Part shown: positions 1-64,000 of the stretch, in pieces
Position numbering within the stretch: position 1 is the first letter of the stretch
How the letters are laid out: the number at the start of each line of letters is the position of its first letter
Origin: Tagaea sp. CACIAM 22H2
GTDB taxonomy: Bacteria; Pseudomonadota; Alphaproteobacteria; CACIAM-22H2
Assembly: GCA_014444615.1 (NCBI GenBank)
Contig: PVXE01000011.1
Coordinates: 1 to 64,000 of the forward strand
Length of the DNA: 64,000 nucleotides
Direction: 5' to 3'
Translations under genes and position numbers: made by a program
Notes under the pieces: model-generated
Told to the model about the DNA's origin: nothing
Databases searched by the model: none
Seen by the model: only the letters and a program-made list of their open reading frames with translations

Positions 1-796
1 CCTCGGGGTGACCGAAGAACCAGAACAGGTGCAGGAACAGGATCGGGTCGCCGCCGCCCGCCGGTTCGAAGAAATGCGTGCCGAAATTGCGGTCGGTCAG
101 CAGCATGGTGATCGCACCCGCGAGCACGGGCAGCGACAGCACCAGCAGGAACGCCGTCAGCAGCATCGCCCACAGGAACAGCGGCATGCGATGGATCGTC
201 ATGCCGGGGGCGCGCATGTTGAAGATGGTGGTGATGAAGTTGATGGCGCCCAGGATCGAGGCGGCACCCGCGACGTGAAGCGACAGGATCGCCATGTCCA
301 TCGCCGGGCCCGGGTGATACTGCGCGTTCGACAGCGGCGGATAGATCGTCCAGCCCACGCCCGCACCGCCGCCCAGAACGGCCGAGCCGATCAGCAGCAG
401 GAAGGCGGGCGGCATCAGCCAGAACGAGATGTTGTTCATGCGCGGGAACGCCATGTCGGGCGCGCCGCACATCATCGGGATAAACCAGTTGCCGAAGCCG
501 CCGATCAGGGCCGGCATGACGACGAAGAACACCATGATCAGGCCGTGGGCGGTGATCACCATGTTCCACTGGTGGCCATCGGCCATCCATTGCATGCCCG
601 GCTGCTGGAGCTCCAAGCGCATCCACACCGAGAAGGCGCCGCCGATCAGACCCGCGAGCACCGAGAACACGAGGTACATCGTGCCGATGTCCTTGTGGTT
701 CGTCGAATAGACCCAGCGCCGCCAGCCGTGCGGCGTGTGGTCATGGTGATCGTCGTGCCCGTGGGCGTGAGAAGCGTGATCGTGGGTGGCGCTCAT
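1..796 (-). CDS. coxA: Cytochrome c oxidase subunit I, N-terminal part (runs off the window)
   Basis: This is the catalytic heme-copper subunit of the aa3-type terminal oxidase in the inner membrane. The first 265 codons, from the ATG at 796, are visible. After a His/Asp-rich N-terminus the reading shows the family hallmarks: [14 protein letters not shown], then a helix with [14 protein letters not shown] (low-spin heme His region), [11 protein letters not shown], and at the window edge FWFFGHPE, the beginning of the Cu-B/tyrosine helix. It starts 22 bases after the coxB stop, so the two form an operon in the usual order. The C-terminal half lies outside the window. Identification is very secure. 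Confidence 0.96.
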
Positions 797-818
797 GATT
801 CGAGTCCTTCAGGAGAGC

Positions 819-1703
819 TCAGCGGGCGGCGTTGGGGGCTTGGGCCGTCAGCGAGCCCGTTTCCATCATGCGGATTTCGGCGACCGACAGCGGGGCCGAA
901 CCGTCTTGGGCGAAGCGCTTCTTGGCTTCCTCGACCCAGCGGTCGAACGTCGCCTTGTCCACGGCCTCGATCGCGACGGGCATGAACGCGTGGTTCACGC
1001 CGCAGATCTGGTTGCACTGGCCGTAATAGACGCCGGGGCGATCGACCTGCATCCAGGTTTCGTTGATGCGGCCGGGCATCGCGTATTTCTGCACGCCCAG
1101 CGCCGGCAGGAACCAGGAATGGATGACGTCCGAGCCGTGGATCAACACGCGCACGCGCGCGCCGACCGGCACGACGACGCGGTTGTCGACTTCCAGCAAG
1201 CGCGGCTGGCCAGGCTTCAGGTCGCTGTCCTGGACCATGTAGCTGTCGAACTGGAAGCCGCCCTGGTCGGGATATTCGTAGTTCCAGTACCACTGACGGC
1301 CGGTGACCTTCAGCGTCATCTCCGCTTCCGGCGCCTTGTCGGCGAAGTACAGCAGGCGGAACGACGGCACGGCGATGACGATCAGGATCAGGATCGGCAC
1401 CAGCGTCCAGACGACTTCGAGCATCGTGTGATGCGAGGTCTTGGACGGGTTCGGGTTGGCCGCCGCGCGGAAGCGGACCATCGTGTAGAGCAGCAGCGCC
1501 AGCACGAACACGGTGATCAGCGTGATGATCACGAGCAGCATGTTGTGGAAGCTGCCGATGAACTCCTTCACCGGGCTCGCGGGCGGCTGCATGCCGAGCT
1601 GCCAGGGAAGCGGCTGCTGGGCGAGGGCCGCGTCGGCGAACAGGGCGACAAGCGCCACCGCGGCGAAAGCCACGAAGGAGCGGACGGACAGGATCGAGCG
1701 CAT
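819..1703 (-). CDS. coxB: Cytochrome c oxidase subunit II (Cu-A subunit)
   Basis: A 294-residue subunit that takes electrons from cytochrome c through the binuclear Cu-A centre. A signal peptide (about residues 1-28, ending ADAALAQ) is followed by two transmembrane helices (about 52-76 and 98-120) and a periplasmic cupredoxin domain. Cu-A ligand positions are visible: H195, C230, C234, H238 and M241. The normally acidic position between the cysteines is Q232 (GQCNQICG instead of the usual CSELC). The WQWYWNYEY-like aromatic patch is present as GRQWYWNYEY near 135-144. The ATG at 1703 precedes the signal peptide directly. coxA follows. Confidence 0.97.
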   Translation of the reverse strand: MRSILSVRSFVAFAAVALVALFADAALAQQPLPWQLGMQPPASPVKEFIGSFHNMLLVIITLITVFVLALLLYTMVRFRAAANPNPSKTSHHTMLEVVWTLVPILILIVIAVPSFRLLYFADKAPEAEMTLKVTGRQWYWNYEYPDQGGFQFDSYMVQDSDLKPGQPRLLEVDNRVVVPVGARVRVLIHGSDVIHSWFLPALGVQKYAMPGRINETWMQVDRPGVYYGQCNQICGVNHAFMPVAIEAVDKATFDRWVEEAKKRFAQDGSAPLSVAEIRMMETGSLTAQAPNAAR

Positions 1704-1994
1704 GGACTGCCTACCGTTAGGGTCTAATCGCGGAACCGGGACATAGGACGGCCCCGGCCTTTGGCCTCAATGAATTCTATCGCGCCGGTGCGGCAGATTG
1801 CCGCCCGGAATCGACGGGAACCTACACGAGCGACACCCGCCTTCTCAACCCTCGCTTTCGGGGGTCTGGGCGGCTGGCAGACCGGCTTTGTCGCGCATCG
1901 CGCGCATAAGCCCGAAAACGCGCGATTTCAGAGGGTTAAGGGATAGGTGCGGCGCTTTGCCGCAGGCGATGCCGCAGCCCGGCGGTCAGTCCGG
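1704..1994. other. Intergenic region upstream of coxB
   Basis: This 291-base gap separates the chlorite dismutase-family gene from coxB, both on the minus strand. It presumably carries the coxBA promoter. No RNA gene, convincing hairpin terminator or small reading frame with coding character was recognised. Confidence 0.4.
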
Positions 1995-2537
1995 TCACGC
2001 ACCCCGTTCGAGCCGGATATCGACCTCGCGCGACACGAAACGCCATTCGGGAGTCGCGCGCAGGCGCGCCAGCATCGCGTCGAAGGCCGGCGTATCCGAG
2101 GGTGCGAATTCGAACCAGGTCAGGAAATCGAACGGTTCGCCCAAATCGCGCGCATGGTGAAGGCGCCGGGCGATGGCAGGAAGATAGTCGCGCCCGATCG
2201 CGATATGGCGCGACTGCGCTTCCATGATTTCGCGGCGCTCGTCCTGGGCCAACGCCCACCATTCGGGCGATTTGCGGATCGGAATCAGGGCGGCGCGTGT
2301 CGCGGACTTCCGGCCCAGCCCTTCCTGGCGGGCCGCCAAATCGGCCGCTTCGGCCTTGGTCGTGTAGCGCAAATTGCTGACCACGCCGCGCAAACGCCAA
2401 ACGCCGGCGGCGCCGGGGTCGCCGACCTGCAAGCACGGTGCGGGCGCTAGCGCATCGCCCGCGATCGCGCGAACGGATGTGATTCGCCAGGGTCCGGTTT
2501 CGCCCGCAACGAAATCGACCGTGAGGGGTGCCGCCAT
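1995..2537 (-). CDS. Chlorite dismutase-family heme protein (short form)
   Basis: A 180-residue protein resembling the C-terminal core of the chlorite dismutase/HemQ superfamily. The segment RRLHHARDLGEPFDFLTWFE, followed by a PEWRFVSRE stretch near the end, matches the family signature around the proximal heme histidine. The short length is like the small Gram-negative clade rather than the larger HemQ or classical enzymes. The ATG at 2537 was chosen because the upstream extension is Cys/Arg-rich shadow. It starts 25 bases after the DUF3422 gene and precedes coxBA, which is suggestive of a heme or respiratory context. Chlorite as substrate should not be assumed; this clade occurs widely in organisms that never meet chlorite. 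Confidence 0.75.
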   Translation of the reverse strand: MAAPLTVDFVAGETGPWRITSVRAIAGDALAPAPCLQVGDPGAAGVWRLRGVVSNLRYTTKAEAADLAARQEGLGRKSATRAALIPIRKSPEWWALAQDERREIMEAQSRHIAIGRDYLPAIARRLHHARDLGEPFDFLTWFEFAPSDTPAFDAMLARLRATPEWRFVSREVDIRLERGA

Positions 2538-2562
2538 GCCGGCGACGCAGCAAAATCCGCGC

Positions 2563-3879
2563 CTAGCGGCCGGATTTATGCAGCGATTTGCGGAACCGCC
2601 GCAGCCCCCACCATACGAACAGCGCGACGACCGGAATCGAAACGCCGGTCGCGACATCTTTGTCGAGCCGAAGCCCGGCCGTCTCCAGCGCGCGGAACAA
2701 ATAGCCGCACAATCCCACCAAGTAATAGGTGATCGCGGCGACGGACAGACCTTCGACCGTTTCTTGGAGGCGCAGTTGAAGCTGCGCGCGCCGGTCCATC
2801 GACGCGAGCAGTTCCTGGTTCTGCGCTTCGACCGCGAGATCGACCCGCGTGCGCAGCAACGCGCCCGCGCGCGTCAGGCGCCGGGAAATTCCCGCCAAGC
2901 GTTCGGCCGTCGCCTCGCAGGTGCGCAAGGCCGGCACGAAGCGCCGGTCCATGAACTCGCGATAGGTCTGCAAGCCTTCGATGCGCGTTTCGCGCAGTTC
3001 GAGGATGCGCTTGTCGACAAGGTCGCCATAGGCGCGCGCGGCCCCGAAACGATAATCCGCCGAACCCGTCGCGCGTTCGATATCCGCCGATACGGCCGTC
3101 AAACGATCGAGCAAGGCGCGCTGTTCGGCGAGCGTGCCCGACGCGGCCATGCCGTCCATCACCGACAGCAATTCGCGATCGGCGCGGCCGATCCGGGCGG
3201 TCGTGTCGCGCGCCACCGGCAAGGCCAGCAACGCCATCGTGCGATAGGTCTCGACCTCCAGCAAACGCTGCACGACGCGCCCGCCTTGGCGTTCGCTCAA
3301 GCCCAGATCGTGCACGACGATGCGCCCGAACCCGTCGGCATGGACGCGGAAATCGGTCCACACCGTTGCCATCCCGCCGGCGACAGAGCTGCCGGCCAGG
3401 AATTCAAGATGCAGCCATTTGCCCAGCAGATCGTTGCCGGGGGCACTTTGCGTGCGCTCGATCACCGCGACATGCGTGGCGACCAAGCGTTCCCCCGGAA
3501 TCCCCGCGACCCATTCGCGCGGTGCGGCTTCGATCGGCGTGGCGTCGAACGGATCGACGAACGCGCCCTTCTTCAGGAAGGTCCAGGTGCAGAATTCGGT
3601 GTGCCGCTCCCATTTCAGCGTGAAGCCGTCGAATTCCGCGACGTAATGATTGGCACCTTCGGGCGGATGGCCCACGCCGTAGCGTTCGCACAGTGCCACT
3701 AAATGCGCGCGATCAGCGGCCGCCCCGCCTTCGCCCGACGTCATGGCGAGATGCGACGCGCGCTCGGGTGCGGTCAGCGCCAAAAACGGCCGGGCATGAA
3801 CCTCGTTAACCAGCGCCATGCGCAGGGGGTGTTCGCGCGGCATGCTCGAAATTCCCAGGAAATTTCCGTCGAAGTCCAT
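2563..3879 (-). CDS. DUF3422 family membrane-anchored protein
   Basis: A 438-residue protein that opens with the DUF3422 signature PREHPLRMALVNEVHARPF and continues with a long soluble, partly helical region (GRADRELLSVMDG, helical heptads around 230-370). It ends with two C-terminal hydrophobic segments (about VAAITYYLVGLCGYLF and SIPVVALFVWWGL) and a basic tail, so the large domain probably faces the cytoplasm. The function of the family is not established. The start at 3879 is uncertain; an internal ATG at 3843 has a slightly better GGGA-type ribosome-binding site and would remove only 12 residues. It is divergent from tldD, sharing a promoter region of about 90 bases. Confidence 0.8.
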   Translation of the reverse strand: MDFDGNFLGISSMPREHPLRMALVNEVHARPFLALTAPERASHLAMTSGEGGAAADRAHLVALCERYGVGHPPEGANHYVAEFDGFTLKWERHTEFCTWTFLKKGAFVDPFDATPIEAAPREWVAGIPGERLVATHVAVIERTQSAPGNDLLGKWLHLEFLAGSSVAGGMATVWTDFRVHADGFGRIVVHDLGLSERQGGRVVQRLLEVETYRTMALLALPVARDTTARIGRADRELLSVMDGMAASGTLAEQRALLDRLTAVSADIERATGSADYRFGAARAYGDLVDKRILELRETRIEGLQTYREFMDRRFVPALRTCEATAERLAGISRRLTRAGALLRTRVDLAVEAQNQELLASMDRRAQLQLRLQETVEGLSVAAITYYLVGLCGYLFRALETAGLRLDKDVATGVSIPVVALFVWWGLRRFRKSLHKSGR

Positions 3880-3967
3880 AATAGAGCCAAGTAAGGGACC
3901 GGCCGCATGGAAAAAGCGTCGCAATCATCCTAAATTCCCTAGGTAACCCCCTGACCTCGGGAGCCGT

Positions 3968-5401
3968 ATGAGCCATATCGCCACGACCGACCGCCTGTTT
4001 TTCCAGGAGGCGGGGCTCGACCTCGCGAAAGCCCAGCGCCAGACGGCCGAGGCCCTTTCCGGTGCCGATGACGGGGAATTGTTCCTGGAATACCGCCAGA
4101 GTGAGGCGCTGTCCTTCGACGATGGCAAGCTGAAAAGCGCCTCGTTCGACACCGCCAAAGGCTTCGGCCTGCGCGCCGTGCTGGGCGATACGTCGGCCTA
4201 TGCGCACGCCTCGGACCTGACGCACGACGCCATCGCGCGCGCGTCGCGCACCGTCGGTGCCATCAAGTCCGGCCATGCCGGGACGGCTGCCGAAGGCCCG
4301 CAAGGCACCAACGCCCGCCTTTATACCGACGAGAATCCGCTGGAGCTGATGCCCTTCGCCGACAAGGTGAAGCTGCTGGGCGAAATCGACGCCTATGCCC
4401 GCGCCAAGGACAAGCGCGTGCGCCAAGTGATGTGTTCGATAGCGGGCGAATGGCAGGCGGTGCAGATTCTGCGCGCCGATGGCGAGCGCTTGGCCGATGT
4501 GCGCCCGCTGGTGCGCGTCAACGTCTCGGTCGTCGTGGGCGACGGCGACAAGCAGGAGACCGGTTCCTATGGCTGGGGCGGTCGCTTCGCTTTCGGCCGC
4601 GTGGTCGATCCCGAGAATTGGCAAAACGCCGTGAACGAAGCGGTGCGCCAAGCTTTGGTCAATCTCGACGCCGTGCCCGCGCCGGCGGGCGAAATGCCCG
4701 TTGTGCTCGGGCCGGGCTGGCCCGGCATTTTGCTGCACGAGGCGATCGGCCACGGGCTGGAAGGCGACTTCAATCGCAAGAAGACGTCGGCCTTTGCCGG
4801 CTTGATGGGCCAGCGCGTCGCGGCACCGGGCGTCACCGTCGTCGACGACGGCACGATCGGCGACCGGCGCGGTTCGCTGACCATCGACGACGAAGGCACG
4901 CCCACGCAGCGCACCGTGCTGATCGAAGACGGCATCCTGCGCGGCTATATGCAGGACCGGCAGAACGCGCGCCTGATGGGCATGAAGCCGACCGGCAACG
5001 GACGGCGCGAAAGCTTCGCCCATCATCCGATGCCGCGCATGACCAATACGGTCATGATGGGCGGCAACCATTCGCCCGACGAGATTTTGAAGTCGGTGAA
5101 GAAGGGCCTCTACGCCGTCAATTTCGGCGGCGGGCAGGTCGACATCACCTCGGGCAAGTTCGTGTTCAACGCGGCCGAGGCCTATCTGATCGAGGACGGC
5201 AAGATCGGCCCCGCCGTGAAGGGCGCGATGTTGATCGGCAATGGCCCTGAATCGCTCAAGCACGTGAAGATGATCGGCAACGACATGAAGCTCGATCCCG
5301 GCATCGGCACTTGCGGCAAAGACGGCCAGGGCGTGCCCGTGGGCGTGGGCCAGCCGACGATGCTGCTCGACAAGCTGACCGTCGGGGGCACGGCGGCGTA
5401 A
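3968..5401 (+). CDS. tldD: Metalloprotease TldD
   Basis: A 477-residue subunit that, with PmbA/TldE, forms the heterodimeric TldD-TldE protease; in other bacteria it processes microcin precursors and small antitoxins. The zinc-binding HExxxH motif is at 257-262 (HEAIGH), followed by GLEGDFNRK, and the conserved C-terminal blocks (NTVMMGGNHSPDEIL, GGGQVDITSGKFVFN) are present. Length is typical. The partner pmbA is also in the window, about 15 kb away. TldD next to coxB is a common alphaproteobacterial arrangement. The start ATG at 3968 is well placed after the divergent promoter region. Confidence 0.97.
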   Translation: MSHIATTDRLFFQEAGLDLAKAQRQTAEALSGADDGELFLEYRQSEALSFDDGKLKSASFDTAKGFGLRAVLGDTSAYAHASDLTHDAIARASRTVGAIKSGHAGTAAEGPQGTNARLYTDENPLELMPFADKVKLLGEIDAYARAKDKRVRQVMCSIAGEWQAVQILRADGERLADVRPLVRVNVSVVVGDGDKQETGSYGWGGRFAFGRVVDPENWQNAVNEAVRQALVNLDAVPAPAGEMPVVLGPGWPGILLHEAIGHGLEGDFNRKKTSAFAGLMGQRVAAPGVTVVDDGTIGDRRGSLTIDDEGTPTQRTVLIEDGILRGYMQDRQNARLMGMKPTGNGRRESFAHHPMPRMTNTVMMGGNHSPDEILKSVKKGLYAVNFGGGQVDITSGKFVFNAAEAYLIEDGKIGPAVKGAMLIGNGPESLKHVKMIGNDMKLDPGIGTCGKDGQGVPVGVGQPTMLLDKLTVGGTAA

Positions 5402-5412
5402 GCCGCCCGCCC

Positions 5413-6132
5413 ATGCCCACCGAACCTTCCCCCCAAGCTCTGCCGTTTCGCCGCCCGGCGAAAACGGCACGCCCCGGTTCGATGCCGATCGCGGGCGATT
5501 TCGATCCCGGAGCCGCCGTGAACGACGACGCCCATCCCGAATCCCTGTCCGAGCTTTTTCAAAATCTCGTCGATCCGGCGCGCGGCAAACAAATCACTTT
5601 GCGCGAAATCCTCGATGCGCTGGGCGAGCGCGGCTATGGCGCGTTGATCGTATTGCTGTGCCTGCCGAATTTCCTGCCCTTCTCGATCCCCGGCTTTTCG
5701 GCGCTGACGGGTTTGCCGATCGCCTTCTTCTGCCTGCTGCTGCTGCTGGGCGTGAAGAAGCCGTGGCTGCCGGCCAAGCTGCTCGATCGAGGCGTCGATC
5801 GCGCGAGTTACGCGCAGGTCGTCACGCGTTTCATGCCGTGGCTCGTGAAGGCCGAAAGCTGGGTGAAGCCGCGTTTGCCCGCCCTCACCTCGCCGCTGGG
5901 CGAACGCATGATCGGCCTGGTCGGCATTCCGGTCGCGGTGCTGCTCGCCATGCCGATCCCGTTCGGCAATCCGCCGCCGGCGATCGCCTTGGCGCTGTTG
6001 GCGCTGGGTGTTTTGGAGCGCGACGGACGCCTCGTGATTTTCGGCTACGCGGCCTCGGTCCTGTCCTTCGGCTTGGTCGGCGCGCTGGTCTTCGGATTCT
6101 ATTCGGCGGGTAGCGCCGTCCTCGGCGGGTAG
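5413..6132 (+). CDS. ExoD-like membrane protein (exopolysaccharide synthesis ExoD family)
   Basis: A 239-residue integral membrane protein of the ExoD family, first linked to exopolysaccharide production and alkaline tolerance in rhizobia; its molecular activity is unknown. About 60 hydrophilic N-terminal residues are followed by the family block LREILDALGERGYGALIV and hydrophobic helices around 76-113, then a second set near 170-235 including a GNPPPAIALALLALG loop. The start ATG at 5413 lies 11 bases after tldD, so co-transcription is likely. The longer upstream frame overlaps tldD and was rejected. Confidence 0.85.
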   Translation: MPTEPSPQALPFRRPAKTARPGSMPIAGDFDPGAAVNDDAHPESLSELFQNLVDPARGKQITLREILDALGERGYGALIVLLCLPNFLPFSIPGFSALTGLPIAFFCLLLLLGVKKPWLPAKLLDRGVDRASYAQVVTRFMPWLVKAESWVKPRLPALTSPLGERMIGLVGIPVAVLLAMPIPFGNPPPAIALALLALGVLERDGRLVIFGYAASVLSFGLVGALVFGFYSAGSAVLGG

Positions 6133-6162
6133 TAGTATCCGCGCCGAAAGGTCGATTCGCAC

Positions 6163-6969
6163 ATGGAAAACGCGACGCTGCTGGGCGCCATCGTTCTGGG
6201 GCTCGTCGAAGGACTGACGGAATTCATTCCGGTATCGTCGACCGGCCATCTGATCCTGCTGGGCGATCTGATCGGCTTCCAAGGCCCACCCGGCCGCGTG
6301 TTCGAAGTGGCGATCCAGTTCGGCGCGATTCTGGCGATCTGCTGGGTCTATCGCGCCAAGCTGTTCGGTACGCTGCTGGGCCTGGCCAGCGAACCCGCCG
6401 ACCGGCGCTTCGCGATCAACGTGCTGGTCGCGTTCCTGCCCGCCCTCGTGCTGGGCTTCACGCTGCATTCCTTCATCAAGAACGCGCTGTTCAATCCCTG
6501 GGTCGTGTCGGTGGCGTTGATCGTGGGCGGCGTGGCGATTTTGTGGATCGAGCGCAATCTACCGTCGGTCGAAACGCGCGATATCGACGAGATGACGCCG
6601 TGGCTGGCCTTCAAGATCGGCTGCTGCCAAGCGGTCGCGATGATCCCCGGCGTGTCGCGCTCCGGTGCCACGATCATGGGCGCCTTGTTGATGCGCGTCG
6701 ATCGCAAGGCGGCGACCGAATTCTCGTTCTTCCTCGCCATCCCCACGATGCTCGGCGCCACGGTCTACGATCTCTACAAAAACCGCGCGGATTTGAGCGT
6801 CGACGATCTACATCTGATCGGTGTGGGATTCGCCGTTGCCTTCGTCGCGGCGCTGGTCGTCGTGCGCTGGGTCGTGCGTTTCGTCCAAACGCATGGCTTC
6901 ACGCCCTTCGGCTGGTACCGCATCGCGATCGGATCGGCCATGCTCGTCTTGTTGTTTACGACGCGTTGA
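6163..6969 (+). CDS. uppP: Undecaprenyl-diphosphatase
   Basis: A 268-residue BacA/UppP-type phosphatase that recycles undecaprenyl diphosphate to the monophosphate carrier used for peptidoglycan and O-antigen assembly; overproduction in other species gives bacitracin resistance. Both active-site loops are visible: EGLTEFIPVSSTGHL (16-30) and PGVSRSGAT (162-170). Seven or eight hydrophobic helices cover the rest. It starts 30 bases after the ExoD-like gene and probably belongs to the same transcript. Confidence 0.97.
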   Translation: MENATLLGAIVLGLVEGLTEFIPVSSTGHLILLGDLIGFQGPPGRVFEVAIQFGAILAICWVYRAKLFGTLLGLASEPADRRFAINVLVAFLPALVLGFTLHSFIKNALFNPWVVSVALIVGGVAILWIERNLPSVETRDIDEMTPWLAFKIGCCQAVAMIPGVSRSGATIMGALLMRVDRKAATEFSFFLAIPTMLGATVYDLYKNRADLSVDDLHLIGVGFAVAFVAALVVVRWVVRFVQTHGFTPFGWYRIAIGSAMLVLLFTTR

Positions 6970-7005
6970 CGTTGAAACGTCGCGCGATTCGACTACATTA
7001 CCGGC

Positions 7006-7629
7006 ATGCGCAAGACCCGGACCCTGCTGCTCGCTTCCGTCGCCGCCCTGGCCCTGGCCGCCTGCGACGATTCCATCACCGGCAAATCGGAATTCGTGCG
7101 CGACGAGGCGCAATGCGCCAGCACGGATAATCCGTCGGCCTGCCGTCAGGCGCTGATGGACGCGCGCCGCGAACATGCGCGCACCGCCCCCGCTTTCGCG
7201 ACGCGCGAATCCTGCGAAGCCGCGTTCGGTGCCGCCAACTGCGAAGCGGCCCCCGGCACGCCGACCCCCGCGCAGATCGCCGCCGCGCAAACCCATGAAG
7301 CGACGCAAGGCCAAGCGCAGCCGCAGCAAGTGCAACAGGCCGGCGGCGGCTTCTTCATGCCCTTGCTGATGGGCTACATGATGGGCCGTATGGCCGGCGG
7401 CGCCATGGCCGCGCAGCCGATGTATCGCGACACCAACAATCGCGCCTATACGGGTGCCGGCGCGCGCCCGATGGGCCGCTTCGACGACCGCCTGATGCCG
7501 CCGCCGCGCAGCGTCAATCAAACGGCGAGTGCCATGCCGCGCGGGCCCCAGCAAACCGCGACCTCGCCCACGCAAGCGCGGCGCGGCGGTTTCGGTTCCA
7601 GCGGCATGGGCCGCATGGGCGGCGGCTGA
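7006..7629 (+). CDS. DUF1190 lipoprotein (YgiB/YjfM-like)
   Basis: A 207-residue lipoprotein with a short signal peptide and lipobox LAAC (acylated C20). The body matches the YgiB/YjfM family of enterobacteria: a small Cys-containing N-terminal part with the ATRESCEAAFGAANC block, a Gln-rich linker, the hydrophobic Gly/Met patch FFMPLLMGYMMGRMAGG, and a Gly/Ser-rich tail with RGGFGSSGMG. Function is unknown. It is directly followed by a glutathionylspermidine synthase-like gene and a DUF350 gene, the same trio as in E. coli yjfLMC (ygiBC for two of them), which implies a shared process in the envelope. Confidence 0.88.
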   Translation: MRKTRTLLLASVAALALAACDDSITGKSEFVRDEAQCASTDNPSACRQALMDARREHARTAPAFATRESCEAAFGAANCEAAPGTPTPAQIAAAQTHEATQGQAQPQQVQQAGGGFFMPLLMGYMMGRMAGGAMAAQPMYRDTNNRAYTGAGARPMGRFDDRLMPPPRSVNQTASAMPRGPQQTATSPTQARRGGFGSSGMGRMGGG

Positions 7630-7633
7630 TTTC

Positions 7634-8779
7634 GTGATCCGCGGCTTCCGGGTTCAAGCGCGTCCCGATTGGCAGGCGCGGGTCGAAGCGCTGGGTTTGG
7701 CAGAACCGATCCTGCCCGACGGCACGCCCTATTGGGTGGAGGATCGCGGCTACGTCCTCGCCAAACCGCAAATCGATCTGCTGTACGACGCCGCCGCCGA
7801 GATCGAGCGCCTGACGCTCGCGGCGATCGATCGGATCGTGCAGCACGACCTGTTCGATCGTTTCGAGCTTTCGCCGCTTGCCGCGCGCCTCGCCGGCGAT
7901 TCCTGGGACCGCCAGGCGCGCAATCTGATCGGCCGCTTCGATTTCGCCTTCGTGCCGGGCGAGGCGCCCAAATTGCTGGAATACAACGCCGACGGCGCCG
8001 TCAGCCTGATCGAGGCGGCCCGCTGCCAAGCCGAATGGCGCGACGTGCAAGCGCCCGACGCGCTGCAATGGAACGAGATCGAAGCCCATCTCGACAATGC
8101 GTGGCGGGCACTGGGCTTGCCGCGCTTACCGGTGCATTTCGCCGGCCTCAAAGACGACATCGAAGCCGATCGCACGCTGGACTTTCTCGCCGAGACGGCG
8201 CGCGCGGCGGGCATCGACGCGCGGCGCATCGATCTCGACGAGATCGGCTGGGACGGCGAGAAATTCGTCGATCTCGACGGGCAGACGATGCGCAGCCTCG
8301 CCAAGATCTATCCTTGGGCGTGGCTGGCGCGCGACGAATTCGCGGCGCATCTGGAAGTCGCGAACACGACGGTGCTGGAGCCCGCATGGCGCATGCTGCC
8401 CGCCGACAAGCGCTTCTTGGCGCTGTTGTGGGAGATGTTCCCCGATCATCCCAATCTGCTGCCGGCGTCGCTCGAACCGCTTGCCGAGCCCTGCGTGGCC
8501 AAGCCCGCCTTGGGCCGCGACGGGCGCGGCGTCGTCTTCCACGCCGAAGGCGGGTTGAAGCCGGCGACCGGCGGCGACACGCAACAGGCCGACGACGATG
8601 AAGGCCCGCTCGTCTGGCAGAAACTCGCGCCGACCGCGCAAATCGACGGTCGCTATCTGATGGCCGGCGTGTGGTGCGTCGCCTCGCAACCCTCGGGCCT
8701 GGGTTTGCGCGAAGCCGACGATCCGTTCGTCGGCGGGCTCGCCCGGTTCGTTCCCCATATCGTCGAGGAAACGACATGA
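7634..8779 (+). CDS. Glutathionylspermidine synthase-like ATP-grasp protein (YgiC/YjfC family)
   Basis: A 381-residue protein with the C-terminal synthetase-type ATP-grasp fold of glutathionylspermidine synthase but without the amidase half. Recognisable blocks are AKLLEYNADGAVSLIEA (as PKLLEYNADG near 113-122), a LWEMFPDHPNLLPA block, and KPALGRDGRGV followed by an acidic loop and VWQKLAP. Such stand-alone YgiC proteins are predicted peptide or amine ligases of unknown substrate. The GTG at 7634 is four bases beyond the preceding stop; the longer open frame lies in the upstream lipoprotein gene and was not used. The gene overlaps the next by ATGA. Confidence 0.85.
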   Translation: MIRGFRVQARPDWQARVEALGLAEPILPDGTPYWVEDRGYVLAKPQIDLLYDAAAEIERLTLAAIDRIVQHDLFDRFELSPLAARLAGDSWDRQARNLIGRFDFAFVPGEAPKLLEYNADGAVSLIEAARCQAEWRDVQAPDALQWNEIEAHLDNAWRALGLPRLPVHFAGLKDDIEADRTLDFLAETARAAGIDARRIDLDEIGWDGEKFVDLDGQTMRSLAKIYPWAWLARDEFAAHLEVANTTVLEPAWRMLPADKRFLALLWEMFPDHPNLLPASLEPLAEPCVAKPALGRDGRGVVFHAEGGLKPATGGDTQQADDDEGPLVWQKLAPTAQIDGRYLMAGVWCVASQPSGLGLREADDPFVGGLARFVPHIVEETT

Positions 8780-9171
8780 TCTATATGCAAACGATTCCGA
8801 ATTTCCTGTTCTTCTTCGCGGCCGCCATCGCCTATGGTGCCGCGTATCTTTTCATCTACACGCGCATCACGCCCTGGGCGGAGCTCGAGCTGATCCGCAA
8901 AGGCAACGACGCGGCGGCGATCAGCCTGGCGGGCGCCTCGCTCGGCTTCGCGATCCCGCTCGCCTCGGCGACCGCCAACAGCCTCAATCTCATCGACATG
9001 GCCGTGTGGGGCTTCGTCGCGATGGTGATCCAACTCGGCGTGTTCTTCGTGGCACGCTGGGCCAAGCCCGGCCTTGCCGCCGATATCGAAGCGGGCAAGA
9101 CGGCGACCAGCGTTTCCTACGCCGCCTTCGCGCTGGGCGTGGGCCTGCTCAACGCCGCCTGCATGAGCTGA
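8776..9171 (+). CDS. DUF350 membrane protein (YjfL-like)
   Basis: A 131-residue integral membrane protein with four predicted helices (about 7-30, 50-70, 77-97 and 108-130). The GKTATSVSYAAFALGVGLLNAA ending and the GNDAAAISLAGASLGFAIPLA centre are typical of DUF350, a family usually found as one or two repeats next to YgiC-like ligases. Function is not known. The start at 8776 overlaps the preceding stop in ATGA, so translation is probably coupled. Confidence 0.88.
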   Translation: MIYMQTIPNFLFFFAAAIAYGAAYLFIYTRITPWAELELIRKGNDAAAISLAGASLGFAIPLASATANSLNLIDMAVWGFVAMVIQLGVFFVARWAKPGLAADIEAGKTATSVSYAAFALGVGLLNAACMS

Positions 9172-9181
9172 GCGGCGGCGC

Positions 9182-10552
9182 TTAGTACTGGTATTCGCGA
9201 TAGAGCGGATCGACGGTACCGTTCCAAACGCCGTTGTAGCGATCGAGCATGCGCTCGGCGCGCGTCTTGCCGGTTTCCACGATCTCGACCAGCGGGTCAA
9301 GGAAATGGCTTTCGTTTGAATCGCCCATGCGGTTCATCCGCGCGCGCGCGTTGAGACCCTTGCGCGCCACGTCGACGACTTGGCGCGCCACGTCCAGCAC
9401 CGTGCCTTTGCGGAACGGCGTGTGGAGCGCGAGACGCGGCACATCGCGGCGCAGGGTCAACATTTCCGGCACCGTCCAGTCTTTGACGATTTCGGCGGCG
9501 GCGTCGAGCGCCGTCGAATCGTAAAGCAGCCCGACCCACAAGGCCGGCAGCGCGCAAAGATGCTTCCACGGGCCGCCATCGGCGCCGCGCATCTCGATAT
9601 ATTTCTTCAGCCGCACTTCCGGGAACGCGGTCGTCACATGGTCGGCCCAATCGCCGGTGCGCGCGAAATCGCCGACCTGATCCTTGAACTTGCCGGCCAT
9701 GAAATCGCGGAACGACTTTCCGGCAAGATCGGTATAGCGCCCGTCGCGATAGGCGAAATACATCGGCACGTCGAGCATGTAGTCGGCGTAACGCTCGTAG
9801 CCCATGCCGTCTTCGAACACGAATTCGGGCATGCCGCAGCGATCGGGATCGGTGTCGGTCCAGGTATGGCTGCGATAGGAAAGGAAGCCGTTGGGCTTGC
9901 CTTCGACGAAGGGCGAGGACGCGAACATCGCGGTCGCGATCGGCTGCAACGCGAGGGACACGCGGAATTTGCGCACCATGTCCGCTTCGCTGGCGAAATC
10001 GAGATTGACCTGCACGGTACAGGTGCGCGCCATCATGTCGAGGCCGAGACCGCCCTTGGTGGGCATGTAGCGGCGCATGATGGCGGTGCGGCCCTTGGGC
10101 ATCCAATGCATCTCGGCGCGCGTACCCTTCGGCACGAAGCCGACGCCGAGCAAGCCAACGCCGAGTTCCTCGCCCACCGTCTTGCATTCGGCGAGGTGCT
10201 TGTTCGTCTCGTCGCAAGTCTGGTGGATGTTCTCGAGCGGGGCGCCCGAAAGCTCGAACTGGCCGCCGGGCTCGAGCGTCACCGAGCAGCCGTCGCGCAG
10301 CAGCGCCACCGGCTTGCCGTTCTCTTCGACGCGGCTCCAGCCGAAACGCTCCAAGCCTTCGAGCATGCCGCGCACGGAAGCTTTGTCGCCCTCATATGGC
10401 AACGGACGCAGATCGTCCTGCCGGAAAAGAAACTTCTCGTGTTCCGTGCCGATGCGCCAATCCGCCTTCGGCTTGGCGCCGGAAGCGAAATACTCGACGA
10501 GCTGGCGCTTGTTCTCCAGAACTTCGCCGCGCGAGGTGGGCGGTGCCGACAT
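9182..10552 (-). CDS. gshA: Glutamate-cysteine ligase
   Basis: This enzyme makes gamma-glutamylcysteine, the first step of glutathione synthesis. The 456-residue sequence is of the alphaproteobacterial/plant type: WRIGTEHEKFLF near 36-47, the EPGGQFELSGAP substrate loop, a MPTKGGLGLDMM block, and QVNLDFASEADMVRKFR. Length and lack of a fused synthetase domain fit this class. It sits 18 bases downstream of rsmE in a minus-strand pair divergent from ubiA, an arrangement frequent in Alphaproteobacteria. Confidence 0.95.
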   Translation of the reverse strand: MSAPPTSRGEVLENKRQLVEYFASGAKPKADWRIGTEHEKFLFRQDDLRPLPYEGDKASVRGMLEGLERFGWSRVEENGKPVALLRDGCSVTLEPGGQFELSGAPLENIHQTCDETNKHLAECKTVGEELGVGLLGVGFVPKGTRAEMHWMPKGRTAIMRRYMPTKGGLGLDMMARTCTVQVNLDFASEADMVRKFRVSLALQPIATAMFASSPFVEGKPNGFLSYRSHTWTDTDPDRCGMPEFVFEDGMGYERYADYMLDVPMYFAYRDGRYTDLAGKSFRDFMAGKFKDQVGDFARTGDWADHVTTAFPEVRLKKYIEMRGADGGPWKHLCALPALWVGLLYDSTALDAAAEIVKDWTVPEMLTLRRDVPRLALHTPFRKGTVLDVARQVVDVARKGLNARARMNRMGDSNESHFLDPLVEIVETGKTRAERMLDRYNGVWNGTVDPLYREYQY

Positions 10553-10570
10553 CGAAACCTCTCTACCGAA

Positions 10571-11317
10571 CTAAAGCGCGCGCGGGGATATGCGCCCGCG
10601 CGGGGAAGCGAATTGGAACGCGGCCAGCGCCGCGAGGGCGGCGGTATCCGCCCGCAGGATCGTCGGCCCCAGCCCGACACCGGTAACAAGGGGATGCGCG
10701 GCCAGCATTTCAAGCTCCGCCGGCGCGAAGCCGCCCTCAGGCCCCACCATAATCGCCCAGGGCGCCGCGAAATCGAGACCGGCGAGCGCTTGGGCGAGCG
10801 GTATGGACATGCCCGCCTCCGCGCACAACAGAATTCGCCGGTCGCGCGGCCAATTCGCCAGCTTCTCGCGCAGGGTTACCGGTGCCGCGATGGCGGGTGG
10901 GTCGATGCGTTCGCATTGCTCGGCCGCCGAAACGGCGATCGCGTCGAGCCGCGCCACGTTCACGCGCTCGACATTCGTGCGCTCGGTGACGATGGGGTGG
11001 ATTTCGCCCACGCCCAACTCGACCGCCTTCTCGACCAGCGTGTCGAGCGGGCCGCGCTTGATCGCGGCGGCGACGAGCCACGGCCCCGTATCGCGGCCGG
11101 GTTCGCGCAAGCGCGCATCGAGCCGCGCCACACCGCGCGATTTCGAAAGCTCGATCAGCGTGGCCGCGAACTCGCCCGAAGCGGCGTTGAAGATTTGCAC
11201 CGCGTCGCCGGCCGCGAGGCGCAGCACGTTGCGCAAGCGATGCGCCGTGTCGGCGTCGAGGGTCACGTCGCCGCTTGCGAAATCGCCTTGGATATGGAGA
11301 CGCGGGACCCGGCTCAT
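10571..11317 (-). CDS. rsmE: 16S rRNA (uracil-1498-N3)-methyltransferase
   Basis: A 248-residue SPOUT-class methyltransferase that modifies U1498 in the decoding region of the small ribosomal subunit. An N-terminal PUA-like part (HRLRNVLRLAAGDAVQIF) is followed by the catalytic knot: RTNVERVN, the AAEQCERIDPP block, and the cofactor loop IMVGPEGGFAPAELEML near 213-229, ending with LGPTILRADTAALAALA. All family landmarks are present. It is divergent from ubiA with only about 16 bases between starts. Confidence 0.95.
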   Translation of the reverse strand: MSRVPRLHIQGDFASGDVTLDADTAHRLRNVLRLAAGDAVQIFNAASGEFAATLIELSKSRGVARLDARLREPGRDTGPWLVAAAIKRGPLDTLVEKAVELGVGEIHPIVTERTNVERVNVARLDAIAVSAAEQCERIDPPAIAAPVTLREKLANWPRDRRILLCAEAGMSIPLAQALAGLDFAAPWAIMVGPEGGFAPAELEMLAAHPLVTGVGLGPTILRADTAALAALAAFQFASPRGRISPRAL

Positions 11318-11333
11318 GCTAAAGCCCTAACAC

Positions 11334-12254
11334 ATGACGGCGGACGCGCAAACGAACGCGAGCGACATCCCCAAGGGCAACTGGGTCGACCGGTTTTTGC
11401 CCGCATTCGCGCGCCCTTATGCGCGGCTCGCGCGCCTGGACCGGCCGATCGGCACATGGCTGCTGCTGTTTCCGTGCTGGTGGTCGATCGCGTTGGCCGC
11501 CCCCGGTTTCGCGACCGGCCTGTGGCTGTTCGTGCTGCACGGGCTTGGCGCCCTGCTGATGCGCGGGGCGGGCTGCACCTATAACGACATCGTCGATCGC
11601 GAATTCGATCGCCAGGTCGCGCGCACCGCCGACCGGCCGATCGCGTCGGGCGCCGTCTCGGTCAAGAAGGCCGTCGTCTTCATGTTCGCGCAGATGGCGC
11701 TCGCCTTCGTCATTCTGCTGCAGTTCAATTTGTTCGCCATTATGGTCGGCGTCGCGTCGCTGATCCTGGTCTTCACCTATCCGTTGATGAAGCGGATCAC
11801 GTGGTGGCCGCAATTCTTCCTCGGCCTCGCCTTCAACTGGGGCGCGTTGCTGGGCTATGCCAGCGCCACGGGCACGCTCGATTGGGCGCCGGTGCTGCTT
11901 TACGTCGCCGGGATTTTCTGGACGCTCGGCTACGACACGATCTACGCGCATCAAGACAAAGAGGACGACGTGCTGGTCGGCGTGAAATCGTCGGCGCTGC
12001 GGCTGGGCGAATCCTCGCGCGTCGGGATCGGCCTGTTCTACGCCGGTGCCGTGCTGCTGCTGGCGGCGATGGATCGGGTCGCGGGGCTCGGCCTCGCCTT
12101 CGAATTGGCGCTGGGGGCGGGCGCGATCCAACTCGCCTGGCAAGTTTGGGATTGCCGCTTCGACGATCCCAATGATTGCCTCGCCAAATTCAAGTCGAAC
12201 CGTTTGTTCGGCTGGGTGCTGCTCGCCGGGTTGATCGCGGCGGGCGCGTTTTGA
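11334..12254 (+). CDS. ubiA: 4-hydroxybenzoate octaprenyltransferase
   Basis: A 306-residue membrane prenyltransferase that attaches the polyprenyl chain to 4-hydroxybenzoate in ubiquinone synthesis. The first Asp-rich motif NDIVDREFD lies at 84-92 and the second, near residue 205, reads YAHQDKEDD. Seven to nine transmembrane helices surround them. ubiD, the next pathway enzyme, occurs about 6 kb downstream. The stop overlaps the start of the methyltransferase gene. Confidence 0.96.
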   Translation: MTADAQTNASDIPKGNWVDRFLPAFARPYARLARLDRPIGTWLLLFPCWWSIALAAPGFATGLWLFVLHGLGALLMRGAGCTYNDIVDREFDRQVARTADRPIASGAVSVKKAVVFMFAQMALAFVILLQFNLFAIMVGVASLILVFTYPLMKRITWWPQFFLGLAFNWGALLGYASATGTLDWAPVLLYVAGIFWTLGYDTIYAHQDKEDDVLVGVKSSALRLGESSRVGIGLFYAGAVLLLAAMDRVAGLGLAFELALGAGAIQLAWQVWDCRFDDPNDCLAKFKSNRLFGWVLLAGLIAAGAF

Positions 12255-12901
12255 GCGCCGACCCCGCCGATTTCATCCGTGCGCAAACGCGCCGCGAACA
12301 CCCGTCGCTGGTGCCCGAGCTCGTGCTGCACCTCGCAAGCCGCGCGACCGATTTATGGGAAGCGACCGAAGCGACGCTGGAGCGCACCGGCTTGCCCCCG
12401 CCTTATTGGGCTTTTGCGTGGCCCGGCGGCCAAGCGCTCGCCCGCCTTGCTCTCGATCGGCCCGAAACGGTGCGCGGCAAGCGCGTGCTCGATTTCGCCG
12501 CTGGCAGCGGTGTGGCCGCACTCGCCGCCGCCAAAGCCGGTGCCGCGCACGTGACCGCTTGCGAGATCGACGCCTTCGCCTGCCAAGCGATGGCGCTGAA
12601 CGCCGACGCCAACGGACTGGCGCTCGAGATCCTCGATATCGACGTGCTGGCAAAACCCGCTTCAGGCTGGAACGTGATCTTCGCGGGCGACGTGTTCTAC
12701 GAAAAGCCGATGGCGGACAAGGTCTGGCCCTGGCTCAAAGCGGCGGCCGCGACGGGCGTGCATGTGCTGGTCGCCGATCCGGGCCGCGCCTATCTGCCCG
12801 CCACGGGCCTTACCGAAATCGCGCGCTATACGGTGCCGACCTCGCTCGACCTGGAGGATCGCCTCGCCCGCGAAACCCGGATTCTGGAAGTACGGGTTTA
12901 A
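12251..12901 (+). CDS. Class I SAM-dependent methyltransferase (ETFB lysine methyltransferase-like)
   Basis: A 216-residue methyltransferase. Motif I reads RVLDFAAGSGVAALAAAKAG (about 78-97), followed by a CEID acidic end of strand 2 and a VIFAGDVFYEKPM block characteristic of the Nnt1/METTL20-like group, which methylates protein lysines such as those of electron-transfer flavoprotein. The YWAFAWPGGQALAR N-terminal block supports that group. The start is inferred to be the TTG at 12251, overlapping the ubiA stop as TTGA; no ATG or GTG precedes the conserved region. The target protein cannot be told from sequence. Confidence 0.75.
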   Translation: MSADPADFIRAQTRREHPSLVPELVLHLASRATDLWEATEATLERTGLPPPYWAFAWPGGQALARLALDRPETVRGKRVLDFAAGSGVAALAAAKAGAAHVTACEIDAFACQAMALNADANGLALEILDIDVLAKPASGWNVIFAGDVFYEKPMADKVWPWLKAAAATGVHVLVADPGRAYLPATGLTEIARYTVPTSLDLEDRLARETRILEVRV

Positions 12902-12916
12902 GGCGCTTGAAGAATC

Positions 12917-12932
12917 GTATCTTTTAAGATAC
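12917..12932. promoter_or_regulatory. Palindromic operator candidate of the toxin-antitoxin pair
   Basis: The sequence GTATCTT-TT-AAGATAC is a perfect inverted repeat with 7-base arms and a 2-base centre. It lies 10 bases before the GTG start of the toxin gene, in an AT-rich patch. Type II antitoxins of the HigA kind normally repress their own operon by binding such a site, so this is inferred to be the operator. Confidence 0.55.
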
Positions 12933-12941
12933 AAAATAAGC

Positions 12942-13232
12942 GTGATCGAAATCCGTCAAACGGCGATCTTCGCGAAGTGGTTTGCCAGCCTTCGAGATAG
13001 ACAAGCCCGTGCGCGAATCGCCGTACGGATCGATCGGCTTGCGCTGGGCAATCCCGGCGACGTGAAACCGGTCGGTGCGGGCGTGTCGGAGATCAGAATC
13101 GATAGCGGCCCCGGCTATCGTGTCTATTTCACGCGCCGTGGGGCCGAGATCGTAATCCTGCTGGCGGGCGGCGATAAGTCGACACAAGGCCGCGACATTG
13201 CCCGTGCAAAGGAATTGGCGACGGAGGTTTGA
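12942..13232 (+). CDS. RelE/ParE-family toxin (HigB-like addiction module killer)
   Basis: A 96-residue protein of the addiction-module killer family in the RelE/ParE superfamily. The segment ARIAVRIDRLALGNPGDVKP, then GVSEIRIDSGPGYRVYFTR and a final IVILLAGGDKSTQGRDI, are the family blocks; members cut mRNA on the ribosome or inhibit gyrase. The GTG start at 12942 follows a palindrome. The stop is two bases before the antitoxin ATG, so toxin-first order as in HigBA. The operon follows a chromosomal methyltransferase gene after 40 bases, as would an acquired module. Confidence 0.88.
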   Translation: MIEIRQTAIFAKWFASLRDRQARARIAVRIDRLALGNPGDVKPVGAGVSEIRIDSGPGYRVYFTRRGAEIVILLAGGDKSTQGRDIARAKELATEV

Positions 13233-13234
13233 AC

Positions 13235-13522
13235 ATGGCGAAGGCGAAGATCAAAACCCTGACCTGGGACACCGCCGCGACGTTGCGCGACGATGCCGAT
13301 ATCGCCGCTTATCTCGACGCCGTTCTGGCCGAAAACGATCCCGCCTTGCTGGCGCATGCATTGGGCGTTGCGGCGCGGGCCAAGGGTATGGGCGATATCG
13401 CCAAACGTGCGGGCGTGGGACGCGAGAGCCTCTACAAATCGCTGTCGCGCGACGGCAATCCCAGCTTCGCGACGGTGCAGAAGGTGTTGCAAGCACTCGG
13501 CGTGCGTTTGCGCGCCGCTTAA
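13235..13522 (+). CDS. HigA-like antitoxin (addiction module antidote, HTH)
   Basis: A 95-residue partner of the preceding toxin. It matches the family known as putative addiction module antidote: LRDDADIAAYLDAVLAE near the start and a Cro/C1-type helix-turn-helix (MGDIAKRAGVGRESLYKSLS, about residues 51-70, followed by DGNPSFATVQKVLQALGV). The helix-turn-helix suggests it binds the palindrome upstream of the toxin gene. Its stop TAA overlaps the stop of the convergent DUF4170 gene. Confidence 0.88.
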   Translation: MAKAKIKTLTWDTAATLRDDADIAAYLDAVLAENDPALLAHALGVAARAKGMGDIAKRAGVGRESLYKSLSRDGNPSFATVQKVLQALGVRLRAA

Positions 13523-13923
13523 CCCTCGACGATCCGATAGCGGATCAACGCGTTGTCGATCGTCGCCATCGTGCGCGACTGCCACGCCTTTTTGGCCGTG
13601 TCGTAATCGGCGAAGGGGCCGTGGCGCTCGGGCGCTTTGCCCGTGGCTAGCGCCGTGAAGGTCGCATCGGCGTATTCCGAGCCTTCGACCCACCAAGTTT
13701 TGGCGTTGGCGGCCGCGGCCGGCGCGATCGACGGGCCTTCGCCCACCACGACCTTGAAGCGAGTCAGGGCGTTGTCGATCGTCGCCATGGTGCGCGATTG
13801 CCAGGTGGCGCGCGCTTCCTCGTAGGTCGCGAAGGGCCCATGGATCTCCGCCTTGCCCGGCGCCAAAGCGGTGAAGGTCGCGTCCGCATGCTCGCCGCCT
13901 TCGACCCAGAAACGTGTCGCCAT
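13519..13923 (-). CDS. Tandem DUF4170 protein
   Basis: A 134-residue protein consisting of two copies of the DUF4170 domain, a small alphaproteobacterial domain normally found once per protein. Copy 1 (about 4-60) and copy 2 (about 77-134) share the pattern WVEG.E.ADATFTAL, HGPFA, and an almost identical WQSRTMATIDNAL block. A short Ala/Pro linker joins them. Similarity is also clear at DNA level, so the duplication looks fairly recent. Function is unknown. The ATG at 13923 directly precedes copy 1. Confidence 0.82.
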   Translation of the reverse strand: MATRFWVEGGEHADATFTALAPGKAEIHGPFATYEEARATWQSRTMATIDNALTRFKVVVGEGPSIAPAAAANAKTWWVEGSEYADATFTALATGKAPERHGPFADYDTAKKAWQSRTMATIDNALIRYRIVEG

Positions 13924-14090
13924 CGAAATTCTCCGCTTTGCGTGTTTGGGCGCATCATGCCGGTTTCCGCGCAGGCGTGGAAGCCGGTGCGGCACCGTGG
14001 CACGGGCGCCACAGGATGCGACGGAATCGCGACGGACCCTATGGGGCAATGGCGCGACGCGCTGCGGGCCTTCATATTTGCGGCCGAAAA

Positions 14091-14867
14091 ATGGCCAAGA
14101 CTCGACCCCCGCGCACCGCGACGCCCGAAATCTACGCCGACATCTACAAGATGTTCATGGCGCCCGTGTCCGCTTTCGATTGCGGGGCCAAATGCGCCGC
14201 GCATAACGAGGGTGTGCCCGTTTGCTGCTCGACCGAGGCGGCCATTCCCATCGTAGACAAGCACGAATGGACGCTGCTGAAGAAGCGCACCGATCTTTGG
14301 CACGAATACACCGCCCCCGATAAGGCGACGGAAAAAGAGCTTTCCGACCTGCACCACGATTGCGTGGCGATCGAGTGCAAGGGCTTCATGAGCTGCGAGC
14401 GCGACAACCGCTCGATGTCGTGCCGCACCTTCCCGTTCTTCCCCTATATCGACCGCGACGGCGATTTCCTGGGCATGTCGGTGTTCTGGAATTTCGAGGA
14501 TCGCTGCTGGGTGCAGTCGCATCTGCAGATCGTCAATCTGCGCTTCCTGACTGAGTTCGTCGCGGCCTACGAAATGCTGTTCCAGGTCGACCGCGACGAA
14601 TTCACGGCCAATCGCGACCATTCGGCCAGCATGCGCCGCGTGTTCACGCGCCACGACCGGCCGATCCCGCTGCTGGGCCGCGACGGCCGCGTCTATAAGG
14701 TGCTGCCGACGACGCACGAGATTAAGCCCGCGCGCTTCAACGAATTCGGCCGCTGGGGCTTCTACGAAAACGACAAGCCCGCCGAGCCCGCGAAACACTA
14801 CGCCACACTCGACCCGAATTCGCTGAAGGGCCTGATGCGCGCTTCGTCTAAGGCCGCCGCCGACTAG
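14091..14867 (+). CDS. Cysteine-rich conserved protein, possibly metal-chelating
   Basis: A 258-residue protein without a signal peptide. Eight cysteines cluster in the first 111 residues: C31, C35, C45, C46, C91, C96, C102 and C111. This spacing resembles the zinc/iron-chelating UPF0153 (YkgJ) family but the match is partial. The C-terminal half (VFWNFEDRCWVQSHLQ, EFTANRDHSASMRRVF) has no recognised domain. The ATG at 14091 leaves about 170 bases to the divergent DUF4170 start. It is the last high-GC gene before the AT-rich island. Biochemical role unknown. Confidence 0.7.
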   Translation: MAKTRPPRTATPEIYADIYKMFMAPVSAFDCGAKCAAHNEGVPVCCSTEAAIPIVDKHEWTLLKKRTDLWHEYTAPDKATEKELSDLHHDCVAIECKGFMSCERDNRSMSCRTFPFFPYIDRDGDFLGMSVFWNFEDRCWVQSHLQIVNLRFLTEFVAAYEMLFQVDRDEFTANRDHSASMRRVFTRHDRPIPLLGRDGRVYKVLPTTHEIKPARFNEFGRWGFYENDKPAEPAKHYATLDPNSLKGLMRASSKAAAD

Positions 14868-14877
14868 GCGCTAACGG

Positions 14878-15345
14878 CTATTCAGCCGCAGCCGGCATTG
14901 AAATCTGTTTTGGCGTAAGTGCGAATCCGGCAAGCGCTTCAAGCTGGCTTGAATCTAGCAGGGTCATAAATTGCGGGGGATGGAAGCGCTTGTTTAAGTG
15001 TCGAAGTGCTTCGAGAGATAACGACTTTATAAACCGAGTTGGCTCTTTAAGGCCTATTGCGCTCACAATTTCTCTATTTCCGACATAAGCATCAAACTCT
15101 GATTTTCTAAGGGCGGTGTGAGGACCAAACTGACGCCAAACCGTCGAAGGCGCCGCGGTTTTTACAAAATCAACCGTCGCATATCCTGCCAAATATGCAT
15201 CTGGCGTCGTCACATAGATGAGCAAGATTGATCCGGCAGATAAATTTACTTTTCTAGTGCGGAGCTCCACTGTTTTGGTTCCATTAAAAACAGAATTAGC
15301 AAACCTCCGATGCAGCGAAATTAATGCTCCAACGCGACTAGCCAC
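14878..15345 (-). CDS. ASCH-domain protein (PUA-like fold)
   Basis: A 155-residue protein that is essentially one ASCH domain, a PUA-related fold linked to RNA binding or RNA-modification chemistry. The opening strand ALISLHRRFANSVF is followed by the signature NGTKTVELRTRK (G22, K24, E27, R29), then ILLIYVTTPDAYLAGYATVD and a helical C-terminal part. The start is a GTG whose first eight bases overlap the end of the upstream fusion gene, so the pair is co-translated. The codon use is AT-rich, unlike the flanking genes. Function is unknown; it could act as effector, RNA-sensing partner or antitoxin of the fusion protein. Confidence 0.75.
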   Translation of the reverse strand: MASRVGALISLHRRFANSVFNGTKTVELRTRKVNLSAGSILLIYVTTPDAYLAGYATVDFVKTAAPSTVWRQFGPHTALRKSEFDAYVGNREIVSAIGLKEPTRFIKSLSLEALRHLNKRFHPPQFMTLLDSSQLEALAGFALTPKQISMPAAAE

Positions 15346-17485
15346 GACCGAACCCCAATCGAATTACATTTCTTACAACTTCGCCCGGCACACACTCGGC
15401 GGTGATGTTTTGGGCGCCGCTTACCGCCCCTAGCTCTTTCAACTTTTGAAAACTTACGGGGCGCAGAAACTCTTGAAAGTTATCGAACCCGATAACCCCG
15501 ACCTTTTTGGCGGTATCGCCAGTCTCATATCTATCCAGATCCATTACCCCCTGCCGACGATATTTCTGCTTCGCCACATCTATATCTAAAATCTCATTGA
15601 GCGTCAGACGGGCACAACCAATTGCACTCCCTGAGCCGTGCTGCTTTGCAGTCTCACGAAAAATGATCGGCTGTCCTGCATTTACATCTAGCTTGGCTGC
15701 TCTACGAAAGTAGACCCGTTCTGTCCGAATTCGCGCCGATTGAACTTGCAGCGCGGTCGCCTGTCGAGCTCCCAATAGCTCTTCCGCAAAACCCCGTTTA
15801 ATTGGGATTAAGACGCCGCCGCCAGACCGAAACAAATATAGAACAGGCCCAGTGATGGTTTCAAGATCAAACCATCGAACTGCCCGCCGCTCTCCGGACT
15901 CCGACCGACATTCAGCGTTTTCGCTAGTAGAATTTATTGCCTCAATGGAACTCAGAATGTCTAAGCCCACAGCGGACTTTATCCAGAGCTTAAGTTTGCT
16001 CCATTGCTCTGCCTCAACGAACCCACCGACCACTAATTTTATCAGCTTTAACGAGCCGGCGCTGACCTCCTTGTGGCCGAGACAGCCTCGAGACTTCATA
16101 TGATCAATTGTTGTCTCGTCGCCGCCATAAAGATTCAGCAACACTGCGGTCGGTCGAAGATTGGCCTGCGCAAGCAAATGCGCCAGAAAATGATCAGCCA
16201 CTAACCAAGCATCAGCAGATACATCAAAGAACACTATGTTCCAGACAATATTCTCATGAGCCCCCAACCTGGTGCCCCAGGCGATGGCGCAGGTCCTTCC
16301 ATCACGGCGCGCCTCCAAAAATGTCATTGGTGAAGCAGACGAACACGACCGCAGATCGGCATAGGCTTGAGGCGAAATATTTTCAATTTCAGCGCCGAAG
16401 CGAACCAACTGATCGAAGCGAACCGCCCGAATTTCCAGTCGTGAGCCGCGGTCACGTACAGCCGGAATAAAAGACGAAGAATTCAGATCCACATCAAGTT
16501 CGTCGACAAGATCCGCTGGCGTAACGATGTCGATAGCGAACAGCTTCAATAGCTGATGTCGAGCAGAAATTAATGCACTGTCTCTCGTGACAAAACCCGA
16601 CATTCGCATTTCGATTGCCGCGCCGAGATGACTAAGATCACTGATCTCTTGAACGCGTAATGGTCTCGCTCCATAAAAATCTGGGAATACAATGGGCCCA
16701 AGAGTTGCAATCCAATACTCTTCCCTCGGAGCTGATATAGTCGGCAGCGACGGCAGGGCAGACACCAGAGTCAGCAATGGGTCAGCTCGCAGATTGGAAG
16801 TATTCCTTGCGACTTCTGAATGCATCTCATGAGTCACAAATATGTCAATTTGCCTGGACAACGCGGCTCGAAGAACCTGCAGCGCATTGTCATGGACTTC
16901 GCCTGATCTTCGGAGCGCGTCGAGTAAGACGTTTGTGTCTAGCGCATAGCTACTTAGGTTTGCGCTAGCACGCATTCTGACAAAGCCGATTCCCTCTCCG
17001 GCCGAAGTGTCGCGCAGCGGCGTAAGCAAATCGCTTTGCCCCAAATAAAGTTCTCGCACATTAATTGTGCGCCCACGGCTACTGCCTCCTGGCCGCGTAT
17101 GTATGATCGATAGACCAGACCGCTCCCAAAATGCGTTTGCCTCAAGATCGGCAGCGACATCCGCACGAAGCGTCAAAAAATCGTGCTGCGAAGCGTATAA
17201 TTTAAGTGTGTCAAGCAGTAGCCGGCCGACACCTCTGCGCCGAAAATTTGGAGCGACATTGAGTTGACGAATCTTGATGTGAGGATACGTACCACCGAAC
17301 GCAACGTGCCCAGCATATTGCTTGCCTTCGACAGCGACAAATAGCTGCCCACTACGTGCAAAGTCGTCGTATACGGGCGCCCTTAGAAATCCAAAAGCAT
17401 TTCGATTTTCATCGGCGGCACGCCGAACAACATCGACGTACTCAACAACCAAACGCTTCCCTGTTAATATTTCTATTCCTGGCAT
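15338..17485 (-). CDS. GNAT-PIN-(GNAT-like)-PUA/ASCH-like multidomain protein
   Basis: A 715-residue protein with at least three recognisable domains. Residues about 35-150 form a GNAT N-acetyltransferase with acetyl-CoA loop RRRGVGRLLLDTL (82-94). Residues about 178-325 form a PIN ribonuclease: SSYALDTNVLLDALR with D183, then E220/E224, D283 and D302 in VTRDSAL, giving the acidic quartet expected of an active enzyme. Residues 350-490 have strand-helix order like a degenerate second GNAT. Residues about 540-715 resemble a PUA/ASCH-type RNA-binding domain (VLIPIKRGFAEELL, VYFRR, GSAIGCARLTLNEI). The gene is AT-rich relative to its surroundings and precedes a single-domain ASCH gene in one operon. 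The domain calls are by eye; the middle and C-terminal ones are the weakest. A defence or toxin-antitoxin role is inference. Confidence 0.75.
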   Translation of the reverse strand: MPGIEILTGKRLVVEYVDVVRRAADENRNAFGFLRAPVYDDFARSGQLFVAVEGKQYAGHVAFGGTYPHIKIRQLNVAPNFRRRGVGRLLLDTLKLYASQHDFLTLRADVAADLEANAFWERSGLSIIHTRPGGSSRGRTINVRELYLGQSDLLTPLRDTSAGEGIGFVRMRASANLSSYALDTNVLLDALRRSGEVHDNALQVLRAALSRQIDIFVTHEMHSEVARNTSNLRADPLLTLVSALPSLPTISAPREEYWIATLGPIVFPDFYGARPLRVQEISDLSHLGAAIEMRMSGFVTRDSALISARHQLLKLFAIDIVTPADLVDELDVDLNSSSFIPAVRDRGSRLEIRAVRFDQLVRFGAEIENISPQAYADLRSCSSASPMTFLEARRDGRTCAIAWGTRLGAHENIVWNIVFFDVSADAWLVADHFLAHLLAQANLRPTAVLLNLYGGDETTIDHMKSRGCLGHKEVSAGSLKLIKLVVGGFVEAEQWSKLKLWIKSAVGLDILSSIEAINSTSENAECRSESGERRAVRWFDLETITGPVLYLFRSGGGVLIPIKRGFAEELLGARQATALQVQSARIRTERVYFRRAAKLDVNAGQPIIFRETAKQHGSGSAIGCARLTLNEILDIDVAKQKYRRQGVMDLDRYETGDTAKKVGVIGFDNFQEFLRPVSFQKLKELGAVSGAQNITAECVPGEVVRNVIRLGFGRG

Positions 17486-17487
17486 CT

Positions 17488-17504
17488 AAAACACACTATG
17501 TTTT
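17488..17504. promoter_or_regulatory. Inverted repeat in the leader of the GNAT-PIN operon
   Basis: AAAACA and TGTTTT arms flank a 5-base centre just two bases upstream of the ATG at 17485. A TATAGT-like -10 element on the minus strand lies at 17516-17521. The repeat is placed where a repressor or the translation machinery could act, but it is short and AT-rich, so chance is possible. Confidence 0.3.
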
Positions 17505-17575
17505 GACGCTAGACCACTATAAATTAACAACGAGTGGAAGCGAAATTTGCGGCTAAAACAATAAACGTTGAAGCC

Positions 17576-18274
17576 TCAAAGAAAATAAAACGTCCCGAGG
17601 ATCAGCCAGCGCGCCGCCGAAGCCTTGCCTTCGAGCGGCGTGGTGTAATGCCAAAAGGGCAAGCGATAGGCGGAGACGAGGCCGGGCACGGCCACATGCA
17701 CCGTTTCGCTGAGATGGCCGTCCTTGGCGTAGACCAGCAATTGGCGCGTGGCCCCACCGCCGACGAACGACAGATGCAGATCGAAATAGCCGTCTTTCGC
17801 GCCGGGATCTTCCGGGTGGTGGTCGGTATGCGGGCCCGAATAATCGCCGGGCCCGTAGCGCAATGCTTGCCGGCCGAAGCCGCGCGTCAGCTTGCGCCCC
17901 GCCAGCGCCTCGGCGAAATCGCGGAAGCTTGGTGACAGCAGCATCGCCTCAAGTCCCGTCACGCGCGCGGCGTCGCGCGCCTTGCCGCGTGAGGCGTCGA
18001 GATCGGCCGTGCGCACGCGCACGGTCTTGGGCAGGCGTTCCTGATAATTGCGCGTCTGGTTGAGGATCGATTCGGGCGGGATCGTCCGTTCCATCGGCTT
18101 CACGACCGGACCCAACGCGCGCTCCAATAACGCAAACGCCGCCTTGGCTTTGGCGGGCGCCAGCAAGTCGGGCCGCGCCAGAAACGGCTCGGCGCGCAAT
18201 GTCAGTTTCCCGTCCAGCACGCGGCGGCCGACGGGGCTCAACATTTCACGGAATTCGGCGGGGAAACGATCCAT
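17576..18274 (-). CDS. 2-oxoglutarate-Fe(II) oxygenase-like protein
   Basis: A 232-residue protein with the double-stranded beta-helix signature of Fe(II)/2OG dioxygenases. LRYGPGDYSGPHTDHHPED supplies the iron ligands H149 and D151, LPFWHYTTPL the distal H209, and R222 in ARWLILGTF the 2OG-binding arginine. The first 110 residues are helical and not recognised. The substrate is unknown. The gene ends exactly where the AT-rich island begins and its own composition is high-GC, like ubiD on the other side. Confidence 0.78.
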   Translation of the reverse strand: MDRFPAEFREMLSPVGRRVLDGKLTLRAEPFLARPDLLAPAKAKAAFALLERALGPVVKPMERTIPPESILNQTRNYQERLPKTVRVRTADLDASRGKARDAARVTGLEAMLLSPSFRDFAEALAGRKLTRGFGRQALRYGPGDYSGPHTDHHPEDPGAKDGYFDLHLSFVGGGATRQLLVYAKDGHLSETVHVAVPGLVSAYRLPFWHYTTPLEGKASAARWLILGTFYFL

Positions 18275-18323
18275 CCAGGCCCTATAGCAGAAACCGCCGG
18301 GCCCGCCCTATAGTCCCTGCGTC

Positions 18324-19841
18324 ATGCCCTACGCCTCGCTCCGCGACTTCATCCAACGCCTCGAAAACACCGGACGGCTCGTCCGGGTCAAGGAACCGGT
18401 TTCGACCGTTCTGGAGATGACCGAGATCCAGACCCGGCTTCTGGCTGAGGGCGGACCGGCGGTGATTTTCGAGAAGCCGATCCGCGCCGACGGCACGGTC
18501 TCGCCGATCCCTGTGCTGGTCAATCTTTTCGGCACGGTCGAGCGCGTCGCCTGGGGCATGGATCGCGAGCCGCATCAGCTCAAAGAAGTCGGCGAGACGC
18601 TCGCCTTTCTGCGCCAGCCGCAGCCGCCCGAGGGCTGGCGCGAGGCGCTGGAACTCGTCCCCCTCGCCAAGACCGTGCTGGCAATGAAGCCCGGCACCAA
18701 GATGTTCGGCGCGGCGCCGTGCCAAGAGGTGGTGCTGACCGGCGATCAGATCGACCTCGCCCAATTGCCGATCCAAAGCTGCTGGCCGGGCGAACCCGCC
18801 CCACTGATCACGTGGCCGCTGGTCGTGACCAAGGGCCCGAGCGGGGCGCGCGAGGACAAGTTCAATCTCGGCATCTACCGCATGCAGGTGACGGGCAAGA
18901 ACACGACGCTGATGCGCTGGCTCAAACATCGCGGCGGCGCGCAGCAGCATCAGCGCTGGGCGAAATCGGGCAAGCCGGAGCCCTTCCCCGCCGCCGTCGT
19001 GCTGGGGGCCGATCCCGGCACGATCCTGGCGGCCGTAACGCCCGTACCCGAAACGCTGAGCGAATATCAATTCGCCGGCCTGCTGCGCGGCAAGCGCGTC
19101 GAGCTCGTCGACTGCAAAACCGTGCCGCTGAAAGTGCCCGCCGAAGCCGAGATCGTGATCGAAGGTCATGTCAGCCTCGACGATTACGGCGACGAAGGCC
19201 CGTACGGCGACCACACCGGCTATTATAATTCGGTCGAAAAATTTCCGGTGTTCACGGTCAGCGCCATTACGATGCGCCGCGATCCGATTTACCTCTCGAC
19301 CTTCACCGGTCGCCCGCCGGACGAGCCCTCGGTGCTGGGCGAAGCGCTGAACGACGTGTTCGTGCCGCTGCTGCGCCAGCAATTCCCCGAGATCGTCGAT
19401 TTCTGGCTGCCGCCCGAAGGCTGTTCCTATCGCATCGCCGTCGTGTCGATGAAGAAGGCCTATCCCGGCCACGCCAAGCGCGTGATGATGGGCGTGTGGT
19501 CGTATTTGCGCCAATTCATGTACACGAAATGGGTGATCGTCGTGGACGACGACATCAACGCGCGCGACTGGAAGGATGTGATGTGGGCGATGTCCACGCG
19601 CATGGACCCCGCGCGCGACATTACCTTGGTCGAGGGCACGCCGATCGACTATCTGGATTTCGCCAGCCCCGAAAGCGGGTTGGGGTCCAAGATCGGTCTC
19701 GACGCGACCGATAAATGGCCGCCGGAAACCAAGCGCGAATGGGGCGTGAAGCTGCGCATGGACGACGCGACCGTCGCCAAGGTCGACGCGATGTGGTCGA
19801 AGCTGGGCCTGCCCGGCAGCGGTAAGAAAATCTGGAAGTGA
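18324..19841 (+). CDS. ubiD: UbiD-family decarboxylase
   Basis: A 505-residue prenylated-FMN-dependent decarboxylase, in ubiquinone synthesis acting on 3-polyprenyl-4-hydroxybenzoate. Characteristic blocks are [18 protein letters not shown] at the N-terminus, [20 protein letters not shown] (split across the substrate region), and the [16 protein letters not shown] active-site segment with the conserved glutamates, then [17 protein letters not shown]. Length matches the family. No ubiX flavin prenyltransferase was seen nearby. The gene overlaps the next by GTGA. Confidence 0.95.
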
Positions 19842-20791
19842 AAGTTGCGATCGCATTGCTGCTGTGGCTTTTCTGCGCGCCCGCCTTCGCCGAAGGGATC
19901 ACGCGCGCAGCCCCGTCGATCGACGTGCAAGGCATCGTCGAGGGCGACGTGGCGCTCGCCGGCGGTTCGCTCTACGTCGAGGCCGAGATCGCGGGCGATC
20001 TGGTGCTCGCGGGCGGTGCTATCGGCGTGGGTGCGGCCACCAAGGTTTCGCGCAACGCCTATATCATCGGGCACACGCTGTCGGTCGCGGGCGATTACGC
20101 GCAGCGCGTGTGGCTGACCGGCGACGCGGTGGTCGCGGATCTCGCCGCGCGCGGCGACGTGAAGATCGCCGCGTCGGGCCCCGTGCGCCTCGGCCCCCAC
20201 ACCAAGATCGGCGGCACGTTGACCATCTGGTCGCCCGAGCCGCCGATCGTGGATGCGACGGCGCAGATCGCGGGCGGCATCGTCCATAACCCCGGCTCGA
20301 TCGCCGACGCGCTGGAAGCGCTGATGGGCGTCGTCGGCCGGATCTTGCGCTGGGTGTTCTGGTTCGCCATCGGCTTCGTAGCGCTCGGCTTGGCCTTGCT
20401 CGCCCCCGGCTTCACGCACGCCTGCGCCGCGACGATCCGCGCCCAACCCTTCGCCGCCTTGTTCTGGGGGATCGGGCTTGGCGTGGGCGTGCCCCTCGTC
20501 GCGTTGCTGGCCGGATTCACGCTGGTCGGCCTGCCGCTGGCCGCCACGCTGATCTTGATGCTGATCTGCGCGGCCGGTCTGGGCTTCCTGATTTCGGGCG
20601 CCGCCTTGGGCGGACTGATCGCGAGCGGGCCGAGCCGCCTGCGCTTGCTGCTTGCTTTGGCGATCGGGCTTGCGGCCTTGCTCGCTTCAAGCCATATCCC
20701 GATGGCGGGCGGCTGGATCGTCGCCCTCGCCTATTTGCTCGGCCTGGGCGCCTTCGCCCGGGAAACCACGCGAAGGATGCGCGCCCCATGA
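19838..20791 (+). CDS. Secreted beta-helix/membrane hybrid protein (bactofilin-like repeats)
   Basis: A 317-residue protein with a signal peptide (about 1-18, CAPAFAEG). Residues 25-150 are short beta-helix repeats of the polymer-forming type ([19 protein letters not shown], then [13 protein letters not shown]), resembling bactofilins. The rest holds five or six transmembrane helices (about 165-315). This combination, repeats outside and membrane domain after, is found in uncharacterised envelope proteins. The function is unknown. It overlaps ubiD (GTGA) and pmbA (ATGA), so the three are likely one transcript. Confidence 0.7.
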
Positions 20792-22131
20792 CCGCGACCG
20801 TTTCGACCCTCGATCTGCTGTCCGATCTCGTCGCCAAGGCGAAGCGCGCGGGCGCCGATGCCGCCGACGCGGTGTTCGTCGAAGGCGTGTCGGTCAGCCA
20901 TGCGCGCCGGTTGGGCAAGCTCGAGAAGCTCGAACGCGCCGAAGGCCACGACATGGGCTTGCGCGTGTTCGTGGGCAAGCGCCAGGCGGTGGTGTCGTCC
21001 AACGACCGTTCGCCCAAAGCGCTCGACGCCCTCGTCGAACGCGCGATCGCAATGGCCAAAGCTGGCCTCGAAGATCCCTATTGCGGTCTCGCCGATCCGG
21101 CCGACATCGCCAAATCGCTGCCCGATCTCGATCTGGTCGATCCGGTCGAGCCCTCGGCCGAAACGCTGATGGAACGCGCGCGCGCCGCCGAGGAAGCCGC
21201 GATGGCGGTGAAGGGCGTCACCAATTCCGAAGGGGCGGACGCGAGCTGGGGGACGACGCGCGTGGCGCTCGCCGCGTCCAACGGCTTCGCCGCCGAATAT
21301 GGCCGCAGCTCGCATTCGGTGTCCGTCGCCGTGATCGCGGGCGAGGGCACCTCGATGGAGCGCGACTACGATTGGTCGTCCGCCGTGCATGGCGCCGATC
21401 TCGACGACGCGGCCAAGGTCGGCCGCGAAGCGGGGATGCGCGCGGTCCGCCGCCTCAACCCGCAGAAGATCGAAACGACGAAATTGCCGATCGTGCTCGA
21501 CCCGCGCGTGTCGAACAGCATCGTCCGGCATCTGACCAGCGCCATCAACGGCGCGTCGATCGCGCGCGGCACGAGTTACCTTAAAAACAAGATGGGCGAG
21601 ATCGTCTTCGCGCCCGGCATCACCATCGTCGAAGATCCGTTTCGCAAGCGGGGCCTCGCGTCCAAGCCCGTCGACGGCGAAGGCATCGCGCCCCAGCGCC
21701 GCGCGATCATCGACAAGGGCCGTCTGACGACCTGGATTCTGGATTTGCGTTCCTCGCGCCAGCTCGGCCTCAAATCCACCGGCCATGCCGCGCGCGGCAC
21801 GACCTCGCCGCCCAGCCCCGCCGCGACCAACGTCTATATGGAAGCGGGCACGATCAAACGCGGCGCGATGATCAAGGACATCAAGCGCGGCTTGTACGTG
21901 TCCGAATTCATCGGCATGGGCGTGAACGGCGTCACCGGCGATTACAGCCGCGGCGCCGCGGGTTACATGATCGAAGACGGCGAGCTGACTTTCCCCGTGT
22001 CGGAAGTCACGGTCGCAGGCAATCTGATCGAGATTTTCAAGAACCTGACGCCCGCCGACGATCTCGTCTTCCGCCATGGCACCGATGCGCCGACGTTGCG
22101 CATCGATGGCTGCACGATCGCCGGGCGCTAA
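20788..22131 (+). CDS. pmbA: Metalloprotease-family subunit PmbA/TldE
   Basis: A 447-residue partner of TldD. It shows the TldD/PmbA fold blocks (GLRVFVGKRQAVVSSND, AASNGFAAEYGRSSHSVS, GHAARGTTSPPSPAATNVYM and IGMGVNGVTGDYSRGAAGYM) but, as expected for TldE, lacks the HExxxH zinc motif of TldD. Together they form the heterodimeric peptidase. Its stop TAA overlaps the convergent lipid kinase stop. Confidence 0.95.
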   Translation: MTATVSTLDLLSDLVAKAKRAGADAADAVFVEGVSVSHARRLGKLEKLERAEGHDMGLRVFVGKRQAVVSSNDRSPKALDALVERAIAMAKAGLEDPYCGLADPADIAKSLPDLDLVDPVEPSAETLMERARAAEEAAMAVKGVTNSEGADASWGTTRVALAASNGFAAEYGRSSHSVSVAVIAGEGTSMERDYDWSSAVHGADLDDAAKVGREAGMRAVRRLNPQKIETTKLPIVLDPRVSNSIVRHLTSAINGASIARGTSYLKNKMGEIVFAPGITIVEDPFRKRGLASKPVDGEGIAPQRRAIIDKGRLTTWILDLRSSRQLGLKSTGHAARGTTSPPSPAATNVYMEAGTIKRGAMIKDIKRGLYVSEFIGMGVNGVTGDYSRGAAGYMIEDGELTFPVSEVTVAGNLIEIFKNLTPADDLVFRHGTDAPTLRIDGCTIAGR

Positions 22132-23006
22132 GCCGGGCCCACCAGCCGCGCGGCGCGGGGCTTCGCCTCGAAGCGTGCCGGCAGATGGGCGAGGATATCG
22201 CCGTCGGCCTGCACGGGCTCGCCCGCCGGCCCGTCGATCTCCACCACGCGCGCGGGCAGGATCGTGACGTCGGCCAGATACGGCAAGCGGCCCAGCGCCA
22301 GCGCCACGGCGTAGCGGATCGTCGCCAAACGCCCGGCGGCGCCGAACAGCACGACTTGGAATTCGGGGGTATCGAGCCGCGCATTCGGGGCCGCGACAAA
22401 GCGGCCGCCATAATAATGGCCGTTGCAAAGAATGACCGACGACGCGCGATGCGCCGCGCCGTCGATGCGCACGTCGTAGAAACGCGGCGCGAATTTGAAG
22501 AGCTGGCGCAAAGTTTCGATCACATAGGCGCCTTTGCCGATGGCGCGTTTGAGCTTCGTGTCGACGTCGCGCACGACATGCGCATCGAACCCCACGCCCG
22601 CCATCATCGAAAAGCGCCGCCCGTTGACGAGGCCCAGCGTCACATCGCGCGGTTTGCCATCGACGATCGCGTCCGCCACGGCCTCGGCGCCCGCCGCCAC
22701 GCCCAGCTCGTGCGCCAGCACGTTGGCCGTACCCAGCGGGATGACCGCGAGCGGCGGACCGTTTTCGGGCAGGCCGTTCAGCGCTTCGTTGATCGTGCCA
22801 TCGCCGCCCGCCACGACGATGCGATCGGCGTCGGCGCCGCGCGCGAGATCTTCCGCGTCGCCGCGTTTTTTCGTGGGCTCGAGGCGGACCGAAAGCCCGC
22901 GCCGCTCCAGCGCTTCCAGCACGCGCGACAGAAACCGCCGCCGCCGGCGCCCGGCGATGGGATTGTAGACGACCAAAAGGCGTGAGGTTCTCGCGTCGAA
23001 TGGCAT
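22128..23006 (-). CDS. Diacylglycerol/lipid kinase family protein (YegS-like)
   Basis: A 292-residue lipid kinase of the DAGK catalytic family. LLVVYNPIAGRR near 10-21 and GGDGTINEALNGL (67-79), which carries the nucleotide-binding GGDGT, are followed by PLGTANVLAHELGV. The C-terminal lobe with NGHYYGGRFVAAPNA is typical. Members phosphorylate diacylglycerol, phosphatidylglycerol or sphingoid bases. It is divergent from the PlcP-like phosphoesterase/glycosyltransferase pair, both of which would produce or consume diacylglycerol, so a role in lipid remodelling is plausible. An ATG at 23021 would add five residues. Confidence 0.88.
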   Translation of the reverse strand: MPFDARTSRLLVVYNPIAGRRRRRFLSRVLEALERRGLSVRLEPTKKRGDAEDLARGADADRIVVAGGDGTINEALNGLPENGPPLAVIPLGTANVLAHELGVAAGAEAVADAIVDGKPRDVTLGLVNGRRFSMMAGVGFDAHVVRDVDTKLKRAIGKGAYVIETLRQLFKFAPRFYDVRIDGAAHRASSVILCNGHYYGGRFVAAPNARLDTPEFQVVLFGAAGRLATIRYAVALALGRLPYLADVTILPARVVEIDGPAGEPVQADGDILAHLPARFEAKPRAARLVGPA

Positions 23007-23129
23007 TTTTATGACGATCACGCGAAGTTTCTAGAAATTATTCTCGCAACGGAAGATTCACTCGAAACGGTTACCACGAAGCCCTTATACGGACAAAAGG
23101 AAATCGCCGAATCGGCGCGGAGACGGGCA

Positions 23130-23993
23130 GTGGACAAGTTTGTGGATCATCGTGCCGGAGCCATCGCGATGCGCGCACCCGACGGACTTGGCGGCGGCGG
23201 CGATGGCGGCAACGACGTCAAACGCTGGCGCACGATCTTCCTCTCCGACATCCATCTCGGCACGCCGGGTTGCAAGGCGGAGTTCCTGCTCGACTTCCTC
23301 AAGCACAACGAATCCGACAAGCTCTATCTCGTCGGCGACATCGTCGACGGCTGGCGTTTGAAGCGCGGCTGGTACTGGCCGCAAGCGCATAACGACGTGG
23401 TGCAGAAGGTGCTGCGCAAAGCGCGCAAGGGAACGGAAGTGATCTACGTTCCCGGCAACCACGACGAAGCTTTGCGCGACTATCTCGACCACCATCTGGG
23501 CGGCATCTTCATCGCGGGCGAAGCCACGCACGACACCGCCGACGGCAAGCGCATGCTGGTCGTCCACGGCGACGCGTTCGACGGCGTCGTGCGCTACGCG
23601 CGCTGGCTCGCCTTCCTGGGCGACCACGCCTACAATTTCGCGCTCTGGACCAACGAGTGGTTCAACCGCGCGCGGCGCACCTTCGGCTTGCCCTATTGGT
23701 CGCTGTCGGCGTGGCTGAAAAACAAGGTCAAGAACGCGGTCAAATACATTTCGGATTTCGAGGAAGCCGTCGCCAACGAAGCCCATCGCCGCGGCTTCGA
23801 CGGCGTGATCTGCGGCCATATCCATAAGGCCGAAATCCGCCGGATCGGCGAAGCGCTTTACATGAACGACGGCGACTGGGTCGAAAGCTGCACGGCCCTG
23901 GTCGAGGATTGGGACGGCAGTTTCAAGATCGTCGACTGGGCGCATATCCGCAAACTCGACATGCTGGCGGCCCCGATGGGAGCCGCACGATGA
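23130..23993 (+). CDS. plcP: PlcP-like metallophosphoesterase (phospholipase C type; often annotated LpxH-like)
   Basis: A 287-residue calcineurin-like phosphoesterase. Metal-binding motifs are visible: DIHLG (D40, H42), GDIVDGW (70-75 region), GNHDE (109-113), VVHGDAFD and GHIHKA. The GDIVDGWRLKR.W.WPQ block and the ending NDGDWVESCTALVE are those I recall from PlcP of Sinorhizobium meliloti rather than from LpxH. PlcP removes the head group of phospholipids to give diacylglycerol during phosphate starvation. The ATGA overlap with a glycosyltransferase reproduces the plcP-agt pair used for glycolipid replacement. Start is the GTG at 23130. The assignment depends on memory of the family. Confidence 0.78.
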   Translation: MDKFVDHRAGAIAMRAPDGLGGGGDGGNDVKRWRTIFLSDIHLGTPGCKAEFLLDFLKHNESDKLYLVGDIVDGWRLKRGWYWPQAHNDVVQKVLRKARKGTEVIYVPGNHDEALRDYLDHHLGGIFIAGEATHDTADGKRMLVVHGDAFDGVVRYARWLAFLGDHAYNFALWTNEWFNRARRTFGLPYWSLSAWLKNKVKNAVKYISDFEEAVANEAHRRGFDGVICGHIHKAEIRRIGEALYMNDGDWVESCTALVEDWDGSFKIVDWAHIRKLDMLAAPMGAAR

Positions 23994-25021
23994 ACGCGGC
24001 TTCGCGCAATCTTCGCATCGTCATCGTCACCGACGCGTGGCGCCCGCAGGTGAACGGCGTGGTGCGCACGCTGACCGAAACCAAGAAGCAGCTGGAGCTG
24101 ATGGGCCATGCGGTCGAGCTGATCGCGCCCGAGCGCTTCACGACCTTCCCCTGCCCGACCTATCCCGAGATCCGCCTGTCGCTGGCGGGATCGCGCAGCG
24201 TGGGCAAATTGCTCGACGCCTTCGCGCCCGACGCCGTGCATATCGCGACCGAAGGCCCGCTCGGCTGGGCGGCGCGCAAAGCGTGCTTGAAGCGCAACTT
24301 GCCCTTCACCACCGCCTATCACACGCGGTTCCCGGAATATGTCAACGCGCGCATCCATGCGCCGCTGTCGTGGAGCTATGCGGTGCTGCGCCGTTTTCAC
24401 GGACCGGCCAGCCGCGTGATGGTGCCCACGCCGACGGTGAAGAAGGATCTCGAATCCTGGGGCTTCGACAATGTCGTGCTGTGGACGCGCGGCGTCGATC
24501 TGGAGATTTTCAAACCCGGTCCGCGCGACCGTTTGCAAACGAAGCCGCCGATTTTCGTCTATGTCGGACGCGTGGCAGTCGAGAAGAACGTCGAAGCGTT
24601 TTTGAAACTCGACCTGCCGGGCTCAAAATGGGTCGTCGGCGAAGGCCCGGCGCTCGCGTCGTTGAAGGCCGCCTATCCCGATGCGAGCTTCCTGGGCGTG
24701 CTGCAACAGGCCGAGCTTGCGCGCGTTTACGCCGCCGCCGACGTGTTCGTCTTCCCGTCGAAAACCGACACGTTCGGATTGGTGCTGCTCGAAGCGATGG
24801 CCTGCGGCACGCCGGTCGCCGCCTATCCGGTCACCGGCCCGTTGGACGTGCTGGGCGATCGCCCGGCCGCGCAATCGGGCGGTGCGATGGACGAGGATCT
24901 GCGCGCGGCGTGCCTCAAGGCGCTGGAAATCCCGCGCGAGCGGGCGCTGGCCCATGCGCGCGACTATTCCTGGGCCGAGTGCGCGCGCCAATTCGCCGAG
25001 CATCTGCGCCCGCGCGGCTGA
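23990..25021 (+). CDS. GT4 glycosyltransferase (Agt-like diglyceride glycosyltransferase)
   Basis: A 343-residue GT-B fold enzyme of family 4. The N-terminal half has IVIVTDAWRPQVNGVVRTL and TAYHTRFPEYVNARI; the C-terminal half has FVYVGRVAVEKNVEAFL, VVGEGPALASL and the nucleotide-sugar block VFPSKTDTFGLVLLEAMACG. It overlaps the PlcP-like gene, so it probably glycosylates the diacylglycerol produced by that enzyme to form glycolipids such as glucosyl- or glucuronosyl-diacylglycerol. A role on another lipid or carotenoid acceptor cannot be excluded. Confidence 0.83.
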   Translation: MNAASRNLRIVIVTDAWRPQVNGVVRTLTETKKQLELMGHAVELIAPERFTTFPCPTYPEIRLSLAGSRSVGKLLDAFAPDAVHIATEGPLGWAARKACLKRNLPFTTAYHTRFPEYVNARIHAPLSWSYAVLRRFHGPASRVMVPTPTVKKDLESWGFDNVVLWTRGVDLEIFKPGPRDRLQTKPPIFVYVGRVAVEKNVEAFLKLDLPGSKWVVGEGPALASLKAAYPDASFLGVLQQAELARVYAAADVFVFPSKTDTFGLVLLEAMACGTPVAAYPVTGPLDVLGDRPAAQSGGAMDEDLRAACLKALEIPRERALAHARDYSWAECARQFAEHLRPRG

Positions 25022-25024
25022 CGC

Positions 25025-26122
25025 TTATCTGTCCTTCGCGTGCCAGAGCGTGAGATCGCCGCCGAGCCAAGTTTGGCCTTGCGGGCGCCGGTCGCCCAAC
25101 GCGGTCAGGAATTCGGGCTTGTCGAATTCGCCCGCGTAAATCTCGACCCAGGCCATGTCGTAGAATTTCGAGAACGGCGTTTGCACCTTGCCGCCGGTGC
25201 GCGCTTCAAATGGCGACGGATCGGCGTAACCGTCGAAGGTGCGTTTGGCGAGGCGGTGGAGCGGCCCATCCGCCGGCCCCGCCAGATCGATCCCGTTGGG
25301 TCGTGCCAGGAACGCCGCCAATGCCAGCGGACCCAGCGTGAAGCTGTGATAATGCAGCGCCTTGACCCCGCGCAGGACTTCCAGCGGCAAGAAACCGTCC
25401 GCGTCGACCTGATCGAGCGTCAGCTTGATCCGCGATAGGCCCCAGCGCCAACTCGCCTCGTCACCGATGGCCAGCGCCAACGCCATCGCGCAGATCCCGG
25501 CCCAGGTCGCGTGGTTGTTGAGCTGTATCGAAGGTGCGGGCCCGCGCCCCGGCGGCTTGCTGTAGGCCTCGCGCAAATGCGGCAAATAGCGCGCGAACCA
25601 GTCGCGCACGCGGGCTTGCGTGGCCGCATCGTATTCGGGCGCGGTCGCGAGCTTGAGATGCGCCAGCGCCAGCGCGCAGAACATCCATTTGCGCTCGAAC
25701 CCGCCTTGGGTGTTCGACTGGCCGAGCGTCGAATCCGCCTGCGCCATCGCATCGAGGGCAGCGGCGGCGCATGCGGCGTAGCGCCCGTCGACGGGATTGT
25801 GCCGCGCCCAACGATCCGCGCTGAGGGTGACGCCGCGCGTCACCGCCTCTATCGGCTTCACCAGTGCGTTGCGCTGTTCCAGCCGGTCGTGGTCGATGCG
25901 GCTATAGACCGGCGGATCGGAATAGAAATCCGGGACGACCAAATCGCGCGCGGGCGGGGGCATCGCCGGGCATTGCGCATTGGCTGGGCCTTTTACGCCC
26001 TTGCGCGCGCGCAAGGCGGCGGCGTCGTAGGGATTGATCAGGGCCGTCTGCGCGGCGGCCGGCGGGATCGCCAGCGTTGCGGCGGAAGCGGCGAGAAGCG
26101 TGCGGCGCGAGATCGGGCTCAT
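25025..26122 (-). CDS. Alginate lyase family (PL5-like) periplasmic protein
   Basis: A 365-residue protein with a Tat-type signal (SPISRRTLLAASAAT, cleavage after PPAAAQ). The mature part is an alpha/alpha-barrel like that of PL5 alginate lyase: ERKWMFCALALAHLKLA, the NNHATWAG motif holding a catalytic Asn/His pair, and GVKALHYHSFTLGPLALAA with the His/Tyr block. It may cut alginate-like or other uronate polymers in the periplasm. No alginate biosynthesis genes are visible here. The ATG at 26122 was chosen so that the twin-arginine signal starts the protein. Confidence 0.75.
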   Translation of the reverse strand: MSPISRRTLLAASAATLAIPPAAAQTALINPYDAAALRARKGVKGPANAQCPAMPPPARDLVVPDFYSDPPVYSRIDHDRLEQRNALVKPIEAVTRGVTLSADRWARHNPVDGRYAACAAAALDAMAQADSTLGQSNTQGGFERKWMFCALALAHLKLATAPEYDAATQARVRDWFARYLPHLREAYSKPPGRGPAPSIQLNNHATWAGICAMALALAIGDEASWRWGLSRIKLTLDQVDADGFLPLEVLRGVKALHYHSFTLGPLALAAFLARPNGIDLAGPADGPLHRLAKRTFDGYADPSPFEARTGGKVQTPFSKFYDMAWVEIYAGEFDKPEFLTALGDRRPQGQTWLGGDLTLWHAKDR

Positions 26123-26209
26123 ACCCCGAAGCCTAGGCGGCGAATGTGACGCCGACAAGCGACGGGAATGCGGCACCCGGCATCTCCGTTGGAAAAGCGG
26201 GAGGTGCCC

Positions 26210-26470
26210 ATGAAACGCGCAAGAATTCTGGCCGCGATTCTGCTGGCGGGAACGGCCACCGCCGCGATGGCGCAGGACTTCGTCTTGCGCGACGCGAGTG
26301 GCCGACGGACGGGCACGATCGAATTTAAGGCGGGGGCGAGCAGCGGCGGCGACTATATCCGCCGCGACGCGTCGGGGCGCCGGATCGAAACCTATGAAAG
26401 CGACGGGCGCGGCGGCTATGTCATCCGCGACGCGAGCGGACGGCGGACCGGCACGCTCGAAAAACGTTAG
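26210..26470 (+). CDS. Small secreted repeat protein with RDASGRR motifs
   Basis: An 86-residue protein with a signal peptide (about 1-21, ending AMAQ). The mature 65 residues hold three similar units at 23-38, 48-63 and 69-84, each of the form aromatic-x-x-RDASGRR-x-x-T-x-E. The units look like short beta strands. No known domain was recognised. A good GGAGG ribosome-binding site precedes the ATG. Its stop overlaps that of the convergent DUF1737 gene. Confidence 0.7.
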   Translation: MKRARILAAILLAGTATAAMAQDFVLRDASGRRTGTIEFKAGASSGGDYIRRDASGRRIETYESDGRGGYVIRDASGRRTGTLEKR

Positions 26471-26673
26471 AGATCGCCGAGCTTCATCTCGGGCGAGTAC
26501 TCGGCGTCCGGGACTTCTTTCATGATCGCCTGGCCGCAGACCACATGGCCCTTGGCGGCGTCGAAGGTCAGCGTCGGGCTGCCGTAGAGCTGCCAGCCCT
26601 CGTTCAACGCCTTGGTCACGCGGTGGCAGAAGGACGAATCGTCCTTCCCGGTCAGATAGCGATAGGCCTGCAT
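26467..26673 (-). CDS. DUF1737 domain protein
   Basis: A 68-residue cytoplasmic protein that is one DUF1737 domain (YRYLTGKDDSSFCHRVTKAL, then NEGWQLYGSPTLTFD). Such small domains occur alone or at protein ends and have no assigned function. Convergent with the repeat protein and 22 bases downstream of the next minus-strand gene, with which it may form an operon. Confidence 0.8.
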   Translation of the reverse strand: MQAYRYLTGKDDSSFCHRVTKALNEGWQLYGSPTLTFDAAKGHVVCGQAIMKEVPDAEYSPEMKLGDL

Positions 26674-26695
26674 ATGATCGGTGTCCCGGAAGCTG

Positions 26696-26944
26696 TCAGT
26701 GCTTGACCCCGCGCAGACGGGCCATCAGTTCCTGCTGGAACAGGCCCCCGTCCTTGCGGGTCTTGCCCTTGAGGAATTCGCCCACGACCTTCTGCGCGGC
26801 TTCGCGGTCGTAGATCTCCCCGCCCTCGACAACCACCTTGGCGCGCTCGAGCACTTTGGGGTCGAGTTTGCGCCGAATGGCATCGGCCTGGAGGTTGATC
26901 CGGCGCATGACCGCTTTGCGGTCGTCGGGTGGGCTTGGCGGCAT
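26696..26944 (-). CDS. Small conserved hypothetical protein
   Basis: An 82-residue, charged, helical protein without signal peptide. It shows DDRKAVMRRINLQADAIRRK and DREAAQKVVGEFLKGKTRKD and is not assigned to a known family here. The ATG at 26944 opens the frame and the codon use is normal for this genome. It lies divergent from fusA, with 252 bases between starts. Confidence 0.6.
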   Translation of the reverse strand: MPPSPPDDRKAVMRRINLQADAIRRKLDPKVLERAKVVVEGGEIYDREAAQKVVGEFLKGKTRKDGGLFQQELMARLRGVKH

Positions 26945-27196
26945 GGCTAAAAACCTAACCGATTCTTGGGTCTAGCACCAGCCCGGCCGGGCGCGGCCGC
27001 GCGGGGCTTTAACCCCCGCTTCGCTGTTGCCATATAAGGCCTGCGAAGGGTATAAGCCCGGCGCCGTTTTCACGGATGTAGCCCGCGCGTCCGCCGTCCG
27101 CCCAAGGGGGGACAGGCGCCCGCGCGGTTTCGTTTTACCCAACCCCCGGCCCGCTTCCTTGAGAGGAAACCCGAGCCGGCGCCAACGGAGGCAGTC
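26945..27196. other. Divergent region and leader of fusA
   Basis: This 252-base gap holds the promoters of fusA and of the small minus-strand gene. A GC-rich hairpin, GCGGGG at 27001-27006 pairing with CCCCGC at 27014-27019, sits in the middle. A strong GGAGG ribosome-binding site at 27187-27191 precedes the GTG start of fusA. No ribosomal protein gene lies here. Confidence 0.45.
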
Positions 27197-29272
27197 GTGC
27201 CGCGAACTATCCCGATCGAGAAGCTCCGCAATATCGGCATCACCGCGCATATCGACGCGGGCAAGACCACCACGACCGAGCGGATCCTCTACTACACGGG
27301 CAAGTCCCACAAGATCGGTGAGGTGCACGACGGCAACACCACGACCGATTACATGGAGCAGGAACGCGAGCGCGGCATCACGATCACGTCCGCCGCCGTG
27401 ACCGCCGAGTGGAACGGCCACCGCATCAACGTCATCGACACGCCCGGCCACATCGATTTCAACATCGAAGTGAACCGTTCGCTGCGCGTGCTCGACGGCG
27501 CGGTGTTCGTCATCTGCGGCGTGGCCGGCGTGCAGCCGCAGTCCGAAACGAACTGGCGCTTGGCCGACCGCTACAACGTGCCGCGCATCGTGTTCGTCAA
27601 CAAAATGGACCGCACCGGCGCCGACTTCTACAAGGCCGTCGACTCCATGAAGGAGAAGCTCGGCATCGTCACGGCCGTGTGCCAGATTCCGATCGGCGCC
27701 GAAGGCGACTTCAAGGGCATCATCGATCTCGTCCGCATGAAGGGCGTGATTTGGCATGGCGACGAGCTGGGCGCGAAGTTCGACGATATCGAAATTCCGG
27801 CCGACCTCGTCGACAAGGCGAAGGAATATCGCCAGCAGCTGCTCGACGCCGTGGTCGGCGTCGACGACGCCGCCATGGAAGAATATTTCGAGAAGAACGA
27901 CGTTGCGGAAGCGACGCTGAAGCGCTGCATCAAGAAGGGTGCGGTGACGGGCGCGTTCCGTCCGGTGTTCTGCGGCTCGGCCTTCAAGAACAAGGGCGTG
28001 CAGACGCTGCTCGACGCGGTCATCGACTATCTGCCGTCGCCCGCCGACATCCCCGGCATGCGCGTGGTCACCGAGGAGGGCGAGCCCGAGCGCTTCAAGC
28101 CCGCCAAGGACGAGGAGCCGTTCTCGGCGCTCGCGTTCAAGATGATCAACGACAAGTACGGCAACCTCACCTTCGTGCGCGTGTATTCGGGCGTGTTGAA
28201 GTCCGGCGACACCGTGCTCAACACCACGAAGGGCGAGAAGGAACGCATCGGCCGCATGTTCCAGATGCACGCCGACAAGCGCGACGAGATCAAGGAAGTC
28301 TACGCCGGCGACATCGTCGCCTTCGTGGGCCTGAAGGACACCGGCACGGGCGACACGCTCGCCTCGTCGGATGACCCCGTGATCCTCGAGCGCATGGCCT
28401 TCCCCGTCCCCGTCATCGACATCGCGGTCGAGCCGAAGACGAAGGAAGCCGTCGAGAAGATGGCCATCGGCCTCCAGAAGCTGGTCGCCGAAGACCCCAG
28501 CTTGCGCCTGCGCACCGACCACGAGTCGGGCCAGACCATTCTGTCGGGCATGGGCGAACTGCATCTCGAAATCATCGTGGACCGTCTCAAGCGCGAATAC
28601 GGCGTCGAAGCCAATATCGGCTCGCCGCAGGTCGCGTATCGCGAGACGATCGCCAAGGCGCACACCGAAACCTACACCCACAAGAAGCAGTCGGGCGGTT
28701 CGGGCCAGTTCGCCGAAGTCACGATCAAGTTCGAGCCGCTGGACCGCAACGGCGGCGTCGTGTTCGAGGACGAAGTCGTCGGCGGTTCGGTGCCGCGCGA
28801 GTTCATCCCGGCCGTCGAAAAGGGCATCAAGGTGCAGTGCGAGCAGGGCGTGCTCGCGGGCTTCCCCACGGTCGACTTCAAGTACTCGCTGCTCGACGGC
28901 AAGTACCACGACGTCGACTCGTCGGCGCTGGCCTTCGAAATTGCCGCCAAGGCCTGCTTCCGCGAAGGCATGCGCAAGGCCCAGCCGATCATCCTGGAGC
29001 CGATCATGGACGTCGAGGTGACGACGCCGCCCGATCACGTCGGCGACGTCGTGGGCGACATCAACCGCCGCCGCGGCATCATCCAGAGCCAGGATCAGGC
29101 CGCGACGTCGGTCATCATCCGCAGCCACGTGCCGCTGTCGGAGATGTTCGGCTACATCTCGGATCTGCGTTCGATGTCGAAGGGCCGCGCGTCCTTCACG
29201 ATGCAGTTCGATCACTACGAGCCGGTGCCGCGCAACATCGCGGAAGAGATCATGGCCAAGAACGCGGCCTGA
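27197..29272 (+). CDS. fusA: Elongation factor G
   Basis: A 691-residue GTPase that drives ribosomal translocation. The P-loop AHIDAGKT is at 17-24, the G3 motif DTPGHIDF and G4 NKMD follow, and domains III-V are complete, ending [18 protein letters not shown]. Start is GTG. It lacks the usual str-operon neighbours (rpsL, rpsG, tuf). Some blocks differ from the main alphaproteobacterial form, for example [20 protein letters not shown] and [10 protein letters not shown] where RGQIQGM is usual, so it may be a second, divergent EF-G (fusA2 type). Complete and intact. Confidence 0.9.
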
Positions 29273-29295
29273 TCTTCCGGTAAAGCCTAACGGCG

Positions 29296-29336
29296 AACGG
29301 CGCGGGCGGAGAAATCCACCCGCGCCGTTTTCTTTT
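29296..29336 (+). terminator. Rho-independent terminator after fusA
   Basis: AACGGCGCGGGCGGA and TCCACCCGCGCCGTT form a 15-pair stem with one mismatch around a GAAA tetraloop, followed by TTTTCTTTTT. This is a textbook intrinsic terminator for the plus strand, ending one base before the convergent rsmD stop. Confidence 0.9.
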
Positions 29337-29939
29337 TCAGAGTTTGCGCAGGAAGCGCAGCGTCGTCTTGCCGTAGTCGCGCATGTCTTCCTGCGCGAAA
29401 CCCTCGGGCACGGCGAAATCCTCGTGCTCCCCCGTCTCGGCGACGGCCACGCAGCCCGGCGCCAGCCAGCCTTTGGCGTTCAACGCCGCCAACGCCTTCG
29501 GGCCCAGCTCCTTGCCGTAAGGCGGGTCGAGAAAGACCAGCGTGGCGGGCGTCCAGGGTGCGGGCGGCGGTGCCGCGGGATTGGTCGCGTCGCCCAACAC
29601 CAAGCGTGCGGCCCCTTGCGCCTTGCACGCGGCGATATTCGCCTCGATCAAGCGGCGCGCATTCGCGGCTTGCTCCAGGAACAGCGCGTTCGCCGCACCG
29701 CGCGACAAGGCTTCCAAACCCAACGCGCCCGTACCCGCGAATACGTCGAGCACCGCGGCCCCTTGCAGCATCGACACGCCGCCGGGCGCATAGGCGCCGT
29801 GGCCGAGGATATTGAACAGAGATTCGCGCTGACGCTCGCCCGTCGGGCGGATTGCTCGATCTTCGGGCGCCATGAGTTTGCGCCCGCGCCAGCGCCCGCC
29901 GACGATGCGAATCGATCCCGAACCGCCGCCCGGCTTCAC
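29337..29939 (-). CDS. rsmD: 16S rRNA (guanine-966-N2)-methyltransferase
   Basis: A 200-residue Rossmann-fold methyltransferase acting on G966 of 16S rRNA. Motif I is VLDVFAGTGALGLEALSRG (63-81), the catalytic NPPY-type motif is DPPYG (138-142), and the RPTGERQRESLFNIL block is diagnostic. The start is taken as the GTG at 29939, which overlaps the rluB stop as GTGA; the longer frame is shadow in rluB. Confidence 0.94.
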   Translation of the reverse strand: MKPGGGSGSIRIVGGRWRGRKLMAPEDRAIRPTGERQRESLFNILGHGAYAPGGVSMLQGAAVLDVFAGTGALGLEALSRGAANALFLEQAANARRLIEANIAACKAQGAARLVLGDATNPAAPPPAPWTPATLVFLDPPYGKELGPKALAALNAKGWLAPGCVAVAETGEHEDFAVPEGFAQEDMRDYGKTTLRFLRKL

Positions 29940-30712
29940 GTCCCCGGCCTGCCGCCGAGCTTCAAGGGCGCGCCCGCCAAAGCCGCGCCCAGCACCTTGC
30001 GCAACTCGCCGGGGCCGACTTCCTCGATGGCTTTCACCGCAAGCTTGTCGAGCTCGAACGCGCCGTAGCCGATGCGGATCAGCCGGTTGACCTGCAAGCC
30101 CATCGCTTCGCAAACGCGGCGGATTTCGCGGTTCTTGCCTTCGGTCAGCTCGAAGATCATCCACGCGTTGCTGGTGTTGGATTTGCCTTCGAGGCGCGCG
30201 TCGATCGAGCCGTACTGCACGCCTTCGATGGTGATGCCGTTCTTGAGCCGCGCGAGGCGTGCGGGATCGGGGCTGCCATAGACGCGCACGCGATATTTGC
30301 GCTTGATGCCGGTCGCGGGCAGTTCCAGATGGCGCTTGATGCCGCCGTCGTTGGTCAGCAGCAACAAGCCTTCGGAATTGTAGTCGAGGCGCCCGACCGG
30401 CATCAGGCGCGGCAATTCGGCCGGCATGCCGTCATAGATCGTCGGACGGCCTTCGGGATCGCGCGTCGCGGTCAGCACGCCGCGCGGCTTGTGGAAGCGG
30501 AACAAGCGCGGCCGCTCGGGCTTCGCCAGCTTTTTGTTGTCGACGATGATTTCGTCTGTCGGCTGCACGTTGTGCGCGGGGCTGGTCAGCCGCTTGCCGT
30601 TGATGAAGACGCGCCCTTGCGCGATCAACGCTTCGGCTTCGCGCCGCGAACACAGACCCGCGCGCGCCATCACCTTGGCGATGCGCTCTCCCTTGGGGGT
30701 TTCGTCGGTCAT
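29936..30712 (-). CDS. rluB: 23S rRNA pseudouridine synthase (RluB/RsuA family)
   Basis: A 258-residue pseudouridine synthase. An N-terminal S4 RNA-binding domain (ERIAKVMARAGLCSRREAE, about 9-27) is followed by the catalytic part with GRLDYNSEGLLLLTNDG (D110 being the nucleophilic Asp) and EGKNREIRRVCEAMGL. RluB-type enzymes modify U2605 in 23S rRNA, RsuA 16S; the alphaproteobacterial members with short tails are usually RluB-like, but the position is inferred. Overlaps genes on both sides (ATGA upstream, GTGA downstream). Confidence 0.9.
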   Translation of the reverse strand: MTDETPKGERIAKVMARAGLCSRREAEALIAQGRVFINGKRLTSPAHNVQPTDEIIVDNKKLAKPERPRLFRFHKPRGVLTATRDPEGRPTIYDGMPAELPRLMPVGRLDYNSEGLLLLTNDGGIKRHLELPATGIKRKYRVRVYGSPDPARLARLKNGITIEGVQYGSIDARLEGKSNTSNAWMIFELTEGKNREIRRVCEAMGLQVNRLIRIGYGAFELDKLAVKAIEEVGPGELRKVLGAALAGAPLKLGGRPGT

Positions 30713-31425
30713 CGGCGGCACGCGGCGACGAAGGCGCGGAAGATCGCGTCGTCGCCCGGATCGATCGAGTATTCGGGATGCCATTCGACGCCCAGGCAAA
30801 AGCGCTTGCCCGGCGCTTCGATGGCTTCGATCACGCCGTCGGGCGCCTTGGCGCTGACGATCGTGCCGGGGCCGACGGTCTTGACCGCCTGATGATGGGC
30901 GGAGTTGACATCCATGCGCGCGCGCTCCCCGTTGATCCGGTGCAGTAGCGTGCCGGGGACCACGTCCACAATATGCCCCGGCTCGGTGCGCGGATTGGGC
31001 TGTTCATGCGGCAGGCAACCCGGCACTTCGTCCGGGATGTGCTGGATCAGCGTGCCGCCCAAGGCGACGGCCAGCAATTGCTCGCCGCCGCAAATGCCCA
31101 GGATCGGCATGTCGCGTTCCAAAGCGCCCTTGACGATCGCGTATTCGAACGCGGTGCGCCGGTCCTTGGTTTTGACCGTGGCGTGTTTGCTCGACGCCCC
31201 GAACATCGCGGGATCGACGTCGAAGGCGCCACCGGTGATCAGCAAGCCGTCGATCCGGTCGAGGTAATCGCCGGCTTTTTCGGGCTCGTGCGGCAAAGCC
31301 ACGGGCAAGCCGCCGGCCGCCGCCACGGCGCCGCAGTAATTTTGGCGCAGCGCGTACCAGGGCATTTTCGACCAGCCGCCGGCCGGTTCGCTGTCCAGCG
31401 TGATGCCGATAAGGGGGAGCGTCAT
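30709..31425 (-). CDS. Class I glutamine amidotransferase-like hydrolase (peptidase C26, PuuD-like)
   Basis: A 238-residue gamma-glutamyl hydrolase of the C26 family. The nucleophile is C112 in LGICGGEQLLAV and the His/Glu pair is in GVEWHPEYS near 213-221. ITGGAFDVDPAMFG is typical of gamma-glutamyl-GABA hydrolase PuuD. No other putrescine pathway genes are seen here, so the substrate is uncertain. The gene leads a tight operon with rluB and rsmD and is divergent from tadA. Confidence 0.85.
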   Translation of the reverse strand: MTLPLIGITLDSEPAGGWSKMPWYALRQNYCGAVAAAGGLPVALPHEPEKAGDYLDRIDGLLITGGAFDVDPAMFGASSKHATVKTKDRRTAFEYAIVKGALERDMPILGICGGEQLLAVALGGTLIQHIPDEVPGCLPHEQPNPRTEPGHIVDVVPGTLLHRINGERARMDVNSAHHQAVKTVGPGTIVSAKAPDGVIEAIEAPGKRFCLGVEWHPEYSIDPGDDAIFRAFVAACRR

Positions 31426-31472
31426 GATGGAAATCTCTTAGCACGCGGGCGATTCCCCGGTAAACGGAACCC

Positions 31473-31916
31473 ATGTCCGGGTTCATGGAATTGGCCCTCG
31501 AACAGGCCCGAATGGCCGCCGCGGCGGGCGAAGTGCCGGTCGGCGCGGTGCTGGTCGACGCGGCCGGCGCCGTCCTGGCCGCGACGCACAACCGCGTCGA
31601 GCGCGACAAGGACCCGACGGCGCATGCCGAAATGCTGGCGATCCGGCAAGCCGCCGCCGCGCGTGGCGATGCGCGTTTGCCCGATTGCGATCTCTACGTA
31701 ACGCTGGAACCCTGCCCGATGTGCGCGACGGCGATTTCCTTCGCGCGCCTGCGCCGGGTCTATTGGGGCGCCGCGGACCCCAAAGGCGGGGGCGTGGAGA
31801 ACGGGCCGCGCATTTTCGCGCAAGCCACCTGCCATCACCGGCCCGAATTGTTCGGCGGCATCGCCGAAACCGACGCGGCCGCGCTGCTGCGCGATTTCTT
31901 CAAAGCGCGGCGCTGA
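31473..31916 (+). CDS. tadA: tRNA-specific adenosine deaminase
   Basis: A 147-residue zinc deaminase that converts A34 to inosine in tRNA-Arg(ACG). Zinc ligands H51, C81 and C84 and proton-shuttle E53 are seen in TAHAEM and EPCPMCA. The VYWGAADPKGGGVENG block is typical. The last 17 bases overlap the end of the convergent MBL-fold gene. Confidence 0.96.
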   Translation: MSGFMELALEQARMAAAAGEVPVGAVLVDAAGAVLAATHNRVERDKDPTAHAEMLAIRQAAAARGDARLPDCDLYVTLEPCPMCATAISFARLRRVYWGAADPKGGGVENGPRIFAQATCHHRPELFGGIAETDAAALLRDFFKARR

Positions 31917-32934
31917 ACCGCCAAGCGCCGTCCGCGTCGCGTGTGCGCCGCGCTTCGCCGCGCGATTCGAGCAAATGCAGATGCGCCAGCGCCTCGCCCA
32001 CCGCAAGGCCGACGACGCGCGGCGTGATCTCGCGCTTGAACAGCAGCGTAAAGCAATCGACCGCGCGCAGGCCGCCCGGGTTCTCGGCGAAAGCGGCGCG
32101 CAACGCGGCCAAGCGCTCCTCGTGATGCGCGCGGACCGCGGCGATGCGCGCCCCCACGCCGCGATAAGGCTGGCCGTGCGCAGGCAGGATCAGAGTCGTT
32201 TCCGGCACGCCTGCGAACCCATCCAAGCTGTTGAGATAGTCGCGCAGCGGATCGGCGAAGGGATCGACCGGCCACACGCCGATATTGGGCGTGATGCGCG
32301 GCAGCACGATATCGCCGACGATCGCCACGTTCAGTTCGCGCGCCCACAGGCACGCATGTTCCGGGCAATGGCCGCGCCCGATGATCGGCAGCCAATCATG
32401 GGCGCCGAGGCGCAACGTCTTTCCGCCATAGATTCGCCGGAAATGCGCGGGCAAATCCGGCACGCCGCGCCGATAGAGATTTTCGGGCGTGGCGAACTGC
32501 CCGACCGCATCGGGATCGATGCCGTTGGCGCGATAGAAGCCGATGCGGTTCTCGATATCGCCCGGCGTGGCGGGCGTGATCGCGTAGCGCGCGGTCATGT
32601 ACTCGCCCAATGTCGTCCACAGCTCGACGTTCCAGCGCGAGCAGATCCACGCGGCGAGGCCCATATGGTCGGGATGGAAATGCGTGCAGATCAGGCGCCC
32701 GACCGGCTTGCCGTCGAGCTGGGTTTCGAACACGCGCTCCCACTCGGCCATCGTTTCGTCGCGCGCGAGACCGGTATCGACGATCGTCCAGCTTTCGCCT
32801 TCGTCGATCAGCCAAACATTGATGTGGTCGGGCGGAAACGGCAAAGCGAGCCGCACCCATTTGACGCCGGGCGCCAACAGCTTGGCGCCGCCGCTTTCCG
32901 GCGGCTCGATATCTTCGTAGGCGAAGCCGCTCAC
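31900..32934 (-). CDS. MBL-fold metallo-hydrolase
   Basis: A 344-residue metallo-beta-lactamase-fold hydrolase. The metal motif is [10 protein letters not shown] (H85, H87, D89, H90), preceded by [14 protein letters not shown] and followed by an IGRGHCPEH histidine block and [15 protein letters not shown]. The C-terminal 70 residues form a winged-helix-like part ([18 protein letters not shown]) as in the LACTB2/glyoxalase-like group. The GTG at 32934 overlaps the purD stop (GTGA). Substrate unknown; related proteins act on thioesters or RNA. Confidence 0.85.
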
Positions 32935-34196
32935 AGAACGCGCCAGCCGATATCGCGCCGGCAGAAGCCGCCCGGCCAATCGATCGCATCGACGGCCTTA
33001 TAGGCTTTGGCTTGCGCGTCCTTGGCCGTTTTGCCGATCGCGCAAACGCCGAGCACGCGGCCGCCATCGGCGACGATCTTGTCCCCGGCGGCCTTCGTAC
33101 CCGCATGGAACACGGTCACGCCGTCGAGCTTGCCGGCCGCATCGAGATTGCGGATCTCCGTGCCCTTCTTGGGCGTGTTTGGATAGCCCTCGGCGGCCAT
33201 CACGACGCAGATCGCCGTGTCGTCGCGCCAGCGCAGATCGAAGCGCTTCAATTCGCCCTGCTGGCTGGCGATCAACGCGGGCAGCAAATCGGATTTGAGG
33301 CGTAGCATCAGCGTTTGGCATTCCGGGTCGCCGAAACGCACGTTGAACTCGATCAGCTTCGGCCCGGCCTTGCCGATCATCAGCCCGGCGAACAACACGC
33401 CCTTGAAGGGTGCGCCTTCCTTCGCCATGCCCTTGACGGTGGGCAACACGATCTCGTCCATGATCCGCTTTTCCATCGCGGCATCGACCAGCTTCGTGGG
33501 CGAATAGGCGCCCATGCCGCCGGTATTCGGGCCGGTATCGCCGTCGCCCACGCGCTTATGGTCCTGCGCCGCCCCGAACGACAAGGCGTGCTCGCCGTCG
33601 CACAGCGCGAAGAAGCTCGCCTCCTCGCCGTCGAGGAATTCCTCGACCACGACTTCCGCGCCCGCCTTGCCGAAGCGGCCCGCGACCATTGCGTCGTCGA
33701 TCGCGGCCAAGGCTTCGTCGAGCGTGGCCGCCACGACCACGCCCTTGCCCGCCGCAAGGCCATCGGCCTTCACGACGATGGGGGCGCCCTTTTCGCGGAT
33801 ATAGGCGCGCGCCGCCGCCGCATCGGTGAAGCGGCGATATTCGGCCGTGGGCACGCCCGCGCGCGCGCAGAAATCCTTCATGAAGCCTTTGGAGCCTTCG
33901 AGCTGGGCCGCCGCCGCCATCGGCCCGAAAGCGGGGATGCCCGCCTCGGCCAAGCGATCGACGATCCCGGCGACCAGCGGCGCCTCGGGCCCGACGACGA
34001 CGAAATCGATCTTCTGGGCCTTCGCCGCCGCGACGATCCCGGCGATATCCTCGGCCCCCACGGGCAGGCATTCGGCCAAGGCGGCGATGCCCGGATTGCC
34101 CGGCGCGCAGAACAGCTTGTCGCATAGCGGCGAGGCGGAAATCGCCCAGCACAGGGAATGTTCGCGTCCGCCCGAACCGACGACCAAAATACGCAT
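32931..34196 (-). CDS. purD: Phosphoribosylamine-glycine ligase
   Basis: A 421-residue ATP-grasp enzyme making glycinamide ribonucleotide in purine synthesis. N-terminal [33 protein letters not shown], and the signature RFGDPECQ (about 286-293) are all present. The ATG at 34196 is the true start; the longer frame runs into the divergent xseA leader. Starts of purD and xseA are about 50 bases apart. Confidence 0.97.
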
Positions 34197-34247
34197 GGCG
34201 ATAATTCCGTCTCCCTCGAATCCGCGCCCGCTTGTATCATGCGGGGC

Positions 34248-35729
34248 ATGGAATCCCCGCGCGGCAATTTGCCGGAATACACCGTTTCGGAGCTTTCGCA
34301 AGCGGTCAAACGCACGGTCGAGGACGCGTTCGAAATCGTGCGCGTGCGCGGTGAAATTTCGGGCTTCAAGCATCATTCCTCCGGCCATCTTTATTTCGCG
34401 CTAAAGGACGCGGACGCCGCGATCGACGGCGTGTGCTGGCGCGGCTCGGCCGGCAAACTCGCGATCAAGCCCGAGGACGGGATGGAAGTGATCGCGGTCG
34501 GGCGCCTGACCACCTATCCCGGCCGCTCGAAATACCAAATCGTGGTCGAGCGGATGGAACTGGCGGGCCAAGGCGCGCTCCTGAAGCTGATCGAGGATCG
34601 CAAGAAGCGCCTCGCCGCCGAAGGCTTGTTCAACGCCGAGCGCAAACGGCCGTTGCCGTATTTGCCGGCCGTCATCGGCGTCATCACATCGCCCACCGGC
34701 GCGGTCATCCGCGATATTCTGCATCGCCTGTCCGACCGCTTCCCGCGCCATGTTCTGGTCTGGCCCGTGGCCGTGCAAGGCGAAGGGGCGGCCGAGCAGG
34801 TCGCGACGGCGATCAAAGGCTTCAACGCGCTGGAACCGGGCGGCAAGATTCCGCGCCCGGACGTGCTGATCGTCGCGCGCGGCGGCGGCTCGATCGAAGA
34901 TCTGATGGCGTTCAACGAGGAAATCGTCGTGCGCGCGGCGGCGGAAAGCGACATCCCGCTCGTCTCCGCCGTCGGGCACGAGACGGATACGACGCTGATC
35001 GATTTCGCCTCCGACCGGCGCGCGCCCACGCCCACCGCCGCTGCCGAAATGGTGGTGCCGGTGCGCCAGGAATTGATCGCGCGGCTCGCGCGCAACGCCG
35101 CGTCGCTGGAAGCGGGGCTGGAGCGTATGTTCGACGACCGCCGTCAGCGTCTGTCGGCGGCGTCGCTGGGCGATCCGATGCGCTTGGTCGAGGATCGCGC
35201 CCAGCGCCTGGACGAGCGCGCGGAACGCTTGAAGCTGGCGGGTGCCGCACTCATCGACAAGCGCAAGCGGACCGTGATCGAACTCGGCGCCCGCCTGCCC
35301 GATCCCAAGACGCAGTTGGAACGCGCCAAGGGCGCTTTGGCGCGCGCGGGGGCCGCCCTTTCCGCCAACACCGCCGCGACCAAAGCCAATCTCGCGCGCG
35401 AGACCAAGCACGTCGCCGATCTTCTGGCGCGCGCCAAGGGGGCGGCGTTGCGCGGCATCGACACGCGCATCGCGTCGCTGGGGCGGGCGGGCGATCTGCT
35501 GGAAAGCTATTCCTATCGCAAGACGCTGGCGCGCGGCTTCGCGCTGGTGACCGACGCGCAAGGGCAGTTGGTGACGCAAGCAGCCGATGCTCGCAAAGCG
35601 GGCGATATCACCTTGCGCTTCGCCGACGGCGATGTCGGCGCGCATGTCGAAGGTGCGGCACCCGCGCCGCGCAAGGCCGCGACGCCGAAACCCGCCGCAC
35701 CGCCGGGCAAGCAAGGCTCGCTGCTGTGA
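34248..35729 (+). CDS. xseA: Exodeoxyribonuclease VII large subunit
   Basis: A 493-residue subunit of the single-strand-specific exonuclease VII. The N-terminal OB domain ([38 protein letters not shown]) is followed by the catalytic region ([50 protein letters not shown]), a long coiled coil (about 290-400) and an extended Ala/Pro/Lys-rich tail. The small subunit xseB is not adjacent. An in-frame ATG at 34239 would add three residues. The stop overlaps the next gene's GTG. Confidence 0.96.
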
Positions 35730-36547
35730 AACGCCTGCTGGTCGCACTCGCGTTGCTCGCCGCCGCGCCGGTCGCGGCGGACGAGATCGAGATAAAAGGC
35801 GAGATCGCGCAAGGCGGTTTCGCCGTGGTGCGCGCCGAGCCCGGCACGCGCGCGGTGTTCGAAGGCCGCGAGATGCGCGTGTCGGCCGATGGGCGGTTCC
35901 CCATCGCCTTCGGCCGCGACGCCGGCCGCCAAGCGACGCTGGAACTGATCTTCCCCGACGGGCGGCGCGCGCGCCGCGCGCTGGACGTGAAGCCGCGCCA
36001 ATTCGATATCCAGCGTATCGACGGCTTGCCCGAGGCGATGGTCACGCCAGATCCCGCCTTGCTCGAACGTATCCGCGCGGAGAATGCGCGTATCGCCGAG
36101 GCGAGGCGGATCGACGGTGCGGAGCCCTTCTATCTGCAAGGCTTCGTCTGGCCTGTCGTCGGGCGGATTTCCGGCGTCTATGGCAGTCAGCGGATTTTGA
36201 ACGGCCAATCGCGCCAGCCGCATTTCGGCATCGATATCGCCGTGCCCACGGGCACGCCGGTCGTCGCTTCGGCCGACGCGGTCGTGACCTTCGCCGACCC
36301 GGATATCTATTTCACCGGCGGCACGCTGATTCTGGATCACGGGTCGGGCGTCAGCTCGACCTACTCCCACCTGTCGCGCATCGACGTCGTGGTCGGCCAG
36401 CGTGTGCGCCAGGGCGAAACGGTGGGTGCCGCCGGTGCGACGGGACGTGCCACCGGCCCGCATCTCGATTGGCGCGTCAATCTTTTCGATATCCGCGTGG
36501 ACCCGATGCTGGTCCTGCCGCCGATGCCGGCCGTCCCCGCGCGTTAG
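35726..36547 (+). CDS. M23-family peptidase (LytM-like) with altered zinc motif
   Basis: A 273-residue secreted protein: signal peptide (about 1-18), an N-terminal beta domain, then a peptidase M23 domain (about 140-262). Zinc-site positions are H166 and D170 (HFGID), H215 (YSHL) and the final motif PHLDW at 245-249. The last motif is normally HLH; here the second His is replaced by D248. The Asp could still bind metal, or the protein may be an inactive activator like EnvC/NlpD. It overlaps xseA by GTGA. Its stop overlaps the convergent DUF4340 gene. Confidence 0.85.
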   Translation: MKRLLVALALLAAAPVAADEIEIKGEIAQGGFAVVRAEPGTRAVFEGREMRVSADGRFPIAFGRDAGRQATLELIFPDGRRARRALDVKPRQFDIQRIDGLPEAMVTPDPALLERIRAENARIAEARRIDGAEPFYLQGFVWPVVGRISGVYGSQRILNGQSRQPHFGIDIAVPTGTPVVASADAVVTFADPDIYFTGGTLILDHGSGVSSTYSHLSRIDVVVGQRVRQGETVGAAGATGRATGPHLDWRVNLFDIRVDPMLVLPPMPAVPAR

Positions 36548-37650
36548 CCGCCCGATTCTTTCTTTTCGTCTGCCGGCGCTTTCGGCTCGACCAAGTCGGC
36601 GACGCGCTTGGTCATCTGCTCAACCTTGTAGTCGGGGAAGCGATAGGCCCAGCCTTTGGTCTTCGCGGCGATCTCGGCGGCCTGCTTGGCGGCGTCCTCG
36701 GCCGATAGCAGACGCGCATTGGGTGCCGCCGCCGGATCGACCGGTGCGGCCGGCGCTTCGTAGGATGCCGCGACGCGCGCCCAGCGGATATCGCGATCGC
36801 GCACCAAGGCGATTTCGATCTTGAGCCCGTCGAAGGTCGTATAGACGGCGCGTTCGCGGGCGGCATCGAAATCGAGACCTTCGGCCTTGCGCACGTCTTC
36901 GAGATCGAGGCCTTCGAAGGCGCTGGACAGAAGATTCACGTCGAAGGTCGATTTGACCTTCTGATCATCCGGCACGTTCGCGAGTTCGACGTCGTTGTCC
37001 GCGGGCGATTTCTTGCCGGCCGACAGACGCTCGCCGTCGATCGCGGTCAAATCGATCGACGCAATGCGCTCGCGCGCCACGTTCATCACCCGGCGGTCGA
37101 GCCATTTGGCGGCGTCGCGTTCCGGCGCCACGCGGCCGCGCGCGAAATACACCTGATTCTCGCTCTGGCGGCGGATGAACGTGCCGTCGCCCGCCGTGCC
37201 CTGGCGGCCGAAACGCGCACGCCCGACCAGCAAATCGGCCAGCGCCGCATTGTTCGCGTCGGCGAGCGTCAGGCGGATCGCCTTCTGGTCCTTGCCAGCG
37301 CCGTCGAGATCGAGTTCGGCGTGCAAGGCCGGATTGGCGGTGCGCGATTCGAGAATGCGCAACGCGACGAGTTCGAGCAACAGCCGGCGCACCTGATCGG
37401 AATCGACCGCGTAGCCGTCGCGCTCGGGCAGAACCCACGCGTCGCCCTCGCGCTTCAGCGCGAAGGCGGCACCGTCCGTCTCGATCCGCACGGACGCGAT
37501 CGCGTTCGCCTTCGCCGCGAGATCGGGGAAAACGAGCGTACCCGCCGCCCGATCGACGGGCGCCACGTTGCGGGTCGCGTTGACGTAATAGGCGCCGCCA
37601 CCCGCCAGCACGGCGGCGACGGCCAGGATACCGAGGGTTTTCGCGCGCAT
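36544..37650 (-). CDS. DUF4340 domain protein of a Gld-type ABC system
   Basis: A 368-residue protein with an N-terminal membrane anchor (about 5-25) and a large extracytoplasmic part made of DUF4340 repeats (SVRIETDGAAFALKREGDAW, YAVDSDQVRRLLLELVALRI). It ends in a Lys/Glu-rich tail. It is the last gene of a four-gene minus-strand operon (ATPase, permease, GldG-like, DUF4340), a set found in many bacteria and related to the gliding-associated Gld exporter, but of unknown cargo here. The ATG at 37650 is 13 bases beyond the gldG-like stop. Confidence 0.82.
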   Translation of the reverse strand: MRAKTLGILAVAAVLAGGGAYYVNATRNVAPVDRAAGTLVFPDLAAKANAIASVRIETDGAAFALKREGDAWVLPERDGYAVDSDQVRRLLLELVALRILESRTANPALHAELDLDGAGKDQKAIRLTLADANNAALADLLVGRARFGRQGTAGDGTFIRRQSENQVYFARGRVAPERDAAKWLDRRVMNVARERIASIDLTAIDGERLSAGKKSPADNDVELANVPDDQKVKSTFDVNLLSSAFEGLDLEDVRKAEGLDFDAARERAVYTTFDGLKIEIALVRDRDIRWARVAASYEAPAAPVDPAAAPNARLLSAEDAAKQAAEIAAKTKGWAYRFPDYKVEQMTKRVADLVEPKAPADEKKESGG

Positions 37651-37663
37651 ATCGCCCCTCCGT

Positions 37664-39556
37664 TCAGTTCGCGGCCGGGCGGCGGCGGCGGACGCGCAGC
37701 CAGCCCAGCACCAGCGCCAGCACCGCGACCGCGACGGGCACGGCGGCGATATTGATCGCCTTGGTCGCGATCTCGACGCGTTCGATATCGCCGCGCAACT
37801 GCGCCTGCACGTCGCGCAATTCGCGGCGGAAGCCGACCAGCTCGGCGCGGAACTTCTCGATCTCCGCCTGCTGCTCGGGACCGGCGATGGCGCGGTTAGC
37901 CTGTTCGCCGGCCGCACCGCGGCCCTGCAACTGGGCAAGTCGCTGTTCGGTTTCCTTGAGCTTCTCCTGCAACGCGCGCTCTTTCGCGCGGAAACGCGCC
38001 TCGGCGTCGCGCTGGATCGCTTGCAGTGCCGTGAACGGACGCTGAGACAAGCCGCGCCCGCGCAGGCCGATCAGCTCCGACGAACCGAGCAGATTGTCCA
38101 CCGCGTTGACGACGAAATCGCCGTTATAGGCCGCGGGCACGGCCACGCGCTGGCCGAAGAAATCCTGCGTCGTCACCCAGAAGCGATCGTCGAGCAGGTC
38201 GGTATCGGCCACGACGATGGCGTTCAAATCGCTCTGGCTCTTGGCGAGATGGGCTAGCGCATTCTCCGGTACCTTCTCGCCTTCCGCCGGGGCGGGGCGC
38301 GCGTCGAACGCCGAGTTGACACTGCCGTGCAGGCGGGCGGCCAGCACGAAGCTTTCGCCCGACGGCTTGAAGTCCTGATAAAGCTGCACGGGATCGGGCT
38401 GCAGGCGCACCTTGTCCGCCTCGACCGCTTCGGAATCGGTCGACGTCCGAATTAAAGGCTGGAAGCCGATCGAAGCCCCGTCCTTCTTCTTGAGGATGCC
38501 GACGGACGCGGCTTGGACGATCGAAGCTTCGCTCAGCAGAATATCCGACTTGTCGAAATTCGCGTCGCGCAGCGTGAGCCACAGCACATAATCGACCGCG
38601 CGCATGCGGCCTTCGGTGCCCGCGTTGACGCGCCGCGCCGCCTGACGGTCGCCGGCGAGCTTGCCGGGTTCCATCTCGATGCCCCAAGCGTCGAACAGCT
38701 TCTTGAGGTCGGACGCCGTATTGCCGCCCATCGCCGCCGGGCCGCCGCGCCCCATTTCCGATTCCGCATGCGGGTCGACGAAAACCAGCAGGCGCCCGCC
38801 GCGCATCGCGAATTGGTCGATGGCGTAGAGCGTGGCTTCCGGCAATTCCTTGGGATGCACCAGCATCAGCACGCCGATATCCGCCGGAATCTCGGTCGCG
38901 TTGGGCTCGATCCCGCGCACTTCGAAGAATTGCGTGAGCTGCGAATAGACGGCCGAGGGCGGCGTGGGCCGCATCGAGCGGAATTCGCCCGCCATCGGGA
39001 TCATCGTCATCAAACCGACGACCGGCTTCTTGGGCGTGGCGAGGTTATAGACGAGCTTGGTGAGGTCGTATTCGAGGAAGCGCTCGCGATCCGGCTGGAA
39101 GAAAGCGATCGCTTCTTCCTTGTCGGCGGTATTCGATCCGGCAAGGCCGAAATAGACCGTCTCGCCCTGCTGGTTGAGCGGCACGGCCTGAAGGCCGAAC
39201 GCGACGGCGCGGTCTTCCTCGTCCGAGAAGGGCGGCGGATCGATGATCTGGAGACGCAGCTTGCCGCGCGCGGCGTCGCGGTATTCCTCCAGCATCTCGC
39301 GCACGCGCACGGCGTAAACGCCGTAGGACGGGATCTCGCGGCCCAGACGCTCGGAATAATAGAAGCGCAAGGTCACGGGCTCGTCGATGCGCGACAGGAT
39401 CGCGCGCGTGCCCTGGCTCAGCGTGAACAGCTTGTCCGACGTCAGGTCCAAACGCAGGCCCTGAAGCAGCGGACCCGCCAGCGAATTGACCGCGACGAAC
39501 AGGATCGCGGCCAGCGCGATCCCCATGCCACCGAGTGCGGAACGGCCCATTTTCAT
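37664..39556 (-). CDS. GldG-family ABC transporter accessory protein
   Basis: A 630-residue membrane-anchored protein. One N-terminal helix (about 9-31) is followed by the family blocks LDLTSDKLFTLSQGTRAIL, EPVTLRFYYSERLG, and DQFAMRGGRLLVFVDPHAE (a GATase-like fold), and a coiled coil (about 540-595), with a final transmembrane helix (about 602-622) and Arg-rich tail. GldG-like proteins work with the ATPase and permease encoded just upstream. Function in non-gliding bacteria is unclear. Confidence 0.87.
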   Translation of the reverse strand: MKMGRSALGGMGIALAAILFVAVNSLAGPLLQGLRLDLTSDKLFTLSQGTRAILSRIDEPVTLRFYYSERLGREIPSYGVYAVRVREMLEEYRDAARGKLRLQIIDPPPFSDEEDRAVAFGLQAVPLNQQGETVYFGLAGSNTADKEEAIAFFQPDRERFLEYDLTKLVYNLATPKKPVVGLMTMIPMAGEFRSMRPTPPSAVYSQLTQFFEVRGIEPNATEIPADIGVLMLVHPKELPEATLYAIDQFAMRGGRLLVFVDPHAESEMGRGGPAAMGGNTASDLKKLFDAWGIEMEPGKLAGDRQAARRVNAGTEGRMRAVDYVLWLTLRDANFDKSDILLSEASIVQAASVGILKKKDGASIGFQPLIRTSTDSEAVEADKVRLQPDPVQLYQDFKPSGESFVLAARLHGSVNSAFDARPAPAEGEKVPENALAHLAKSQSDLNAIVVADTDLLDDRFWVTTQDFFGQRVAVPAAYNGDFVVNAVDNLLGSSELIGLRGRGLSQRPFTALQAIQRDAEARFRAKERALQEKLKETEQRLAQLQGRGAAGEQANRAIAGPEQQAEIEKFRAELVGFRRELRDVQAQLRGDIERVEIATKAINIAAVPVAVAVLALVLGWLRVRRRRPAAN

Positions 39557-39559
39557 CGC

Positions 39560-40294
39560 TCAGCCCGCCTTCTTGAGTTCGACCAGCGCCGCGTTCGCGA
39601 ATAGGAACGCGGCAATCAGCGAGACGAAATAGACGAGATCGCGCAGATCGATGACGCCGCGCGAGATCGCCGAGAAATGCGACATGAACGAGAAGCTGGC
39701 GATCGCGTCGACCACCGCTTGCGGCGCCCAGCCCGCGAAGAACGCCAGCACCATCGTCGTGCCCGACACCGTGAACACGAAGCACACGGCGGCGGCCACG
39801 ACGAAGGCGATGACCTGGCTTTTGGTGATCGCGGAAACGCAAGCGCCGATGGCCAGATACCCGCCCGCCATCAGCAGCGAGCCGATATAGGACGCCGCGA
39901 TGATGCCGTTGTCGGGATTGCCCAGGATGTTGACCGTGATCCACATCGGGAAGGTGAGCGCCAGCGCGATGGCGATGAACGCCCAGGCGGCGAGGAACTT
40001 GCCCACAACCGCTTGGCCGATCGAAATCGGCAGTGTCAGGAACAATTCGATCGTGCCGGAGCGGCGTTCCTCCGACCACAGGCGCATCGAGATCGCCGGG
40101 ATCAGGAACAGATAGAGCCACGGGTGGAACGAGAAGAAGGCCTGAAGATCGGCCTGACCGCGCTCGAAGAAATTGCCGAGATAGAAGGTGAAGACGCCGG
40201 CGAGGACCAGGAAGATCACCAGGAACACATAGGCGACCGGGGTGGCGAAATAACCGCCGAGCTCGCGCTTCAGGATGAAAGCGATGTTGCGCAT
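39560..40294 (-). CDS. ABC-2 type permease (GldF-like)
   Basis: A 244-residue permease with six transmembrane helices. MRNIAFILKRELGGYFATPVAYVF and RLWSEERRSGTIELFLTLPI are typical of the ABC-2/GldF group. Three bases separate it from the GldG-like gene and five from the ATPase, so all are one operon. Confidence 0.88.
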   Translation of the reverse strand: MRNIAFILKRELGGYFATPVAYVFLVIFLVLAGVFTFYLGNFFERGQADLQAFFSFHPWLYLFLIPAISMRLWSEERRSGTIELFLTLPISIGQAVVGKFLAAWAFIAIALALTFPMWITVNILGNPDNGIIAASYIGSLLMAGGYLAIGACVSAITKSQVIAFVVAAAVCFVFTVSGTTMVLAFFAGWAPQAVVDAIASFSFMSHFSAISRGVIDLRDLVYFVSLIAAFLFANAALVELKKAG

Positions 40295-40299
40295 GGGGA

Positions 40300-41253
40300 T
40301 CAGGCCGCCTTACCGGTGATGTCGCGGAAGACCTCGTCGAGACGCCCGCGCTCCTCGCGGATCTCGTCGATGCGGATGCCCGCCTCGCGCGCCATGCGGC
40401 CCAATTCGGCCAGCATCGGCACGCCGCCGCGCGGGAAGGCGGTCAGCATGGCGAGGCCGCCCTCGCCTTCCACCGCTTCGAACGCGGCCACGGCCGGATG
40501 GCCGTTCCACAGCGCTTTAAGGCGCGGCACTTCCGCCGACGCGGTGACGACCGACACCGCGTAATGCCAGCGCGAGCGCTTTTCCAGTGCTTCGGGCGTG
40601 CCGTCGGCCAGCACGCGGCCCTTGGCGATGACGATGGCGCGCGCGCAGATCGCGTCCACTTCTTCCAAGATATGCGTCGAAATGACGATCGCCTTTTCGG
40701 GGGCGATCTGGCGGATCAGCTCGCGCACTTCGTGCTTCTGGTTGGGATCGAGACCGTCGGTCGGCTCGTCGAGGATCAGCACTTCGGGGTCGTGCAGCAG
40801 CGCCTGGGCAAGGCCCACGCGGCGCTTGAAGCCCTTCGACAGCGTATCGATCGGCTGATGCAGCACGCCTTTCAACTGCGCGCGCGCGACGGCCAGATCG
40901 ACGCGTTTGGCGCGCTCCGCCCCGTCGAAGCCGCGGATCGCGCCGACGAAGTCCAAAAACGCGGCGGGCGTCATGTCGGGATAGGCGGGCGCGCCCTCGG
41001 GCAGATAGCCGATGCGCTTCTTGGCTTCGATCGGCTGCGCCTCGACATCGAAGCCGCACACCGTGGCGGTGCCCGCGGTGGGGGCAAGGAAGCCGGTGAT
41101 CATCTTCATCGTCGTGGACTTCCCGGCCCCGTTGGGGCCCAGGAAGCCTAGAACCTCCCCCTTGCGGACGGTGAAGGAAACGTCCTCCACCGCGCGAATG
41201 GGCCCGAAATGCTTCTGGAGATTTTTTATTTCCAGCATCGTGTCGGCGGACAT
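40300..41253 (-). CDS. ABC transporter ATP-binding protein (Gld-type)
   Basis: A 317-residue ATPase. Walker A is GPNGAGKSTT (about 39-48), the signature LSKGFKRRVGLAQALLHDP and Walker B LILDEPTDGLDP follow, with the H-loop in ISTHILEEVDAICARAIVI. An additional C-terminal domain of about 90 residues is typical of GldA-like or NosF/YhaQ-like proteins. It is the first gene of the minus-strand operon. The upstream 227-base gap carries its promoter. Confidence 0.93.
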   Translation of the reverse strand: MSADTMLEIKNLQKHFGPIRAVEDVSFTVRKGEVLGFLGPNGAGKSTTMKMITGFLAPTAGTATVCGFDVEAQPIEAKKRIGYLPEGAPAYPDMTPAAFLDFVGAIRGFDGAERAKRVDLAVARAQLKGVLHQPIDTLSKGFKRRVGLAQALLHDPEVLILDEPTDGLDPNQKHEVRELIRQIAPEKAIVISTHILEEVDAICARAIVIAKGRVLADGTPEALEKRSRWHYAVSVVTASAEVPRLKALWNGHPAVAAFEAVEGEGGLAMLTAFPRGGVPMLAELGRMAREAGIRIDEIREERGRLDEVFRDITGKAA

Positions 41254-41480
41254 GGTCGAGTTTATCCCGTTCCGAATTGTCCAATACGGCCACAGAGAAA
41301 CAGCGCGCGGCCGGCGAAGCGCCCCTCATTTAGGGGATTTGGCGGCGATTGCAAGCGGTTGGTGGCCTCCCCCGGCCGCGGCCGGGGCGATTTCCCGCCC
41401 GCGGCCATAGGGCGCATCCTTGCGAACAGTCCGACATGTTAGCGCGTGGTTAAGAGGTTGTTAGGAGGGGCGGGGCGTAG
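41254..41480. other. Divergent intergenic region between the Gld-type operon and the sensor kinase
   Basis: A 227-base gap between two divergent starts. No convincing hairpin, known operator or small gene was seen. The middle is rich in GGCC and CCCG runs without a clear dyad. Confidence 0.35.
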
Positions 41481-43250
41481 ATGCGCGCCTTACGCGCGAC
41501 GAGAACGACGAGAGGCACAGAAGTGCGGAAGAATTTCGCCATCGGAAACTTGCAACGGCTGCCGGCGGCGCTGATTGGCGTGCTTTTCGCGTTCGTCCTG
41601 GCGATGATCTGGGGATCGATCGCCGCGACGTTGATCGCGGACCGCGATCGCGCCCTCGACGAAGCCCGTCAGGATCTGCGCAACAACCACCTGATGTTCA
41701 GCACGAAGGTGCACGGCGAATTCAACTCGGCGCTCAGCCGCGCGGTCGGCGTGGAGGCGTGGCTCGCCCTCGCTTCGCGCGCGCCGGCGCCGCCGCCGCT
41801 CGGCGAGATCGTCGACGTCTTGAAGATGATGGGAACGACGTCGCTCCAACCGGCGGACATCCGGTTGATCGGCACGGGCGGGGAAGGCATCTCGCTGACC
41901 GGTGTGAAGAACCCCCTTATCGACGTCAGCGACCGCGAATGGTTTCAGGGCGCCATCGCGCTGACGCCGGGGCAGTTCTATGTCGGCAAGACGGTCATCG
42001 CGCGCGACACCGGCCAAGAGGTGATTCCGATCGTGATCCGCGCGCATGAAAACGCCTACGGCATCGCGCTGGTGGTCTCCGGCATCGACCTCGGAAAATT
42101 GCGCGCGACCGTCATTGGCGTGCTCGAGGCGGGCCAAAGCGATGCCGGCATCATCCGCGTCGACGGCACGGTCCTTTTCGATTCGCGCAAGATCCCCGGC
42201 TATGCCGGCACCCGCATCGCCGATTTCATTTTCAAGGACGCGGCGACAGGCGACCAAGCGATCACGTTCTTCGAACATGCGAGCTTGATCAAAAAACAGC
42301 CGCGTCTAAGCGCCGCGACCGCTTTCGAACGCGCGCCGCTCGTCGTCTACACGTCGCTGCTGGTCGACGAAATCCAGCGGCAATGGTGGACGCAGCACTG
42401 GAACACGTTCGCGCTGGGCAGTCTGGCAACGCTGATCGTGCTGGCGCTGTCGATCTGGATTTTCACGCTTCTGCGCCGGAACGAGCGCGACGCCGCGCGG
42501 ATCTCCGAAGCGCTTTCCCAAGCCGCCGCGCTGAGCCGGGCCAAATCCGACTTCATGGGCCGGATGAGCCACGAATTGCGTACGCCGCTCAACGCCATTC
42601 TTGGCTTCTCGGAGATGATGATCGATCCGCGCTTCGCCGCCGTCGCCGTGCGGCGCGGCGACTACGCGCGCGACATCCATCACTGCGGCAGGCATTTGCT
42701 GGCGATGATCGACCAGATCCTGGAAGTTTCAAAGATCGGATCGACGGGAACGCCCCTCGAATCGACCCGTATCGTCGTGGCCACCATGCTGCACGACTGC
42801 GCCAAAAGCATGGAATGCGCCGCCAAAGAGGCGCAAGTTCAAATCGATATCGAGGTCGAGATCGGCGCCGAACATCTCGACGCCGACCCGGCGTTGTTGC
42901 GCCAGATGATGCTCGGGCTTTTGTCCAACGCCATCAAGTTCAACCGGCCGGACGGGCGCGTGGCCATTCACGCCCAGCGCACGCGGGCGGGAATCGATAT
43001 CTCGGTTGCGGATACCGGCAATGGCATTCCCGAGGCGATACGACCGCATTTGTTCGAGCCGTTCGGCTTCGGCGATTCGAAAGTCGCCAACGAAGATTCG
43101 CGCGGACTCTGTCTGGGCTTGGCGATCGTGAAAATGCTGGTCGAGCGCCACGGCGGCACGATCGCCATCGCCAGCGGCGAAACCGGCACGGTCGCGACGC
43201 TTTCGTTCCCCGAAAAATGCGTCCCGGCGCCGATCCAACACGCCGCCTGA
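41481..43250 (+). CDS. Membrane sensor histidine kinase
   Basis: A 589-residue orphan kinase. Two transmembrane helices (about 27-53 and 309-332) enclose a periplasmic sensor of about 250 residues with a dCache/PAS-like look (VSDREWFQGAIALTPGQFYV, GIIRVDGTVLFDSRKIPGYA). The dimerisation box is SHELRTPLNAILGFSEMM with phospho-acceptor H364, and the ATPase has an N box LLSNAIKFNRPDG and G1 VADTGNGIP. The catalytic G2 (RGLCLGLAIVKMLVERHGG) is present. No response regulator is adjacent, so its partner lies elsewhere. Convergent with the Na/Pi cotransporter. Confidence 0.9.
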   Translation: MRALRATRTTRGTEVRKNFAIGNLQRLPAALIGVLFAFVLAMIWGSIAATLIADRDRALDEARQDLRNNHLMFSTKVHGEFNSALSRAVGVEAWLALASRAPAPPPLGEIVDVLKMMGTTSLQPADIRLIGTGGEGISLTGVKNPLIDVSDREWFQGAIALTPGQFYVGKTVIARDTGQEVIPIVIRAHENAYGIALVVSGIDLGKLRATVIGVLEAGQSDAGIIRVDGTVLFDSRKIPGYAGTRIADFIFKDAATGDQAITFFEHASLIKKQPRLSAATAFERAPLVVYTSLLVDEIQRQWWTQHWNTFALGSLATLIVLALSIWIFTLLRRNERDAARISEALSQAAALSRAKSDFMGRMSHELRTPLNAILGFSEMMIDPRFAAVAVRRGDYARDIHHCGRHLLAMIDQILEVSKIGSTGTPLESTRIVVATMLHDCAKSMECAAKEAQVQIDIEVEIGAEHLDADPALLRQMMLGLLSNAIKFNRPDGRVAIHAQRTRAGIDISVADTGNGIPEAIRPHLFEPFGFGDSKVANEDSRGLCLGLAIVKMLVERHGGTIAIASGETGTVATLSFPEKCVPAPIQHAA

Positions 43251-43263
43251 ACGCGTTGTTCCT

Positions 43264-44976
43264 TTATTGCGACGCCGGGGCCGCCGGCGCGCCCAGATCG
43301 GATTTCGGCTTGGCGCGGCGCGGCGATTTTTCGGGCGCCAGACGCGAATCGCGCAAGGCGCCGGTCGCCTCCAGGATCGGGTAGGCGACCGACACGAGGT
43401 GCGAATGGATGCGCTTCAGGTCGCGCAACACGTCCAAATGCAGCGAGCTCGTCTCGATCGTGTCCGGCACGCGGCTGCGCAGGCGTTCCAGATGGGTCTG
43501 TGCCGCCGCGCGCTCGCGCTCGCGGAACTCGACCTTTTCGGCGATCAGCTTGCGCGCCATCGCGACGTCGCCGTTCATGAACACGGCGAGCGACAGGCGC
43601 AGCGTTTCGAGAAGATCGGCGTGCAGAGCGGCGATATCGGCGAAGCCCTTTTCGGAGAAGTTCACGCGGTTCTTGATCTTCTTGACCGCGAGTTCGATCA
43701 GGTTCTTCTCGATGATGTCGCCCGCATGCTCGAGATTCGTCGCGTATTGCAGGATTTCCATCGAACGGCGCGCGTCGGCGTCGGACAGCGATTCGGGCTG
43801 GATGCGCAGAAGATAGGTCTTCACCTCCTCGCACAAACGATCGATCGCGTCGTCGCGCGACGCCACCGCTTCGGCGAGCTTGCGGTCGTCGGTGCGGAAG
43901 GCGGTCAGCGTGTCGTGCAGCATCGCCTGAAGCTCGTCGCCCATGCGCAGCGTTTCGCGCGCGGCGGCGGATACGGCCAAGGCGGGCGATTCCAGCGCGG
44001 ACTCGTCCAGGTATTTCGGCTGGCCGGGCACTTCCGGCCCCTCGCGCTCGGCGATCAGCTTGTCGAGGCGCCCCGCGACGAGATTGACCAGGGGCAGGAA
44101 CAGAAGTGCGAGCGCCAGATTGAAGCCGGCGTGGAAATTGGCGATCTGGCGGCCGACATCGGTATCGATCGCGGCGAGCAGCGGCCCGATCTGCGCCAGG
44201 AACGGCAAGGCGAGCAGCACCCCGGTCGCCCGGAAAATGAGGTTTCCGATTGTCACGCGCCTTGCACCCGCTTCGCCGTGCCACGTGGCGACGAGGGCCG
44301 GTAACGCGCCGCCAAGATTGGCGCCGAGCACGCAGGCCAAGGCGAGTTGCGGCGGCAGCAAACCGACATCGGCGAGCGAGATCGCCAGCAGCACCATGGC
44401 GAGGCTGGAATGGACGAGCCAGGTGAGCAGCGCCATCAGCACGACGGCGAGGAAGCGTTCGCCCGCGAGGGCCGCGAGCACTTCGTGGATGACGGTGGAA
44501 TCGCGCAGCGGATGCGTGGCTTCGACGATCAAGCGCAGGGCCAGCAGCATCAGGCCAAGGCCGACGGCCGCGCGCCCCAGATCGCGCCACTTGGTCGGCA
44601 GCGTGCTCATGAACGCGAACACGCCCACGATCAGCAGCACCGGCGACAGCCAGCGCAAATCGAAGGACAGCAATTGCGCGATCAGCGACGTGCCGACATC
44701 GGCCCCCAGCACGACGGCCAGCGCCACGCCCGTGGTGACGAGGCCGCGGCTGGCGAAAGACGCGGTCATCAACGACGTTGCGGTCGAGCTTTGCAGCACG
44801 GCGGTGACGCCAAGGCCGCAGGCGAAGGCGGACATCCTGTTCGACAGCGCGTTCGACAGCCATTTGCGCAGATCGCCGCCGAAGGCGCGCATCGCGCCCG
44901 TGCGGACCATGCGCAAGCCCCACAGGAGCAGCGCCACACCACCAGCCAAATGGATCAGAACGAGGGATGCGCCGAT
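43264..44976 (-). CDS. Na/Pi cotransporter family protein with C-terminal PhoU-like domain
   Basis: A membrane protein of about 570 residues. The N-terminal half has two inverted PF02690 repeats with about eight helices and the QSSTATSLM (TAVLQSSTATS) and LVHSSLAMVLLAI signatures of NptA-type phosphate carriers. Residues after 330 form a PhoU-like helical domain (ETLRMGDELQAMLHD, NLEHAGDIIEKNLI, then ELAVKKIKNR). No ATG, GTG or TTG begins the conserved N-terminus: an AGGAG site lies 8 bases before an in-frame ATC at 44976, which is proposed as start. It follows the ABC operon at 18 bases, tying it to phosphorus uptake. Confidence 0.85.
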   Translation of the reverse strand: MGASLVLIHLAGGVALLLWGLRMVRTGAMRAFGGDLRKWLSNALSNRMSAFACGLGVTAVLQSSTATSLMTASFASRGLVTTGVALAVVLGADVGTSLIAQLLSFDLRWLSPVLLIVGVFAFMSTLPTKWRDLGRAAVGLGLMLLALRLIVEATHPLRDSTVIHEVLAALAGERFLAVVLMALLTWLVHSSLAMVLLAISLADVGLLPPQLALACVLGANLGGALPALVATWHGEAGARRVTIGNLIFRATGVLLALPFLAQIGPLLAAIDTDVGRQIANFHAGFNLALALLFLPLVNLVAGRLDKLIAEREGPEVPGQPKYLDESALESPALAVSAAARETLRMGDELQAMLHDTLTAFRTDDRKLAEAVASRDDAIDRLCEEVKTYLLRIQPESLSDADARRSMEILQYATNLEHAGDIIEKNLIELAVKKIKNRVNFSEKGFADIAALHADLLETLRLSLAVFMNGDVAMARKLIAEKVEFRERERAAAQTHLERLRSRVPDTIETSSLHLDVLRDLKRIHSHLVSVAYPILEATGALRDSRLAPEKSPRRAKPKSDLGAPAAPASQ

Positions 44977-44993
44977 TTTAACTTCTCCTACAC

Positions 44994-46031
44994 TCAGTAA
45001 AGAACGCTGGCTTGACCCGCGTCGATCGACAACCCGACCGAAGCGCCGACTTCGTAGACCCGGAAATCGCGGCGATGAACCGTATCGACGGTCACGCGAT
45101 GCGGTCCGACCGTTACGACATAACGGATATTGCCGCCCAGAAATTCGCGATGCTGGATCGTGCCCGTCAGATTGCGCCCTTCCGCCGACAAAGTCACGTC
45201 GTGCGGCCGGAAGGAAACGCAAGCCTTACCGGGTTTGGACACGGCAAGTCCGGCCAACGCAAAGCCGTCGGCGCGGAAACTTCCATCGGCGGCGAGGTCG
45301 CCTTCGATCAGATTGGCGGTGCCAAGGAAGGCGGCGACGAAACGATTGGCCGGCCGGTCGTAAAGGTCCATCGGCGCGCCGAGCTGCTGGATGCGCCCGC
45401 CGTCGAGCACCGCGATCCGGTCGGCGATGGCGTTCGCCTCCTCCTGATCGTGGGTGACGTAGATGGTGGTGAGGCCGAGCTTGCGTTGCAGCTCGCGGAT
45501 TTCCTGGCGCATTTCGACGCGCAGCTTGGCGTCGAGATTGGACAAGGGCTCGTCAAGCAGCAGCACGTCGGGCTCGATCACCAGCGTGCGCGCCACGGCC
45601 ACGCGCTGCTGCTGCCCGCCGGAAAGCTGGGCGGGGCGGCGTTCGCCGTAAGCGCCGAGCCCCACGAGATCGAGGGCGGCGGCCACGCGCTTGCCGATTT
45701 CCGCCTTGGACACGTTGCGCCGTTCCAAGCCGAACGCCACGTTTTTGGCGACGGTCATATGCGGCCACAGCGCGTAGCTTTGAAACACCATGCCGACATT
45801 GCGCTTCCACGGCGGCACGTCGGTCACGTCGCGCCCGTTGACGCGTACGGCGCCGGCATTGGGCACGCCGAACCCGGCGACGAGGCGAAGCAGCGTCGTC
45901 TTGCCGGAACCCGACGGCCCCAGAAACGCGAAAAACTCGCCCTTCTCCACCCGCAAGGAAACGTCGTCGAGGATCTTGGTCGATCCGTAGCCGAACGAGA
46001 CCCGATCGATTTCCACACCCGGCGCGCTCAT
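44994..46031 (-). CDS. ABC transporter ATPase (FbpC/PotA-like, anion importer type)
   Basis: A 345-residue importer ATPase. Walker [10 protein letters not shown] is at 38-46, Q-loop [12 protein letters not shown], signature [16 protein letters not shown], and D-loop [12 protein letters not shown] are intact; a TOBE-type C-terminal regulatory domain follows. FbpC, PhnT and AfuC belong to the same clade, so substrate cannot be set from this protein alone. ATGA overlap with the permease gene shows an operon. Confidence 0.93.
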
Positions 46032-47752
46032 GCCGCGACTCCTTCGCGGGCACGCCGCGCCCGATCGTTTTCCGCCACGCGATAGGCGGCCCAAGTCGCG
46101 ATCGCCACCACGACGACCGCGATCACGCCCAGTGCTGCACCCGGCCCGCGACCGGCGGCGGATTGCATATAAACGTAGATCCCGTAGGACAGCGGCGCCG
46201 ACGCATCGCGCGTGACCAACAGCAGCGTCGATGCGAGTTCGACCGCCGCCGTCGCGAAGCTGGTCACGAAGCCCGCCAGAATGCCGCCCGCCATCAAGGG
46301 CACGACGATCTTGCGCATCACGACGGATTTGTCACCGCCCAGGCATTCGGCGGCTTCTTCCAGGCTGCGATGAAGCTGCTGCAACGCGGCGGTGCAAGAA
46401 CGCAACGCGTAAGGCAAGCGGCGCACGGCATAGGCGATGGCGAGCATCACCCAGAACGTCGCCAGGCTTTCGCCCGAGAAGGGCAGCTTCACGTCGAAAT
46501 AGACGCGCAAGATGCCGATGCCCAGCACGAGGCCGGGGACGGCTACCGCCGCCATCGCGATCTGGTCGATCAACTGGCGGAACGGCAATTTCGTGCGCAG
46601 CACGAGATAGGCGATCATCGTGCCGAGCACGACGTCGATCAGCGCCGCGATACCGCAATAAAGCACCGTGTTGGCCATCATGCCGCCCGCGTCGCGGAAC
46701 ACGGTGATGTAATGGGCGAAAGTGAACGCGTCCGGGATCACCGAGAAGGACCACACGGTCGCGAGCGACAGCATCAAAATGCCGAAATGCGGCGACAGCG
46801 CCAGGATCAGCGCCACGGCGATGAAGGCATAGGCGCCGATCTTTTCCCACAAGCGCAATTCGCGCTTCGACAAACCGCCGCCGCCGCGCTGCGTGGTCGC
46901 GAAGTCGCGGTTTTTTAGGCTGAGCAGCGACAGCCACACGGCGACCACCGACAGCACGACCAGAATGGTCGAGATCACGTAGCCCATCGGATCGGCGAGG
47001 CCGACCGAGGTGATGCGCAAATACGCTTGCGGGGCGAGCATGTTGTTGACGTTGAGCAGCAGCGGTGTCGCCAGATCGTCGAACACTTTGGCGAAGACCA
47101 ACGCGGCCCCGGCGATGTAGCCGGGCATCGCCAGCGGGAAGACGATCTTGGAGAACAGCGTCCAACCCGAAGCGCCCAGATTCTGCGCCGATTCCTCCAT
47201 CGCCGAATCGATATTGGCGAGCGCGGCGGAAAGGTTCAGCAGAATGAACGGGAAGTAATGCAGGCCCTGGACGAAGATCACGCCGTTGAGCCCTTCCATG
47301 AAGGGCAAGCGGAAGCCGAACCAATCCATCAGCAGCAGATTGACCGAGCCGTTGCGCCCGTAGACGAGCTGCATGGCGACCGCGCCGACGAAGGGCGGCA
47401 TCACCAGCGGGATCACGCCCAAAGTCTGGATCAGTGCCGCACCCTTGAAGCGGAAGCGCACGGTGAAATAAGCGAGCGGCACGGCGATGATCGTCGCGAC
47501 GACGACGGCCATCAGCGCCACGTAGATCGAGTTCCACGTCGCTTCGATCATCAGCGACGTGCGGAAGAAATCGGCGAAGTGAACGAGGGTCAGGCTTTGC
47601 CCGTCCCAAAAGGCGACGAACACCACCGTCGCCACGGGCACGATCAGGAACGCGACCAGGAAGGCCGCGACCGTGCCCGCGCAAATCAGGTGGAACGGCG
47701 TGGTTTCCCAACGCGCCAGCAACCCCACACGCCGGGGTGCCGGTAAACTCAT
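46028..47752 (-). CDS. ABC transporter permease with two fused transmembrane domains (AfuB/FbpB-like)
   Basis: A 574-residue membrane protein with two permease units of six helices each (about 25-290 and 320-560). Each has an EAA-type cytoplasmic loop: MEESAQNLGASGWTLFSKIV and LEEAAECLGGDKSVVMRKIV. Fused permeases of this kind serve iron(III), hexose phosphate (AfuB) or phosphonate carriers. A GTG at 47767 could add five residues. The location next to a Pho box and a Na/Pi carrier argues for a phosphorus compound; this is inference. Confidence 0.9.
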   Translation of the reverse strand: MSLPAPRRVGLLARWETTPFHLICAGTVAAFLVAFLIVPVATVVFVAFWDGQSLTLVHFADFFRTSLMIEATWNSIYVALMAVVVATIIAVPLAYFTVRFRFKGAALIQTLGVIPLVMPPFVGAVAMQLVYGRNGSVNLLLMDWFGFRLPFMEGLNGVIFVQGLHYFPFILLNLSAALANIDSAMEESAQNLGASGWTLFSKIVFPLAMPGYIAGAALVFAKVFDDLATPLLLNVNNMLAPQAYLRITSVGLADPMGYVISTILVVLSVVAVWLSLLSLKNRDFATTQRGGGGLSKRELRLWEKIGAYAFIAVALILALSPHFGILMLSLATVWSFSVIPDAFTFAHYITVFRDAGGMMANTVLYCGIAALIDVVLGTMIAYLVLRTKLPFRQLIDQIAMAAVAVPGLVLGIGILRVYFDVKLPFSGESLATFWVMLAIAYAVRRLPYALRSCTAALQQLHRSLEEAAECLGGDKSVVMRKIVVPLMAGGILAGFVTSFATAAVELASTLLLVTRDASAPLSYGIYVYMQSAAGRGPGAALGVIAVVVVAIATWAAYRVAENDRARRAREGVAA

Positions 47753-47789
47753 GCTCGCGTCGGCCACGCCGTTCCCCTTCGTTCCGCGA

Positions 47790-49115
47790 TTAGCGCGCGC
47801 GCGCCGCGTTGTCGGCGAGCGTCTTGGCTTGGGCATAGTTCTGGCGCGCGAACGCGTCCCAGCGCTCCTCGAACTCCGCCTGGCGCGCCGCGACCGGGCG
47901 ATCCGGACGCTTTTCCTGGAACGCGCCGGCGATCGCGGGATCGCTCGCCTCTTTCTCGGTGATCGGCACCGAGGTGGCGAGCTTGCGCGCCTCGGCGATA
48001 AGGCGCTTGCCTTCGGCGCTGTTGGACCGCGCCACCGCCGCTTCGGCCGCATGGATCGCCTTCCACGCCTCGGTCAGCTCCTTCAAACGGAAGGTGACGA
48101 GGCGGTCGTAGAGCGAGTTCACCAGCTCGTAGCGCCCTTCCGACAGATCGCCGTCGAACACGACGCGGCGTCCGAGATTGGGATCGGTGAACGGGTTGGG
48201 ATAGCCGGCGGGCGCCTTGGCATAGCTCGCCGGGCGCACGGGCAGACGCTGGATCTTCGGATCGAGCAGGATCGCCTGCCCGTCTTCCGACAGCAGGAAG
48301 TCGACGAAGGCTTGCGCGGCCCGCTGGTTCTTCGCCCCCGCGACGATGCCGATATTGGCGGGCACGATCGTGGTCACGGTCGGGTAGACGAATTCGACCG
48401 GGAAGCCCGACGCCTTGGCCGACAGGCCGAAGAAGTCGATGACGATGCCGATACCGTATTGGCCGGAGTTGACCGCATCGGGCACGCCGAAGCTGCGGTC
48501 GGAAACGGAAGCGAAATTGCCGCCGATTTCCAGCATCGAGGCCCAGCCTTTATCCCAGCCTTCGCCTTGCAGGATGGTTTCGACCGTGAGATGCGTGGTG
48601 CCCGAGCGCGAGGGCGCCGAAATGCCGACATGGCCGAAATAGATCGGCTTCTTCAGATCGTCCCATTCCTTCGGGGCGGGCAGGTTGTTCGCGCGCAAGT
48701 AACGCGTGTTGTACATGATGCCATAGCCCGACGCGGCGAAGCCGAAATAGAAGCCTTGCGGGTCGTGCGTCGGCGACGAACCGACTTTCGGTGCGATGCC
48801 TTCCGATTTCGGTTCGTATTTCTGCAGAAGATTGCCTTTCTTCAGCACTTCGAACGCGTCGGGGGCCGAAGCCCACATCATGTCGGGCGGGTTGGAACGC
48901 GTTTCGCGGATGAAGGCCACACCGGCGGTCGTGGAGCGGTTTTGGATCTCCACCTTCGTGCCGGGATATTTCTTCTGAAACGCGTCGACGAAGGGCGTGG
49001 TCACGTCGCGCGAGAAGGACGTGACGATCGTCACGCGATCTTCCAAGGCTTGCGCCGCCGCCATGCCGGTCACCGCGATCAACGCGGCCAATGAAATCGA
49101 AGCCAATTTCAACAT
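47790..49115 (-). CDS. Extracellular solute-binding protein 1 of the FbpABC-type importer
   Basis: A 441-residue periplasmic binding protein with signal peptide (about 1-21). VTIVTSFSRDVTTPFVDAF, FGFAASGYGIMYNTRYLRANN and FVDFLLSEDGQAILLDPKIQ are typical of the family of iron/phosphonate/hexose-phosphate binders. The C-terminal extension of about 90 residues (ITEKEASDPAIAGAFQEKRP) is longer than in most FbpA proteins and of unknown purpose. First gene of the minus-strand operon; its start faces a second binding protein gene across 166 bases. Confidence 0.9.
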   Translation of the reverse strand: MLKLASISLAALIAVTGMAAAQALEDRVTIVTSFSRDVTTPFVDAFQKKYPGTKVEIQNRSTTAGVAFIRETRSNPPDMMWASAPDAFEVLKKGNLLQKYEPKSEGIAPKVGSSPTHDPQGFYFGFAASGYGIMYNTRYLRANNLPAPKEWDDLKKPIYFGHVGISAPSRSGTTHLTVETILQGEGWDKGWASMLEIGGNFASVSDRSFGVPDAVNSGQYGIGIVIDFFGLSAKASGFPVEFVYPTVTTIVPANIGIVAGAKNQRAAQAFVDFLLSEDGQAILLDPKIQRLPVRPASYAKAPAGYPNPFTDPNLGRRVVFDGDLSEGRYELVNSLYDRLVTFRLKELTEAWKAIHAAEAAVARSNSAEGKRLIAEARKLATSVPITEKEASDPAIAGAFQEKRPDRPVAARQAEFEERWDAFARQNYAQAKTLADNAARAR

Positions 49116-49212
49116 TATGGGTTCCTCCGGGGGTCGGGGATGCGTGGGATCGACGGTCGCATCCCGCGATCGTTTGGATTCGGCCCGCGGGTCTTCCCGC
49201 TTTGAAACGAAT

Positions 49213-49230
49213 CTGTCATTAAACTGTCAC
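49213..49230 (+). promoter_or_regulatory. Pho box (PhoB-binding site)
   Basis: CTGTCATTAAACTGTCAC matches 17 of 18 positions of the enterobacterial Pho box consensus (two CTGTCA-type repeats separated by an AT-rich 4-5 base stretch). It is 51 bases upstream of the plus-strand binding-protein ATG and 97 bases upstream of the minus-strand one. The direct-repeat orientation points toward the plus-strand gene; regulation of both sides is possible. Confidence 0.8.
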
Positions 49231-49281
49231 CAGATGCGGTGCGTTTCAACCGAAACCGGCGCCGCCAAAAGGGGGAACCGC

Positions 49282-50313
49282 ATGAAACGCTTCGCAAGTT
49301 TGGCGGGCGCCGTGGCGCTCGTAACGCTGGCCGCAACGCCGGCCCCGGTCCAAGCGCAAGGCCAGATCGTCGTCTACTGCTCCGTGCTCCAGGATTGGTG
49401 CACCCTGATGTCGCAGGAATTCGAGCGGCGCACCGGCATCCGCGTGTCGATGACGCAAAAGGGCTCGGGCGAAACGCTCGCCCAATTGCGCGCCGAAGCG
49501 CAGAACCCGCGCGCCGATATGTGGTGGGGCGGCACGGGCGATCCGCATTTGCAAGCGGCCGAAGCCAATCTCACGGCCGAGTATCGCTCGCCCAAACTCG
49601 CCGAGTTGCAGCCTTGGGCGCGCCGCCAAGCCGAGCAATCGAATTATCGCACCGTCGGCATCTATGCGGGCGTGCTCGGCTTCGCGTGGAATACGCAGGA
49701 ATTGGCGCGCAAGGGCATCCAGCCGCCGCGCTGCTGGCGCGACGCCGCCGACGCGCGCTTCAAAAACGAAGTGCAGATTTCGAACCCCACCTCGTCGGGC
49801 ACGGCCTATACGGCACTCGCGACACTGGTGCAGGTGATGGGCGAGGACCCGGCTTTCGCGTTTCTGCGCGCGCTTCACACCAACGTGAACCAATACACGC
49901 GTTCGGGCCCCGCCCCGGCGCGCAACGTGGCGCGCGGCGAAACGCTGGTCGGCATCATGTTCCTGCACGATGCGGTCGCCGAAGCGGTGGAAGGTGCCCC
50001 CGTCGCGGTCGCCGCCCCGTGCGAGGGCACGGGTTACGAAATCGGCTCGATGTCGATCGTGCGCGGGGCGCGCAACATGGCGCAAGCGCGCGCTTGGTAC
50101 GAATTCGCCCTCGACCCGGAAGTCCAGATGCTGGGTGCCAAGGCGAAAAGCTATCAGACGCCCTCGCACAGCAAGGCAAGCCCCCCGCCCCAGGCCCCGC
50201 GCCTGGAGGACACGAAGCTGATCGACTACGACTTCGCCAAATACGGGGCGACGGCCGAGCGCACGCGTTTGATCCAGCGCTGGGAAAGCCAAGTCGGCAA
50301 CCAGCCGCGCTGA
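49282..50313 (+). CDS. Extracellular solute-binding protein 2 (FbpA/AfuA/PhnS-like)
   Basis: A 343-residue periplasmic binding protein: signal peptide about 1-25 (PVQAQG), then IVVYCSVLQDWCTLMSQEFE, PRADMWWGGTGDPHLQAAEA and ISNPTSSGTAYTALATLVQV, the last two being family signatures that in AfuA and PhnS line the binding cleft. It is transcribed alone, divergent from the permease operon, behind the Pho box. It could give the importer a second specificity or a scavenging mode under phosphate limitation. Confidence 0.9.
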   Translation: MKRFASLAGAVALVTLAATPAPVQAQGQIVVYCSVLQDWCTLMSQEFERRTGIRVSMTQKGSGETLAQLRAEAQNPRADMWWGGTGDPHLQAAEANLTAEYRSPKLAELQPWARRQAEQSNYRTVGIYAGVLGFAWNTQELARKGIQPPRCWRDAADARFKNEVQISNPTSSGTAYTALATLVQVMGEDPAFAFLRALHTNVNQYTRSGPAPARNVARGETLVGIMFLHDAVAEAVEGAPVAVAAPCEGTGYEIGSMSIVRGARNMAQARAWYEFALDPEVQMLGAKAKSYQTPSHSKASPPPQAPRLEDTKLIDYDFAKYGATAERTRLIQRWESQVGNQPR

Positions 50314-50376
50314 ACTTGCGATGACGGACGAAGACCACCCCGCCCCATCGCGGGCCGGGGTGGTCCTTCGCAAGTT
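50313..50376. terminator. Long imperfect hairpin after the second binding-protein gene
   Basis: ACCACCCC (50334-50341) pairs with GGGGTGGT (50357-50364), CGAAG with CTTCG and an outer AACTTG with CAAGTT (50371-50376), with a bulge between. There is no T-run, so it may be a factor-dependent terminator, a transcript stabiliser or a repeat element rather than an intrinsic terminator. Confidence 0.5.
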
Positions 50377-50406
50377 GCCGATTCTGCGATAGAATCGGCG
50401 TTATCC

Positions 50407-51429
50407 ATGTCGCAGAAAGTCATCGACGATTACCGCACGCTGACCGGCCACGAGAAGGCCGCGATCCTGCTGCTCGCCGTGGGCGAGGAGACGGCGTCGA
50501 AGATGTTCGCCGTGATGGACGACGAGGAGATCAAGGAACTCTCCGTCGTCATGGCCAATCTCGGCTCGGTCCACGCGTCGGTGATCGAGCGTCTGATTGT
50601 CGATTTCGCCGACCAGATGGGCCAGGGCGGCGCGCTCGCCGGCACGATGGAAGGCACGGAGCGGTTCCTGGGCAAGGTCCTGGGCAAGCGTGCCGACGGC
50701 ATTCTCGACGATATCCGCGGGCCCGCCGGCCGCACCGTCTGGGACAAGCTTGGCTATGTTCCCGAAACGACGCTCGCGAATTATCTCAAAAACGAATATC
50801 CGCAAACGGCGGCGGTCGTGCTGTCGCGCGTGCGCCCCGACCACGCGGCCAAGGTGATCTCGGCCTTGCCCGACGGTTTCGCGATGGAAGTCGTGATGCG
50901 CATGCTGCGGCTCGAAACCGTGCCGCGCGAAGTGCTCGACGATGTCGAGCGCATTCTGCGCAACGAATTCATGGCCAATCTCGGCAAGAACACGACCAAG
51001 AACCGGCACGAGGAAATCGCGGAGATTTTCAACGCGCTCGACGCGCCGACCGAGAAGCGCTTCCTGCAGTCGCTGGAGGAGCGCAATCCCGAGGCCGCGC
51101 TCAAAGTGCGCGAGAGCATGTTCAAATTCGAGGATCTCCAGCGCCTCGATCCCGCCGGCATCCAGACGCTGCTGCGCTCCGTCGACAAAAGCAAACTCGG
51201 CTTGGCACTGAAGGGCGCTTCGGAACAATTGCGCGATCTGTTCCTGTCGAACATGTCGGAGCGTGCCGGCAAAATGCTGCGCGACGACATGGAACAGATG
51301 GGCCCGGTGCGCGTAAAGGACGTGTCCGAAGCGCAAGCCTCGGTCGTCGAAACGGCCAAGGACCTTGCCGCGCGCGAGGAAATCAACCTGTCGCGCAAAG
51401 GCGGCAGCGACGACGAGCTTATCTATTAA
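50407..51429 (+). CDS. fliG: Flagellar motor switch protein FliG
   Basis: A 340-residue component of the flagellar C-ring that couples MotA to the rotor. Blocks include LTGHEKAAILLLAVGEE, the EHPQTAA-type ENEYPQTAAVVLSRV block (KNEYPQTAAVVLSR), FEDLQRLDPAGIQTLLR and LFLSNMSERAGKMLRDDME with the charged torque helix. No other flagellar gene lies within the window, so it is separated from the main cluster or is a solitary copy. The stop TAA overlaps the convergent thioredoxin-like gene. Confidence 0.96.
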   Translation: MSQKVIDDYRTLTGHEKAAILLLAVGEETASKMFAVMDDEEIKELSVVMANLGSVHASVIERLIVDFADQMGQGGALAGTMEGTERFLGKVLGKRADGILDDIRGPAGRTVWDKLGYVPETTLANYLKNEYPQTAAVVLSRVRPDHAAKVISALPDGFAMEVVMRMLRLETVPREVLDDVERILRNEFMANLGKNTTKNRHEEIAEIFNALDAPTEKRFLQSLEERNPEAALKVRESMFKFEDLQRLDPAGIQTLLRSVDKSKLGLALKGASEQLRDLFLSNMSERAGKMLRDDMEQMGPVRVKDVSEAQASVVETAKDLAAREEINLSRKGGSDDELIY

Positions 51430-51998
51430 GCCGTTTTCGGGCCCGCGATGGCGCGCAGCAATTTCTTCGCGTCGTCGGAATCCCAATGCGCCATGCCTTC
51501 CAGGCGTCCGACATCGCGGCCCTGGCGATCGATCACGATCGTCGTCGGCAAGCCGCGCAAACCGAAAGCGCGCATCGAAGCGCCCGGCGGATCGAGATAG
51601 ACGGGCAGGTTCTTGAGCGCGTTCACCTCGAAAAACGGCGCCACCTGGCGCATTCCGCCGCGATCGACGGAGATGGCGACGACCTCGATCCCCTCGCCCG
51701 CCATACTGGCGTGCAGCTTGTCGAGAGACGGCATTTCCTCGACGCACGGCGCGCACCATGTCGCCCAATAATTGAGGACAAGCGCGCGGCCCTTGAAATC
51801 CGCCAGCGTCAATTCCTTGCCGTCGGCGGTTTTGAAACTGATCGCCGGCGCCGCTTCGGGCGGCGTGCGGGGCACGAAGGCGCCCAGACTGCCCTTGAAC
51901 GGGGGAAGCTGGGCGAAAACGCTTGAACCCGAGGCCGAAAGCGCTAGGGTCGCGCCCGCCCCGGCCGCCCGTAAAAGATGTCGCCGGGTGAACCGCAT
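51426..51998 (-). CDS. TlpA-like periplasmic thioredoxin
   Basis: A 190-residue exported thioredoxin-fold protein with a Tat-like signal (FTRRHLLRAAGAG, cleavage near SSVFAQ). The redox motif is WATWCAPC with C82 and C85; the cis-proline loop GLRGLPTTIVIDRQG is intact. TlpA-type reductases maintain Cys residues in cytochrome c or Cu-A assembly; coxB is far away but in the window. The start ATG at 51998 is 20 bases from argH, divergent. Confidence 0.9.
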   Translation of the reverse strand: MRFTRRHLLRAAGAGATLALSASGSSVFAQLPPFKGSLGAFVPRTPPEAAPAISFKTADGKELTLADFKGRALVLNYWATWCAPCVEEMPSLDKLHASMAGEGIEVVAISVDRGGMRQVAPFFEVNALKNLPVYLDPPGASMRAFGLRGLPTTIVIDRQGRDVGRLEGMAHWDSDDAKKLLRAIAGPKTA

Positions 51999-52017
51999 AA
52001 TCCGAATATAGGCCGCC

Positions 52018-53430
52018 ATGTCCGACACTTCCAGACGCGCCAAGAAGCCCGAAGCGAACCCGATGTGGGGCGGACGTTTCGGCGTGGCGCCCGACGCGAT
52101 CATGCAAAAGATCAACGCGTCGATCGACGTCGACAAGCGCCTCTACGCCGAAGACATCGCGGGGTCGAAGGCGCATGCGCGCATGCTGGCGAAGGCCAAG
52201 ATCCTGACGGCGAAGGACGCGGCCAAGATCGTCGAAGGCCTCGACAAGGTGCGCGTCGAGATCGAGACCGGGCGCTTCACCTTCAAGACCGAGCTCGAAG
52301 ACATCCACATGAACGTGGAAAGCCGTCTCGCGGAGTTGATCGGCGAGCCCGCCAAGCGCTTGCACACCGCGCGCAGCCGCAACGATCAGGTCGCGACCGA
52401 CTTTCGCCTGTGGGTGCGCGGTGCATGCGACCGCGCGGAATTGGCGTTGCGCGAATTCCAGCGCGCACTGCTCGACAAGGCGCAAGCCCATGCCGGCACG
52501 ATCATGCCGGGCTTCACCCATTTGCAGCCCGCCCAGCCCGTGACCTTCGGCCACCATCTGATGGCGTATGTCGAAATGGCCGGGCGCGATCGCGGCCGCT
52601 TCGCCGATGCGCGCCGGCGCATGAACGAATCGCCCTTGGGGGCCGCAGCCCTCGCCGGCACGTCCTTCCCCATCGACCGGCATTTCACGGCCGAGGCGCT
52701 AGGCTTCGACCGGCCGACGGCGAATTCGCTGGATTCCGTTTCGGATCGCGATTTCGCGCTCGAATTCCTGTCGGCGGCGGCGATCGCATCGATGCATCTG
52801 TCGCGCCTCGCCGAAGAACTGGTGATTTGGTGCGGGCCCCAATTCGGCTTCGTGCGCCTGTCGGACGCGTGGAGTACCGGCAGCTCGATCATGCCGCAGA
52901 AACGTAACCCGGATGCGGCCGAACTCGTGCGCGCGACGTCGGGCCGGATGATCGGTTCGCTGATCGGCTTGTTCACGGTGATGAAGGGCCTGCCGCTGAC
53001 CTATTCGAAGGACATGCAGGAGGACAAGGCGCGCAGCTTCGCCGCCGCCGACGCGCTGATGCTGTCCATCGCCGCGATGACCGGCATGATCGACGATCTG
53101 ACCGTCAACGAAGCGCGAATGAAGGCGAGCGCTTCGGCCGGTTACACCACCGCGACCGACCTTGCCGATTGGCTGGTGCGCGAATTGGGGATGCCGTTCC
53201 GCGAGGCCCATCACGTGACGGGGCGCATCGTGCGCCGGGCGGAGGAGCTGGGCATCGACATTTCCGAATTGCCGCTGGCCGATATGCAAGCCGTCGAAAA
53301 GCGCATCGACAAGCGCGTGTTCAAGGTGCTGGGCGTGGAAAATTCCGTCGCCAGCCGCACGAGCTTCGGCGGCACGTCCCCCGCCAACGTGCGCAAGGCC
53401 GTGACTGCGGCGCGCAAGCGTTATCTTTGA
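52018..53430 (+). CDS. argH: Argininosuccinate lyase
   Basis: A 470-residue tetrameric lyase making arginine and fumarate. [20 protein letters not shown] opens the protein and the family signature [18 protein letters not shown] lies near 285-302 with the catalytic flexible loop. [17 protein letters not shown] near 115-131 is diagnostic. Followed by lptM and lysA in the order common in Proteobacteria. Confidence 0.98.
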
Positions 53431-53445
53431 TATAAGCGGTTCACG

Positions 53446-53673
53446 ATGACGACCGAGTTTCCCCCGATTCCGCGCCGCTTGCTGCTGGCGCTGGCCTTCG
53501 CCGCCCCGCTCGTCGCGTGCGGGCGCAAGGGCGATCCCGAGCCGCCGGAAGGCGCCGATCGGCGTTATCCGCGCCAATACCCGGCGCGCTCGCCCCGCCA
53601 GCAGGAACAGCTGCGGCAGGAACAGCAGCAACAAGAACAGCAAGACCAACAGCAGCCCCGGCGCACGCCATGA
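53446..53673 (+). CDS. lptM: LptM-like lipoprotein (LPS translocon maturation chaperone)
   Basis: A 75-residue lipoprotein with lipobox LVAC (C25) and the following CGRKGDPEPPEG that defines the LptM (YifL) family. LptM helps LptD of the LPS exporter form correct disulfides in E. coli. The tail is unusually Gln-rich (QQQQEQQDQQQ). Placement between argH and lysA is the standard one, and ATGA overlaps lysA. Confidence 0.88.
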   Translation: MTTEFPPIPRRLLLALAFAAPLVACGRKGDPEPPEGADRRYPRQYPARSPRQQEQLRQEQQQQEQQDQQQPRRTP

Positions 53674-54953
53674 CCATCGGCTTCCACACCAAGAACGGCG
53701 TTCTTCACTGCGACGGCGTTTCGCTGGAACGTATCGCCCGCGACCATGGCACGCCCGCCTGGATCTATAGCCAGGCGCTGCTCGAAGCGCGTTTGCGCGA
53801 ATTCCAGAAAGCCTTCGCCAAGCTCGATCCCACGATTTGCTACGCGCTGAAGGCCAATTCCAATCAGGCGGTGATCGCGACCTTCGCCGCGATGGGGGCC
53901 GGGGCGGACATCGTCTCGGCGGGCGAGTTGGTGCGCGCGTTGTCGGCGGGGGTTCCTGCGTCGAAGATCGTTTTCGCGGGTGTGGGCAAGACCGAGGACG
54001 AAATGGCCCTGGCGCTCGGCGCCGGCGTCTTGCAGTTCAACGTGGAGTCGGAGCCCGAGCTTGAAGCGCTGGCGCGCGTGGCCAAGAAGCGCGGCCAAGT
54101 CGCCCCCGTGGCGCTGCGCGTCAATCCCGATGTCGACGCCAAGACGCATCGCAAGATCACCACGGGCAAGAGCGAGAACAAGTTCGGCATCGAAATCGCC
54201 CATGCGCGCCAGATCGCGCTGGCCGCGCGCAAATTGAAGTCGGTGCGCATCGAAGCCTTGTCCACGCATATCGGCAGCCAGATCACCGACGTGTCGCCCT
54301 ATCGCGCGGCTTTCGCGCGCGTCGCGGCGCTGGGCAAGGAATTGCGCGAAGCGGGCGTGCCGATGACGCGGCTGGATTTCGGCGGCGGCTTGGGCGTGGT
54401 CTATCAGAACGAATCGCCGCCCGATCTCGCCGCCTATGCGCGCGCGGTGCATGCGGCACTCGACAAAACCGGCTTCGGCCTGGTGCTGGAACCCGGCCGC
54501 TGGCTGGTCGCCGATGCGGGCGTGCTGCTCGCGCGCGTGATCTACGTGAAGAAGGGCTCGGCGAAGAATTTCGCGATCGTCGACGCGGCGATGAACGACT
54601 TGATCCGCCCCACGCTGTACGAAGCGTGGATGGCGATCGAGCCCTTGCGCCCGCGCAAAGGCGCCAAGCGCATTTACGACGTGGTCGGGCCGATCTGCGA
54701 ATCCGGCGATTATCTCGCGCAGGCCCGTAAAATTTCGCCGCTCGAAGCGGGCGATTTGATCGCCGTGCGTCAGGCGGGCGCTTACGGCGCGGTCATGTCG
54801 TCGGCCTATAATTCCCGGCCTTTGGCCCCGGAATTGCTGGTCAATAAGGGTAAAGTCGCGGTCGTGCGGCCGCGCCAAAGCGTCGAGTCGTTGATCGGAC
54901 TGGATCGCTTGGCCCCTTGGCAGCGCCAAAAGCCGAGCCCTTACCAGGACTAA
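53670..54953 (+). CDS. lysA: Diaminopimelate decarboxylase
   Basis: A 427-residue PLP enzyme making lysine from meso-diaminopimelate. The Schiff-base lysine is K61 in CYALKANSN, the HIGSQI and GGGLGVVY motifs bind phosphate, and GPICESGDYLAQ (about 345-356) carries the active-site Cys supplied by the partner subunit. Full length. The start overlaps the lptM stop. Confidence 0.97.
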   Translation: MTIGFHTKNGVLHCDGVSLERIARDHGTPAWIYSQALLEARLREFQKAFAKLDPTICYALKANSNQAVIATFAAMGAGADIVSAGELVRALSAGVPASKIVFAGVGKTEDEMALALGAGVLQFNVESEPELEALARVAKKRGQVAPVALRVNPDVDAKTHRKITTGKSENKFGIEIAHARQIALAARKLKSVRIEALSTHIGSQITDVSPYRAAFARVAALGKELREAGVPMTRLDFGGGLGVVYQNESPPDLAAYARAVHAALDKTGFGLVLEPGRWLVADAGVLLARVIYVKKGSAKNFAIVDAAMNDLIRPTLYEAWMAIEPLRPRKGAKRIYDVVGPICESGDYLAQARKISPLEAGDLIAVRQAGAYGAVMSSAYNSRPLAPELLVNKGKVAVVRPRQSVESLIGLDRLAPWQRQKPSPYQD

Positions 54954-55056
54954 GGCGTTTTTCGGGCGTAACAAACCGCGCGATTGCACGGGACTTCTGG
55001 CGGGTTAGACTTATCTTCCCCTGGACCGGTAGCCCCTCTGTGCTTGCGGAGTGTGT

Positions 55057-57633
55057 ATGCGCGACCCGCGTTCGAGTTCACCGACCCCGATACCCGGCCT
55101 TTCCGGCCGGTTGACCCTGGCGCGTTTGGCGCTGTTGTGGGAACGCGCCGTGCCCGCCTTGTGGCCGGCCGCGACGGTCGCCAGCGCCTTCATCCTGGCC
55201 GTGTTGTTCGATCTTCTGCCGCGCCTGCATGTGGCGCTGCATTGGAGCGCCTTGGCCGCTTTCGCCGCCGCGTTCCTGGCGGCGGTCTGGTACGCGCGCA
55301 AGGCGCTGCTGCTGCCGGACGCGCAAGCGGGCCAGCGGCGGCTTGAGACCGCCAGCGGTTTCGCCCATCGCCCGCTGCAGGCGCTGGGCGACAAGCCCGC
55401 CGGCACGCCCGATTCCGCGCAAGCCAAATTGTGGGAGGCGCATCGCCGCCGTTTGCTGGCGGCCCTCGCCAAAGTGCGCGTCGGCTGGCCCAAGCCCGGC
55501 ATGCCGGCGCGCGATCCGCTGGCCTTGCGCGTCGGTTTGATTCTGCTGCTTGTCGTCGGCGTGGGCGTGGGCGGCGATCGCGCGGGTGCGCGTTTGGCGC
55601 GGGCCTTGTCACCGGGCGTGGATACGCCCGCGATTCCGCCCGGCGCGTTGGATTTGTGGATCACGCCGCCCGCCTATACCGGTTTGCCGCCGGTCATCCC
55701 GCGCCACGACACCACGGAAATCGCCGTGCCCGTCGGCAGCCAGTTGATCGCGCAAGTCAGCGGCGGCCCCGTGACGCCGCGGTTGACGATCGATGCGCGC
55801 CAAGCGCCGTTCGCCCCGGTCGAAACCTCGGCCACCGCCGCCAACGGCCAGCGCCTGCAAAGCTGGCGCGCTGGCGCGGAACTCGTCGATGGGCAATCGC
55901 TGGCGATCGATCAGGGCAACGCGTCGCTGGGCTCTTGGAAGCTGCGCTTGATCCCCGACGCGGCGCCCAGCGTCGAATACCCGCAAGCGCCGCAGCGCAC
56001 GCGCCGTGCGGCGTTGAAGCTCGATTATCTCGCCAAGGACGATTACGGCATCGCGGGCGTGGTCGCGGAAATCCGCCGCCCGAATGTCGAAGGGCCGGGC
56101 GCGCCGATCGATTTGAACCTGCCGCTGCCGGGGCCGCGCTTGAAGGAAGCGACGGCGTCGAGCTTCCACGATCTTTCCGCCCATCCTTGGGCCGGGCTGC
56201 CGGTGAAGCTGACGTTGCGCGCGACCGATGTCGCGGGCCAAACGGGCGTTTCGGAAACCATCGACCTTGTGATGCCCGAACGCAGCTTCGAGCATCCGGT
56301 CGCGCGCGCCATCGTCGAACAGCGCAAGCTGCTGGTGGCCGACATGTCGCGCCGCGCGTTGATCGCGCGCGCCATCGCCGCCATCGGCGCCAACACGCCG
56401 CAGTATTCCGACGATACGGTCGTGTTCCTGGGCTTGCGCACCGCCGCCCAGCGTTTGATCTCCAAAGACGCGACACCGGCGGTCGTCGACGAAATGCAGA
56501 ACCTGCTGTGGGACGTCGCCTTGCGCATCGAGGACGGGCGCTTGTCGTCGGCCGAACGCGAGTTGCGCGCGATCCAGCAGCGTTTGCAGGATGCGCTCGC
56601 CAACAACGCGCCCGACGCCGAAATCGAAAAACTGATGCAGGAATTGCAGCAGGCGATCGACCGCTATCTGCAGGCGATGATCGAAAACGCGATGCGCAAT
56701 CCCGAACAGGCGCAGCGCCGCGATCCGAACGCCGATCGCAGCCAGCGTTTGGAGCGTCAGGATCTGCAACGATTGCTGGACCAGGCCCGCCAATTGGCGC
56801 GCACGGGTGCCCGCGACGCGGCGCGCGATCTGCTGTCGCGCTTGCAAGAGATGCTGGAGAATCTGCGCACGATGCAGGCCCAGCGCGGCGACAATCAGCA
56901 GGGCCAGCAAGGCCAGCCCGGCGACCAGGGCGCCCAGGAAATGATGCGCAGCCTGCAGGAGCTGATGCAGCGCCAGCAGCAGCTGACCGATCGCACCTTC
57001 CGCCGCTCGCAGCAGAACCGCCCCGGTCAATTCCGCCCCGGCCAGCAAGGCCAGCAAGGCCAACAGGGGCAGCGCGGCCAGCAGGGGCAGCAAGGACAAC
57101 AGGGCCAGCAAGGCGAAGGCGACGGTGAAGGCGACGCGGGCGAACAGGACGCGCTGCGCGGGGCGCTGGGCGACATGATGCGCCAATTCGGCGAGATGAT
57201 GGGGCAGGTTCCGGAAGGCTTCGGCCAAGCCGAAGGCTCGATGCGCGATTCGGGCGATCAACTGCGCCGCGGCCAGCCGGGCCGCGCGCTGCGCCCGCAG
57301 ATGGAAGCGCTGGATCAGCTGCGCGCCGGTGCGCGCGAAGCGATGCGCCAGATGATGGAGCGCTTCGGCCAGCAGCAGGGTCAAGGCCAGGGCGAAGGCC
57401 AAGGCGAAGACGCGTTCGGCGACCAGCAAGCCAGCGAACGCGACCCGGCCGGCCGCGACATCGACGGCAATAACGGCACGATGACCGACGCGTTCCAGCG
57501 CATACCGGGGTTGGGCGAAGGACAGATCATGCGGTCGCAGGAAATCCTGGACGAGCTGATCCGCCGCCTGGGCGAACGCGCCCGCCCCGAAGGCGAGCGC
57601 GAATATCTGGAACGCCTGCTGCGCCGGTTCTAG
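55057..57633 (+). CDS. DUF4175 / TIGR02302 family membrane protein
   Basis: An 858-residue protein of a family mostly confined to Alphaproteobacteria. Three N-terminal hydrophobic segments (about 35-85 and 165-185) are followed by an extracytoplasmic beta region (DLWITPPAYTGLPPV, KLDYLAKDDYGIAGV), then a helical coiled-coil part (MQNLLWDVALRIEDGRLSSA, residues 485-620) and a Gly-Gln-rich tract (about 650-690). It ends DELIRRLGERARPEGEREYL. The role is unknown; an outer-membrane or division link is sometimes suspected because of the neighbouring genes. GTG at 55051 is an alternative start. Confidence 0.85.
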   Translation: MRDPRSSSPTPIPGLSGRLTLARLALLWERAVPALWPAATVASAFILAVLFDLLPRLHVALHWSALAAFAAAFLAAVWYARKALLLPDAQAGQRRLETASGFAHRPLQALGDKPAGTPDSAQAKLWEAHRRRLLAALAKVRVGWPKPGMPARDPLALRVGLILLLVVGVGVGGDRAGARLARALSPGVDTPAIPPGALDLWITPPAYTGLPPVIPRHDTTEIAVPVGSQLIAQVSGGPVTPRLTIDARQAPFAPVETSATAANGQRLQSWRAGAELVDGQSLAIDQGNASLGSWKLRLIPDAAPSVEYPQAPQRTRRAALKLDYLAKDDYGIAGVVAEIRRPNVEGPGAPIDLNLPLPGPRLKEATASSFHDLSAHPWAGLPVKLTLRATDVAGQTGVSETIDLVMPERSFEHPVARAIVEQRKLLVADMSRRALIARAIAAIGANTPQYSDDTVVFLGLRTAAQRLISKDATPAVVDEMQNLLWDVALRIEDGRLSSAERELRAIQQRLQDALANNAPDAEIEKLMQELQQAIDRYLQAMIENAMRNPEQAQRRDPNADRSQRLERQDLQRLLDQARQLARTGARDAARDLLSRLQEMLENLRTMQAQRGDNQQGQQGQPGDQGAQEMMRSLQELMQRQQQLTDRTFRRSQQNRPGQFRPGQQGQQGQQGQRGQQGQQGQQGQQGEGDGEGDAGEQDALRGALGDMMRQFGEMMGQVPEGFGQAEGSMRDSGDQLRRGQPGRALRPQMEALDQLRAGAREAMRQMMERFGQQQGQGQGEGQGEDAFGDQQASERDPAGRDIDGNNGTMTDAFQRIPGLGEGQIMRSQEILDELIRRLGERARPEGEREYLERLLRRF
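57037..57130 (+). repeat. Gly-Gln coding repeat tract inside the DUF4175 gene
   Basis: Tandem imperfect copies of a 9-base unit of the type GGCCAGCAA/GGGCAGCAG encode a low-complexity GQQ tract. The units drift by synonymous changes, so the repeat is maintained at protein level. Copy number is likely to vary between strains. Confidence 0.75.
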
Positions 57634-58595
57634 AAAAGGCCGGTCAGCCAGGCCGGCAACGCCAAGCCCGAACCAGGGCGGTCGTGCAGCGTGATAACCA
57701 GGTTTTGCGCGGCCGCCGGCGGGTTCTCGAACACGACCGTGAATGCGGTTTCCTCGCCCGACTCCAGGTGCTGGGCATCGAGCGTCAGATCGCGGTCGGC
57801 GACCGACACACCCTTCTCGTCGATCAGCGACACACGCAGGATCGGCACGGCTTGCGCCGACGCCGATGCGTTGCGCAGCTTGCCGCTGACTTCCATCGTC
57901 GGCGTGCCGGCCGACGAGCCGCGCACCGGCGGCTGAACGGTGACGCTAAGCCCCGCGCCGGGGGCCGGCACGTCCAAGCGGAAAGCTTGGAACACCGCGC
58001 GCGATTGCGGGAAAGCCGCGACGACATCGGCGCGCATCTGAACCGCAAGGCCCAAGCCGACGATCGTGACCAGCAGCAGGATCCAGCCGATCGCCGCGGC
58101 GATCGAACGCTTGGGCGCTTCCGGCGGCTTGGGGCGCGGGCCCCGGCGGCGCGGCATGTCGTCGGCGGGCTCGACCGTCTCGGCGACCGTTTCGGCGAGC
58201 GCCTCCAGCGAGGGCGCTTCCTCGACCGGCGGGGCCAAATCGGGTTCGGGCGCAGGGCTCGCCGCGGGCGGCGGCGGGGGTGGCGGCGCCATGCGCGGCG
58301 GCGGCGGCGCGAAGGCGGCCGTCGCGGCGGGGGCCATCTCCTCCTGCGCGATGTCCAGCAAACCGCGACCGGCCGAACGCGCGGGGGCGGCGGGCGGCAT
58401 CGCGGCGCCCGGCTCGTCCTTCTTCAGGCGCTTTTCGGTGCGCGGAAAGCGGTGATTGACCTCGAGAATCGCCTGGCGCGGCTTTTGGACCCAGCTATGG
58501 CCGCAATTGCCGCAACGCACATAGCGGCCGCCGGCCCCTAACGCGTCTTCGGGCACGCGGAATCGCGACGAACATTCGGGGCAGGCGACGATCAT
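57630..58595 (-). CDS. MJ0042 zinc-ribbon membrane protein
   Basis: A 321-residue protein starting with an MJ0042-type zinc ribbon (VACPECSSRFRVPED, then VRCGNCGHSW with CxxC pairs), followed by a Pro/Ala-rich linker (about 85-130), one transmembrane helix (about 168-190) and a C-terminal extracytoplasmic DUF3426-like domain (SLIDEKGVSVADRDLTLDA, FTVVFENPP). The ATG at 58595 is set by the zinc ribbon. Divergent from ftsE and convergent with the DUF4175 gene, an alphaproteobacterial arrangement. Function unknown. Confidence 0.87.
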   Translation of the reverse strand: MIVACPECSSRFRVPEDALGAGGRYVRCGNCGHSWVQKPRQAILEVNHRFPRTEKRLKKDEPGAAMPPAAPARSAGRGLLDIAQEEMAPAATAAFAPPPPRMAPPPPPPPAASPAPEPDLAPPVEEAPSLEALAETVAETVEPADDMPRRRGPRPKPPEAPKRSIAAAIGWILLLVTIVGLGLAVQMRADVVAAFPQSRAVFQAFRLDVPAPGAGLSVTVQPPVRGSSAGTPTMEVSGKLRNASASAQAVPILRVSLIDEKGVSVADRDLTLDAQHLESGEETAFTVVFENPPAAAQNLVITLHDRPGSGLALPAWLTGLF

Positions 58596-58769
58596 GAGGG
58601 ACGTGCCGAAAGCGACTCCCAAGGGCGGAAACGCGAGAAACCCGAGACGTTTATAGGGGGCCTGGGGCGGACCCGGCAAGCTTGCCGGGAGCAAGCGCCG
58701 CGTGCCAGGATTCGGACGTTCTCCGAGGTGCGGCCGTCCGTGCCGAATTCCGGAAGGGTGCGGGACGGT

Positions 58770-59441
58770 ATGGTGAGCTTCGAACGCGTCGGTTTGCGCT
58801 ATGGGCTGGGGCCCGAAATCCTGCGCGATATCAGCTTTTCGTTGGCCCCCGGCAGCCTGCATTTCCTGACGGGTGCCTCGGGTGCGGGCAAATCCTCGCT
58901 GCTGTCGCTGCTCTATCTGGCCCGTAAACCTTCCCGGGGCACCGTCAAGCTGTTCGGCGAGGATGTGACCGCCATCGCGCGCCGCGACCTGCCGCCCCTG
59001 CGCCGCCAAATCGGCGTGGTGTTCCAGGATTTCCGGTTGCTCGACCATTTGCCGGTGATCGACAACGTCGCCTTGCCCTTGCGTGTGCAGGGCATCGCCG
59101 ATTCGCAAGTGCGCGAACACGCGGCCGAGCTGCTCGCCTGGGTGGGCCTGGGCGATCACCTGAACGCGCTGCCGCCCACGCTGTCGGGCGGGCAGAAGCA
59201 GCGCGTGGCGATCGCGCGCGCGGTGATCGGCCGGCCCCGCCTGCTGATCGCGGACGAGCCCACCGGCAACGTTGACGACCGTATTGCGGTGCGCCTGATG
59301 CGGCTGTTCGACGAGTTGAACCGCCTGGGCACCACCATCGTCATCGCCACCCACAACATGCAGCTTGTCCAGGAATCGCGGCATCCGGAGCTGCGCTTGG
59401 ACGGCGGCGCCCTCTATCAAACGCGCAAAGGTGCCGCGTGA
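58770..59441 (+). CDS. ftsE: Cell division ATP-binding protein FtsE
   Basis: A 223-residue ATPase of the FtsEX complex that controls septal peptidoglycan hydrolases. FERVGLRYGLGPEILRDI, Walker A GASGAGKSS, VVFQDFRLLDHLPV, signature LSGGQKQRVAIARAV and DEPTGNVD are clear. The ATG at 58770 agrees with the usual FtsE start; the upstream GTG at 58728 would add 14 residues. GTGA overlap with ftsX. Confidence 0.94.
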   Translation: MVSFERVGLRYGLGPEILRDISFSLAPGSLHFLTGASGAGKSSLLSLLYLARKPSRGTVKLFGEDVTAIARRDLPPLRRQIGVVFQDFRLLDHLPVIDNVALPLRVQGIADSQVREHAAELLAWVGLGDHLNALPPTLSGGQKQRVAIARAVIGRPRLLIADEPTGNVDDRIAVRLMRLFDELNRLGTTIVIATHNMQLVQESRHPELRLDGGALYQTRKGAA

Positions 59442-60331
59442 AGGGCCCCGGCGCGGAACTGAAAGGGTCGGAACTCGGGCTCGAGCGCGATCGCGAGCGG
59501 CGCTGGATCGCGGGCGTGATCGGCACGCTGTCGCTGCTCGCCGCGCTCGCCTTGGGCCTCGCCCTTGCGCTGTCCTCGGCCGGATCGAAATGGCGCGCCG
59601 ATTTCGAAGGCATCGCGACGATCGAGATTCCGGCGACACCCGACCCCGCGCGCCAAGCGCAACAGCTGCGCGACGTGCTCGATATTCTGCGCCTCGATCC
59701 CGCGATCGAAACCGCGCAAGCCTTGCCGCGCGAACGCGCCGAAGCGCTGCTGGCGCCCTGGCTCGGCGCCGAGAACGTGCGCGCCCTGCCCTTGCCCACT
59801 TTGGTCGATGCGCGGCTGAAAAAGGGCGTCGTCTTCGACGCGGGCGCGCTGGAATCGACGATCAAAACCGCCGCACCCGGCGCGCAAGTCGACGACCATG
59901 CGCGCTGGCTGGGCGGGTTCCTGGCCGTGGCGCGCGCGGCCGGAATCGTCGCCGTGGTCGTCGTGATCGCAGTCGGTATCGCCGCGGCCGGCGCGGTCGG
60001 CTTCGCGACGCGCGCGGGGCTGGCGATGCATCGCGAGGCGGTCGATATCCTGCATCTGGTGGGTGCGGAGGATCGTTACATCGCCCGCCAATTCGCGCGG
60101 GCGGCGCTGCGCTTGGCTTTCGTCGGTTCGGCCATCGGCACCGGTGCCGGGGCCGGCGTATTGGCCGGCGCCTATATGCTTGCAACCGCGACCGGCGCCC
60201 TTGCCTTCCCGCTGCCCACGCTTGATCCGCTGGGCTGGACGATTTTGGCCGCCGTACCGCTGGCAGCAACTTTGGTCGCGGCGATTTCCGCCTACGCGAC
60301 CGTGATGCGGGCTTTGGCGCGGATCGTGTAG
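59438..60331 (+). CDS. ftsX: Cell division protein FtsX
   Basis: A 297-residue permease-like partner of FtsE with one N-terminal helix (about 25-46), a periplasmic domain (about 50-155, QQLRDVLDILRLDPAIETAQ) and three C-terminal helices with the MHREAVDILHLVGAEDRYIAR block that defines FtsX. It starts with GTG at 59438, which overlaps ftsE. Confidence 0.93.
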   Translation: MKGPGAELKGSELGLERDRERRWIAGVIGTLSLLAALALGLALALSSAGSKWRADFEGIATIEIPATPDPARQAQQLRDVLDILRLDPAIETAQALPRERAEALLAPWLGAENVRALPLPTLVDARLKKGVVFDAGALESTIKTAAPGAQVDDHARWLGGFLAVARAAGIVAVVVVIAVGIAAAGAVGFATRAGLAMHREAVDILHLVGAEDRYIARQFARAALRLAFVGSAIGTGAGAGVLAGAYMLATATGALAFPLPTLDPLGWTILAAVPLAATLVAAISAYATVMRALARIV

Positions 60332-60342
60332 AAAAGGCACAG

Positions 60343-60885
60343 ATGAAACTCGTGCTGCTCGATCGCGACGGCGTGCTGAACGAAGACCGCCCGGATTACG
60401 TCAAGAATCCGGGCGAGCTCGTCATGCTGCCGGGGGCCGCCAAGGCCGTCGCGCGGTTGAACGCCGCCGGTTTCAAGGTCGCGATCTGCACCAACCAAGC
60501 CGGCATCGCGAAGGGCATTTTCGACGAAGCGATGCTCGCGCGCATCCATGCCAAATTGCGCGACGAACTGGCGCGCGAGGGGGCTTCGCTCGACGCGATC
60601 TTCCATTGTCCGGACGCGCATGCCTCGCCAAGGCGCAAGCCCGAACCCGGCATGCTGCTGGAGGCGATCCGCCAATTCCGCGCAAGCGCCGCCGAGACGC
60701 CCTTCGTCGGCGACAATCTGCGCGATCTGCAAGCGGCGGCCAAAGCGGGCTGCCCGCGCCATCTGGTGCGCACGGGCCACGGCGCCAAAATCCAGGCGGC
60801 AGGAATTCCGGCCGATGTTCTGCCCGTGCGCGTGCACGAAAACCTCGCCGCCGCCGTCGATGTTCTGCTGGGGACGCCGCCATGA
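60343..60885 (+). CDS. HAD phosphatase, GmhB-like (heptose bisphosphate phosphatase family)
   Basis: A 180-residue HAD-superfamily histidinol-phosphatase/GmhB type enzyme. DRDGVLNE holds the catalytic D7 and D9, CTNQAGIAKG the second motif, and KPEPGMLLEA plus VGDNLRDLQAA the last ones. In GmhB a zinc loop with four Cys/His residues precedes the KP motif; here only C-P-D-A-H remains, so metal binding may be lost. Substrate (heptose bisphosphate or another sugar phosphate) is not certain. It overlaps the YdcF gene by ATGA. Confidence 0.82.
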   Translation: MKLVLLDRDGVLNEDRPDYVKNPGELVMLPGAAKAVARLNAAGFKVAICTNQAGIAKGIFDEAMLARIHAKLRDELAREGASLDAIFHCPDAHASPRRKPEPGMLLEAIRQFRASAAETPFVGDNLRDLQAAAKAGCPRHLVRTGHGAKIQAAGIPADVLPVRVHENLAAAVDVLLGTPP

Positions 60886-61520
60886 GACGCGGGCGCGGCG
60901 GACCCTTCGCCTGGATCTTCCTGCTGCTGGTGACGGGCGCACTCGCCTATGCCGGCGGGTTCGTCTGGTTCGCGCAGACGATCGAGCGCGCGCCCGGCCT
61001 GGACGCCGGCGACGCGACCGACGCGATCGTGGTGCTGACCGGCGGCCCGTTGCGCTTGCGCGAAGGCCTGCATCTGCTCGCGGCCGGCCGCGGGAAGAAA
61101 TTGCTCGTCTCCGGCGTCTATCGCGGCGTCGAAGTGCAGGAATTGCTGCGCATCACGCGCCAATCGCCGCAGGAGGTCGAATGCTGCGTCGAGCTCGGCT
61201 ACGCCGCCGATTCGACATTGGGCAACGCGCGCGAGACCGCCGCGTGGATGGAGCGCGAAGGCTTCGCGTCCTTGCGGCTCGTCACCGCGAATTATCATAT
61301 GCGCCGTTCGCTGCTGGAATTCCGGCGCGCGATGCCCGACGCGGCGATCGTCGCGCATCCCGTCTTTCCCGACGGGTTCCGCATCGACGCGTGGTGGCGC
61401 TGGCCCGGCACCTTCGCGCTGGTGCAGGGCGAGTACCATAAATATCTGGGCGCGTTGATCCGGCCCTATCTGCCGATCCCGGCGCCCGAAACCGACCTCG
61501 CCCCCGGTGAAATCCCGTGA
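60882..61520 (+). CDS. YdcF/SanA-family (DUF218) membrane protein
   Basis: A 212-residue protein with an N-terminal transmembrane helix (about 8-30) and a DUF218 domain in the periplasm or cytoplasm. TDAIVVLTGGPLRLREGLHL, LLVSGVYRGVEVQELL and TLGNARETAAWMEREGF are characteristic, as is LRLVTANYHMRRSLLEFRRA. The family is linked to envelope polysaccharide or vancomycin sensitivity in E. coli (SanA). The start overlaps the GmhB-like gene and the stop overlaps plsC. Confidence 0.87.
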   Translation: MRRGRGGPFAWIFLLLVTGALAYAGGFVWFAQTIERAPGLDAGDATDAIVVLTGGPLRLREGLHLLAAGRGKKLLVSGVYRGVEVQELLRITRQSPQEVECCVELGYAADSTLGNARETAAWMEREGFASLRLVTANYHMRRSLLEFRRAMPDAAIVAHPVFPDGFRIDAWWRWPGTFALVQGEYHKYLGALIRPYLPIPAPETDLAPGEIP

Positions 61521-62246
61521 TCGCCTATACGCGCTCTCTGCTTTTCAATATCTGGTTTTTCGGCATCACGATCCTGTCGCTGATCGGCTCGCTGCCGCTG
61601 TTCCTGCTGCCGCGCGTTTGCGTCAATCGCCTGGCGCGCGGCTGGGCGTGGCTCGTGTGCCTGGGCTTGCGCGTGTTCCTTGGCGTGACGATCGAATTGC
61701 GCGGCCAGGTCGAATTGCTGCGCCAACCCGGCCTGATCGCGTCCAAACATCAATCGGCGTGGGACACGCTCTATTTCTATCTCGTCTGTCCCGACCCGAC
61801 TTACGTGATGAAAAAGGAGCTGATGCGCATTCCCATCTACGGATGGCTCGCGCGCAAGCAGAAGATGATCCCGGTCGACCGCAAGGGCGGCGGGAAAGCG
61901 TTGAAGCGCATGATCGACGCGGCGACGCGCGCCATCGCCGACGGACGGCAGATCGTCATTTTCCCGCAAGGCACACAGCGTGAAGCCGGGCGCGCCGACA
62001 TCCGACTATCCCTATCAGCCGGGTACGGCCGGGCTCTACGCCAAACTCAACGTGCCTTGCACGCTGGTCGCGCTGAATTCGGGTCAGGTTTGGGGAAGGC
62101 GCAGCTTCCTCAAACATCCCGGCACGATCCGCGTCGAAGTTTTGGGCGCGATCGCCCCCGGCATGCCGCGCGCCGCCTTCATGCGCGAGATCGAAACGCG
62201 CATTGAAGCCGCCAGCGCAAAGCTGGAAGCCGAGGGCCGCAAATGA
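61517..62246 (+). pseudogene. plsC: 1-acyl-sn-glycerol-3-phosphate acyltransferase with frameshift
   Basis: The gene for lysophosphatidate acyltransferase is split between two frames. The first frame (from the GTG at 61517) gives the HX4D motif KHQSAWD (H78, D83) and then FPQGTQ at 149-154, after which it continues into a basic nonsense tail. The next frame from about 61980 continues correctly as KPGAPTSDYPYQPGTAGLYA, LVALNSGQVW and so on to 62246. Removing one A at 61977 would give FPQGTRVKPGAPTS, restoring the invariant GTR motif. Either a real mutation or an assembly indel; the rest of the gene shows no decay. In E. coli this gene is essential, though paralogues are common. Confidence 0.85.
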
Positions 62247-63952
62247 ACCCCGCCGCGCTGCGCGCCTGGCGCTTGGGGGCGGGTTTCGTTCTGTTCGCTT
62301 ACGTCGCCACGCATCTCGCCAACCACGCGACGATGCTGATTTCGCTGGCGGCGGCCGAGGCATTCGCGATTCCGGTTTTCGCCTTTTTGCGCTCGCCGCC
62401 CGGCACGCTGCTGCTTTATGGCGCGCTGGTCTTGCACGCGTTCCTGGGGCTTTACGCCCTGGCGACGCGCGAATCCTGGCGCGGCATCAAACCCGCCGAG
62501 GTGTTGCAGCTTTTGCTGGGCGTCTCGATCGTGCCGTTGATGGCGGGCCACGTGACGCTGGTGCGCACCGGCAGCGAGGCTTTCGGCTACTTGCCCTTCC
62601 ACACCGCCGTCGTCGGCAACGCGACGCTCAATCCCGGCGTGACGACGGATCTGGCCATCGGGCTTTGCGTCGTGTGGTTCCACGGCTGCATCGGCATGGC
62701 GCATTGGCTGCGTTTGAAGCCGTTCTATCCGCAATGGCGCGCCACACTCGCCTGCGGCGCGATCCTGCTGCCGGTGCTCGCCTTGCTCGGCCTCGTCGCG
62801 GGTTCGCGTGAAGCCGAAGCGTTGCTCGCCGACCCGGCGTTCCGCGCGCGCTTCGACGCGGAATACAAAATCCCGCGCGGTGAAGCCTATGCCGCGCTGA
62901 CCGGCTATGCCGCGCAAGCCGTTCGCGGGTGGTGGATCGCGGTGCTGGTCGCCGCCACGATCGGATTGCTGCGCGGCCAGATGAAGCGGATGCGCGCGGG
63001 CATTGCCATCGTCTATCCCGATGGGCGCATGGTGCGCGTCGCCCCCGGCCTGTCGCTGCTGGGCGCGTCGCGCGTCAACAACGTGCCGCACGCCAGCGTG
63101 TGCGGCGGGCGCGGGCGCTGCTCCACGTGCCGCGTGCGGATCGCCGCCGGGGCCGCCGATCTGACACCGGCCGCACCGGCCGAACGCAAGGTTTTGGCGC
63201 GCGTGGGTGCGGATCCCGACGGCGCCGACGGCACGGCGATCGTGCGGCTCGCCTGCCAAGCCTTCGTCACCGGCAAGGGGCCGATTTCGATCGTACCGCT
63301 GCTGCCCGCTTATGCGAGTCCGGCGACCGCGCGCGGCGGCGACGGCTACGGCACGGGGCGTGAACTCGACATCGTCGTGCTGTTCGCCGATCTCCGTGGC
63401 TTCACAGGTCTATCAGCCGGGCAATTGCCGTTCGATACAGTGTTCCTGCTCAACCGCTATTTCGCCGCGATGGGCCGCGCGATCGAAGCCAATGGCGGCT
63501 ATGTCGATAAATTCATCGGCGACGGCGTGATGGCGCTGTTCGGCACCGACGGGCGCGACGCGGGCGCCGCCGCGCGGCTGGCGCTGGAAGCCGCCAAGGC
63601 GATGGGCGAAGCGCTCGACAAGCTCAATGCCGAACTAGCACACGATCTGAAAACACCGCTGAAGATCGGCATCGGGCTGCATGCAGGCCCCGCGATCGTC
63701 GGCGAGATGGGTTACGCACGGGCGATGCATTTGACCGCGATCGGCGACACGGTGAATGCGGCCAGCCGCATCGAAGGCCTGACCAAGGATTTCGGCGTCG
63801 AACTCGTGGTCGCGGAATCGGTGCTGACGCGCGCGGGAATTTCCGGCGAAGCGCTCGACGCGCGCGGCATCGCGGCGGTCGATGTGGATTTGCGCGGCCG
63901 CGAGGGAAAAGTCCGCGTGCGTGCCTTCCCGCGCGCCGTCGATCTCGGCTAA
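62243..63952 (+). CDS. Class III adenylate cyclase with SDH-cytochrome-b-like anchor and 2Fe-2S domain
   Basis: A 569-residue fusion. Residues 1-245 hold about six transmembrane helices with histidines H24, H28, H65, H103, H148 and H154 placed like the heme-b ligands of a succinate dehydrogenase anchor. Residues 250-355 are a 2Fe-2S ferredoxin with C287, C293, C296 and C338. Residues 375-565 are a cyclase: metal ligands D383 and D427, K423 and D502 (adenine-specific), N505 and R509 (transition state). This agrees with redox-controlled CyaC-like cyclases described in Sinorhizobium. The gene overlaps plsC by ATGA. Confidence 0.9.
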   Translation: MNPAALRAWRLGAGFVLFAYVATHLANHATMLISLAAAEAFAIPVFAFLRSPPGTLLLYGALVLHAFLGLYALATRESWRGIKPAEVLQLLLGVSIVPLMAGHVTLVRTGSEAFGYLPFHTAVVGNATLNPGVTTDLAIGLCVVWFHGCIGMAHWLRLKPFYPQWRATLACGAILLPVLALLGLVAGSREAEALLADPAFRARFDAEYKIPRGEAYAALTGYAAQAVRGWWIAVLVAATIGLLRGQMKRMRAGIAIVYPDGRMVRVAPGLSLLGASRVNNVPHASVCGGRGRCSTCRVRIAAGAADLTPAAPAERKVLARVGADPDGADGTAIVRLACQAFVTGKGPISIVPLLPAYASPATARGGDGYGTGRELDIVVLFADLRGFTGLSAGQLPFDTVFLLNRYFAAMGRAIEANGGYVDKFIGDGVMALFGTDGRDAGAAARLALEAAKAMGEALDKLNAELAHDLKTPLKIGIGLHAGPAIVGEMGYARAMHLTAIGDTVNAASRIEGLTKDFGVELVVAESVLTRAGISGEALDARGIAAVDVDLRGREGKVRVRAFPRAVDLG

Positions 63953-64000
63953 CCCTTCCCGCCGAACACGACCCAGACCGACGTGTCGGGCGAGTGATCG
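63949..64000 (-). CDS. C-terminal end of a gene running off the window
   Basis: The minus strand reads DHSPDTSVWVVFGGKG then TAG at 63949-63951, overlapping the stop of the convergent cyclase gene (CTAA). The coding sense is suggested by the same overlapping-stop pattern seen elsewhere in the window. Too little is present to name the product. Confidence 0.35.
   Translation of the reverse strand, partial: DHSPDTSVWVVFGGKG

Follow-up and report, generated by a model that had tools for sequence, protein, structure and literature searches.

What kind of system is encoded by two overlapping, AT-rich genes that lie among otherwise ordinary genes of Tagaea sp. CACIAM 22H2, and is it new? The window that we analysed (64,000 nt; contig PVXE01000011.1, positions 1 to 64,000) had been given a first-pass annotation, made from the letters of the sequence, that proposed an RNA-targeting defence or toxin–antitoxin (TA) module at this locus. 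Gene A (15338-17485, minus strand, ATG start) encodes a 715-aa protein with a predicted N-terminal GNAT, a PIN nuclease domain, a degenerate GNAT and an EVE-like end, and gene B (14878-15345, minus strand, GTG start) encodes a 155-aa ASCH protein of the PDC-M11B/ZmASCH family. The annotation was right about the layout, as the two open reading frames overlap by 8 bases (15338-15345), and about the composition, with a GC content of 0.503 for the pair (0.511 for A and 0.468 for B) against 0.66 in the remaining window. Promoter and terminator scans of the cassette stayed at chance level. We take A and B to be a translationally coupled two-gene module, as part of the broader and, in our view, probable reading of the locus as a conflict module.

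The pair occupies a cassette of 14868..17575 (no strand assigned), flanked by the stop codons of two chromosomal genes that converge on it, 13914-14867 on the plus strand and 17576-18274 on the minus strand. An empty site had been suggested as a check, and one is present in several relatives from the same genus. In G665, whose UbiD neighbour is 96% identical, the flanks at 14842 and 17583 are joined with about 13 bp in between, and G667, G668 and G669 also lack the cassette; with at least four relatives showing the empty site, the pair must be an insertion. G664 has only approximately 250 bp at this position and G128 an unrelated hydrolase gene. Most genus relatives do without the pair, which was found in 2 of the 11 genomes of the genus. 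In G670 the site is filled: a homologous pair (A, 722 aa and 43% identical; B, 151 aa and 54% identical) lies between the stop codons of these convergent genes, and the G670 cassette is AT-rich too (GC 0.519 versus 0.636). In the tree, the A proteins of the window and of G670 group as sisters with full support, which leaves either an old cassette that diverged fast and was lost several times, or two related cassettes that entered one site. Neither target-site repeats nor an integrase was found at the cassette borders. Patchy distribution, AT-richness and empty sites establish that the cassette is horizontally acquired and mobile. These observations weigh on the notion of a housekeeping RNA-processing or regulatory pair with no conflict role: ASCH, PUA and GNAT domains are common in RNA metabolism and the window neighbours are ordinary chromosomal genes, but such a role is hardly credible for genes of foreign composition with empty sites, confined to 2 of 11 genomes in the genus and 4 of 385 genomes in a class-wide sample. 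A second variable spot lies beside the island: L044 (4263-5486) and L051 (3069-4286) carry a gene for a protein of approximately 406 aa between 2OG-oxygenase-like and UbiD-like genes, which is missing from the window (18274 to 18324).

The HigBA-type pair noticed nearby in the first-pass annotation is real (12888-13522, plus strand; HI1419-HI1420 type, with TIGR02683 and TIGR02684 matches). It has no counterpart in G665 and G667 and is hence an insertion separate from the cassette, so its proximity provides no evidence for the function of A and B, and we rejected it as a part of their system. When the remaining window genes were scanned with PADLOC, no recognisable defence island emerged; matches such as mad3/mad8 and AriA fell among ordinary window genes, and we did not treat them as evidence for defence. 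A minus-strand gene at 13519-14049 encodes a protein in which DUF4170 occurs twice; relatives show this tandem duplication as internal repeats.

Protein A was dissected using Pfam, AlphaFold2 (AF2) and Foldseek. The N-terminal GNAT (residues 1-148; 17042..17485, minus strand) has an acetyl-CoA loop, R82-R-R-G85-V-G87, and a Pfam GNAT match (PF00583, residues 37-124, E 4e-10). It is followed by a PIN nuclease domain (residues 179-331; 16493..16951, minus strand) with a match to PIN_3 (PF13470, residues 182-303, E 1.6e-6) and the acidic residues D183, E220, E224, D283 and D302. The remainder, residues 345-715, has no Pfam match; here we place a core GNAT-like domain that has lost its acetyl-CoA loop (residues 350-485; 16031..16438, minus strand) and a C-terminal EVE/ASCH-like domain of the PUA superfamily (about residues 523-715; 15341..15919, minus strand). 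The AF2 model, built from a 21-sequence alignment (pLDDT 75; pTM 0.51, so that the interdomain arrangement is uncertain), shows GNAT-like strand/helix order at 1-148 and again at 350-485; residues 179-331 are PIN-like, and the end, approximately 523-715, is beta-rich. Foldseek, whose output gives no residue ranges per match, returned GNATs of the Ard1/RimI/Naa50 type and the ASCH structure ZmASCH; we place the latter at the C-terminal domain, the rest of A being accounted for by the PIN domain and the two GNATs. The PIN and GNAT folds anticipated in the first-pass annotation are thus both found, and its N-terminal acetyltransferase with a loop and its complete PIN acidic set stand as described. 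The second GNAT-like segment and the PUA/ASCH-like end that it had sketched also hold in outline, and can now be specified as the degenerate core GNAT and the EVE-like domain of the PIN-GNAT-EVE family.

That family, (PIN)-GNAT-EVE proteins with paired ASCH proteins, was described by Bell, Wolf & Koonin (2020, PMC7641849) as putative TA or defence operons, none of them characterised, and PADLOC already lists homologues (PDC-M11A/B) as defence/TA candidates. Residues 170-715 of A align colinearly and end to end with PIN-GNAT-EVE proteins (485 columns, P 7e-22), pairing PIN with PIN, A 345-500 with the family GNAT and A 500-715 with the EVE end. The C-terminal end of A matches the EVE end of PDC-M11A-type proteins in hhalign (P 3e-12), and a plain A-family HMM finds PIN-GNAT-EVE proteins directly (E 2.5e-14). 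The PADLOC PDC-M11A profile, on the other hand, matches A only at residues 182-263 (E 1.5e-4), and a search with that profile at E 1e-6 did not find the window genome; for want of a full-length match, A was filed as a variant rather than a standard member. A and B share with the classic systems the domain order (A 170-715), the PIN acidic set, the paired ASCH gene and a mobile distribution, perhaps with a partial link to defence genes. They differ in the extra N-terminal GNAT of approximately 150 aa, in the core GNAT without an acetyl-CoA loop, in the length of A (about 715 aa against about 350-530 aa) and in the position of the ASCH gene, which is downstream in all variant relatives examined and upstream in several classic loci. 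Judged by these comparisons, A/B is an architectural variant of a known candidate system and not categorically new; the novelty lies in the four-domain architecture, of which we found no description in the literature covered, Iyer et al. 2013 lying outside it. A standard PIN-GNAT-EVE and ASCH pair, with the ASCH gene upstream, is present instead of the four-domain variant in G128 from the same genus (C42:38359-40270, L088).

How far the active sites have been retained was assessed on the window protein together with 28 relatives, 29 sequences in all. In the PIN domain, D183, N185, E220, E224, S282, D283 and T300 are invariant in all 29, and residue 302 is either D or E. In the core GNAT, the R-G-x-K-L-G-E-type acetyl-CoA loop is gone in all 29, while the N-terminal GNAT has a loop resembling R-x-x-G/x-[VIL]-[GAS] that is eroded in some members. 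The comparison set comprised the standard members L028, L029, L030, L085, L086, L088 and L089 and the GNAT-EVE members L024 and L026; the core loop is present in six of these nine, the pattern used having failed to detect it in L085, L088 and L089. Pfam GNAT matches in the core of standard members lie above the curated cut-off for L086 and L088 and near it for L085 and L028; in the variant, the Pfam match is confined to the N-terminus, with none in the core. The simplest reading of these patterns is that the core GNAT kept its fold, perhaps as a scaffold or sensor, after its site decayed and that the second GNAT took over catalysis. The acetyltransferase of this widespread candidate defence family can, it seems, leave its original position, with an added domain supplying the activity. 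If true, acetyl transfer would be essential to how PIN-GNAT-EVE-type systems work.

Protein B is an ASCH protein, as first proposed (Pfam ASCH, E 3.6e-4), and matches PADLOC PDC-M11B with E 1e-19. Its family profile matches the crystallised ZmASCH of Zymomonas mobilis (PDB 5GUQ, 5GUS, 5Y6B and 5Y6C) with E 7e-39; the homology extends over the whole length and the fold is the same (TM 0.8-0.9), with THYN1 and TRIP4 structures also among the fold matches. The ASCH partner of the family is thereby tied to a protein for which crystal structures and RNA-cleavage data exist. ZmASCH is a nucleic-acid binder that cuts ssRNA weakly; Y47, K53 and S128 contribute, and their mutation lowered binding or activity (PMC5615036). 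By manual alignment, Y47 corresponds to a conserved Y44 in B, whereas K53 and S128 are replaced by A50 and F126 and are not conserved, so B need not be a nuclease. We conclude that B is probably an RNA binder whose catalytic ability is uncertain. A class-wide search aimed at an A-type partner beside Z. mobilis ZmASCH returned no near-identical match. We also considered B as an N4-acetylcytidine deacetylase. The YqfB-type amidohydrolases have the same ASCH fold and use a Thr nucleophile in a Thr-Lys-Glu triad (PMC6972931); of their K-x-x-T-x-R motif, B keeps the Lys and Arg (K24 and R29), but a manual motif alignment places E27, invariant in our alignment, at the catalytic Thr24, and with the nucleophile replaced by Glu this candidate was rejected.

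Relatives of A were collected from named genomes. A scan of genome contigs with the single protein found none, while a three-sequence profile recovered 22 further relatives; an alignment of nine sequences proved too diverse to be used in pattern scans. The relatives span Alphaproteobacteria to Bacteroidota, their hosts including Rhodospirillales, Azospirillum, Thalassospira, Caulobacter, Brevundimonas, Bradyrhizobium, Rhodoplanes, Sphingomonas and Desulfosarcina, and plasmid searches yielded Caulobacter and Prevotella copies. In nearly all of them, A has a lower GC content than the sequence around it. The ASCH gene follows A wherever the contig continues, with overlaps of 4 to 130 bases as judged from longest-ORF start calls; the exceptions are L022, with a 2-base gap, and L070, in which the A reading frame is broken. 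The latter, from Rhodospirillales bacterium HXMU1429-12 (L070:9965-11522), has A split into two reading frames beside an intact B and is possibly a decaying copy.

Neighbourhoods of the homologues gave a mixed answer to the expectation that they would lie in defence islands with a conserved ASCH partner: the pairing is conserved, while type IIG/PglX-like genes adjoin some copies only and no defence genes surround the window copy. L060 has a PglX/type IIG-like methyltransferase directly upstream, preceded by a Snf2/PLD-type helicase, L003 has a IIG-like gene upstream and L073 one just downstream. Clear defence neighbours are found in a minority of relatives only, several of their large neighbour genes having no PADLOC match, and the association of the family with defence genes is no more than suggestive. 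The same methyltransferases could be taken to mean that the pair is an accessory to DNA modification or restriction, in which the GNAT has a DNA base as its acetylation substrate (a proposal of Iyer et al., cited in PMC7641849) and the EVE and ASCH domains read modified DNA in aid of a neighbouring restriction system; EVE/ASCH relatives, including the THYN1 and TRIP4 found among our matches, do bind DNA or modified DNA. We regard this as improbable, given that all 29 sequences keep an intact PIN domain, a domain type that mostly cuts RNA, that the window copy has no restriction system nearby, and that ZmASCH, the closest relative of B with a solved structure, cleaves ssRNA only.

A link to phages bears on another possibility raised in PMC7641849, where GNAT-EVE proteins are reported from prophages and PIN-GNAT-EVE proteins near host defence genes: the system might be a counter-measure that degrades toxic acetylated aminoacyl-tRNAs made by phage GNAT-EVE proteins. 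B does match a phage protein family (phrog_3136, E 2e-20). Viral contig scans and a phage tblastn search, however, found no relative of the full variant in phage and viral collections, the matches of a Foldseek search against viral models were mostly proteins of GNAT size, and an extra GNAT that looks live would serve no purpose, or do harm, in a protein that only detoxifies. We give this idea slightly less credit still than a role at the level of DNA.

Rather better placed, though still unlikely, is a type II-like TA addiction module with A as the toxin and B as its direct protein antitoxin, serving plasmid or island maintenance over defence. Overlapping co-directional genes and a mobile distribution fit it well, PIN and GNAT are common toxin folds, the Caulobacter copy is plasmid-borne and the family has been called putative TA (PMC7641849). 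However, at about 700 aa and four domains A is far above the usual size of a toxin, B has no DNA-binding antitoxin domain, and the ASCH gene of the classic family can precede the effector gene, follow it or be fused with it, an unusual range of arrangements for a labile antitoxin. TacT, KacT and AtaT resemble A in placing a GNAT in a putative conflict module, but they pair with RHH antitoxins, whereas the partner of A is an ASCH protein and no RHH antitoxin is present; moreover, in A the GNAT is fused to PIN and EVE domains, and the closest fold matches of the N-terminal GNAT are the protein N-acetyltransferases Ard1, RimI and Naa50, not tRNA-acetylating toxins. VapBC shares with A a PIN ribonuclease domain with a D-E-D-D type acidic set; there is, however, no VapB antitoxin here, and the PIN domain is internal to a 715-aa protein.

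We therefore favour, as probable, the reading of A/B as a mobile, RNA-targeting conflict module, anti-phage or TA-like, derived from the PIN-GNAT-EVE and ASCH (PDC-M11) family. A would be the effector, a metal-dependent PIN endoribonuclease, with RNA as its likely target by analogy with PIN families generally. Its EVE-like end, helped by B, may guide it to particular, probably modified, RNA. Acetyl transfer, presumably performed by the core GNAT in classic proteins, would have moved to the added N-terminal GNAT, whose substrate could be RNA, aminoacyl-tRNA or a protein, leaving the core GNAT as a structural or acyl-CoA-dead domain. B would bind RNA and act with A as a sensor or a restraint, the first-pass annotation having proposed a sensor or antidote. 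On a trigger such as phage infection or altered tRNA, the module would acetylate and cut RNA and growth would stop, with defence or addiction as the presumed purpose. In a more elaborate version, which we think has a low chance of being correct, the single polypeptide would perform RNA-level restriction-modification: the N-terminal GNAT would acetylate self RNA (or charged tRNA), a mark recognised by the EVE-like and ASCH domains; the core GNAT, being acyl-CoA-dead, would sense this mark or acyl-CoA; and RNA that is unmarked, or marked wrongly, would be cut by the PIN domain in infection.

Two standard loci show further arrangements of the ASCH partner. At L028 (8181-9158), an ASCH protein beside a standard PIN-GNAT-EVE gene has, by eye, a C-terminal P-loop kinase/AAA-like segment, in a neighbourhood that looks HsdS-like and restriction-related. 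At L029 (1234-3150), PIN, GNAT, EVE-like and ASCH parts are fused in a single 638-aa protein, an arrangement that points to joint action of the effector and its ASCH partner.
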